From Betaproteobacteria bacterium HGW-Betaproteobacteria-18 (GTDB lineage: Bacteria > Pseudomonadota > Gammaproteobacteria > Burkholderiales > Burkholderiaceae_C): DNA of 36,429 bases. Of the stretch, positions 1 through 36,429 are shown piece by piece (positions within the stretch are counted from its first letter, which is position 1; each line of letters opens with the position of its first letter). Under the pieces are notes generated by a model, which was given only the letters and a program-made list of their open reading frames with translations, did no database searches and was not told the origin of the DNA. Position numbers and translations under genes: made by a program. The DNA lies in assembly GCA_002842265.1 (NCBI GenBank), contig PHCO01000008.1, positions 1 through 36,429 on the forward strand. Reading direction: 5' to 3'.

Positions 1-93
1 GATTTATCTGTGGCAGTACACACCCTGGCTGGTCAGTGCACGGCCTGATGGCAAGGACGGTTAGGCAAATTTGTCAGGTTGAGCGTCAGTGGT

Positions 94-1125
94 TTAACCA
101 CGTGCAAGTTTCTGTGACATGCCAGGTGACAGCCACAAACTGCCGTCACCATCAACGATCAGTGCATCCAGGCCTGAGCGTTGCACCACTTTGGCACGTC
201 CCACCTGCGCCCCTGCCACCATGATGGCAGGACCCAAACCGTTGATGTCTTCGAGCCGCTCACTGATCAAGGTGACCCCATGCGGTCCCTGCGTTGGGTA
301 GCCGGTCTTGGGGTCAAGGATATGGTGCAGGCGTTTGCCTTGATGCATTACAAAGCGTTCGTAATCGCCAGAGGCAGCCACAAACCCACGGCGCAAAGAC
401 ACCGTTCCCAGCAACTGGTCAGGGTGACGCGGGTCACGCAGGCCGATGCGCCAGGGGCGCCCGTTCAATTGCCCCATCACCAGCACATCGCCACCGCCGT
501 TGATCATGGCGTTGGCGACACCATGGTCTTGCAGTTGGCGCAGGCCCGCCTGAAGAATCGGGAGCTTGGCAATGCCCCCCAGATCCAGCCGCATGCCACG
601 CCTGGCAAGGTAAGCGGTGCCCTCACGCTGGTTGATATGCAGGCCCGCTGGGTCAATCAAGCTCAGTTGTGCGGCAATCTGCAACGCGCTGGCAATGCTG
701 GGATGCGCCGGGCTGAAATTCCAGTCGCGCAAAGCCCCAACCGTGCCATCAAACGCACCACCGCTGTCCTGCGCCACTTGACGTGCCATCAGCAACACCT
801 GCAGCAACTCTGGCGGCACCGGTACGGGTTGCAACCCGGCCATCAGGTTGATCGCATTGAGGGCGCTGGCAGGCCGATAGCGGCTCATCATGTCAGCCAG
901 TCGGGTCATCTCAGCCAAGGCGGCTTCGCCCGCCACTGCCAGCGCGGCCTTGTCATCGCCTTGCAGCGTCAGGTCAACTTGCGTCCCCATCAAGGTTCGG
1001 CTGGTTTGGCGAATGTCGGCCCTGGCTTGCACCGAAGGCACCACCAAGCCGCAGGCCAGCAAAGGCAAGGCAAAGGTCAGGCGGCGACGCTGAAGACCAA
1101 TTGACTCAAAAACCGGAGGTGACAT
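94..1125 (-). CDS. nosX: ApbE/NosX-type FAD:protein FMN transferase
   Basis: A 343-residue ApbE-family protein. The family transfers FMN from FAD to a threonine of a periplasmic target; the NosX branch is known to flavinylate NosR. Visible features: an N-terminal twin-arginine-like signal (RRRLTF near residues 13-18, then a hydrophobic stretch to about 33), MGT near 46-48, DLGGIAK at 181-187, NGGGD at 209-213 and HHILDPKTGYP at 267-277. The C-terminal stretch that normally carries the metal-binding Asp and Thr reads INGLGPA here (294-300), so those positions may be degenerate. It sits 18 bp downstream of the cytochrome gene on the same strand and is divergent from the nos operon whose NosR it probably modifies. 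No clear ribosome site precedes the chosen ATG. The nosX assignment is by context; general apbE is the alternative. Confidence 0.85.
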   Translation of the reverse strand: MSPPVFESIGLQRRRLTFALPLLACGLVVPSVQARADIRQTSRTLMGTQVDLTLQGDDKAALAVAGEAALAEMTRLADMMSRYRPASALNAINLMAGLQPVPVPPELLQVLLMARQVAQDSGGAFDGTVGALRDWNFSPAHPSIASALQIAAQLSLIDPAGLHINQREGTAYLARRGMRLDLGGIAKLPILQAGLRQLQDHGVANAMINGGGDVLVMGQLNGRPWRIGLRDPRHPDQLLGTVSLRRGFVAASGDYERFVMHQGKRLHHILDPKTGYPTQGPHGVTLISERLEDINGLGPAIMVAGAQVGRAKVVQRSGLDALIVDGDGSLWLSPGMSQKLARG

Positions 1126-1143
1126 AGCGGTATGTGCGTGCGC

Positions 1144-1548
1144 TTAGCGGGATTGATCGACCATGTATTGCACTGCCGCCTTGACTTCGTCATCGGTCAG
1201 TTTGGCGTTGGCGCCACGCGCTGGCATCAAGCCTTTGGCACCCGTAAAGCCTTCCAGCGCATGTTTGTAAAGCACCTCATTGCCTTGGGCAATGCGTGGC
1301 CCCCAGTCTGCCTTGTCGCCGGGTTTGGGGGAGCCCGCTGCGCCGATGGCATGGCATATGGAGCACACCTTGCCAAACACCGATTTGCCGACGGCATTGT
1401 CGGCAACCGGTTCCGGTGCTGCTACTGGTGTTGGCGCTGGTGCAGCAACTGGCGCTGGTGCAGCAGCGGGTGCAGGTGTATCTTTCTGACCGCAGGCGCT
1501 CAGCAATGCCAAGCTCAAAGTAGCCAGCAGCAAGGTTGATTTATTCAT
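1144..1548 (-). CDS. Small lipoprotein cytochrome c (c5-like)
   Basis: A 134-residue monohaem cytochrome c. Residues 1-18 form a lipoprotein signal with lipobox LSAC (lipidated Cys19). Next comes an Ala/Pro-rich linker (about 25-48), then the haem-binding CSICH at 62-66 and a probable axial Met108 in GLMPARG. The start at 1548 is preferred over an upstream in-frame ATG at 1623 because an AGAGGAAA ribosome site lies just before it and a canonical signal peptide follows. Likely role: a membrane-tethered periplasmic electron carrier, plausibly feeding NosZ or another periplasmic reductase. It is the first gene of a two-gene minus-strand unit with the NosX-like gene and shares a divergent promoter region with the nos operon. 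The specific redox partner is inferred from position only. Confidence 0.85.
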   Translation of the reverse strand: MNKSTLLLATLSLALLSACGQKDTPAPAAAPAPVAAPAPTPVAAPEPVADNAVGKSVFGKVCSICHAIGAAGSPKPGDKADWGPRIAQGNEVLYKHALEGFTGAKGLMPARGANAKLTDDEVKAAVQYMVDQSR

Positions 1549-1702
1549 GAATTTCCTCTTGAGAATGGGGTGAAGATGACCGTCTTGGGATGCGCAATGT
1601 TCGCATAGTTGCACTGGAAACAATACCGCGTCGTAGATTTTTTTGGTAATTCTTAAGACACATCAAGGCCCCTGTGGTGCTTTGCCATCACCATCACATC
1701 AA

Positions 1703-1716
1703 GTGACAATTATCAA
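1703..1716 (+). promoter_or_regulatory. FNR/DNR-like box in the cytochrome-nos divergent promoter region
   Basis: GTGACAATTATCAA matches the FNR/DNR consensus TTGAT-N4-ATCAA at 8 of 10 defined positions, with a perfect right half. It lies midway between the divergent cytochrome gene (start 1548) and the gene before nosZ (start 1788). The gene at 33796 encodes a regulator with the E-x2-S-R recognition signature suited to such a site. A direct regulatory link is inference. Confidence 0.5.
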
Positions 1717-1787
1717 GTCAAGCAAGCCAGACCTATCAGCACAATGTGCGTTTTAACCAGTCATCTTTGAACTATGTGTTGTGAAAA

Positions 1788-2207
1788 ATGTTGGGTAAAC
1801 GCCTCTTTCCTCATGGTCGCCTGCCAAGCATGAAAAACTGCAACCGCTTGCCCAAACTGTGGCGGTGGATGTTGGCGTGGTTTGTCATCTCACTGGGGGT
1901 TGCTGTGGCATCGCCCATGGTCAAACCAGCAGCAACAGGCGTCATTTGCACCAGCACAGGCGCATTCAAGGTTGTTGTTCAATCTGATGATGGCGCCGTG
2001 GGACTGGGTGCGTTGGGCATGGACTGCCCGCTGTGCCTGGTTGCCGATGCGCCGCCCGCAACATTGCTGCTGTTACCACACGCATTGCCGGCACCGGCCT
2101 TCAATATTCAACCTATTCCAATTGCACCTGCCGTAGCTTCTACGGCTGTGCCGCCACCGGCGCGTGCGCCCCCCATTTTTTCTGTGCAACTACTAGTAAA
2201 GAGGTAA
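1788..2207 (+). CDS. Small DUF2946-like protein preceding nosZ
   Basis: A 139-residue protein with an N-terminal hydrophobic signal/anchor (about residues 27-42), a short middle part containing the pair MDCPLCL, and a Pro/Ala-rich tail. The CPLC pair and overall shape resemble the DUF2946 family, which has no established function and is often found near copper or haem-copper genes. An alternative start is the ATG at 1830, which would place the signal peptide at the N-terminus; neither start has a strong ribosome site. Its stop lies 4 bp before the nosZ ATG, so the two are almost certainly co-transcribed and translationally close. The Cys pair could bind copper, but that is speculative. Confidence 0.7.
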   Translation: MLGKRLFPHGRLPSMKNCNRLPKLWRWMLAWFVISLGVAVASPMVKPAATGVICTSTGAFKVVVQSDDGAVGLGALGMDCPLCLVADAPPATLLLLPHALPAPAFNIQPIPIAPAVASTAVPPPARAPPIFSVQLLVKR

Positions 2208-2211
2208 AACC

Positions 2212-4137
2212 ATGAACCACGAGAAAGATATCCCTTCTACCCCCACCGGCATGGGACGGCGCAACTTTATCAACACCGCGGCCCTTGCCGGCTTGGCGGG
2301 TGTGGTCGGCTGCACCGAAAAATCTGGCACGACTACAGCGCCTGCAGCCGCCCCTGCCCCGGCTGCCAGCGAGCACGCTGTGCCTGCGGGTGTGCATCCC
2401 AAGCCCGGCGAGCTCGATCCCTACTACGGCATCTGGAGCAGCGGCCACACCGGCGACATGCGCATACTGGGCATTCCTTCCGGGCGCGAGCTGCTGCGCA
2501 TCCCTTGCTTTGTGCCCGATGCGCTGGTGGGCTGGGGCATCACCAATGAATCCAAGAAGATCATGGGTACCAAGCGCGATGGCAGCCTGCGCTACACGGT
2601 AGGCGACACCCACCACACCCATGCTTCCTACAAGGACGGCAACTACGACGGCCGCTACGCCTGGATCAATGACAAGATCAATGCCCGCATCGCGCGCGTC
2701 CGGCTCGACTACTTCATCTGCGACAAGATCACCGATTTGCCCAATGTACAGGGCTTTCACGGCATCTTTCCGGACAAGGCCGATCCGGTTGATCCGAAGA
2801 TCAACTACACCACGCGCGTGTTTTGTGGCGGTGAGTTTTCCATCCCCCTGCCCAACACCGGCAAGGACGCCGACAAGCCCGAGAAATACCACTCGCTGTT
2901 CAGTTGCGTCGATGCCGAGAGCATGGAAGTGCGCTGGCAGGTGCTGATAGACGGCAACTGCGACCTGGTCGCCTCCTCGTATGACGGCAAGCTGGCGGCA
3001 ACCAACCAGTACAACACCGAAATGGGCGTGCATTACGAGGACATGATGTCGGCCGAGCGCGATGCCTGCCTGTTCTTTAATATCGCCCGCGTCGAGCAGG
3101 CGGTCAAGGACGGCAAGTTCAAGACCTATGGCGACTCCAAGGTGCCGGTGGTGGATGGCACGCATGAAGGCAACAAGGACGCAAAAACCGCGCTGGTGGC
3201 CTATGTCAGCGTGCCCAAGAATCCGCACGGTGTCAACGCCAGCCCCGATGCCAAATACTTCATTTGTGCCGGCAAGCTGTCGCCGACCGCCACCGTGATT
3301 GAACTGGCCAAGGTACTCGACTGGTTCGACGGCAAGCTGGAAAAACTCGACGACGTGATCGTCGCCGAAGTGGAGATCGGCCTGGGACCGCTGCACACCG
3401 CCTTCGACGGCCGCGGCAACGCCTACACCACGCTGTTCCTGGACAGCCAGATGGTGAAGTGGAATATAGAAGCCGCCATCAAGTTCCATGCCGGTGACAA
3501 GAGCGCCAAGTATGTGGTGGACCGTCTGGACGTGCACTACCAGCCCGGCCACGTCAATGCCTCGCAGTCGGAAACCCGCGCCGCCGATGGCAAGTGGCTG
3601 GCGGTGGGCTGCAAGTTCTCCAAGGACCGATTCCTGCCGGTTGGCCCGATGCACGCCGAGAATGAGCAGATCATCGACATCTCGGGCGACAAGATGGTGC
3701 TGATCGCCGACCATCCGGTGCGCAGCGAGCCGCACGACTTCATCATTTTGAAGCGTGACCTGCTGCGGCCAAAACAGATTTATGACATGAATGAGTTCCC
3801 GCTGGCGATCAAGGATCCCAAGGAATCCGGCGTGTTCCGCAATGGCAAGAAGGTGACCGTCAAGATCACCTCACAGGCGCCGGCATTCAGTTTGCGAGAG
3901 TTCAAGCTCAAGAAGGGCGACGAGGTGACGCTGATCCTGACGAACCACGACAAGGTGGAGGACTTGACGCACGGCTTTGCCATTCCGAAGTACAACGTCC
4001 AATTCGTTGTCAACCCTCAGGAAACGGCTTCGGTGACGTTCATCGCCGATCAACCGGGCGTGTTCTGGTGCTACTGTACGCACTTCTGCCATGCGCTGCA
4101 TCTGGAAATGCGGACGCGCATGATTGTTGAGGCCTGA
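2212..4137 (+). CDS. nosZ: Nitrous-oxide reductase NosZ (Tat-type)
   Basis: A 641-residue periplasmic multicopper enzyme that reduces N2O to N2, the last denitrification step. The N-terminus has a twin-arginine signal (GRRNF at 15-19) and a hydrophobic stretch ending VVGC34, which also looks like a lipobox. An Ala/Pro linker follows. All seven CuZ-centre histidines can be placed: H134, H135, H183, H339, H395, H447 and H508. The C-terminal cupredoxin CuA ligands are H587, C622, C626, H630 and M633. At residue 624, where well-studied NosZ proteins have the CuA tryptophan, this one has His (CTHFC), and an extra Cys620 precedes it. Ribosome site AGAGG precedes the ATG. It is the second gene of the nos operon, with an FNR/DNR-like box upstream. 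Confidence 0.97.
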   Translation: MNHEKDIPSTPTGMGRRNFINTAALAGLAGVVGCTEKSGTTTAPAAAPAPAASEHAVPAGVHPKPGELDPYYGIWSSGHTGDMRILGIPSGRELLRIPCFVPDALVGWGITNESKKIMGTKRDGSLRYTVGDTHHTHASYKDGNYDGRYAWINDKINARIARVRLDYFICDKITDLPNVQGFHGIFPDKADPVDPKINYTTRVFCGGEFSIPLPNTGKDADKPEKYHSLFSCVDAESMEVRWQVLIDGNCDLVASSYDGKLAATNQYNTEMGVHYEDMMSAERDACLFFNIARVEQAVKDGKFKTYGDSKVPVVDGTHEGNKDAKTALVAYVSVPKNPHGVNASPDAKYFICAGKLSPTATVIELAKVLDWFDGKLEKLDDVIVAEVEIGLGPLHTAFDGRGNAYTTLFLDSQMVKWNIEAAIKFHAGDKSAKYVVDRLDVHYQPGHVNASQSETRAADGKWLAVGCKFSKDRFLPVGPMHAENEQIIDISGDKMVLIADHPVRSEPHDFIILKRDLLRPKQIYDMNEFPLAIKDPKESGVFRNGKKVTVKITSQAPAFSLREFKLKKGDEVTLILTNHDKVEDLTHGFAIPKYNVQFVVNPQETASVTFIADQPGVFWCYCTHFCHALHLEMRTRMIVEA

Positions 4138-4192
4138 TTGCGGGCCTTGCAACCCGGGTGGTGAGCGGACTCAAACCCGCTGCCGCCCTTCA

Positions 4193-4215
4193 AGCGCCGT
4201 CGAATCGACGGCGCT
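4193..4215. repeat. Perfect 11-bp inverted repeat between nosZ and nosR
   Basis: The arms AGCGCCGTCGA and TCGACGGCGCT flank a single central base. In RNA this would fold into a very stable stem with a small loop. No T-run follows, so it is not a standard terminator. It lies in the 97-bp nosZ-nosR spacer and ends 19 bp before the nosR start. It could protect the nosZ mRNA 3' end, attenuate read-through into nosR, or be a protein-binding dyad. Confidence 0.6.
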
Positions 4216-4234
4216 GACCTGGTAAGAACGAGAT

Positions 4235-6886
4235 ATGAACTTGCGCTGTAAACGCCTGACAATCACGGCCGCCTTTTGCGTGGTCGCCTTTTTTCTGATG
4301 CTGTTCACAGCTGCGACGCCTGCACGCGCGGCCACCGGTGCCTACAACGTCGAGTTATCGCCCGAATTGAACAGCGCCAAGGATTTGTGCGCCTTGGTTC
4401 CGTGTGCCGAAGTATTTCCTGGTGCCAAAAGTTTTTCCGAACGCATGGGGCAACCGCCTTATGTTGAAGCCTATGGCGAGGACAAGGACGACAAGAAGGA
4501 CAAGGACAAGGACAAGAAAAAACTGCTGGGCTACGTGATGCTGTCCACCGACATCACCGACACCCCCGCCTACTCGGGCAAGCCGGTGGTCACGCTCATC
4601 GGCATGGACCTCCAGGGTCGTTTCGTCGGCGTCAAGGTGCTCAAGCACTCGGAGCCGATTCTGTTGCTCGGTATTCCGGAGTCGGCGCTGATCAAGTTCA
4701 ACGAACAATACATTGGCAAATCAGTCGCCGACAAGATCGAGGTCGGCCAGTCCCGGCCCGATGAAGGCGTGCTCGGTGTCGATGCCATTTCAGGGGCCAC
4801 GGTGACCGTGATCGCGCAAAACCAGGTCATGATGATGTCGGGCACGGCCATCGCGCGACAGGTCGGGATTTTGGAGCCGACGGTTCGCGAACCCGCGCGC
4901 TACCTCACAACCGGGCAGCGGTTGAGTTGGGCGCAGCTGGTGAAACAAGGCAGCGTGAAGCCGTTGCGGGTCGCGCCGGAGCAGGTCGGGATGGCGCGTG
5001 GCCCGGAGCCCTTCATCGAGCTCTGGTTTGGCGACCTCAACCATCCTGATATCGGTATCAGCTTGCTGGGTGAAAACAGTTGGAACAACTTGCGCCTGCA
5101 ACTCAAAGAGGGCGAGCACGCGCTTTTCATCGTCCGTACGGCGGGCATCGAATCGTTCAAGGGTTCAGGTTTTGTGCGCGGCGGCATCTACGACCGGGTG
5201 CAGGTCAGGCAGGGCAGCGATTCATTCACGTTCCGTGACACCGACTACCTGAACCTGTATGGCCTGGAGGCTGCGGGCGCACCCGGTTTTACCGAGTCTG
5301 GCATTTTTATCATCCGGGCCAAGTCGTTCTCGGCCGCTTACCCGTGGAAGCTGTCGTTCCTCGGCAACCGCATCGACCGGGCCACGGGCACCCGCAGCTT
5401 CACCAGTTTCAATACCGAGTACTGGCTGGCACCCGAGTTATTACAAGGCGGTCGCCCGGTGCTAGAGGAAGCTGCCGCCCCTTGGGTGCAGGTGTGGAAG
5501 TCGCGTGCCGTGGGTATTGTGATGTTTGCCGTATTGCTGATCGCGGTCACTGTGGTGTATGCGTTCCGCGAAACGCTCACCCGGCGTTCGACACACAAAA
5601 ACAAGTGGCCGGTGAATGTTTTCAAGTACAGCGCCTGGGCCTTGAGCATTGGTTTTGTCGGCTTTGGTGTCATGGCACAGCCCTCCATCACCCAGGTGTT
5701 GACCTGGCTGCATGCGCTGCTGTTCAATTGGACCTGGTCGCTTTTCCTGTCCGATCCATTCTTGTTTTTGTTCTGGATTTTTATCATTCTGACCGTGTTT
5801 CTTTTTGGGCGGGGCCTGTTTTGCGGTTGGCTGTGCCCATTTGGTTCGCTCTCGGAGGCGATTTACAAGGTCGGTGGACTGATTGGCCTGAAACGTTTTC
5901 AAGGTCATTTGCCGCGCGTCTGGCATGACCGGCTCAAGTGGCTGAAGTACGCGATCTTTTTTGGCTTGCTCACGGTGTCGATGTTTTCCATAGGCCTGGC
6001 CGAAATCCTGTCTGAAGTCGAGCCCTTCAAGACCACCTTTCTGGTGGGCATCAGCAACCGCGCCTGGCCTTATGGCTTGTTCGTCGCTGTGCTGCTGGGC
6101 CTGTCGATCTTCATCGAGCGCCCTTATTGCAAATACATTTGCCCGTTGGGCGCGGCGCTGGCCATGCCCAGCACCTTCCGCTGGTTTGGCCTGAAACGCA
6201 AGCAGGACTGCAACAGTTGCAAAGCCTGCGCGGTGGGCTGTGGCTCACTGGCCATCGATGCCGACGGGCGCATCGACCACCGCGAATGCCTGCACTGCCT
6301 GGACTGCATGATTCTCTACACCGACGTCAAGGGCTGCCCGCCGCTGGCCAAGGAACGCAAGCGGCGCGAACGCGATGGGCTGGAGATCACGCCGATCGGG
6401 CGCGACGGCTATTTCATACCCATCCAGCCGGTGGCGATGAATACCAAAGTGAGCAGCGGACCCGATCCGCGCGTGCCGACCGACCCGGTGGCGCGGCCAT
6501 ACAAGACACAGGCCAGCGGCTTGAAGTCGCTCTGGCTGGAGTTGGTGGACCACCTGTGGCCCTGGAGCGCCGAGGGCTGGGCTTCGCAGCGTGCGCTGCA
6601 AATTGCAGGGCTGTCACTGGCAATTGCCGCCAGTGTGGCTTGGGTTCTGGCCGCCACCGGGCGGCTGTCGTCCAGCGCCATCATCGGCTGGTGGATTGGC
6701 TGGAGCGTCTATGAAGTCTTGATTCGGCTGTCCGGGCGCCGTTATGTCAAGGACGGCCCCTGGTGGCAGGGTCATTACCGCTATGCCAGTGTGATGGACA
6801 TGCTGAGCTATGTCGGCTTCAAAAACCTGCTGGTCGGCTCCGCACTCTTTCTGTTGCTCAAAACACTTGGCCTGTTGGCGGTTTGA
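4235..6886 (+). CDS. nosR: NosR membrane flavo-iron-sulfur protein
   Basis: An 883-residue polytopic protein that passes electrons from the quinol pool towards NosZ and is needed for nosZ expression and activity. Order: signal peptide (1-33); periplasmic FMN-binding domain with flavinylation motif SGAT at 186-189 (Thr189 the probable FMN site, the likely target of the NosX-like ApbE); a large periplasmic part; about five membrane helices from residue 424; NapH-like CGWLCP (C530, C534) and CKYICP (C632, C636); and two [4Fe-4S] clusters (C659, C662, C665, C669 and C685, C688, C691). Two oddities: a Lys/Asp-only run within 81-97 in the FMN domain, and about 120 residues with two or three extra hydrophobic segments after the ferredoxin domain. 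NosR proteins I know of are nearer 700-750 residues and usually end soon after the clusters. Confidence 0.95.
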   Translation: MNLRCKRLTITAAFCVVAFFLMLFTAATPARAATGAYNVELSPELNSAKDLCALVPCAEVFPGAKSFSERMGQPPYVEAYGEDKDDKKDKDKDKKKLLGYVMLSTDITDTPAYSGKPVVTLIGMDLQGRFVGVKVLKHSEPILLLGIPESALIKFNEQYIGKSVADKIEVGQSRPDEGVLGVDAISGATVTVIAQNQVMMMSGTAIARQVGILEPTVREPARYLTTGQRLSWAQLVKQGSVKPLRVAPEQVGMARGPEPFIELWFGDLNHPDIGISLLGENSWNNLRLQLKEGEHALFIVRTAGIESFKGSGFVRGGIYDRVQVRQGSDSFTFRDTDYLNLYGLEAAGAPGFTESGIFIIRAKSFSAAYPWKLSFLGNRIDRATGTRSFTSFNTEYWLAPELLQGGRPVLEEAAAPWVQVWKSRAVGIVMFAVLLIAVTVVYAFRETLTRRSTHKNKWPVNVFKYSAWALSIGFVGFGVMAQPSITQVLTWLHALLFNWTWSLFLSDPFLFLFWIFIILTVFLFGRGLFCGWLCPFGSLSEAIYKVGGLIGLKRFQGHLPRVWHDRLKWLKYAIFFGLLTVSMFSIGLAEILSEVEPFKTTFLVGISNRAWPYGLFVAVLLGLSIFIERPYCKYICPLGAALAMPSTFRWFGLKRKQDCNSCKACAVGCGSLAIDADGRIDHRECLHCLDCMILYTDVKGCPPLAKERKRRERDGLEITPIGRDGYFIPIQPVAMNTKVSSGPDPRVPTDPVARPYKTQASGLKSLWLELVDHLWPWSAEGWASQRALQIAGLSLAIAASVAWVLAATGRLSSSAIIGWWIGWSVYEVLIRLSGRRYVKDGPWWQGHYRYASVMDMLSYVGFKNLLVGSALFLLLKTLGLLAV

Positions 6887-6892
6887 AACTTG

Positions 6893-8152
6893 ATGCGACC
6901 CGCTTTGTTTCTGCTACTGACAGCCATGACCACCAGTGCTGTAGCGGCAACTGTGCGCGTGCATAACGGTGAGTCACTACAGCAGGCCATTGCAGCCGCC
7001 CAACCCGGCGATGTACTGGAGATCGCCCGCGGTCATTACGAGGGCAACTTTTTGGTGGACAAACCGCTGACCCTGCGTGGCATCCAACGCCCCACCCTCA
7101 GCGGCGCACTGCAAGGCGACACGCTGCGCGTGACCGCAACTGACGTGGTGCTTGAAGGCCTGATCGTGCGCAATTCCGGCGACAGCCTGAAGGACCAGAA
7201 CGCAGGCATTTACATCCGCCCCGGCGCGCACCGCGCGGTGGTGCGCCACTGCGACCTGAGCTACAACCTGTTTGGGCTGTGGATCGAGAAGGCCAATGAC
7301 GTGGTCGTTGAAGCCAACACCATCACCGGCAAGCGCGAGTACAACTCTTCGCAGCGCGGCAACGGCATCCAGCTCTACAACACCACGGGTGCACAAATCA
7401 TCGGCAACAACATCAGTTTCGTGCGCGATGCGCTCTATGTGGATGTTTCGCACCACGCCATCTTCAGGGGCAACAAGCTGCACCACAGCCGCTATGGCAC
7501 GCACTACATGAACTCCTACTACAACCTGTGGGAGGACAATGACAGCTACTACAACCGCGGCGGCCTGGCGCTGATGGAGGTGCGCGACCAGGTGGTGCGC
7601 AACAACCGCGCCTGGGGCAACTCTGATCACGGCATCATGCTGCGCACCATGCAGGATTCGGTGATCGAGGGCAACATCATCGCCGGCAACAACCGGGGCT
7701 TCTTTATCTACGATGTGGAATATGTGAGCATTAAAAACAACCTGGTCGTTGACAACGTGGTGGGTGTTCACCTGGCCGCTGGCTCGACCCGCAACGTGGT
7801 CGAAGGCAACGACTTCATTGCCAACCGCGAGCAGGTGCGCTATGTCGGCGCACGCGACGAGGTGTGGGGCGCCCAAAGCGGCAACCACTGGGGCAATTAC
7901 CTGGGCTGGGATCGCGATGACAATGGCATTGGCGACGTGCGCTATGAAGCCAATGACATGGTGGACCGTCTGATCTGGCGCTACCCCGGCATCAAGCTGC
8001 TGCTGGCCAGTCCGGCAGTACAGGCACTGCGCCTGGTGGGGCAACAATTTCCGGTGCTGCGTGTGCCCAGTGTGATCGACCCCAAACCGCGCATGCAACC
8101 CAATCACAAACAATGGAGCGAGTGGCGTGGCAAACACTACCCTGGTCAGTAA
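6893..8152 (+). CDS. nosD: NosD periplasmic copper-site maturation protein
   Basis: A 419-residue exported protein of the carbohydrate-binding/sugar-hydrolase (CASH) right-handed beta-helix family. With the NosFY ABC transporter it is required to assemble the CuZ centre of NosZ. A Sec signal peptide (residues 1-18, cleavage near AVA-A) is followed by repeated Asn-rich beta-helix turns (for example NGIQLYNTTGAQIIGNNIS and DHGIMLRTMQDSVIEGN). The ATG at 6893 is preferred; an in-frame TTG lies one codon earlier. It starts 6 bp after nosR, and its 3' end overlaps nosF by 26 bp. Confidence 0.95.
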   Translation: MRPALFLLLTAMTTSAVAATVRVHNGESLQQAIAAAQPGDVLEIARGHYEGNFLVDKPLTLRGIQRPTLSGALQGDTLRVTATDVVLEGLIVRNSGDSLKDQNAGIYIRPGAHRAVVRHCDLSYNLFGLWIEKANDVVVEANTITGKREYNSSQRGNGIQLYNTTGAQIIGNNISFVRDALYVDVSHHAIFRGNKLHHSRYGTHYMNSYYNLWEDNDSYYNRGGLALMEVRDQVVRNNRAWGNSDHGIMLRTMQDSVIEGNIIAGNNRGFFIYDVEYVSIKNNLVVDNVVGVHLAAGSTRNVVEGNDFIANREQVRYVGARDEVWGAQSGNHWGNYLGWDRDDNGIGDVRYEANDMVDRLIWRYPGIKLLLASPAVQALRLVGQQFPVLRVPSVIDPKPRMQPNHKQWSEWRGKHYPGQ

Positions 8153-9074
8153 ACCTGCGGCGGGTACAGACCCGGCGATCGAGACGCGTGCCGCGGTCAA
8201 ACATTACGGCGCAGTGCATGCGGTTGACGGTGTCGATTTGACGGTGGCGCGGGGTGAAATCTTTGGCCTGATCGGTCACAACGGTGCCGGTAAAAGCACC
8301 TTGTTCAAGATGATGCTGGGCCTGATCGAGCCCAGTGCCGGTCAGATTTTGGTGAACGGAGTGTCGGTGGCCGGGCGCGACTTTCGCGCGGCACGGCGCA
8401 GCATCGGCTACCTGCCTGAAAACGTGGTGCTGTACGACAACCTCAGCGGACTGGAAACCCTGCGTTTTTTTGCCAAGCTCAAGGGTGCACCCAGCGCGCA
8501 ATGCGAACCGACCCTGGCGCGGGTGGGTCTGGCGGATGCCGCACGCCGTCCCGTGCGCGAGTACTCCAAGGGCATGCGCCAGCGCCTTGGCTTTGCGCAA
8601 GCGTTGCTGGGCGCGCCGCGGGTGCTGTTTCTGGACGAACCCACCAACGGCCTGGACCCGCAGGCCATTCGCGACTTTTATGCCATCCTGCACGATTTGC
8701 AGGACAACGGCGTGACCATCCTCATCACCTCGCACATCCTGGCGGAGCTGCAGGAGCGGGTAAACCGTCTGGCCATCATGGCCGCCGGCAGGATTCAGGC
8801 CATCGGCAGCGTGCAGGCCCTGCGCGACCAGATGCAAATGCCGCTGGTATTGGCGCTACGGCTTGCCCCACATGACGTGGCGGATGCACAAGCGTTCATT
8901 CAAACCGTGAGCGGTGCCACCAGCATTCAGACGGCAGAGGGTTTGCATGTCAGTTGCCCGCGTCAAAGCAAGATGGTGGTACTGGGTGCGCTGGCTGGGT
9001 TGGGGACAAAGCTGCTGGACCTGGACATCCAGGAGCCCTCGCTGGAAGATGTGTTTTTCGGTTTTTCGGATTGA
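8127..9074 (+). CDS. nosF: NosF ABC transporter ATPase
   Basis: A 315-residue cytoplasmic ATP-binding subunit of NosDFY, which powers CuZ maturation of NosZ. Visible motifs: Walker A GHNGAGKST at 50-58, signature SKGMRQR at 147-153, Walker B VLFLDEP at 166-172 with catalytic Glu171, and a later switch His (ITSHI). The start is GTG at 8127, supported by GGAG 8 bp upstream inside the nosD 3' end; the overlap implies translational coupling. The C-terminal 80 residues after the ATPase core are typical of the family. Confidence 0.95.
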   Translation: MANTTLVSKPAAGTDPAIETRAAVKHYGAVHAVDGVDLTVARGEIFGLIGHNGAGKSTLFKMMLGLIEPSAGQILVNGVSVAGRDFRAARRSIGYLPENVVLYDNLSGLETLRFFAKLKGAPSAQCEPTLARVGLADAARRPVREYSKGMRQRLGFAQALLGAPRVLFLDEPTNGLDPQAIRDFYAILHDLQDNGVTILITSHILAELQERVNRLAIMAAGRIQAIGSVQALRDQMQMPLVLALRLAPHDVADAQAFIQTVSGATSIQTAEGLHVSCPRQSKMVVLGALAGLGTKLLDLDIQEPSLEDVFFGFSD

Positions 9075-9083
9075 GGTGACCCC

Positions 9084-9896
9084 ATGGAATTGAGCCAAAT
9101 CCTGACCCTGTCCGCGAAAGAGTTTCGCGACCGGCTGCGCAACCGCTGGGTGCTGGCGGTGGCACTGGTGTTCACCGTGTTTTCGCTGGTCATCACCTAT
9201 TTCGGCGGTGCGCAGCAAGGCCAGCTGGGGCTGCGTTCGATCGAGTTCACCATCACCAGCCTGGTGAGTCTGGTGATCTACCTGATTCCGCTGATTGCCC
9301 TGCTGCTGGGCTTTGATGCCGTGGTGGGCGAGCGCGAACGCGGCTCACTTGACCTGCTGCTGGCCCTGCCCATCACCCGTCTTGAATTGCTGTTGGGCAA
9401 GTACCTGGGGCTGGCTGCAGCCTTGACCCTCTCGACGCTGGTGGGTTTTACGCTGGTGGCGCTGTTGCTGTTCAGGCAATTCAGCTGGCCCGGGCTGTAC
9501 CACTACCTGGGCTTCATGGTCAGCTCGGTGCTGCTGGGCCTGGCGTTTTTGAGCCTGGCGGTGCTGATGTCGGTGCTGGCACGCGAGCGCACCCGGGCCT
9601 CGGGGCTGGCCATTGCACTGTGGTTTTTCTTTGTGCTGGTGTTTGACTTGCTGCTGCTCGGTGGCCTGGTGGCCACTGGCGGCACTTATGGGGGCGACGC
9701 GTTTGCCTACCTGCTGCTGCTCAACCCGGCCGACGTGTTTCGCATCCTCAATATCTTTTCGCTCGAAGATGTGCGCACCCTTTACGGCCTGACCAGCATC
9801 GTGCCGCCCGCTTTGGCGCAGCCCTGGCTGATGGGGGCGGTGATGTTGGGCTGGATTGTGTTGCCACTGGGCCTTGCCAACTGGAGATTCAAATGA
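9084..9896 (+). CDS. nosY: NosY ABC transporter permease
   Basis: A 270-residue ABC-2 type inner-membrane permease with about six transmembrane segments. It has the family-typical cytoplasmic motif ERERGSLDLLLALP (about residues 75-88) and a hydrophobic C-terminus. It forms the membrane core of NosDFY with the preceding ATPase. GAGGTG lies 6 bp before the ATG. The stop overlaps the start of the next gene in ATGA, which indicates coupling with nosL. Confidence 0.95.
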   Translation: MELSQILTLSAKEFRDRLRNRWVLAVALVFTVFSLVITYFGGAQQGQLGLRSIEFTITSLVSLVIYLIPLIALLLGFDAVVGERERGSLDLLLALPITRLELLLGKYLGLAAALTLSTLVGFTLVALLLFRQFSWPGLYHYLGFMVSSVLLGLAFLSLAVLMSVLARERTRASGLAIALWFFFVLVFDLLLLGGLVATGGTYGGDAFAYLLLLNPADVFRILNIFSLEDVRTLYGLTSIVPPALAQPWLMGAVMLGWIVLPLGLANWRFK

Positions 9897-10438
9897 ACTA
9901 CACCTGTCTGTGTCGTCGTCACTTTTTGTACCTGGGCGCAGCGTCCACGCTGACGGCTTTAAGTTTGCCGGGCTGCAGTGAGCGCGCTGGCAATACCCAG
10001 GCGGTGGTGCCAATGGAGATCGATGCGGCCACGTCGTGCGAACTCGACGGCATGCTGCTGGCTGATTTCCCCGGCCCCAAGGCCCAGATTCACTATGCAG
10101 GCCAAGCTGCACCGGTGTTCTTTTGCGACACCGTGGAGCTGTTCAACACCCTGCTGCGCCCCGAGCAGGTGCGCCAGGTGCTGGCGGTGTATGTGCAGGA
10201 CATGGGCCAAACCAACTGGGATCAGCCCCAAGGCCATTGGATCGATGCCAAAAAAAGTTTTTACGTGCTGGGCAGCAAACGCCACGGCTCGATGGGGCCC
10301 ACCATTGGCAGCTTCGCGCAAGAGCCCGATGCGCAAAAATTCATCGAACAATGGGGCGGCAAATTGTTGCGTTATGACGAAATCAAACCCGCCATGGTGG
10401 ACCTGAGCGGCGGTGCGCTGCACGACACCCGGATGTAG
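9893..10438 (+). CDS. nosL: NosL-type copper lipoprotein (first copy)
   Basis: A 181-residue NosL-family protein, the copper(I) chaperone that hands copper to apo-NosZ. The N-terminus has RRHFLYLG at 8-15 (twin-arginine-like) and lipobox LPGC with Cys28. The copper-site region is C49ELDGM54, followed by the family hallmark ADFPGPKAQI. A later stretch, HGSMGPTIGSFA (131-142), matches the second conserved NosL block with Met134. The first copper motif has only one Cys where many NosL proteins have CxxC. The start overlaps the nosY stop by four bases. Confidence 0.9.
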   Translation: MNYTCLCRRHFLYLGAASTLTALSLPGCSERAGNTQAVVPMEIDAATSCELDGMLLADFPGPKAQIHYAGQAAPVFFCDTVELFNTLLRPEQVRQVLAVYVQDMGQTNWDQPQGHWIDAKKSFYVLGSKRHGSMGPTIGSFAQEPDAQKFIEQWGGKLLRYDEIKPAMVDLSGGALHDTRM

Positions 10439-10443
10439 CCACC

Positions 10444-11073
10444 ATGCTGCCGCGTTGGCCTTTGAACCGACTTGCCTTATGGGGGCTGGCTGCGCTGGTG
10501 CTGGCAGGTGGCTTGACGCTTGGGTTGTGGCGTGCGCCGCTTCCCAATCAGGCCATCGATGCCGACCCGGGTGAAGTCTGCGTGGTCGCTCCGCCCACGC
10601 CATTTGACCCCAGCGCCGGGCTCGGTTTGCTGGAACCCAGGCCTGTGCCCAAGGGCGCGCGCTGCCCGGTGTGCGGCATGTACCCGGCACGCACACCAGA
10701 GTGGGCCGCGCAGGCGATTTTTGACAATGGCGACACCCAGTTTTTTGACTCCCCGGTGTCACTGCTGACTTACCTGCAAGACGTGGGGCGTTACACCCGG
10801 GGTCGGATGGCCGAACAGATTGCGGCCAGTTTTGTGCGTGATACCGAAAGCGGCGCCTGGATCAATGCCATGACCGCGCTGTATGTGCATGGCTCATCGG
10901 CCTTGGGGCCGATGCGTGCGGGCAATTTGCCTGCCTTTGACAGCGTGGTTGCGGCGCAGCGTTTTGCCGGGTTACGCGGTGGCCATGTGCTGGAATTCAA
11001 GCAGATCAGCCCGTTGCTGTTGCAAACGCTCAATGGTCAGCGCCGCCATGCCCACGCGAAGTCGCTGGATTGA
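10444..11073 (+). CDS. nosL: Second NosL-family protein, membrane-anchored
   Basis: A 209-residue NosL paralogue immediately after the first. An uncleaved-looking N-terminal helix (about 10-28) would anchor it in the membrane with the rest in the periplasm. It carries the classical copper motif CPVCGM (C74, C77, M79), the block NGDTQFFDSP, and the conserved INAMTALYVHGSSALGPM segment. The gap to the first nosL is 5 bp, so it is the last gene of the nos operon. Two unlike NosL proteins in tandem suggest division of labour, for example acceptor and donor, but this is not shown by sequence. Confidence 0.85.
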   Translation: MLPRWPLNRLALWGLAALVLAGGLTLGLWRAPLPNQAIDADPGEVCVVAPPTPFDPSAGLGLLEPRPVPKGARCPVCGMYPARTPEWAAQAIFDNGDTQFFDSPVSLLTYLQDVGRYTRGRMAEQIAASFVRDTESGAWINAMTALYVHGSSALGPMRAGNLPAFDSVVAAQRFAGLRGGHVLEFKQISPLLLQTLNGQRRHAHAKSLD

Positions 11074-11107
11074 CAAAATCCAGTAGCCCTTTCCCGACAA
11101 AAGACCA

Positions 11108-11374
11108 TCAAACGCCATTGCATACAAAGTCAATCACGATGGCACCCGGCTCGCGCTGCACATATTGAATTGACACCGCCTCGCCGTAGCGGGCATTCAG
11201 TTGATGCAACAGGGGAATCGGGTCATGGTCATTGCAGAAGCGCATGGTCTCCCCGGGCTGCAGGGCATCGAGCGCGCCAAAAATGGCTGCATGGCGAAAC
11301 CGTTTGGCCACGCCACGCGCATCAAAGGGGTAAATCGCTTCAGGGGTTACGTGGCCAGTCGCGCAGGAAGTCAT
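11108..11374 (-). CDS. DUF2249 (SirA-like) small protein
   Basis: An 88-residue cytoplasmic protein matching the DUF2249 pattern (DARGVAKRFRHAAIFGALDALQPGETMRFCNDHDP, then a C-terminal IDF strand). The fold resembles SirA/TusA. Such proteins are frequently encoded beside denitrification and NO-response genes, but the biochemical role is not settled. GGAG lies 7 bp before the ATG. It is convergent with the nos operon (34-bp gap, no terminator hairpin seen) and divergent from narK1. Confidence 0.85.
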   Translation of the reverse strand: MTSCATGHVTPEAIYPFDARGVAKRFRHAAIFGALDALQPGETMRFCNDHDPIPLLHQLNARYGEAVSIQYVQREPGAIVIDFVCNGV

Positions 11375-11403
11375 GGGTTGTCTCCAAAATAATTTAAAGA
11401 TTC

Positions 11404-11426
11404 ATTGTAGATGAATCAATTTGATT
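11404..11426 (-). promoter_or_regulatory. Candidate promoter with palindrome for the DUF2249 gene
   Basis: On the minus strand a TACAAT -10-like hexamer (11404-11409) lies just downstream of the near-perfect 13-bp palindrome AATCAATTTGATT (11414-11426). The palindrome consists of two FNR-type half-sites in the inverted, outward order rather than the standard spaced order. Either an operator or chance A/T-rich sequence is possible. Confidence 0.35.
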
Positions 11427-11456
11427 TGAAGTAGGAAATACCCACAAACGCAGCCG

Positions 11457-11558
11457 CTAGTTCTTCGGAACTAGAACCGATGACGCGCCCCTAGTTCCAA
11501 ATTCTGCCACCACCCGTTCCACAGAGGGATACCGTAACAACCTGGCAAAACCTACAGT
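11457..11558 (+). promoter_or_regulatory. narK1 promoter module shared with narK2
   Basis: Four elements are seen: a palindrome CTAGTTC-TTCG-GAACTAG (11457-11474), a second TAGTTCC (11492-11498), CAGAGGGATACCG (11522-11534), and TACAGT (11553-11558), a plausible -10 region 26 bp before narK1. The same four recur before narK2 with the same spacing (34, 30 and 31 bp between element starts). By position the GAGGGATACC element covers about -35 and the TAGTTC sites lie about 70 and 100 bp upstream of the likely transcription start, as expected for a dimeric activator. The binding protein is unknown. Confidence 0.6.
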
Positions 11559-11584
11559 CTTGACAACCCAAAAGGAGTTTCGTT

Positions 11585-12841
11585 ATGACCAAAAAAGGGC
11601 AAGCCCTGTCGGTGCTGATCGTGAGCACCTTCGCCTTCACCGTGTGCTTCATGGTGTGGATGATGTTTGCGGTGATCGGCATTCCGATCAAGAAGACGCT
11701 GGACCTCAACTCAACCCAATTCGGCTTGCTGATGGCCATGCCGGTGCTGACCGGCTCGCTGATCCGCGTGCCGCTGGGCATCTGGACCGACAAGTTTGGC
11801 GGTCGCATCGTGTTTGCCGTGCTGATGGCCTGCACCGTGCCGGCCATCTGGCTCATGACCTACGCCACCGCTTATTGGCACTACCTGGTGATTGGCCTGT
11901 TTGTGGGGCTGGCCGGGGGCTCGTTTTCGGTCGGCACGCCTTACGTGGCGCGCTGGTTTCCCAAAAAGCAGCAGGGTTTTGCCATGGGCATCTTCGGCAT
12001 GGGCAACGCTGGCGCGGCACTGAACAAGTTCGTGGCCCCGGCCCTGGTGGTGGGCTTTGGCTGGACCATGGTGCCCAAGGTGTATGCCGGCATCATGCTG
12101 GGCACGGTTATTTTGTTCTGGATGTTTTCGCACAGCGACCCGGCCCATCACGCGGCCAAACAAGTGCCTTTCATGGCCCAGCTCAAGGCGCTGAAAGACC
12201 CTACCGTGTTCAAGTACTGCCAGTACTACAGCATTGTGTTTGGCGGCTACGTTGCATTGAGTCTGTGGATGGTGCAGTACTACGTGGGCGAGTTCGGGCT
12301 GGACATTCGCACCGCCGCCCTGCTGGCCGCCTGTTTCTCTTTGCCCGGCGGCATCCTGCGCGCCTTGGGTGGCTGGCTGTCTGACAAATACGGTGCCCAC
12401 TCGATGACCTGGTGGGTGATGTGGGTGAGCTGGATATGCCTGTTCTTGCTGAGCTACCCGCAAACCGACTTCACCATTGCCACCGTCGATGGCCCCAAAA
12501 CCTTTCACCTCGGCCTGAACGTTTACCTGTTCACCATTCTGATGTTCACACTGGGCATAGCCTGGGGTTTTGGCAAGGCCAGCGTGTTCAAGTACATCAG
12601 CGACGACTACCCGCACAATATCGGTGCCATCAGCGGCATTGTGGGGCTGGCGGGCGGCATGGGGGGCTTTTTGTTGCCGATCATGTTCGGTGGCCTGATG
12701 GACCTGACGGGCATCCGCTCCAGCGCCTTCATGCTGATGTATGGCATCGTCTGGGTGTCCTTGATCTGGATGTACCTGACCGAGGTGCGGAAATCTGAAT
12801 TCCTGGTTAAACCCACTGCCGAGCCGGCATTGAAAAACTAA
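11585..12841 (+). CDS. narK1: Nitrate/nitrite transporter NarK1
   Basis: A 418-residue major facilitator protein with about 12 membrane helices, of the NarK1 type (probable proton-coupled nitrate uptake). Family marks: the helix-2 arginine in SLIRVPLG (about residues 58-65), a first nitrate-signature-like segment FGMGNAGAALNKFVAPAL (138-155), the equivalent second-half arginine in GGILRALGGWLSD, and IGAISGIVGLAGGMGGF late in the protein. AAGGAG lies 7-8 bp before the ATG. It is preceded by the shared narK promoter module and followed immediately by a pseudogene. Confidence 0.92.
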   Translation: MTKKGQALSVLIVSTFAFTVCFMVWMMFAVIGIPIKKTLDLNSTQFGLLMAMPVLTGSLIRVPLGIWTDKFGGRIVFAVLMACTVPAIWLMTYATAYWHYLVIGLFVGLAGGSFSVGTPYVARWFPKKQQGFAMGIFGMGNAGAALNKFVAPALVVGFGWTMVPKVYAGIMLGTVILFWMFSHSDPAHHAAKQVPFMAQLKALKDPTVFKYCQYYSIVFGGYVALSLWMVQYYVGEFGLDIRTAALLAACFSLPGGILRALGGWLSDKYGAHSMTWWVMWVSWICLFLLSYPQTDFTIATVDGPKTFHLGLNVYLFTILMFTLGIAWGFGKASVFKYISDDYPHNIGAISGIVGLAGGMGGFLLPIMFGGLMDLTGIRSSAFMLMYGIVWVSLIWMYLTEVRKSEFLVKPTAEPALKN

Positions 12842-12842
12842 A

Positions 12843-13882
12843 CGGCAGGTGGCGCTGCACGCCAGCTACGGCCAGTGGGCGGCCCGCAGTGCCGGCCTGG
12901 TGCAGCGGCTGCGCGCCGCCGGTTTGCAGCCCGGCGACCGCGTGATGCTTTTCATGCGCAACCACCCGCGCTACCTTGAAGTGCTGTGGGGCGCCTGGTG
13001 GGCGGGTCTGGTGGTGGTGCCGGTCAACGCCAAACTGCACACCCGCGAGGTCGAGTGGATCATCGACAACGCGCAGGCAAGTTGGGCTTTTGTCACCAAC
13101 GATGTCGCCCCAGCCGCGCTGGCGGGGCTGGGGCATCAGATGGACATTGAAAGCCAGGAGGCCGACCAATTGCTGGCACCGGTGACCGATGCGACATCGC
13201 GCGCGCCCTGCAGGTGATGGGGTCGGTGTTTGTCCATATCTACGGCCAGGGCGAAACTCCCATGGTGGCCACGGCGCTGTCCAGGGCGCATCTGACTGAC
13301 AGCGAGCATCCCCGCTATCTGGAACGAATTGCTTCGGTGGGCGTGGCGCAAACGCCGGTGCTGATTCGTGTGGCCGATGCCCAAGGCCAACCGCTGCCCG
13401 TGGGAGCCGTGGGCGAGGTGCTGGTGCAGGGCGACAGTGTGATGGCCGGCTATTGGCGCAATCCGGAGGCCATAAATCAGACGCTGCGCGACGGCTGGCT
13501 CTTCACCGGTGACGTGGGCAGCCTGGATGCGGATGGATTTTTGACGCTCAAAGACCGCAGCAAGGACCTGATCATCAGCGGCGGCTCCAACATCTACCCA
13601 CGTGAAGTCGAAGAAGTACTGCTCACGCTGGACGGTGTGGCCGAGGTGGCGGTGGTCGGCGCGCCGGATGCCGAGTGGGGCGAAGTGGTGGTGGCCTTTG
13701 TCGTGCTACAACCTGATGCGGCGGTGGATACTGCCGATCTCGATGCCCATTGCCTGGCCCACATGGGCCGCTTCAAGCGCCCCAAGCGCTACCGCCTGGT
13801 GGCCGAGTTACCCAAAAATAACTACGGCAAGGTGCTCAAAACCGAACTGCGCGCCATGCTTGTCGCTGACAAAATCGCGTGA
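12843..13882 (+). pseudogene. Decayed acyl-CoA synthetase (AMP-binding enzyme)
   Basis: Two pieces of one adenylate-forming enzyme in different frames. The first (12843 to about 13190) gives an N-terminal part without a start: QWAARSAGLVQRLRAAGLQPGDRV and GAWWAGLVVVPVNAKL. The second (about 13185-13882) gives the C-terminal part: YGQGETPM, GYWRNPEA, GWLFTGDVG, the hinge LKDRSKDLIISGG, and the catalytic-lysine region NNYGKVLKTEL. The middle, including the ATP-binding TSGTTG-PK loop (roughly 150-200 residues), is deleted and the join shifts frame. No start codon or ribosome site is visible and an in-frame stop lies at 12831-12833. It cannot encode an active ligase. The original substrate (fatty or aryl acid) cannot be told. 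Confidence 0.88.
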
Positions 13883-13921
13883 TCGTCACGCCCTCTGCCA
13901 CCCATTTTTAAAGGAATCGCC

Positions 13922-14008
13922 ATGGATCAAGAACCACCTGCCGGTTTGGAAAAACGCAATATCTGGCTGCGCGGCCTCTTGATGATTCTGATGGGCCAGC
14001 CTCTGTAG
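13922..14008 (+). pseudogene. Truncated 5' end of a DUF4389-like membrane protein gene
   Basis: A good ribosome site (AAAGGA) and ATG open a reading frame of only 28 codons. It begins MDQEPPAGLEKRN and runs into IWLRGLLMILMGQ, which resembles the N-terminus of DUF4389 proteins commonly found near denitrification genes, then stops abruptly. The usual further membrane segments are absent. The break at about 13995-14008 coincides with the edge of the minus-strand pyr/TRAP operon, so this is probably the left scar of the insertion. The DUF4389 match is from memory of the family and is short. Confidence 0.55.
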
Positions 14009-14040
14009 CCAGTATCAGAAATTCGAGAATCCCTCGCAAA

Positions 14041-14367
14041 TCAGAATTCACGCACATTCCACTCATAGTCGATGGCGATCGCACTCGCTGTTTGCAAGCG
14101 CTGCGACGCATCCTGAGGCAAGGCTGCAACGATGCGTTTGCTGAAGCCAACCAGAACCTCCTTGGCGCGATTCGCCAACTCTGGATCAACTCCCTGGTCC
14201 TCGTATCTCATGACATAGGCATGAGCGGCAACGCCTACAACGTAATAAAGCGCGGCGTTTTCCGGATCGGACTTCATCAATTGAAAGGCTTTCTTCGACA
14301 ATTCCTTGAACTGATCAGTGCCCGCAAAGCCTTCTTCAAATACCTGCGCAATTTCTGAAAATTTCAT
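14041..14367 (-). CDS. Small protein of unknown function, last gene of the pyr/TRAP operon
   Basis: A 107-residue, apparently all-alpha, soluble protein that I do not recognise. It has no signal peptide, no membrane segment and no cysteines. It opens MKFSEIAQVFEEGF and contains two helical stretches separated by a Gly-rich turn. I start it at 14367, where a helix-like N-terminus begins; an upstream in-frame ATG at 14412 would overlap the pyrE-like gene. The gap to that gene is 22 bp, so it is very likely co-transcribed. The tandem-helix pattern (ENAALYYVVGVAAHAYVMRYED) loosely recalls TPR-type helical repeats, but I assign no function. Confidence 0.6.
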   Translation of the reverse strand: MKFSEIAQVFEEGFAGTDQFKELSKKAFQLMKSDPENAALYYVVGVAAHAYVMRYEDQGVDPELANRAKEVLVGFSKRIVAALPQDASQRLQTASAIAIDYEWNVREF

Positions 14368-14389
14368 ATTGGTTTTGCTTAAATAAAGT

Positions 14390-15064
14390 TTATGAAGAGG
14401 CAGGTGGCGCACCTATGCCACCGTGTGCCAGAGACCAGCCGGACGGATTTTTGATGAATGCGTCCAATTCATCCAGCGATTTTCCGTCGAATGCACCTCG
14501 CTCTCGAGCGACATCACGTACATCGGACCAATCCGCCATTGCATGAACACGAATCCCATGAGCCGAAAGCGCAAGCTCCGCCGAGAATGTACCGTAGCTA
14601 AAGACAACAAACAAGTCTTGAACAAGCAGTCCCGCATCTTTCAAAGCGTTAGAGAAAGTCACTTTTGAGTGACCAGCAGCAATCAAGTCGTCGATCAAAA
14701 GCACCTTGCTTCCGGGCGTGAAGACGCCTTCCACCTGGGTCCGACCACGCGGCTTTTTGCGGACATACAGCATGGGAATATCCAGGGCTTCAGCGATCCA
14801 GGCCGCCAAGGCGATCCCACTGGCTTCGCCTCCGGACACCGCATCGACGTTCGCCAGCGCGTTTTCGGCTTTGAGCATCTCAAGACCACTTGCCACGAGT
14901 TGCTTGCGAATTTTCGGGAAGGAGATCAGCCTGCGGCAATCCATGTAGACAGGGGTAGCCCAGCCCGATGGCAATCGAAACGGCTCGTCAGTTCGAACTG
15001 AAACACAGCCAGCGTCCAGCAGCAATCCGGCTGCCAGGTATCTGTGGTTAAGAGGATTGGTCAC
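14390..15064 (-). CDS. pyrE: Orotate phosphoribosyltransferase-like protein (PyrE family)
   Basis: A 224-residue type I phosphoribosyltransferase. PyrE converts orotate and PRPP to OMP. The start is GTG at 15064 with GGAG 5 bp upstream. Visible: GGEASGIALAAW (78-89), the mobile-loop region YVRKKPRGRTQVEG (100-113) and the PRPP loop LIDDLIAAGHSK (123-134). The overall pattern, including a downstream FVVFSYGTF block, resembles the PyrE type I associate with alphaproteobacteria. Two differences stand out: the PRPP loop reads AAGHS where E. coli PyrE has TAGTA, and the mobile loop looks a few residues shorter and lacks the usual His. It may be an orotate enzyme with altered kinetics or one for a related base. 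It lies inside the TRAP-pyrK-pyrD operon, apart from housekeeping pyr genes. Confidence 0.8.
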   Translation of the reverse strand: MTNPLNHRYLAAGLLLDAGCVSVRTDEPFRLPSGWATPVYMDCRRLISFPKIRKQLVASGLEMLKAENALANVDAVSGGEASGIALAAWIAEALDIPMLYVRKKPRGRTQVEGVFTPGSKVLLIDDLIAAGHSKVTFSNALKDAGLLVQDLFVVFSYGTFSAELALSAHGIRVHAMADWSDVRDVARERGAFDGKSLDELDAFIKNPSGWSLAHGGIGAPPASS

Positions 15065-15080
15065 GAAAACTCCATTGAAG

Positions 15081-15989
15081 TTAGATGCGCTCTATCAACT
15101 TGCGAAGCCGCTGCGCGCCCGTTTTGCCCTTGTAGGCACTTTTCCACAATCGTTTGATCATATCTTCGTACATGCGTATGGCTTCTTTCGAGGCTGTCAC
15201 GGTAGCGATGCCATTTCGCACATTGGGAAGCTCACCCAGTCTGAAGGGACTGACAGCCAGCACCGTGCGCTTCGGACCTGAGAAAACCTGAAAGGTCGAG
15301 GCCGGCATGGCGTCATCAACCAAGCCAATCTGGACGTGCAACGGCTCACTTTCCATGAGGTCCGCGATTCGGCTCACCTCGTTGCGAGCAGCCTGAATAC
15401 GCAACGTGCGAATGTCATCAGGCAGATCCACGCGCCCCAGTAGGCCGGTGTGGAGAAATCGCTCCAGTTCGCGCAATCCAATCAGACTCAGGATATTGGG
15501 CTTGCGCAGCTCGAAATATGCCTTTCGCTCCGCCATGATGCTCAGCATCTGCTCGACATCAGCTTCAACCGGTCCTTTGCCCAGTCCTCTGGGCGAGGCT
15601 TCCATCAACATAGAGCGCAAATACGAAAGGTACTCGTCTGAGGTGAGCAGCAAGGAAATTGGTTCGAAATGGGCCAATATCCGATCCGATGTCTGCTCCA
15701 GTTGCCGCATCCGTTCGAGAAAGCCAAGTGCCGTTGAATAGTATTCAACCTCGACACCCAATAGCGAAGCAATGGACGTTCCAATCAACTGCGCCAAGCG
15801 TTCCAGCGTCTCAATTTTGACAATCTCACCTTTCTCCATGCGGTACACAACCGCCCGTGAAACGCCGAGCTGGGCGGCAACATCTTCTGCCTGCAGTGAA
15901 GCACCGATCCGATAGGCTTTGAGGCGGTCCCCCAGGGCTTCATAGTCGATCGATGAAGCTGGCAGAGGTGTGCGGGTCGTGGTCAACAT
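15081..15989 (-). CDS. XRE-family transcriptional regulator of the pyr/TRAP operon
   Basis: A 302-residue protein with an N-terminal helix-turn-helix of the Cro/CI type (residues 18-79, core AEDVAAQLGVSRAVVYRMEKG). A long C-terminal domain of about 210 residues follows that I do not recognise and that could sense a ligand. It is embedded in the operon (36 bp after the hydrolase gene, 16 bp before the pyrE-like gene), so it is probably co-expressed and autoregulatory. The imperfect inverted repeat inside the operon promoter (22156-22177) is a candidate binding site. The inducer would by inference be an orotate-like compound. Confidence 0.8.
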   Translation of the reverse strand: MLTTTRTPLPASSIDYEALGDRLKAYRIGASLQAEDVAAQLGVSRAVVYRMEKGEIVKIETLERLAQLIGTSIASLLGVEVEYYSTALGFLERMRQLEQTSDRILAHFEPISLLLTSDEYLSYLRSMLMEASPRGLGKGPVEADVEQMLSIMAERKAYFELRKPNILSLIGLRELERFLHTGLLGRVDLPDDIRTLRIQAARNEVSRIADLMESEPLHVQIGLVDDAMPASTFQVFSGPKRTVLAVSPFRLGELPNVRNGIATVTASKEAIRMYEDMIKRLWKSAYKGKTGAQRLRKLIERI

Positions 15990-16025
15990 GGCGGCCTGTT
16001 TATCTGCATTTTTAATCGAAATCGC

Positions 16026-17288
16026 TCAGTCGATTTGACTGATGGCGTCGCTGAGTACCTGAACACCGAGCATGAAGTCATCCATATCCATGGCCTCATG
16101 GGGGTTGTGTGAGCCGTTCTGGTTGCGCACGAAGAGCATGCCACTAGGTATGCCTGCGTTCGCAAAGAGGGAGGCATCATGACCTGCTCCGCTGGGGAGC
16201 ACTTCAAAGGGTGTGCCGTGCATGGCGCATGATTTTGAAAAAATCGTGCAGATGCGCTCATCCATGGTGGCCGGCTCGCTGAGCAAGCGGCGGTCGAACT
16301 CAAAGCGGACACCACGTTCCCGGCTGATGGACTTCGCCTCCGCCTGCACCAGTTGGTAAAAGGCCTCCAGCGTGTCCGTGCTCTTGCTGCGAGCCTCCAG
16401 ACTGAAGCTGACTCTGCCTGGAATGCGGGAGATGGCGTGCTCAGCAGCATCCGTTTGCACAATTCCGGCCGTGACCACCAGGTCAGTTCCGCGTTCAAGC
16501 AATTCACGCCAGTGCGCGTCCAGGCGCATGATGAGATCGGAGACCGCAAACATGGCGTCGTGACGCAACCAGCGCGGCACCACACCCGAATGTTGGGCAT
16601 CGCCGAAACATTCGATCCGGTTGTGCCGGACATTGCCACGAATACCCGAAACCACGGCCAGGGACAATTGCCGTGCCACCATGACGGGACCCTGCTCTAT
16701 ATGGAGTTCAAGATAAGCCTTGACGCTGGCCTTGTCGATCAACAGTTCCTGATTGCGTATCGCCTCGACATCCGCCCCCTCGCGCCGCATGCATTCCCCC
16801 AAGGCATCTCCGGTGCTTCTTTGCCTGAGATCGAGGTCAGCCGCGTTAAGCTTTCCAAACAACGCACCGGAGCCCACATAGGCCTTGCCGAACCAGGCGC
16901 TTTCCTCACCGCGCAAGGCGATGACTTTGAGGGGCCTGGGGTCGCAGGTTTTGCTTCGTTGGCGCGCCACCAGACACAGCAAGCCAGCCACGACGCCGGC
17001 CAGACCGTCAAAGTTTCCTCCCTGCGGAACGGAGTCAATGTGGGACCCGACCCACACTGAAGGAACGCCCTGCACCGCTTCGCTCGTCGAGAAAACAAGA
17101 TTGGCGGCACGATCCGTTTCAACAACAAGACCCTCAGCCAGAGCGAATTCACGCAAGCGACTGGCAGCCGCGGTCTCGCCGCTGCCATAACTCTCGCGAG
17201 TGACACCGACGCCGTCAAAAGAGATTTCCCGAATATCTGCAAACAGCATTTCAGCAAGATACCGGTAGTCGTTGAGTTTCATGATCAT
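16026..17288 (-). CDS. Zn-dependent N-carbamoyl-L-amino acid hydrolase (M20, hydantoinase/carbamoylase family)
   Basis: A 420-residue member of the family that includes N-carbamoyl-L-amino acid hydrolase, allantoate amidohydrolase and beta-ureidopropionase, which split a carbamoyl group to CO2 and NH3. Motifs: GSHIDSVPQGGNFDG (about 82-96, metal ligands His83 and Asp94), EES (128-130), the subfamily mark ELHIEQGP (194-201) and SHNPHE with His394 near the C-terminus. The start at 17288 (ATG, with GGAG somewhat far upstream) is preferred; an upstream in-frame start would overlap pyrD. Placed directly after pyrKD, its likely substrate is N-carbamoyl-L-aspartate (ureidosuccinate), which would make it a ureidosuccinase. 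That substrate is inference; sequence alone gives only the family. Confidence 0.85.
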   Translation of the reverse strand: MIMKLNDYRYLAEMLFADIREISFDGVGVTRESYGSGETAAASRLREFALAEGLVVETDRAANLVFSTSEAVQGVPSVWVGSHIDSVPQGGNFDGLAGVVAGLLCLVARQRSKTCDPRPLKVIALRGEESAWFGKAYVGSGALFGKLNAADLDLRQRSTGDALGECMRREGADVEAIRNQELLIDKASVKAYLELHIEQGPVMVARQLSLAVVSGIRGNVRHNRIECFGDAQHSGVVPRWLRHDAMFAVSDLIMRLDAHWRELLERGTDLVVTAGIVQTDAAEHAISRIPGRVSFSLEARSKSTDTLEAFYQLVQAEAKSISRERGVRFEFDRRLLSEPATMDERICTIFSKSCAMHGTPFEVLPSGAGHDASLFANAGIPSGMLFVRNQNGSHNPHEAMDMDDFMLGVQVLSDAISQID

Positions 17289-17338
17289 GGGAACAGCAGC
17301 TCCGGAATGGTTAGGCAATGCCTTGGGTGAGATGACCA

Positions 17339-18289
17339 TCAACCCGACTGCTGGGCAAAGCGCAGCCACCGGTCCGAAAGCTGACGGTCAAGCTTGACCT
17401 GGCCTGTCAAATCGCGGATATTCTCGATGTCAAATTCCTCACAGTAGGCATGGAGCCCGTCAATGATCTTCTGCATCGCGCCCGGGTCCAGAAATGACGC
17501 GGTGCCGACCTGCACCGCACTGGCACCGGCCAGCATGAATTCGACCGCGTCATCCGCATTGGAAATGCCGCCGCAGCCAATGATGGGGATGCGCACACTG
17601 CGGTAACACTGATGGACCATGCGCAGCGCAATGGGCTTGATGGCAGGCCCTGACAGTCCACCCATGACATTGCCGAGCTTGGGTTTACGGGTACGCACAT
17701 CGATCGACATGCCAAGTACCGTGTTGCCCATCACCAGGGCATCCGCACCCGCCTCCTCGGCGGCCTTGGCCACAGCGGCGACATGCGAGGCGTTCGGCGT
17801 GAGCTTGGCCCACACCGGATGATGGGTTTTCCGGCGAATGGCGCTGATCACCTTGTAGGTTGTTTCAGGCGTCATGGCAAACGCCATGCCATCGGCCTCA
17901 AGATTCGGGCACGAGATGTTGGCCTCGATCACGGCCACCTCGGGCAAAGACATCTCGGCAATAGCGTCGGCAAACTCATCCACGGTATCGGCAGAGATCG
18001 ACACCACCACCGGCGTATCGAATTTTGTATAAGGCGGCAACACCGAACGACGGTAATAGTCCAGGCCTTTGCTGGGAATGCCGATGGAGTTCAACATGCC
18101 GCTGTAGGCTTCGGCCACACGGGGCGTCGGGTTGCCGGCACGCGACTTGGGCGACACGCTTTTAATCACCAGCGCCCCCAGCTTGTTGAAGTCCAGAGCT
18201 TCGCAATACTCGATGGCAAAGCAGCCGGAGGCAGGCATCACCGGGTTGCGAAGGCTGAGGTCGCCAACTCTGACGTTGAGATTAACCAA
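17339..18289 (-). CDS. pyrD: Dihydroorotate dehydrogenase, class 1B catalytic subunit
   Basis: A 316-residue FMN protein interconverting dihydroorotate and orotate. The class 1 catalytic cysteine is in NISCPN (Cys127). Class 1B-type blocks AKLTPN and GGLSGPAIKPIALRMV, and the C-terminal phosphate-binding GCGGISNADDA, are present. I place the start at a TTG (18289) preceded by a perfect GGAGG 6 bp upstream. The reading frame stays open upstream, but that stretch lies within pyrK and is not conserved-looking. The gene overlaps pyrK by 8 bp, as expected for the NAD-linked PyrDK heterotetramer. Betaproteobacteria normally carry a class 2, quinone-linked enzyme, so a 1B enzyme here is unusual. Confidence 0.9.
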   Translation of the reverse strand: MVNLNVRVGDLSLRNPVMPASGCFAIEYCEALDFNKLGALVIKSVSPKSRAGNPTPRVAEAYSGMLNSIGIPSKGLDYYRRSVLPPYTKFDTPVVVSISADTVDEFADAIAEMSLPEVAVIEANISCPNLEADGMAFAMTPETTYKVISAIRRKTHHPVWAKLTPNASHVAAVAKAAEEAGADALVMGNTVLGMSIDVRTRKPKLGNVMGGLSGPAIKPIALRMVHQCYRSVRIPIIGCGGISNADDAVEFMLAGASAVQVGTASFLDPGAMQKIIDGLHAYCEEFDIENIRDLTGQVKLDRQLSDRWLRFAQQSG

Positions 18290-19130
18290 ACTCCACCTCC
18301 CCGACGACATTGCGGATTGAAAATACCGGGCCTTCGCGGCAAACACGCAGAAACTGCTTTTCTCCTTCATGGTTGAACAGTCGTACGCAAGACAGACAGA
18401 CACCCATGCCACAGGCCATACGCTGTTCCATGGCAACTTCACCCCGGGTTTGGGGAAAGTCCTTCAGCACATGCTGCAACAGCATCAAAAGACGGTGTGA
18501 GCCACACGTGTAGACCACGTCATGGCTTTCAGTGCCGAGCAACTCACGCACTAGAGATTCAACCGACGCCACGGATGAGCTGCCATCGGAGTCATAGAGG
18601 CAATGCACATCCGCCTCGACCCCGCGCAAGAACTCTTCGCGCATCAGGTCCTGTGGCGCCCGCGCGGACATGATGGCCGTGATCTTGATACCCGCCTTGG
18701 CCGCGTGCTGCAGCAACGGCGCCATGGTGGCCAGACCGACGCCTCGCGCCACCACCATAATGCGCTTGAAGCCCGGCTCCAAGACAAAGGTATTGCCCAA
18801 CGGACCCACAATGTCCATATGGCGTCCCACCGCCAGCGTGGCCATGGCAGTGGTGCCGAGGCCGTTCACGCTGTAAAGAAACTCAATGGTGCCGGCTTCT
18901 GGCCCTACCCCATAGACACTCATGGGCCGAAGCAGGAACGGCTGCAGGTCGTCGATGGGCGGACATTTCAGCTGGTAGAACTGCCCCGGCCTGGTCACGC
19001 CGGCCAGATCGGCATCTGCCTTGAGCCGAAGGTACTTGTAGCGTTCGTTGACCCAGCGGTGTTCAGTCACATCGCATCGGTGCGAGGCCACCTTTTCAGC
19101 ATTTCGTTGGAAGCAACTTGTGGTATTCAT
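18282..19130 (-). CDS. pyrK: PyrK-type electron-transfer subunit of dihydroorotate dehydrogenase
   Basis: A 282-residue ferredoxin-reductase-like protein. It has an FAD-binding RPMS motif (68-71), a nucleotide-binding segment ARGVGLATMAPLL (about 128-140) and the diagnostic C-terminal [2Fe-2S] pattern Cys240, Cys245, Cys248 and Cys264 followed by EGPVF. PyrK passes electrons between NAD(H) and the FMN of PyrD through FAD and the iron-sulfur cluster. The 3' end carries the ribosome site of pyrD and overlaps it, implying coupled synthesis. The N-terminus is about 20 residues longer than typical PyrK, so a slightly later start is possible. Confidence 0.9.
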   Translation of the reverse strand: MNTTSCFQRNAEKVASHRCDVTEHRWVNERYKYLRLKADADLAGVTRPGQFYQLKCPPIDDLQPFLLRPMSVYGVGPEAGTIEFLYSVNGLGTTAMATLAVGRHMDIVGPLGNTFVLEPGFKRIMVVARGVGLATMAPLLQHAAKAGIKITAIMSARAPQDLMREEFLRGVEADVHCLYDSDGSSSVASVESLVRELLGTESHDVVYTCGSHRLLMLLQHVLKDFPQTRGEVAMEQRMACGMGVCLSCVRLFNHEGEKQFLRVCREGPVFSIRNVVGEVEFG

Positions 19131-19186
19131 GGGGTTTTCTCGTCAAATGGTGGCGCCAAGTGGCTTCATCACTGATTGGCCGCAGA

Positions 19187-20470
19187 TCAGAGCTTTAACA
19201 ATTGCGGCAGCGTGGTCGACAACGCAGGGATGTAGCTCACCAGCGCCAGCACTACCAGGTTGACCATGATGAAAGGGACAATGCCGGCGACCACCGCCTC
19301 GACCGGTCGCTTCAAGGTGCCTGAGGTGACAAACAGGTCCAGTCCGAATGGCGGCGTGATCATGCCGATGCAGACATTCAGCACCACAAGAACGCCGAAG
19401 TGGATGGGATCGACGCCGAGGGCCATGGCGACCGGGAAAAGCGTGGGCAGAAAAATCAGCATGATCGAGTTGGGGTCCAGGAACATGCCCGCGAGCAAGA
19501 AGATCACATTCACCGACATGAGGAAATAGACCCAGTGAATGCCACTTGCCTTGATTTGCTGGAGAAACCAGACGTCCACACCGGACAGCGTCAGGAAATA
19601 GGCCAACAAGGCCCCCATCGCAAGAAGAATAAAGATCACAGAAGTCGAAACAGCGCTGCTCTTGGCGATAGCGAAGAAAGCGCGGGGACTGATCGATCGC
19701 AGGATCACCACCTCGACCACGGACGCATAGACCACGGAGACAGCAGCCGCTTCCGTAGCGGTAAAGACACCGCCAAAGATACCGCCCAGCACGATGACCT
19801 GCAGACCAATCACCCAGACTGCCCGTCTGACGGCGGCCAGGCGTTCACCCGCGGTTGCGCCTGCCGGTGCGCCGATCCGGTGGCGTGCTGTCTCGATGGC
19901 GACCAGTACCATGAAGGCCAAGCCCAGCACGAGACCGACGCCAAGGCCTGCAGCAAAGAGCTTGGCGATTGACGTGCCCGTCAACCAGCTGTAGACGACG
20001 AAAGAAATAGAGGGCGGGATCAGAAGCGCGCATTCAGCGCTGCTGGCGATGAGCCCAAGGCTGAACTTCTCCGAGAAACCGTTCTTGCGCAATTCGGGGT
20101 AAGCCATGCGACCCATGGCGGCCACGGTGGCAGGAGCGGACCCGGACGCAGCACCAAAGGCCATGTTCGCAATCACGGTGGAGTAGCCGATCCCGCCCCG
20201 CACCGACCCGACCATCAGCCGGAACAAGGTGGCAAGGTCACCCGCCATGCGCCCTTTCGCCATGATGTCGGCTGCAAAGATGAAAAACGGGATGGCCATC
20301 AGTGTGACCACCTCAACCCCGCCCACAATGCGTTGCCCCACGATCAAGTCGGGCAAATCCGAGAAAAACTGGTGCTTGACCAATAGGGACGGAATCCCCA
20401 TCACCAAAAACATTTCGGCACCCAGGATCAGTAGCACCAGGGCAAGCACAATAAGCGCAAGAACGACCAT
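19187..20470 (-). CDS. dctM: TRAP transporter large membrane subunit (DctM)
   Basis: A 427-residue, highly hydrophobic protein with about 12 membrane segments, the ion-coupled translocation subunit of a tripartite ATP-independent periplasmic transporter. Family marks include IPFFIFAADIMAKGRMAGDL, the FGAASGSAPATVAAMG segment, LIPPS and a C-terminal GMITPPFGLDLFVTSG. It lies 15 bp after dctQ and 56 bp before pyrK. The substrate is probably an organic acid; the downstream genes suggest orotate, dihydroorotate or N-carbamoylaspartate. Confidence 0.93.
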   Translation of the reverse strand: MVVLALIVLALVLLILGAEMFLVMGIPSLLVKHQFFSDLPDLIVGQRIVGGVEVVTLMAIPFFIFAADIMAKGRMAGDLATLFRLMVGSVRGGIGYSTVIANMAFGAASGSAPATVAAMGRMAYPELRKNGFSEKFSLGLIASSAECALLIPPSISFVVYSWLTGTSIAKLFAAGLGVGLVLGLAFMVLVAIETARHRIGAPAGATAGERLAAVRRAVWVIGLQVIVLGGIFGGVFTATEAAAVSVVYASVVEVVILRSISPRAFFAIAKSSAVSTSVIFILLAMGALLAYFLTLSGVDVWFLQQIKASGIHWVYFLMSVNVIFLLAGMFLDPNSIMLIFLPTLFPVAMALGVDPIHFGVLVVLNVCIGMITPPFGLDLFVTSGTLKRPVEAVVAGIVPFIMVNLVVLALVSYIPALSTTLPQLLKL

Positions 20471-20485
20471 GAATTGCTCCGAAAT

Positions 20486-20986
20486 CTAGAGGTGTTGACT
20501 CGGATCGAGCTCAACAGCGTGGCGGTTTGCCTTGGACAGCAATTCCAGCAGGTAGCGCAGGCTCAACAGGCCAAATCCAATCGGCATGACCACGTAAAGC
20601 CAGATCATCGATATGCCGAGCGTTGGGCTGATCTGCCCGCTGTCCGCAACAAACTGCGTGATATCCAACCCGATCTTCGTCAGATACAAGCTGAAAACCA
20701 GGCCGAGTAAGTCAATGACAAACTTGATCTTGCGACGCACGCCACTGTCCAGACGGGACAGCAAACTGGCCATCGCGATGTGGCGCCCCTGCTCGAGCCC
20801 GAGCGCCAGACCGACAAAAACCATGGCAACCACCAGGAACAGGGAAACCTCTTCCACCCAGGCCAGTGCAGGCGCCACCGAGGGCAGCAGTGTCCGGGCG
20901 AACACCATGCTCGCGTAGCCGAAGGATGCCAACACCATGATCACACCGAGGACGGCACCCTCGACGTTTCTGAGCAGATTCAACAT
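20486..20986 (-). CDS. dctQ: TRAP transporter small membrane subunit (DctQ)
   Basis: A 166-residue protein with four hydrophobic segments and the DctQ-type loop WVEEVSLFLVVAMVFVGLALGLEQGRHIAM (about 43-72). It bridges the solute receptor and the large subunit. The spacing of 17 bp from dctP and 15 bp to dctM indicates one transcript. Confidence 0.92.
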   Translation of the reverse strand: MLNLLRNVEGAVLGVIMVLASFGYASMVFARTLLPSVAPALAWVEEVSLFLVVAMVFVGLALGLEQGRHIAMASLLSRLDSGVRRKIKFVIDLLGLVFSLYLTKIGLDITQFVADSGQISPTLGISMIWLYVVMPIGFGLLSLRYLLELLSKANRHAVELDPSQHL

Positions 20987-21003
20987 GGGATTCTTTTTAG
21001 TGC

Positions 21004-22059
21004 TTACAAGCCAAGCTTCTTGCGCTCGGCATCCAGCGTTTCGAGAACCTTCTTGCCATCGGCGCCGGCTCGCTCAACATAAGCTGCGCGGGCACGCTCG
21101 GTGGTGGCCTTGGCAAACTTGGCGCGCTCGGCCTCGGAGGCTGTGCGCACATTGATCTTCGCGGCCTTCATCGTTTCGATGGCACTGCTCATGGCTTCTT
21201 CCTTCATTTTCCCGACCTCAGGCCCCACTTCAGCGAAGGCTTTGGTGATCACATCGCGATGGGCCTGGGGCAGCTTGTTCCACCAGACGTTGCTGAAGAG
21301 CACCAGGTCTTCCATCAAACCATGCTCACTCACGACCAGGTTCTTCTGGACTTCGTGAAACTTCATCGCGACAATGGCATCGGGTGGGTTCTCCTCACCG
21401 TCCACCAATCCAGTCTGAAGCGCGGTGTACAACTCACCGAAATTGATGGGCACGGCCGACGCGCCCACTGCGCCAAACTGTTCCACCAGAATCTTGGAGT
21501 CCATGATGCGGAATTTCTGCCCCCCCAGGGAACTCAGGTCGTCGAGCGGCTTGTTTGAGGTGAGGCTCTTGCGGCCGTTCGGCCAGATGGTCAGGGCATA
21601 CACGCCCTTGGTCTTGAACGATGCCAGTACAGCCTGTCCAAATGGGCCGCTGCGCAGCATCTGGGACTGCGCTCGATCGGTAGGATAGACATAGGGGATA
21701 TCGAGCACGGAGACAACGGGATTAAAGCCCCCCAGGAAGGCTGCAGGCATAACGACCGCTTCGATGGCGCCGAACTGCACGCCTTCAGTCATCTGTCGTG
21801 CATTGCCGAGCTGCGACGAGGGATAGAGCTTGAATTCGACCTCGCCCTTGGTCCGCTCGCTGACAAGAGCCGCCACGCGCTCAAGGCCTTTGTGACGCGG
21901 CTGGGTGGTCTGCTCCAGATGACCGATCTTGGCGGTGTATTTGACCGTTTGAGCCTGGACGCCTGCAGCGCCCAGAATCAAAAGACCCGACATGACAGCG
22001 GCGCAATAGGCGACGACCTTTTTGGTGACACTCATGGGCCTGGCATGAAAATTTTGCAT
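21004..22059 (-). CDS. dctP: TRAP transporter solute-binding protein (DctP)
   Basis: A periplasmic receptor of about 351 residues from the chosen start. A Sec signal runs to about the AGVQAQ cleavage region. The mature part has the DctP pattern, including GEVEFKLYPSSQLG, a GLVDGEENPP segment, and an Arg in GQKFRIM, the region that usually contacts the carboxylate of the ligand. The ATG at 22059 is preferred because AGGA lies 8 bp upstream; ATGs at 22068 and 22035 are alternatives, the last giving the shortest signal peptide. It is the first gene of the operon, about 85 bp downstream of a good promoter. A conserved carboxylate-binding Arg would suit an orotate-like acid. Confidence 0.92.
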   Translation of the reverse strand: MQNFHARPMSVTKKVVAYCAAVMSGLLILGAAGVQAQTVKYTAKIGHLEQTTQPRHKGLERVAALVSERTKGEVEFKLYPSSQLGNARQMTEGVQFGAIEAVVMPAAFLGGFNPVVSVLDIPYVYPTDRAQSQMLRSGPFGQAVLASFKTKGVYALTIWPNGRKSLTSNKPLDDLSSLGGQKFRIMDSKILVEQFGAVGASAVPINFGELYTALQTGLVDGEENPPDAIVAMKFHEVQKNLVVSEHGLMEDLVLFSNVWWNKLPQAHRDVITKAFAEVGPEVGKMKEEAMSSAIETMKAAKINVRTASEAERAKFAKATTERARAAYVERAGADGKKVLETLDAERKKLGL

Positions 22060-22152
22060 ATTGCTCATCCTGAAATGGAAGTAGTGATGAAATGCCAGCG
22101 AAAAGAGACGCTTGGCGACCTTCTGCCCAACGACATGTTAGAGCATGTTTTG

Positions 22153-22181
22153 ATATTAGTATCTTTTTTGAGACTAAACAA
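22153..22181 (-). promoter_or_regulatory. Promoter and candidate operator of the TRAP/pyr operon
   Basis: On the minus strand a -35 hexamer TTGTTT (22176-22181) is separated by exactly 17 bp from a -10 hexamer TAATAT (22153-22158). The spacer is bridged by an inverted repeat TTAGTCTC / GATACTAA (one mismatch, six As between; 22156-22177) that touches both hexamers. A protein bound there would block RNA polymerase. The XRE regulator encoded in the operon is the obvious candidate. Confidence 0.6.
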
Positions 22182-22224
22182 GAAATATTTACTAGGGGTT
22201 TTTACTGAGCACAACCATGCATGT

Positions 22225-22602
22225 TGCCTGGCGTGAAAACAGCAGGCGATAAATCGCCGCCTTGTTGTAATAGGCGATGGCGCTGATGGGTACTGGCAAG
22301 ATGAAGACCACGTGGTAGTAATCCACCGGCAGCAAGTCAGCCTGACGATCTGCAAGCCACCGCTTGGCCGCGCTGGCCTGGCACTTGGGGCAATGGCGGT
22401 TGCGGCATGAGTTGTAGGCAACTTGGTCATGCCCGCAGCCATCACAGTGCAACACATGTCCCCCCAGCGCCGCTGAACGGCACTGTTCTATGGCCGACAT
22501 CACCTTGAGTTGACCCAGGCTCAGGTGCCCCTGCTGGGCTTTGCGCCAAGCGGGTCCATGGGTGTGGAAGATGTCGGCGACCTCTAAGGCAAGGTGCCCC
22601 AC
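22225..22602 (-). pseudogene. IS91-type transposase, N-terminal fragment
   Basis: About 126 residues are recognisable: EVADIFHTHGPAW, LSLGQLKVMSAIEQCRSAALGGHV, the zinc ribbon HCDGCGH and SCRNRHCPKC, then DYYHVVFILPVPI and YNKAAIYRLLF. The family protein continues for about another 250 residues with the catalytic tyrosine-containing domain, which is missing. The frame runs on to a stop at 22192 in unrelated sequence. The break near 22225 marks a recombination junction next to the operon promoter. Confidence 0.85.
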
Positions 22603-22611
22603 GGAACGGGT

Positions 22612-22880
22612 CTAAGCAGGTTTCAGGGTTTCCAGTGGGCTGATCACTTCGCGCAGGACGTCGGTGGCGACCTGGACGTAGTGCGCCGTGGTGTCCAGGC
22701 GCTGATGCCCCAGTAAAACCTGGATCACCCGGATGTCGACCTTCTGCTCCAGCAGGTGGGTGGCAAAGCTGTGGCAAGGTGTGCATGGACACACGCTTGT
22801 CGATCTTTGCTATCGTGGCTGCATCGTGGATGGCACGGTTGAGTTGGCGGGTGCTCTTCCCTACCCCTATCCCCCGCTGC
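22612..22880 (-). pseudogene. Tyrosine recombinase (integrase) C-terminal fragment, frameshifted
   Basis: Two frames together give [26 protein letters not shown], then [18 protein letters not shown] and [17 protein letters not shown]. This is the catalytic half of an integrase of the type that accompanies IS91-like transposases. Between TTG (Leu) and CAC (His) only one base remains where the HxxR arginine codon should be, so a 2-base deletion has removed the catalytic Arg and shifted the frame. The N-terminal two thirds are absent beyond about 22880. Confidence 0.8.
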
Positions 22881-23033
22881 GAAGCTGCTGTCTATGAATC
22901 AAAAAATGGCAGTCCTCCCATCTGCCCACGGCCCACACCAGCCGATCATCGAAAAACTTTCAAAACTTGAACGACTTCCCGCCCCTGTATCCCCTATCAT
23001 TTGCGTGCCGGGCGCCGTCCGTTTTGAGTATTT

Positions 23034-23852
23034 ATGCCACCTTCCACCAACCCATCACTTGTTGAATTGCGCAACCTGAGCTTTGGCTACGGGGAAAGCG
23101 CCGTGCTGGACGACGTTTCGCTGCGCATTCCCAGGAGCAAGGTCACTGCGCTCATCGGTCCGATGGGCGGCGGCAAGACCACCACGCTGCGCCTGATGGG
23201 CGGCCAGTACCGTGCCTGGTCGGGGCAAATGCTGTTCGACGGGCAGGATTTGGGCCCGATGGACCAGCAACAGCTCTATGCCGTCAGGCGGCGCATGGGC
23301 ATGCTGTACCAGTTCGGCGCCCTATTTGCCGACATGAGCGTGTTCGAGAACGTGGCCTTCCCGCTGCGCGAGCACACCGATTTGCCCGAAGCACTGATCC
23401 GCGACATTGTGCTGATGAAGCTCAATGCGGTGGGCCTGCGCAACGCGCGCGACCTCATGCCCAGCGAGGTGTCGGGCGGCATGGCCAAGCGCATCGGCAT
23501 CGCGCGGGCGATTGCACTGGACCCCGAACTGGTGATGTACGACGAGCCGTTTTCCGGCCTCGACCCGATTTCGCTGCATGTCGCCGCGCGGCTGATTCGC
23601 CAGCTCAACGACTCGATGGGGTTGACCAGTGTTTTTGTCTCGCATGAACTGACCCAAACCCTCGAGATTGCCGACCATGTGGTCATTCTCGACAATGGCA
23701 AGGTCGCGTTCCAGGGCACAGTGGAGGAGGTGCGCGCCAGTACCGATCCGCTGGTTTACCAGTATGTGAATGAACGCCCGGATGGCCCGGTGCGGTTTCA
23801 CTACCCGGCTGTTGCCATTGAAGAAGATTTTGGCATTCCCAGCCATGCCTGA
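23034..23852 (+). CDS. mlaF: MlaF-like ABC transporter ATPase (orphan)
   Basis: A 272-residue ATPase resembling MlaF/Ttg2A of the phospholipid-trafficking Mla system. Visible: Walker A GPMGGGKTT (43-51), the MlaF-typical Q-loop LYQFGALFADMSVFENVAFPLREHT (about 90-114), signature VSGGM, Walker B LVMYDEPFSGLDP and the switch His in VSHEL. Length and motifs suggest an intact ATPase. The usual partners mlaE, D, C and B are not next to it: upstream is transposon debris and downstream is the narK2 promoter. No strong ribosome site is seen. It may serve an Mla complex encoded elsewhere or be a leftover of rearrangement. Confidence 0.85.
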   Translation: MPPSTNPSLVELRNLSFGYGESAVLDDVSLRIPRSKVTALIGPMGGGKTTTLRLMGGQYRAWSGQMLFDGQDLGPMDQQQLYAVRRRMGMLYQFGALFADMSVFENVAFPLREHTDLPEALIRDIVLMKLNAVGLRNARDLMPSEVSGGMAKRIGIARAIALDPELVMYDEPFSGLDPISLHVAARLIRQLNDSMGLTSVFVSHELTQTLEIADHVVILDNGKVAFQGTVEEVRASTDPLVYQYVNERPDGPVRFHYPAVAIEEDFGIPSHA

Positions 23853-23872
23853 CTGACGCCAGGCGGCTCCGC

Positions 23873-23974
23873 CTAGTTCTCCCGAACTACCCCCCTGCCC
23901 CGCCGCATAGTTCCACAAACCCGCGCCGCCTGTACTTCAGAGGGATACCGCCAAAAGCCTGTCAAAACTACAGT
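23873..23974 (+). promoter_or_regulatory. narK2 promoter module shared with narK1
   Basis: The palindrome TAGTTC-TCCC-GAACTA (23874-23889), a second TAGTTCC (23908-23914), CAGAGGGATACCG (23938-23950) and TACAGT (23969-23974) repeat the narK1 elements at the same 34/30/31-bp spacing. The flanking CCTG-CAAAAC stretch before TACAGT is also shared. A small G+C-rich hairpin (AGGCG/CGCCT, 23861-23874) after mlaF abuts the module and could act as a weak terminator. This promoter probably drives narK2-narGHJI and perhaps the genes behind. Confidence 0.6.
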
Positions 23975-24002
23975 CGTGTCACACAAAACAGGAGTTAGTG
24001 AC

Positions 24003-25631
24003 ATGACCGACAACAAGCGTTCCGGCACCGATATTGCCGACTGGCGTCCCGAAGACAACCAGTTCTGGGAATCACAAGGCAAGCGCATTGCCAACCGCAA
24101 CCTGTGGATTTCCATCCCCAACCTGCTGGTGGCCTTTGCGGTGTGGGCGATGTGGGGCATCATCACCGTGCAGATGCTCAACCTGGGCTTTCCGTTCAAG
24201 CCCGCCGAAATGTTCACCTTGACCGCCATCGCGGGCTTGATGGGGGCCACCTTCCGCATCCCGGCGTCATTCTTCATCCGGCTTTCGGGCGGGCGCAACA
24301 CCATCTTCCTGACCTCGGCACTGCTGATGATTCCGGCGGTGTGGACCGGTATCGCCTTGCAGGACAAAACCACACCGCTGTGGGTGTTCCAGGCCTGTGC
24401 GTTTTTAAGCGGCATTGGCGGCGGCAACTTTGCCTGCTCGATGTCCAACATCTCGGGCTTTTTCCCCAAGCGTTTGCAGGGCACGGGCCTGGGGCTCAAC
24501 GCCGGCCTGGGCAACTTTGGCGTGACCACCATGCAGGTGCTGATTCCCCTGGTGATGACCGTTGGCCTGTTTGGCGCAGTGGGCGGTGGCTCGATGGTGT
24601 TGACCAAGGACAGCGGCTGGATCATGGGCAAGATTCTGGCAGGCACGCCCACCTTCATTCAAAACGCCGGATTCATCTGGGCCGCCATCCTGGCACCACT
24701 GGTGGTGGCTGCCTGGTTCGGCATGAACAACCTGCTGCCGCTCTCGCCCAACTACGGCGGCACGCTGGCGGCGTTTGCCAAGATCCTGTACCTGTGGGGC
24801 ATCACCTGCATCATTGGTGGTCTGGGGCTGTACCTTTACCTGCCCGCGCCCACCGGCCTGGGGCTGCTGAACATGTGGGTGGCTTTGCCGCTGACAATTG
24901 TGGCCACCTTGATGGCGATGAAGCTGGCAGCCTTTGGCGAGATGAAAGGCAACATTGCCAAGCAGTTCGAAATTTTCAGGAACAAACACACCTGGTCCTT
25001 GACACTGCTCTACATCGTGACCTTCGGCTCGTTCATCGGCTTCTCGATGGCGCTGCCTTTGTCCATCACGGTGATTTTTGGTGTCAGCCACTTGCCCGAC
25101 GCCGCTGGTGTGATGCAACACACCCTGAAGAACCCGAACGCGCCGTCGGCCCTGACCTACGCCTGGATCGGCCCGTTTGTCGGCGCCCTGATTCGCCCGG
25201 TCGGCGGCTGGATTGCTGACAAGGTGGGCGGATCCATCGTCACGCAAGTGATCTCGGCCATCATGGTCGGTGCCTCGGCAGGTGTCGGCTACGTGATGAT
25301 GCAGGCCTATGGCTCGGCCACACCTGAGCAGTATTTCTCAACCTTCATGTGGCTGTTTGTGCTGCTGTTTGCCGCCAGCGGCATTGGCAATGGTTCCACC
25401 TTCCGCACCATTGGTGTGATTTTTGACCGCCAGCAAGCCGGCCCGGTGCTGGGCTGGACCTCCGCCGTGGCCGCTTACGGTGCCTTCATCGCGCCCGTGG
25501 TGATCGGCTCGCAGATCAAGGCCGGCACGCCACAGATCGCCATGTACGGCTTTGCCGTCTTCTACGCCCTGTGCCTGGTGCTGAACTGGTGGTTCTATTT
25601 GCGCAGTGGGTCGGAAATCAAAAACCCGTGA
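24003..25631 (+). CDS. narK2: Nitrate/nitrite transporter NarK2
   Basis: A 542-residue major facilitator protein, longer than NarK1, with a hydrophilic N-terminus (DWRPEDNQFWESQGKRIANR) and 12 or more membrane helices. The signature GGGNFACSMSNISGFFP with GLNAGLGNFGVTTMQ is typical of nitrate/nitrite porters, probably the nitrate-nitrite exchanger that supplies NarG and removes nitrite. The ATG at 24003 has GGAG 8 bp upstream, so the longer frame opening at 23976 is not used. It is directly followed by narG (48-bp gap). Confidence 0.92.
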   Translation: MTDNKRSGTDIADWRPEDNQFWESQGKRIANRNLWISIPNLLVAFAVWAMWGIITVQMLNLGFPFKPAEMFTLTAIAGLMGATFRIPASFFIRLSGGRNTIFLTSALLMIPAVWTGIALQDKTTPLWVFQACAFLSGIGGGNFACSMSNISGFFPKRLQGTGLGLNAGLGNFGVTTMQVLIPLVMTVGLFGAVGGGSMVLTKDSGWIMGKILAGTPTFIQNAGFIWAAILAPLVVAAWFGMNNLLPLSPNYGGTLAAFAKILYLWGITCIIGGLGLYLYLPAPTGLGLLNMWVALPLTIVATLMAMKLAAFGEMKGNIAKQFEIFRNKHTWSLTLLYIVTFGSFIGFSMALPLSITVIFGVSHLPDAAGVMQHTLKNPNAPSALTYAWIGPFVGALIRPVGGWIADKVGGSIVTQVISAIMVGASAGVGYVMMQAYGSATPEQYFSTFMWLFVLLFAASGIGNGSTFRTIGVIFDRQQAGPVLGWTSAVAAYGAFIAPVVIGSQIKAGTPQIAMYGFAVFYALCLVLNWWFYLRSGSEIKNP

Positions 25632-25679
25632 ACGTGTTGGCAGCAAAAAGTTTGATATCAATTATTACAGAGGTAACCC

Positions 25680-28600
25680 ATGAGCCACTTTCTTGATCGA
25701 CTCACTTATTTCTCGCAACCCAAAGAAACGTTCTCGGGTGAGCACGGCATCACCACGGGTGAAGACCGCACCTGGGAGGCCGCCTACCGCGACCGCTGGG
25801 CACACGACAAGATCGTGCGCAGCACCCACGGTGTGAACTGCACCGGCTCCTGCTCGTGGAAGATTTACGTCAAAGGCGGCATCGTGACCTGGGAAACCCA
25901 GCAAACCGACTACCCGCGCACGCGCTGGGACATGCCCAACCACGAGCCGCGTGGCTGCGCCCGCGGTGCCAGCTACAGCTGGTACCTGTACAGCGCCAAC
26001 CGCGTCAAGTACCCCTTGGTGCGCGGCCGCTTGCTCAAGCTCTGGCGCGAAGCCCGCCTGGCGATGGACCCGGTCGAAGCCTGGGCCTCGATTGCACAGG
26101 ATGATGCCAAGCGCCGTGACTACCAGAGCGTGCGCGGCCTCGGCGGCTTTGTGCGATCGGGCTGGGACGAGGTCAACGAGATGATCGCCGCCGCCAATGT
26201 GTACACCATCAAGAAGCATGGCCCGGACCGTGTCATCGGCTTTTCGCCGATTCCCGCCATGTCGATGGTCAGTTATGCCGCAGGCAGCCGCTACCTGAGC
26301 CTGATTGGTGGTGTCTGCATGAGTTTTTACGACTGGTATTGCGACCTGCCGCCGGCCAGCCCGCAAATCTGGGGCGAGCAGACCGACGTGCCCGAATCTG
26401 CCGACTGGTACAACTCCAGCTACATCATCGCCTGGGGCTCCAACGTGCCGCAAACGCGCACGCCCGACGCCCACTTTTTCACCGAAGTGCGCTACAAAGG
26501 CACCAAGACCGTGGCCGTCACGCCCGACTACTCCGAAGTGGCCAAGCTCTCCGACATCTGGATGAAGCCCAAACAGGGCACCGACGCCGCCGTGGCCATG
26601 GCCATGGGCCATGTGATTCTGAAAGAGTTTTACTTCCCCGATGGCGGCAAGCCACGCAGCGAATACTTCGACAACTACGTGCGCCGTTACACCGACATGC
26701 CGATGCTGGTGATGCTGAAAGAGCAAACCCTGCCCAGTGGTGAGGTCGTGATGGTGCCAGACCGCTATGTGCGCGCCTCTGACTTCAATGGCAAGCTCGG
26801 TGCCGCCAACAACCCCGAGTGGAAAACGGTGGCGCTGGACATGAGCGGCAAGGTGGTGCTGCCCAATGGCGCGATTGGTTTCCGCTGGGGTGCCGATGGC
26901 CGCGCCGACCAGGGCCAGTGGAACCTGGAGGCCAAGGAAGCCCGTCATGGCACCGAGGTCAAGCTCAAACTGACCGTGATGGAGGGTGATGAGGCCAGCA
27001 GCGAGACCGCCAAAGTGGGCTTCCCCTACTTCGGCGGCATCGTCAGCGAGAATTTCCCCAACAATGCCACCGGCGCCGCCGCCAACAACGTGCTGGTGCG
27101 CACCGTGCCGGTACAACGCATCTCGCTCGGCAAGGAAGGCGACAAGCGCGAAGCTTTGGTGGCCACCGTGTTTGACCTGCAGGTGGCCAACTATGGCGTT
27201 GCGCGTGGCCTGCCCGGCGAGCTGGCTGCCAAGGACTTCGACGACGACACCCCTTACACACCGGCCTGGCAGGAGCGCATCACCGGCACGCCGCGCGAGC
27301 AACTCATCACCGTGGCGCGCCAGTTTGCCGACAACGCCGACAAAACGCATGGCAAGTCGATGGTGATCATTGGCGCCGCCATGAACCACTGGTACCACGC
27401 CGACATGAACTACCGTGGCGTCATCAACATGCTGATGATGTGCGGCTGTATCGGCCAGAGCGGCGGTGGCTGGGCGCACTATGTGGGCCAGGAAAAGCTG
27501 CGCCCACAAACCGGCTGGACCGCGCTGGCCTTTGCACTCGACTGGATTCGCCCGCCCCGGCAGATGAACTCCACCAGTTTCTTCTACGCCCACACCGACC
27601 AGTGGCGCTATGAAAAACTCGGTGTCGATGAAGTGCTGTCGCCGCTGGCCGACAAGTCCAAGTTTGGCGGCAGCATGATCGACTACAACGTGCGCGCCGA
27701 GCGCATGGGCTGGTTGCCCTCGGCACCACAGCTCAAGACCAACCCGCTGCAGCTGGTGCGGGACGCTGCAGCGGCCAACATGGAGCCCAAGGACTACCTG
27801 GTCAAGGGCCTGAAAGACGGCAGCCAGACCATGAGCTGCGAAGACCCGGACCACCCCGACAACTGGCCGCGCAACATGTTCGTCTGGCGCTCCAACATTT
27901 TGGGCTCCAGCGGCAAGGGTCACGAGTACTTCCTCAAGCACCTGCTGGGCACCAGCAATGGCGTGCAGGGCAAGGACCTGGGCGCCGATGAAGCCAAGCC
28001 TGAAGAAGTGGTGTGGCACGACAAGGCCCCTGAAGGCAAGCTCGACCTGCTGGTCACGCTGGACTTCCGCATGAGCACCACCTGCCTGTACTCCGACATC
28101 GTGCTGCCCACCGCCACCTGGTACGAGAAAAACGACCTCAACACCAGCGACATGCACCCCTTCATTCACCCGCTGAGCACGGCGGTGGACCCGGCCTGGC
28201 AATCGCGCAGTGACTGGGACATCTACAAGGGTTTCGCCAAGAAGTTCAGCGAAGTGTGCATCGGCCACCTGGGTGTGGAGCGCGAGATGGTGTTGGCGCC
28301 GCTGATGCACGACTCCCCCGCCGAACTGGCGCAACCGTTTGGTGTGCAGGACTGGAAACGTGGCGAGATTGAGCTGATCCCCGGCAAGACCGCACCGAAC
28401 ATGGTGGTGGTCGAGCGTGACTACCCCAACGTTTACAAGCGCTTCATCGCTTTGGGCCCCTTGATGAACAAGGTCGGCAACGGTGGCAAGGGCATTGCCT
28501 GGGACACCAAAATTGAAGTCACGCAACTGGGCGAGCTCAATGGCCTGACCACGGCTGCGGGCGTGACCTGCGGCATGCCAAAGATCGAGACCGACATCGA

Positions 28601-29471
28601 CGCCTGCGAAGTGGTGCTGCAGCTCGCTCCCGAGACCAACGGCCATGTGGCCGTCAAAGCCTGGCAGGCGCTGGGCAAGCAAACCGGGCTGGATCACACC
28701 CATCTGGCGATCCACCGCGAGGACGAAAAAATCCGCTTCCGTGACATTCAGGCGCAGCCGCGCAAGATCATTTCCAGCCCGACCTGGAGCGGCATCGAGT
28801 CCGAGACGGTGTCGTACAACGCCGGCTACACCAACGTGCACGAAATGATCCCATGGCGCACCCTGACCGGCCGCCAGCAGTTCTACATGGATCACCCCTG
28901 GATGACGGCCTTTGGCGAGGGCTTCAGCAGCTACCGGCCGCCAGTGGATTTGAAAACCACCGCCGGCATTCACAACATCAAACCCAATGGGAATAAAGAA
29001 ATTGCGCTGAACTTCATCACGCCGCACCAGAAGTGGGGCATTCACTCCACCTACAGTGACAACCTGATGATGCTCACGCTCAACCGCGGCGGCAGCGTGG
29101 TCTGGCTCAGTGAAGACGACGCCAAGAGCGCCGGCATTGAGGACAACGACTGGATCGAGGTGTTCAACATCAACGGTGCGATTGCCGCCCGTGCGGTGGT
29201 CAGCCAGCGGGTCAACCCCGGCATGACGCTGATGTACCACTCGCAAGAGAAGATCATCAACACCCCCGGCTCGGAAATCACCGGCGTGCGCGGCGGCATT
29301 CACAACTCGGTGACGCGCATTGTGCTCAAGCCCACCCACATGATCGGCGGCTACGCCCAGTTCAGCTACGGCTTCAACTACTACGGCACCATTGGCACCA
29401 ACCGCGATGAGTTTGTGGTGGTGCGCAAGATGGCCAAGGTGGACTGGCTCGATGATGAGGTGACCGCATGA
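25680..29471 (+). CDS. narG: Respiratory nitrate reductase alpha subunit NarG
   Basis: A 1263-residue Mo-bis-MGD catalytic subunit reducing nitrate to nitrite on the cytoplasmic face. The N-terminal FS0 [4Fe-4S] ligands are His50, Cys54, Cys58 and Cys93 (HGVNCTGSC and RGC). The molybdenum ligand is Asp236 in GEQTDVPESADWYNSSY. No Tat signal is present, as expected for membrane-bound cytoplasmic-side NarG. Length is normal. AGAGGT precedes the ATG. It is first in narGHJI; a REP-like repeat separates it from narH. Confidence 0.98.
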   Translation: MSHFLDRLTYFSQPKETFSGEHGITTGEDRTWEAAYRDRWAHDKIVRSTHGVNCTGSCSWKIYVKGGIVTWETQQTDYPRTRWDMPNHEPRGCARGASYSWYLYSANRVKYPLVRGRLLKLWREARLAMDPVEAWASIAQDDAKRRDYQSVRGLGGFVRSGWDEVNEMIAAANVYTIKKHGPDRVIGFSPIPAMSMVSYAAGSRYLSLIGGVCMSFYDWYCDLPPASPQIWGEQTDVPESADWYNSSYIIAWGSNVPQTRTPDAHFFTEVRYKGTKTVAVTPDYSEVAKLSDIWMKPKQGTDAAVAMAMGHVILKEFYFPDGGKPRSEYFDNYVRRYTDMPMLVMLKEQTLPSGEVVMVPDRYVRASDFNGKLGAANNPEWKTVALDMSGKVVLPNGAIGFRWGADGRADQGQWNLEAKEARHGTEVKLKLTVMEGDEASSETAKVGFPYFGGIVSENFPNNATGAAANNVLVRTVPVQRISLGKEGDKREALVATVFDLQVANYGVARGLPGELAAKDFDDDTPYTPAWQERITGTPREQLITVARQFADNADKTHGKSMVIIGAAMNHWYHADMNYRGVINMLMMCGCIGQSGGGWAHYVGQEKLRPQTGWTALAFALDWIRPPRQMNSTSFFYAHTDQWRYEKLGVDEVLSPLADKSKFGGSMIDYNVRAERMGWLPSAPQLKTNPLQLVRDAAAANMEPKDYLVKGLKDGSQTMSCEDPDHPDNWPRNMFVWRSNILGSSGKGHEYFLKHLLGTSNGVQGKDLGADEAKPEEVVWHDKAPEGKLDLLVTLDFRMSTTCLYSDIVLPTATWYEKNDLNTSDMHPFIHPLSTAVDPAWQSRSDWDIYKGFAKKFSEVCIGHLGVEREMVLAPLMHDSPAELAQPFGVQDWKRGEIELIPGKTAPNMVVVERDYPNVYKRFIALGPLMNKVGNGGKGIAWDTKIEVTQLGELNGLTTAAGVTCGMPKIETDIDACEVVLQLAPETNGHVAVKAWQALGKQTGLDHTHLAIHREDEKIRFRDIQAQPRKIISSPTWSGIESETVSYNAGYTNVHEMIPWRTLTGRQQFYMDHPWMTAFGEGFSSYRPPVDLKTTAGIHNIKPNGNKEIALNFITPHQKWGIHSTYSDNLMMLTLNRGGSVVWLSEDDAKSAGIEDNDWIEVFNINGAIAARAVVSQRVNPGMTLMYHSQEKIINTPGSEITGVRGGIHNSVTRIVLKPTHMIGGYAQFSYGFNYYGTIGTNRDEFVVVRKMAKVDWLDDEVTA

Positions 29472-29488
29472 AACAAACCAACTTATCC

Positions 29489-29562
29489 CCGTTCGCCCTG
29501 AGCTTGGCCTGTCCTGAGCTTGACGAAGAGTCGAAGGGCTTCGACAAGCTCAGCCCGAACGG
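29489..29562. repeat. REP-like inverted repeat between narG and narH
   Basis: A 74-bp element with 18-bp outer arms (CCGTTCGCCCTGAGCTTG and CAAGCTCAGCCCGAACGG, two mismatches) and an inner TCGAAG/CTTCGA pairing. The unit resembles a dispersed intergenic repeat common in Burkholderiales, whose core reads like GGGCTGAGCTTGTCGAAG. It ends 27 bp before the narH start and would fold into a strong RNA stem within the narGHJI transcript. Confidence 0.8.
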
Positions 29563-29589
29563 TCGAAATCTTGAATCAGGAGCCTCAAC

Positions 29590-31113
29590 ATGAAAATTCG
29601 CGCACAAATTGGTATGGTGCTGAATCTGGACAAGTGCATTGGTTGCCACACCTGTTCAGTCACCTGCAAAAACGTCTGGACCAGTCGCCCCGGCATGGAA
29701 TACGCCTGGTTCAACAACGTGGAGACCAAACCCGGCATCGGTTACCCCAAGGAGTGGGAAAACCAGGACAAGTGGAATGGTGGCTGGCAGCGCCTGCCCA
29801 GCGGCAAGATCGAACCGCGCCAGGGCGCCAAATGGAAGCTGCTGATGCGCATCTTCGCCAACCCGAACCTGCCCGAGATTGACGACTACTACGAACCTTT
29901 CACCTTTGACTACGCGCATTTGCAGTCCGCGCCCGAGTCCAAAGCCGCGCCGACCGCGCGCCCGCGCAGCCTGATCACCGGCAAGCGCATGGAAAAAATC
30001 GTCTGGGGCCCGAACTGGGAAGAAATTCTGGGCGGTGAGTTCTCCAAGCGCAGCAAAGACAAGAACTTTGACGACATCCAGAAGGACATCTACGGCCAGT
30101 TCGAAAACACCTTCATGATGTACCTGCCGCGCCTGTGCGAGCACTGCCTGAACCCGGCGTGCGTGGCCAGTTGCCCGTCCGGCTCGATCTACAAGCGCGA
30201 AGAAGACGGCATTGTGCTGATTGACCAGGACAAATGCCGCGGCTGGCGCATGTGCATCAGCGGCTGCCCCTACAAGAAAATTTACTACAACTGGAAGAGT
30301 GGCAAGGCCGAAAAATGCATCTTCTGCTACCCGCGCATCGAGGCCGGCCAGCCCACGGTGTGTTCGGAAACCTGTGTTGGGCGTATCCGTTATCTTGGTG
30401 TGTTGCTGTATGACGCCGACCGCATCCAGCAAGCCGCCAGCGTGGAACATGACCGCGACCTGTACCAGGCCCAGCTCGACATCTTCCTGGATCCGAATGA
30501 CCCGAAGGTGATCGAGCAGGCCCGCCTTGACGGCATTCCCGACAAATGGATGGAAGCCGCGCGCAAGAGCCCGGTTTACAAAATGGCGGTGGAGTGGAAA
30601 GTCGCCCTGCCCCTGCACCCCGAATACCGCACGCTGCCGATGGTCTGGTATGTGCCACCGCTGTCACCCATCAGCGCGGCCGCCAACGCCGGCAACATTG
30701 GCATCAACGGCGAAATCCCCGATGTCAAGCAACTGCGCATTCCGGTCAAGTACCTGGCCAATCTGCTCACGGCAGGCGACACCTTCCCGGTCGAGCGGGC
30801 GCTGGAGCGCATGCTGGCCATGCGCGCCTACCAGCGCGGCAAACATGTCGATGGCAAGCCCAACCTGGCGGCGCTGGAGCAGGTGCAAATGAAACCACTG
30901 GAAGTCGAGGAGATGTACCAGGTGATGGCGATTGCCAACTACGAAGACCGCTTTGTCATCCCCAGCACGCACCGCGAATACGCCGAAAACACCTTTGACG
31001 TGCGCGGTGGCTGCGGCTTCTCGTTCGGCAACGGTTGCTCGGATGGCGCCAGTGATGCCAGCCTGTTTGGTGGCACCAAGCGCCGCACCATTCCCATCCA
31101 GGCGGAGGTCTGA
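29590..31113 (+). CDS. narH: Respiratory nitrate reductase beta subunit NarH
   Basis: A 507-residue iron-sulfur subunit carrying electrons from NarI to NarG. Cysteine sets: C16, C19, C22, C26; C183, C186, C191, C195; C216, C222, C226 with Trp219 in place of the fourth cysteine, the hallmark of the [3Fe-4S] cluster; and C243, C246 followed by CSETC. Total length and the C-terminal tail are typical. AGGAG lies 8 bp before the ATG. Confidence 0.98.
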   Translation: MKIRAQIGMVLNLDKCIGCHTCSVTCKNVWTSRPGMEYAWFNNVETKPGIGYPKEWENQDKWNGGWQRLPSGKIEPRQGAKWKLLMRIFANPNLPEIDDYYEPFTFDYAHLQSAPESKAAPTARPRSLITGKRMEKIVWGPNWEEILGGEFSKRSKDKNFDDIQKDIYGQFENTFMMYLPRLCEHCLNPACVASCPSGSIYKREEDGIVLIDQDKCRGWRMCISGCPYKKIYYNWKSGKAEKCIFCYPRIEAGQPTVCSETCVGRIRYLGVLLYDADRIQQAASVEHDRDLYQAQLDIFLDPNDPKVIEQARLDGIPDKWMEAARKSPVYKMAVEWKVALPLHPEYRTLPMVWYVPPLSPISAAANAGNIGINGEIPDVKQLRIPVKYLANLLTAGDTFPVERALERMLAMRAYQRGKHVDGKPNLAALEQVQMKPLEVEEMYQVMAIANYEDRFVIPSTHREYAENTFDVRGGCGFSFGNGCSDGASDASLFGGTKRRTIPIQAEV

Positions 31114-31116
31114 GCC

Positions 31117-31836
31117 ATGGCACTCTTTTCCAAACCGGCAGCTGCACCCTTGAGTCTGCGCGTTCTGGCCCGCCTGCTCTCCTATCCGGATGCGCAACTG
31201 CGCGGCGACCTGGACGACATGCGACAAGCCTTGATCTCGGAGAACGCCATTGCCACGCCCCGTCTGGCAGAGCTTGAAACCTTGATCACCACGCTGGCGC
31301 GCGGCAACGCGCTGGACAACGAGGCCGACTACGTCGAGGTATTTGACCGCGGCCGCGCCACCTCGCTGCACCTGTTTGAGCATGTGCACGGCGACTCGCG
31401 TGACCGGGGTCCGGCCATGATCGACCTGGCCCAAACCTATGAAAAAGCCGGGCTGTTCCTGGGGCCCAACGAAATGCCAGACTACCTGCCGGTGGTGCTT
31501 GAATTTGTCTCCACCCAGCCCCCGGCGGAGGCGCGTGCCTTCCTGAGCGAGATGGCGCATATCTTCAATGCCATTTTCAACGCCTTGCAACAGCGCAACA
31601 GCCCGTATGCCAGCGTGCTGGGCGCGTTGCTGGAGCTCAGCGGTGAAAAAGCCCACCCGGTCAAGGTCGTGGCCGATGAGCCGCTCGACACCACTTGGGA
31701 AGAACCGGTGGTCTTTGATGGTTGTTCCGTCAAAGGCCAGGGCAAACCCGGCCAGCCCCAACCCATTCACTTTGTCAAAACCGACGCAGCAAGAACCCAC
31801 CAAAAGCTAGCTGCACCCGCTGGAGCAACACCATGA
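31117..31836 (+). CDS. narJ: Nitrate reductase assembly chaperone NarJ
   Basis: A 239-residue cytoplasmic chaperone needed for inserting the molybdenum cofactor into NarG and for membrane attachment of NarGH. Family pattern: an N-terminal LARLLSYPD, the central YVEVFDRGRATSLHLFEHVHGDSRDRG block (about 69-91), and an all-helical make-up. It starts 3 bp after narH and ends overlapping the narI start in ATGA. Confidence 0.95.
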   Translation: MALFSKPAAAPLSLRVLARLLSYPDAQLRGDLDDMRQALISENAIATPRLAELETLITTLARGNALDNEADYVEVFDRGRATSLHLFEHVHGDSRDRGPAMIDLAQTYEKAGLFLGPNEMPDYLPVVLEFVSTQPPAEARAFLSEMAHIFNAIFNALQQRNSPYASVLGALLELSGEKAHPVKVVADEPLDTTWEEPVVFDGCSVKGQGKPGQPQPIHFVKTDAARTHQKLAAPAGATP

Positions 31837-32567
31837 ACGCACTCGACTACATCCTGTTTGGCGTGTACCCGTACATCGCCCTGGCCATCTTTTTGCTGGG
31901 CAGCCTGATCCGCTTCGACCGCGACCAGTACACCTGGAAAAGCGACTCGTCGCAACTGCTCAAAATGGGGCAACTCCGCTGGGGCAGCAACCTGTTTCAC
32001 ATCGGCGTGCTGTTTTTGTTTGTCGGGCACACCATCGGCATGTTGACGCCGCACTTTGTCTATGAACACTTCATCAGCGCGGGCGACAAGCAGCTCATGG
32101 CCATGATCAGTGGTGGCATTGCCGGCTTGCTGGGATTTGTGGGTGTCACCATCCTGCTGCACCGCCGCCTGACCGAGCCACGCATTCGCATCAACTCCAA
32201 AACCAGTGACATCGTGCTGCTGGTGCTGCTGTGGTTGCAGTTGGCGCTGGGTCTGATCACCATTCCCTTGTCTGCGCAGCACATGGACGGCAGCATGATG
32301 ATGCTGCTGGCAGGATGGGCGCAAGCCATCGTGACCCTGCAACCCGGTGCGGTTGAGTTGCTGGCTCAAGCGGGCTTTATCTTCAAACTGCACATGTTCT
32401 TGGGCATGAGCATTTTTGTCATCTTTCCGTTCACCCGGCTGGTGCATGTGTGGAGCGGCTTTGCCTCGGTGGGCTATCTGTTTCGTCCCTACCAGGTGGT
32501 GCGGGCGCGGCGCCTGAATGTGCCCGCCGGTCAAAACCAGCCACGCCAACCCGGCGCAGGCGTTTGA
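31833..32567 (+). CDS. narI: Respiratory nitrate reductase gamma subunit NarI (cytochrome b)
   Basis: A 244-residue membrane subunit that oxidises quinol and feeds NarH. The four haem-b histidines fall at H56, H66, H187 and H205, the same numbers as in E. coli NarI. About five membrane helices. The start at 31833 (ATGA overlap with the narJ stop) fits this numbering; an upstream open stretch in the same frame is not part of the gene. Confidence 0.97.
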   Translation: MNALDYILFGVYPYIALAIFLLGSLIRFDRDQYTWKSDSSQLLKMGQLRWGSNLFHIGVLFLFVGHTIGMLTPHFVYEHFISAGDKQLMAMISGGIAGLLGFVGVTILLHRRLTEPRIRINSKTSDIVLLVLLWLQLALGLITIPLSAQHMDGSMMMLLAGWAQAIVTLQPGAVELLAQAGFIFKLHMFLGMSIFVIFPFTRLVHVWSGFASVGYLFRPYQVVRARRLNVPAGQNQPRQPGAGV

Positions 32568-32577
32568 GGAATCTGAC

Positions 32578-33369
32578 ATGACCCATGCAACACTTGAAAC
32601 CAAACCGGTTGCCAGCGTCAACGGTGTGGCCCTGCACGCGCAGGGCGCCACACTGACAGTGGATGAATTGCGTCAGCGCGCCTATTCGGAATTGCTGCGC
32701 CAGACCGCCATCCAGAAGGGGCTGCTGGCGACCAACGACATTCCCGGCACTGACGGTGTGGCCAGCGAAGCCGCATCCGCCGCCATTGAAGCCTTGCTGG
32801 AACAAGCGTTGGTGGTGCCCGAGCCCTCTGAAGCAGCCTGCCGTCGCCACCACGCGGCCAATCAGGCCAGCTACACCACAGGTGAACGTGTTCACGTGCG
32901 CCACATCCTGTTTGCGGTCACCCCAGGCGTTGACCTGAACGCCCTGCGCAAACAGGCCGAGGCCACGCTGCTCAATGTGCGTTGCCATGACGGCAAAAGT
33001 GGGGAAGATGCCTTTGCCAAAGCTGCCGGCACCTTGTCCAATTGCCCCAGCGGTGCCGAGGGCGGCCAGTTGGGCTGGTTGACCCCGGCCGACTGCGCCC
33101 CTGAATTTGCCAGGGAATTGTTTGCCCACGCGGAAGTGGGCGTGTTGCCGCGCCTGGTGCACAGCCGCTTTGGCCTGCATGTGGTGGAGGTTTTGGCGCG
33201 GGAAGCCGGTGTGGCGCAGCCGTTTGAGTCAGTGCATGGCGCTGTAACCATGACGTTGAAACAGCAGACCTTTGTGACGGCGCTACGTCAATACCTTAGC
33301 CTGCTGGCGGCTGATGCACACATAGAATACATTGACCTCGACAGCGCCGAAACTCCCTTGGTGCAGTAA
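32578..33369 (+). CDS. Parvulin-type peptidyl-prolyl isomerase of the nar operon
   Basis: A 263-residue protein without signal peptide, so probably cytoplasmic. The parvulin domain spans about 105-208: VHVRHILFAV, EGGQLGWLTPADCAPEF and the end block RFGLHVVEVL. The N-terminal 80 residues are helical, as in NifM/PpiC-like isomerases. It starts 10 bp after narI, and the association with narGHJI suggests help in folding or assembly of nitrate reductase. The precise client is inferred. Confidence 0.88.
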   Translation: MTHATLETKPVASVNGVALHAQGATLTVDELRQRAYSELLRQTAIQKGLLATNDIPGTDGVASEAASAAIEALLEQALVVPEPSEAACRRHHAANQASYTTGERVHVRHILFAVTPGVDLNALRKQAEATLLNVRCHDGKSGEDAFAKAAGTLSNCPSGAEGGQLGWLTPADCAPEFARELFAHAEVGVLPRLVHSRFGLHVVEVLAREAGVAQPFESVHGAVTMTLKQQTFVTALRQYLSLLAADAHIEYIDLDSAETPLVQ

Positions 33370-33383
33370 CAGAAAGTGTACCC

Positions 33384-33788
33384 ATGACGATTTCCTGCCT
33401 TGATGACCTGCTGCTGGCGGCCTGCGAGCAGCCTCAAGCTCAGCGCTTGCTGCTGGTATTTGCCGCTTCCGAGTTGCCAGACGATGCCACCCCGGAGCAG
33501 CGTGCCGGTTTTGAGCAAGGCGCAGGCGGCGCCCTGGTGCCAACCATGTGCGTGGATAAAACCCCTGATGAAATTGGCAATTTTGAGCGCCTGAAACAGG
33601 AAGCTGACCAGTTTGATGCGCCATGGCGCATTCTTTTTGCCAGCAGCTTGTCGGGTTCTGGCGATCAGCCACCCGCAAGCGATGCCGCTGAACCAGCTTT
33701 GCAGGGCATGGTGGAAGCCATCAAGCTGGGCGGATTTGCCAACATGATCGCCTTTGACACATCGGGCATTGCCATCACGCTTGAATAG
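33384..33788 (+). CDS. Conserved small protein of nar clusters, function unknown
   Basis: A 134-residue soluble acidic protein with no signal or membrane segment. Recognisable blocks are QRLLLVFAASELPDDATPEQRAGFE, GALVPTMCVDKTP and MVEAIKLGG. Close relatives occur in betaproteobacterial denitrifiers and are sometimes labelled 'ribonucleotide reductase subunit alpha'. Nothing in this sequence supports that label: there are no radical-site cysteines or nucleotide-binding motifs. It lies between the parvulin and the Dnr-type regulator (14 bp and 7 bp gaps) and is surely co-transcribed with them. Confidence 0.75.
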   Translation: MTISCLDDLLLAACEQPQAQRLLLVFAASELPDDATPEQRAGFEQGAGGALVPTMCVDKTPDEIGNFERLKQEADQFDAPWRILFASSLSGSGDQPPASDAAEPALQGMVEAIKLGGFANMIAFDTSGIAITLE

Positions 33789-33795
33789 TTCTGCC

Positions 33796-34494
33796 ATGCG
33801 GCCTGACTTTTTCGACATGCCGCGCTTTCTGGCGGGCTCGCCGCTGTTCAGTGGCTTGTCATCTGACGAGCTCACGCGCATCGCACAGAGCAGCCAGATC
33901 AGGAATTACGCCAAAGGCGACATGATTTTCTGCGTAGGCGAGCCCTGTGATGCCTTTCATATTGTGGTGACCGGGCAGGTCAAGCTGTTTGTGGTATCGC
34001 CTGCAGGGCATGAAAAAGTGATTGAAATCATCAGCCCCGGGCAAAGCTTTGCCGAGGCACTGGTGTTTTTGAACAAACCCTGCATCCTGAGTGCGCAAGC
34101 GCTTGCCGACACGCTGCTGGTGAACGTGAGCAAGCGCGGCGTGGTCAGTGAAATCGAGCAAGACCCCCACTTTGCCTTGCACATGCTGGCCGGCGTTTCC
34201 CGACGGCTGCATGGCCTGATTCAGGACGTGGAAGCCTATGCACTGTGTAACGGCATGCAACGCCTGATTGGCTATTTGCTGCGTGACGTCGAGGTGGATC
34301 CTGCCAGTAGGCAAAACACGGTGACCGTCTCGCTGCCCGCCAGCAAAGCCACCATCGCCTCACGCCTGTCGCTCACCCCCGAATATTTCTCACGGGTTCT
34401 TCATGAGCTCGAAGCGCAACAACTCATTGCCATCGACCGCCGGAAAATCCGGATTCTGGATGTGCAAAAACTGGTGGGATACGGCGCGCAATAG
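33796..34494 (+). CDS. dnr: Crp/Fnr-family regulator of the Dnr/NnrR type
   Basis: A 232-residue regulator. An N-terminal cyclic-nucleotide-like beta-roll (about 15-130, with GDMIFCVGEPCDAFHIVVTGQVKLF) precedes a long dimerisation helix and a winged helix near the C-terminus. The recognition helix has Glu196, Ser199 and Arg200 (E-x2-S-R), as in FNR, implying TTGAT-type half-sites. The N-terminal cysteine cluster of oxygen-sensing FNR is absent, which fits the NO-responsive Dnr/NnrR group. It lies 7 bp after the preceding gene. Likely targets are nos and nar genes, and the box at 1703-1716 is a candidate. The exact subgroup is not certain. Confidence 0.8.
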   Translation: MRPDFFDMPRFLAGSPLFSGLSSDELTRIAQSSQIRNYAKGDMIFCVGEPCDAFHIVVTGQVKLFVVSPAGHEKVIEIISPGQSFAEALVFLNKPCILSAQALADTLLVNVSKRGVVSEIEQDPHFALHMLAGVSRRLHGLIQDVEAYALCNGMQRLIGYLLRDVEVDPASRQNTVTVSLPASKATIASRLSLTPEYFSRVLHELEAQQLIAIDRRKIRILDVQKLVGYGAQ

Positions 34495-34573
34495 TGTTGC
34501 CGGGGGCTGCATGACCCTGTGCCGTTCGCCCCTTGCAGGCCTGCGCAGGTTGCCATGGCAGCTTCGTTCAAAT

Positions 34574-34620
34574 ACACTACATTTAGATAAATAAATAGGT
34601 ATAAACACTAGCTATAGTGT
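34574..34620. promoter_or_regulatory. Tandem NrdR boxes upstream of nrdJ
   Basis: Box 2 at 34605-34620, ACACTAGCTATAGTGT, matches the NrdR consensus ACACwATATATwGTGT at 14 of 16 positions. Box 1 at 34574-34589, ACACTACATTTAGATA, matches at 11 of 16. They start 31 bp apart (15-bp gap), the helical phasing typical of NrdR box pairs. Both sit in A/T-rich promoter sequence with -10-like hexamers (TATAAA at 34600, TATAGT at 34613). NrdR would repress nrdJ when dATP is plentiful. Confidence 0.8.
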
Positions 34621-34660
34621 TTTTTATTTTTATTTTGTTCGTCGTTTTTGCGCAAAATCA

Positions 34661-34679
34661 TTGAAATGTGAAATTTCAA
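34661..34679. repeat. Inverted repeat in the nrdJ leader
   Basis: The arms TTGAAAT and ATTTCAA flank five bases, about 40 bp before the nrdJ ATG. Just upstream is a 12-bp palindrome TTTTGCGCAAAA (34646-34657). Spacing does not fit FNR. Function unknown. Confidence 0.4.
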
Positions 34680-34716
34680 GAACTACCATAGCGACTCGTT
34701 TTTAAGGAAAGAAACC

Positions 34717-36429
34717 ATGTCACAGCCCACCACCACCCCCATTTTGACCGCGCTGGAGACCCAGCCCATCAGCATCGAAGTCCTGATCGAAAAATACAGC
34801 AAAGGCACTGAAAAAAGCATTACCGACGTGAACCAGCGCGTTGCGCGCGCGCTGGCAAAGGTTGAAGCGCCCGAGCAGCAAAAGGATTGGGAAGCCAAAT
34901 TTCTGACCGCGCTGGAAGCCGGCTTTTTGCCCGCCGGGCGCATCCAGTCGGCCGCCGGCACCGACCTGGCCGCCACCCTCATCAACTGTTTTGTGCAACC
35001 TGTGGGCGACTCGATTGCCCATGTCGAAGACGGTCACCCCGGCATCTACACCGCGCTCACCGAAGCCGCTGAAACCATGCGCCGCGGTGGCGGTGTGGGT
35101 TACGACTTTTCCCGCATTCGCCCGCGTGGCGCCTGGGTCGGCAGCACCCAAAGCAGCGCCTCCGGTCCGGTGAGCTACATGCGGGTGTTCGACCGTTCCT
35201 GCGAAACCGTGGAGTCGGCGGGCGCCCGGCGCGGCGCCCAGATGGGCGTGCTGCGCTGCGACCACCCGGACATCGAGGAATTCATCCACGCCAAGGACAA
35301 GGGCGACCTGAAGAACTTCAACATCTCGGTGGGCGTCTCCGACGAATTCATGGACGCGGTGCAAGCCGACGGCGACTTTACCCTGGTGCACAAGGCCGAA
35401 CCCGGCATGGCCCAAAAAGACGCCGGCGCCTACCAGGACCAGGACAAGGGCGTGTGGGTCTATCGCAAGCTCAAGGCCCGCACCCTGTGGGACCAGATCA
35501 TGCGTTCCACCTACGACCACGCCGAGCCCGGCGTGCTGTTTCTGGACCAGATGAACCGCGACAACAACCTGTCGTATTGCGAAACCATTGCCAGCACCAA
35601 TCCCTGCGCCGAGCAGCCGCTGCCCCCCTACGGCTGCTGCTGCCTCGGCTCGATCGACCTGACGCGCTTTGTCAGGGAACCGTTTTCCGACAACGCCAGT
35701 TTCGACCGCGCGTCTTTCGCCGAGGTCGCCCGGGTGGCGGTGCGCATGCTCGACAACGTGCTCGACGCCACCGTCTGGCCGTTGCCACAACAACAACAGG
35801 AAGCCGCGTCCAAGCGCCGTGTCGGCCTGGGCTACACCGGCCTGGGCGATGCGCTGGTGATGCTCAATTTGCGCTACGACACCCAGGCCGCGCGCGACAT
35901 GGCGCGGCACATCTCCGAGCTGCTGCGCGACACCTCCTACCAGGCCTCCTGCGATCTGGCCGTTGAGCGCGGCGCCTTCCCGCTGTTCAACGCCGACCTC
36001 TACCTGAGCGGCCAGAACTTTGCCTCGCGCCTGCCCGCCGGCCTGAAAAAACGCATTCACCAGCACGGCCTGCGCAACTCGCACCTGCTGTCGATCGCGC
36101 CCACCGGCACCATCAGCCTGGCCTTTGCCGACAACGCCAGCAACGGCATCGAGCCCGCTTTCAGCTGGACCTACACCCGCAAAAAACGCATGCCCGACGG
36201 CAGCTTCAAGGAATACGCGGTCGAAGACCACGCCTGGCGCCTGTACCGGCACCTGTTCGGCACCGATGCCCCCTTGACCGATGCCTTTGTTACGGCCCTT
36301 GAAATGAGCGCCCAGGCGCATGAAGAGATGGTGGCGGCGGTAGCGCCCTACATCGACACGGCCATTTCAAAAACCGTCAACGTGCCCGCCGATTACCCCT
36401 ATGAAGATTTCCAGGGCCTCTACACCCAG
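34717..36429 (+). CDS. nrdJ: Adenosylcobalamin-dependent (class II) ribonucleotide reductase, 5' part
   Basis: The first 571 codons; the gene runs off the window end. NrdJ makes deoxynucleotides using a B12-derived radical and needs no oxygen, so it fits anaerobic denitrifying growth. Visible: redox-active Cys91 in [21 protein letters not shown] (about 124-138), radical-site Cys297 in [12 protein letters not shown], three consecutive Cys (307-309), and IAPTGTISL for phosphate binding. No N-terminal ATP-cone is present. AAGGAAAG lies before the ATG. The promoter carries two NrdR boxes. I found no cobalamin-riboswitch B12 box in the 222-bp leader. Confidence 0.93.

What the first reader, a model, noticed from the sequence alone, without database searches (positions are those of the whole stretch)
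14041..22181. Candidate orotate/dihydroorotate uptake and use operon inside a denitrification region
One minus-strand operon links a TRAP transporter (dctPQM) with NAD-type dihydroorotate dehydrogenase (pyrK, pyrD 1B), an N-carbamoyl amino acid hydrolase, a PyrE-like transferase, an XRE regulator and a small unknown protein. Known biochemistry: Clostridium oroticum degrades orotate through dihydroorotate and N-carbamoylaspartate to aspartate, and the 1B enzyme can run in that direction. The genes therefore fit import of an orotate-like acid, then either salvage to OMP or breakdown to aspartate, NH3 and CO2. No dihydroorotase is in the operon, so the chromosomal PyrC would have to act, or the imported substrate is N-carbamoylaspartate itself. 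I know of no described TRAP system for these compounds.
Basis: partly seen in the sequence, partly recalled or inferred. Interest (0 to 1): 0.78.

Follow-up and report, generated by a model that had tools for sequence, protein, structure and literature searches.

The report
Orotate uptake and breakdown operon
A block of nine genes, apparently inserted between two nitrate-respiration genes, looks like a kit for importing the pyrimidine precursor orotate and breaking it down to aspartate; its transporter belongs to a family already seen holding orotate in a crystal, and the same kit recurs in many other bacteria.

Summary
In detail: nine tightly packed minus-strand genes encode DctPQM, PyrK, class 1B PyrD, an M20 carbamoylase, an XRE regulator, a PyrE and a ~108-aa unknown. 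The orotate reading is strongly supported, with two corrections. A TRAP protein for orotate is in print: the window's DctP is 55% identical to PDB 4NN3, reported with bound orotic acid. The "missing" dihydroorotase is present in 20 of 38 related operons, beside the carbamoylase gene. Of 55 close DctP relatives 38 have pyrK+pyrD+M20 within 10 kb, against 0 of 25 distant ones, in about eight arrangements. The host genome has its own PyrC, quinone-type PyrD and a second PyrE, so these copies are extra. Most likely route: orotate, dihydroorotate, N-carbamoylaspartate, aspartate, with PyrE as a salvage branch. New here: a predicted operator (TCTCAAnnTTGAGA) in 20 of 29 XRE-bearing operons, which also marks dctP in two genomes where transporter and enzymes lie apart; a small helical protein family found only in such clusters among 98 stretches searched; and evidence that the block was inserted between narK1 and narK2 (adjacent in 3 of 3 same-genus genomes with narK1). 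No activity was measured.

The parts
21004..22068 (-). dctP: TRAP solute-binding protein, predicted orotate receptor
   Evidence: PF03480/TIGR00787; best PDB match 4nn3, 388.9 bits, 175 of 318 residues identical; N89,K167,R187,F210,N227 as in 4NN3; on one side of a 100/100 branch with 4NN3 and the 55 close DctPs
20486..20986 (-). dctQ: TRAP small permease
   Evidence: PF04290
19187..20470 (-). dctM: TRAP large permease
   Evidence: TIGR00786 349.6 bits, cut-off 268
18282..19130 (-). pyrK: FAD/2Fe-2S electron-transfer subunit
   Evidence: PF10418; PyrK models NF000796-NF000799 hit but below cut-off
17339..18289 (-). pyrD class 1B: orotate/dihydroorotate dehydrogenase; TTG start at 18289 proposed
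   Evidence: NF005574 372.7 bits, cut-off 269; ANISCPN motif; start candidates
16026..17288 (-). M20 N-carbamoyl-amino-acid hydrolase, proposed N-carbamoyl-L-aspartate amidohydrolase; start among 17288/17282/17249
   Evidence: TIGR01879 264 bits, cut-off 204; H110/D121/E155/E156/H223/R327/H421 kept in 47 or 48 of 48 rows
15081..15989 (-). XRE-family regulator, presumed regulator of the operon
   Evidence: PF13560/PF01381; relatives in 29 of 55 close loci
14390..15064 (-). pyrE-like orotate phosphoribosyltransferase, with an active-site loop 3 residues shorter than in the four operon relatives aligned
   Evidence: NF001729 227.8 bits, cut-off 245; loop; second pyrE elsewhere in the genome
14041..14367 (-). 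small all-helical protein of unknown function, a family tied to these clusters
   Evidence: HMM hits in 28 of 98 sources, all 28 cluster-bearing; AF2 pLDDT 90.6
22160..22173 (.). candidate degenerate XRE operator (minus strand TCTCAAAAAAGATA), about 92 bp before dctP
   Evidence: second-best PWM score of the window, 12.0, below 29 of the 30 sites that made the PWM; 3 mismatches to consensus, 22-base dyad around it
22192..22602 (-). IS91-type transposase remnant next to the operon
   Evidence: PF14319, NF033538: positions 1-127 of 356

Best explanation
The operon imports orotate from outside the cell (DctPQM) and degrades it reductively. PyrK-PyrD reduces orotate to dihydroorotate with NADH, running opposite to biosynthesis. 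Dihydroorotase opens the ring to N-carbamoyl-L-aspartate (chromosomal PyrC here, an operon-borne PyrC in many relatives). The M20 enzyme then hydrolyses this to L-aspartate, CO2 and NH3. The PyrE copy diverts part of the orotate to OMP (salvage). The XRE protein controls the set through a TCTCAAnnTTGAGA-type operator, with orotate or an intermediate as the likely signal. Shown here: gene content, homology, conserved association, a recurrent dyad at the predicted places in relatives, and probable insertion into the nar cluster. Inferred: substrate, direction of each reaction, and regulation.
For: DctP's closest solved relative is 4NN3, stated to hold orotic acid. 38 of 55 close DctP relatives lie within 10 kb of pyrK+pyrD+M20 and 0 of 25 distant ones do. 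The link survives about eight arrangements (14 gene-order strings). Dihydroorotase (TIGR00856, 430 bits against 293 for L038's) joins the set in 20 of 38, beside M20. The genome has its own PyrC, class 2 PyrD and second PyrE. PyrD scores as dihydroorotate dehydrogenase (373 over 269), not as dihydropyrimidine dehydrogenase PreA (140 under 335). Where dctP is unlinked but carries the operator (L051, L079), the enzyme cluster is elsewhere in the genome with the operator too.
Against: No activity or binding was measured. [quoted passage not shown] 16 of 55 close DctP relatives have no such enzymes within 10 kb, and only 2 of these 16 were shown to carry the cluster elsewhere; five Alcanivorax-type loci (47-49%) sit among other genes, so similarity at that level does not fix the ligand. 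The pocket K, R, F and N are also common in the distant set; only N89 separates them (46 of 55 against 1 of 25). The M20 enzyme is above cut-off only for the general TIGR01879 model. PyrK is below its model cut-offs. G171, G204 and G377 have an M20 match but no PyrD match at 1e-60; in the two read (L128, L126) pyrE-M20 sits with ABC transporter genes. The operator is absent (2 mismatches allowed) from 9 of 29 XRE-bearing operons and from before pyrK in L020 and L125, whose XRE proteins are 72 and 79% identical to the window's.
Confidence: 0.85

Rival explanations
1. Salvage only: orotate (or dihydroorotate, N-carbamoylaspartate) is imported as a pyrimidine precursor and PyrE makes OMP; PyrKD works in the oxidative direction.
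For: A PyrE copy is in 35 of 38 operons; class 1B enzymes are reversible (recalled). Two loci with pyrE-M20-ABC lack PyrKD in the stretch read.
Against: Salvage of orotate needs neither PyrC nor a carbamoylase, yet M20 is in the set and PyrC joins it in 20 of 38. The window PyrE has a shortened loop.
Confidence: 0.08
2. The imported substrate is dihydroorotate or N-carbamoylaspartate rather than orotate.
For: Binding-protein pockets can be promiscuous (recalled); pyrE-M20 clusters without PyrKD nearby exist (L126, L128).
Against: The structural relative holds orotic acid; PyrKD would be unnecessary for breakdown of either compound, yet all 38 close loci with M20 also have pyrK and pyrD.
Confidence: 0.12
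3. A pathway for other pyrimidines, hydantoins or carbamoyl amino acids (uracil, hydantoin-type), with PyrD acting like dihydropyrimidine dehydrogenase.
For: The M20 family includes ErtE, allantoate and beta-alanine-synthase enzymes; DHOD-like dihydrouracil oxidases exist in fungi (listing, passages).
Against: PreA model 139.6 bits, far under its cut-off of 335; the ring-opening enzyme of the operons is a PyrC relative, TIGR00856 where scored.
Confidence: 0.04
4. A spare anaerobic pyrimidine biosynthesis set for denitrifying life.
For: Class 1B PyrD needs no quinone (recalled; NAD+ as acceptor in the table of PMC10395836); the operon lies among nar/nos genes.
Against: Transporter and carbamoylase have no role in it; narK1 and narK2 are adjacent in 3 of 3 relatives with narK1, so the setting is an insertion; a class 2 PyrD is present.
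Confidence: 0.02

Closest known systems
PDB 4NN3, DctP of Maridesulfovibrio salexigens with bound orotic acid (EFI screen, Vetting et al. 2015; that 4NN3 stems from that paper is recalled)
   Same: Same DctP clade; 55% identity; same five pocket residues.
   Different: Only the binding protein is known to me; I could not see its gene neighbourhood, and Vetting 2015 is not held.
Reductive orotate fermentation of Clostridium (Zymobacterium) oroticum
   Same: Same proposed intermediates: dihydroorotate, N-carbamoylaspartate, aspartate (recalled biochemistry).
   Different: Firmicute fermentation; here Proteobacteria with a TRAP importer, M20 carbamoylase and XRE gene. The C. oroticum genes were not compared.
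Class 1B dihydroorotate dehydrogenase PyrK-PyrD (PDB 1EP1-1EP3; organism Lactococcus lactis recalled)
   Same: PyrD 268 bits to 1ep1; pyrK and pyrD adjacent.
   Different: Extra copy beside a class 2 PyrD, in a transport/hydrolase operon.
ErtE N-carbamoyl-L-glutamate amidohydrolase and other M20 carbamoylases
   Same: Same family (270 bits to NF058540), metal ligands kept (their roles recalled).
   Different: Below the ErtE cut-off (520); proposed substrate one carbon shorter.

Membership tests
TRAP transporter (DctPQM) | binding protein, small and large permease together | tested here: met
Orotate-binding DctP (4NN3 type) | sequence clade and pocket residues of 4NN3 | tested here: met
   the residues are not specific except N89, and the tree has long branches
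Orotate-binding DctP (4NN3 type) | orotate affinity | not testable with these tools
   needs DSF/ITC
Class 1B dihydroorotate dehydrogenase | PyrD over NF005574 cut-off with cysteine motif | tested here: met
Class 1B dihydroorotate dehydrogenase | PyrK over its model cut-off | tested here: not met
   125.0 of 219 bits (NF000798); the Fe-S domain PF10418 is met
M20 hydantoinase/carbamoylase family | TIGR01879 over cut-off, metal ligands | tested here: met
N-carbamoyl-L-aspartate amidohydrolase (EC 3.5.1.7) | activity on ureidosuccinate | not testable with these tools
   no substrate-specific model reached cut-off
Orotate phosphoribosyltransferase NF001729 | score over 245 bits | tested here: not met
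   227.8 bits; relative L045 scores 377
Reductive orotate degradation pathway | DHOD + dihydroorotase + carbamoylaspartate hydrolase in one genome | tested here: met
   (homology only; the hydrolase's substrate is inferred)
HPt/CheA P1 domain (small protein) | fold plus phosphorylatable histidine | tested here: inconclusive

The most novel reading that the evidence does not exclude
A mobile, self-contained orotate-catabolic regulon of Proteobacteria. One XRE regulator reads orotate or dihydroorotate through TCTCAAnnTTGAGA operators placed before the transcription units of the set, even when the parts are scattered in the genome. The small helical protein is a dedicated new component, for instance an adaptor that couples PyrKD, dihydroorotase and carbamoylase or that modulates the regulator.
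Probability: 0.35. Interest if true: 0.65.

Novelty: new variant of a known kind. Interest (0 to 1): 0.5.

Why it matters
Orotate breakdown is old biochemistry (recalled), but my searches of the held library turned up no paper on a gene set for it in Proteobacteria, judged from titles and the starts of abstracts. This operon gives candidate genes for each step, puts a physiological context around a TRAP protein that I found only as a crystal structure, and offers a predicted operator and an unnamed protein family to test. It also warns annotators that a pyrKD-pyrE cluster with a carbamoylase is probably catabolic, not biosynthetic.

Tried and rejected

Alignment A3 contains one row (L021) cut in the wrong frame; only the other rows were used, for the pyrD start.

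The operator was found on the same loci on which its frequency is counted, with one simple base shuffle as control; close relatives (Stappia, Chelatococcus) are not independent. Nine of 29 XRE-bearing operons lack a site: four Chelatococcus loci and L039, L055, L058, L060, L063. Fourteen further sites in these 29 loci lie at no start of the set. Two operons without a found xre still have a site: L066, 184 bp before pyrK, and L068, 426 bp before the dctP match, just outside my 400-bp limit; both contigs are short upstream. The independent part of the evidence is L051/L079 with L145/L146. At up to 3 mismatches the window is expected to hold about 9.7 sites by chance and holds 5, so the 22160 site rests on its place and PWM rank (second; the first, 15809, is inside the xre coding sequence). 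No site was found in L023-L031.

I thought the conserved lysine would mark orotate DctPs; it does not. Finding the 4NN3 gene's own neighbourhood was not possible.
Full report
WHAT IS THERE. On the minus strand from 22068 down to 14041 lie dctP, dctQ, dctM, pyrK, pyrD, an M20 carbamoylase, an XRE regulator, pyrE and a small gene, with family matches as listed under parts. Gaps are 15-56 bases or overlaps. The listed pyrD and M20 starts are probably too long; 18289 (TTG, with GGAGGTGGAG before it) and 17249-17288 fit relatives better.

THE TRANSPORTER. Of 95 distinct PDB sequences matched (60 shown), the first is 4nn3 at 388.9 bits; the next scores 162. [quoted passage not shown] A review (PMC5812351, passages) lists orotic acid among new TRAP ligands. 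The window protein is identical to 4NN3 at 175 of 318 positions and has the same five residues (I place N89 at position 76 with a one-residue shift from the HMMER alignment). K, R, F and N are also common in distant DctPs; N89 is in 46 of 55 close and 1 of 25 distant ones. In a maximum-likelihood tree of 63 rows (all 55 close loci, 6 of the 25 distant ones, window, 4NN3), the window, 4NN3 and all close loci lie on one side of a 100/100 branch; the window groups with three Phyllobacteriaceae loci, two of them Mesorhizobium (100/97). The program warns of long branches, the window's and 4NN3's among them.

NEIGHBOURHOOD TEST. A genome-contig scan with three DctPs returned 80 loci, the best of 140 confirmed. 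They split into 55 at 47-71% identity and 25 at 39% or less. Within 10 kb (less where contigs end), 38 of 55 carry pyrK, pyrD and M20; one more (L039) is cut by its contig end after pyrK-pyrD; 16 have none. Of the 25 distant loci 0 carry the set; three have a weak pyrD match only (76-117 bits). Among the 38: pyrE 35, xre 28, small gene 25, pyrC 20. Fourteen gene-order strings occur; setting aside absent genes and the direction of xre I read about eight arrangements, so the link is not one inherited string. By their titles the loci are mostly Alpha- and Betaproteobacteria, many of them MAGs.

THE MISSING STEP. In six alphaproteobacterial operons with a 1.1-kb gap between M20 and pyrE, the gap holds a gene of one kind; L038's is TIGR00856 dihydroorotase, 430 bits against a cut-off of 293. 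By tblastn 20 of the 38 operons have it, beside M20 in each order string. The window genome has one such gene, on contig C182 (57% to L038's; 459 bits). It also has a quinone-type PyrD on C216 (514 bits, cut-off 457) and another PyrE on C453 (186, cut-off 106.8). The operon copies are therefore extra.

VARIANTS. G097 and G419 hold pyrK-pyrD-M20-xre-pyrE-small without TRAP matches in the stretch read. G566 and G497 hold pyrE-M20-pyrK-pyrD beside a GntR-type gene and amino-acid-type ABC genes; G204 has pyrE-M20 with the same kind of genes but no pyrKD in the stretch, and so has G171, where I saw the ABC genes but did not read the GntR in frame (ABC and GntR named by eye). L023-L031 hold pyrK and pyrD, and xre in 7 of 9; none has M20 or dctP matches, L025 has a weak dctM match. 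L028 also has a pyrC-like gene, and Mo-hydroxylase-like and Bug-like genes lie near in L026, L028 and L030 (names by eye).

RARITY AND TRANSFER. PyrD at 1e-60 is in 18 of 399 genomes of the order, M20 at 1e-100 in 8 of 399 of the family and 0 of 4 other genomes of the genus, a close DctP at 1e-90 in 2 of 398 of the phylum; the first, second and fourth counts include the window's genome. In the three same-genus genomes with narK1 (of four asked) the narK1 and narK2 matches lie 19-36 bases apart, and narG follows. In the window they are 11,134 bases apart, with acyl-CoA-ligase fragments, the operon, an IS91-type remnant and an MlaF-like ATPase gene (below the MlaF cut-off) between. G+C is 57.2% in the operon against 59.6 and 60.4% on either side. 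I read this as an insertion; the alternative, loss in all three relatives, is less simple.

REGULATION. In 28 upstream regions the exact dyad TCTCA-N4-TGAGA is in 11; the commonest dyad in one shuffle of the regions is in 2. With TCTCAAnnTTGAGA and up to two mismatches, 19 of 39 operon loci have a site in the 400 bp before dctP, all 19 among the 29 with xre and 0 of the 10 without; the rate elsewhere is 0.014 per 400 bp. Two of those 10 (L066, L068) have a site at other places of the set. Counting all transcription-unit starts, 20 of 29 have one. Outside the operon loci, 3 of 41 dctPs have a site upstream: L051, L079 and the distant L101. sought a related M20 (1e-80) in the genomes of these 41 loci (40 held, L102 not): it found one in those of L051 and L079, a 44% match in that of L042 and four 43-45% matches in that of the distant L094. 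For L051 and L079 it lies in an xre-pyrK-pyrD-M20 cluster with its own site; for the other two I did not look. The window's dctP has only a degenerate form, about 92 bp upstream, second in PWM score over the window but scoring below 29 of the 30 sites behind the PWM. L020 and L125, close relatives without TRAP genes, have no site before pyrK.

ENZYME DETAILS. In 48 M20 proteins the metal-binding and carboxylate-binding positions are kept in 47 or 48 rows, and R244 and R248 in 48; roles of these residues are recalled, and a contact for the second carboxylate is not identified. The window PyrE lacks three residues of the active-site loop that the four operon relatives in A5 have; G419's is also short, G097's is not. 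PyrE may thus be weak here, or have become a sensor.

SMALL PROTEIN. A profile from the window and relatives hits 28 of 98 sources: the window, G097, G419 and 25 of 39 operon loci, and none of the 41 other dctP loci. AF2 with 24 sequences gives five helices at pLDDT 90.6. Function unknown; my guess is an accessory or regulatory partner.

LITERATURE. Searches for orotate with TRAP transporter, catabolism terms, ureidosuccinase, orotate degradation phrases, nitrogen-source terms and C. oroticum listed no paper that, by title and start of abstract, treats an orotate-catabolic operon in Proteobacteria; one search showed 25 of 52 papers. I opened passages of four papers only. Subscription papers are mostly not held. 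The C. oroticum pathway itself is recalled.

Noticed in passing
12842-23975: About 11 kb between narK1 and narK2, which are adjacent in three same-genus genomes; it carries the operon, an IS91-type remnant, acyl-CoA-ligase fragments and an MlaF-like ATPase.
   Followed up: yes
12849-13882: Two pieces of one AMP-binding acyl-CoA ligase (PF00501 positions 22-100 and 314-384), middle missing: probably a decayed gene.
   Followed up: partly
L126, L128 (G204, G171): pyrE-M20 pairs with amino-acid-type ABC transporter genes but no PyrKD nearby: perhaps import of dihydroorotate or a carbamoyl amino acid.
   Followed up: partly
L023-L031: pyrK-pyrD (with xre in 7 of 9) without M20 or dctP matches; in L026, L028 and L030 Mo-hydroxylase-like and Bug-like binding-protein genes (by eye) lie near, suggesting another heterocycle pathway in this order.
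   Followed up: partly
L081-L085: Alcanivorax-type DctPs, 47-49% identical to the window's, without the pyr genes; in L085 a Rieske-type ferredoxin gene (by eye) follows dctM: same binding-protein group, probably a different acid.
   Followed up: no
15809-15822: The window's best match to the XRE operator lies inside the xre coding sequence itself; possibly chance from the conserved VKIET codons.
   Followed up: no
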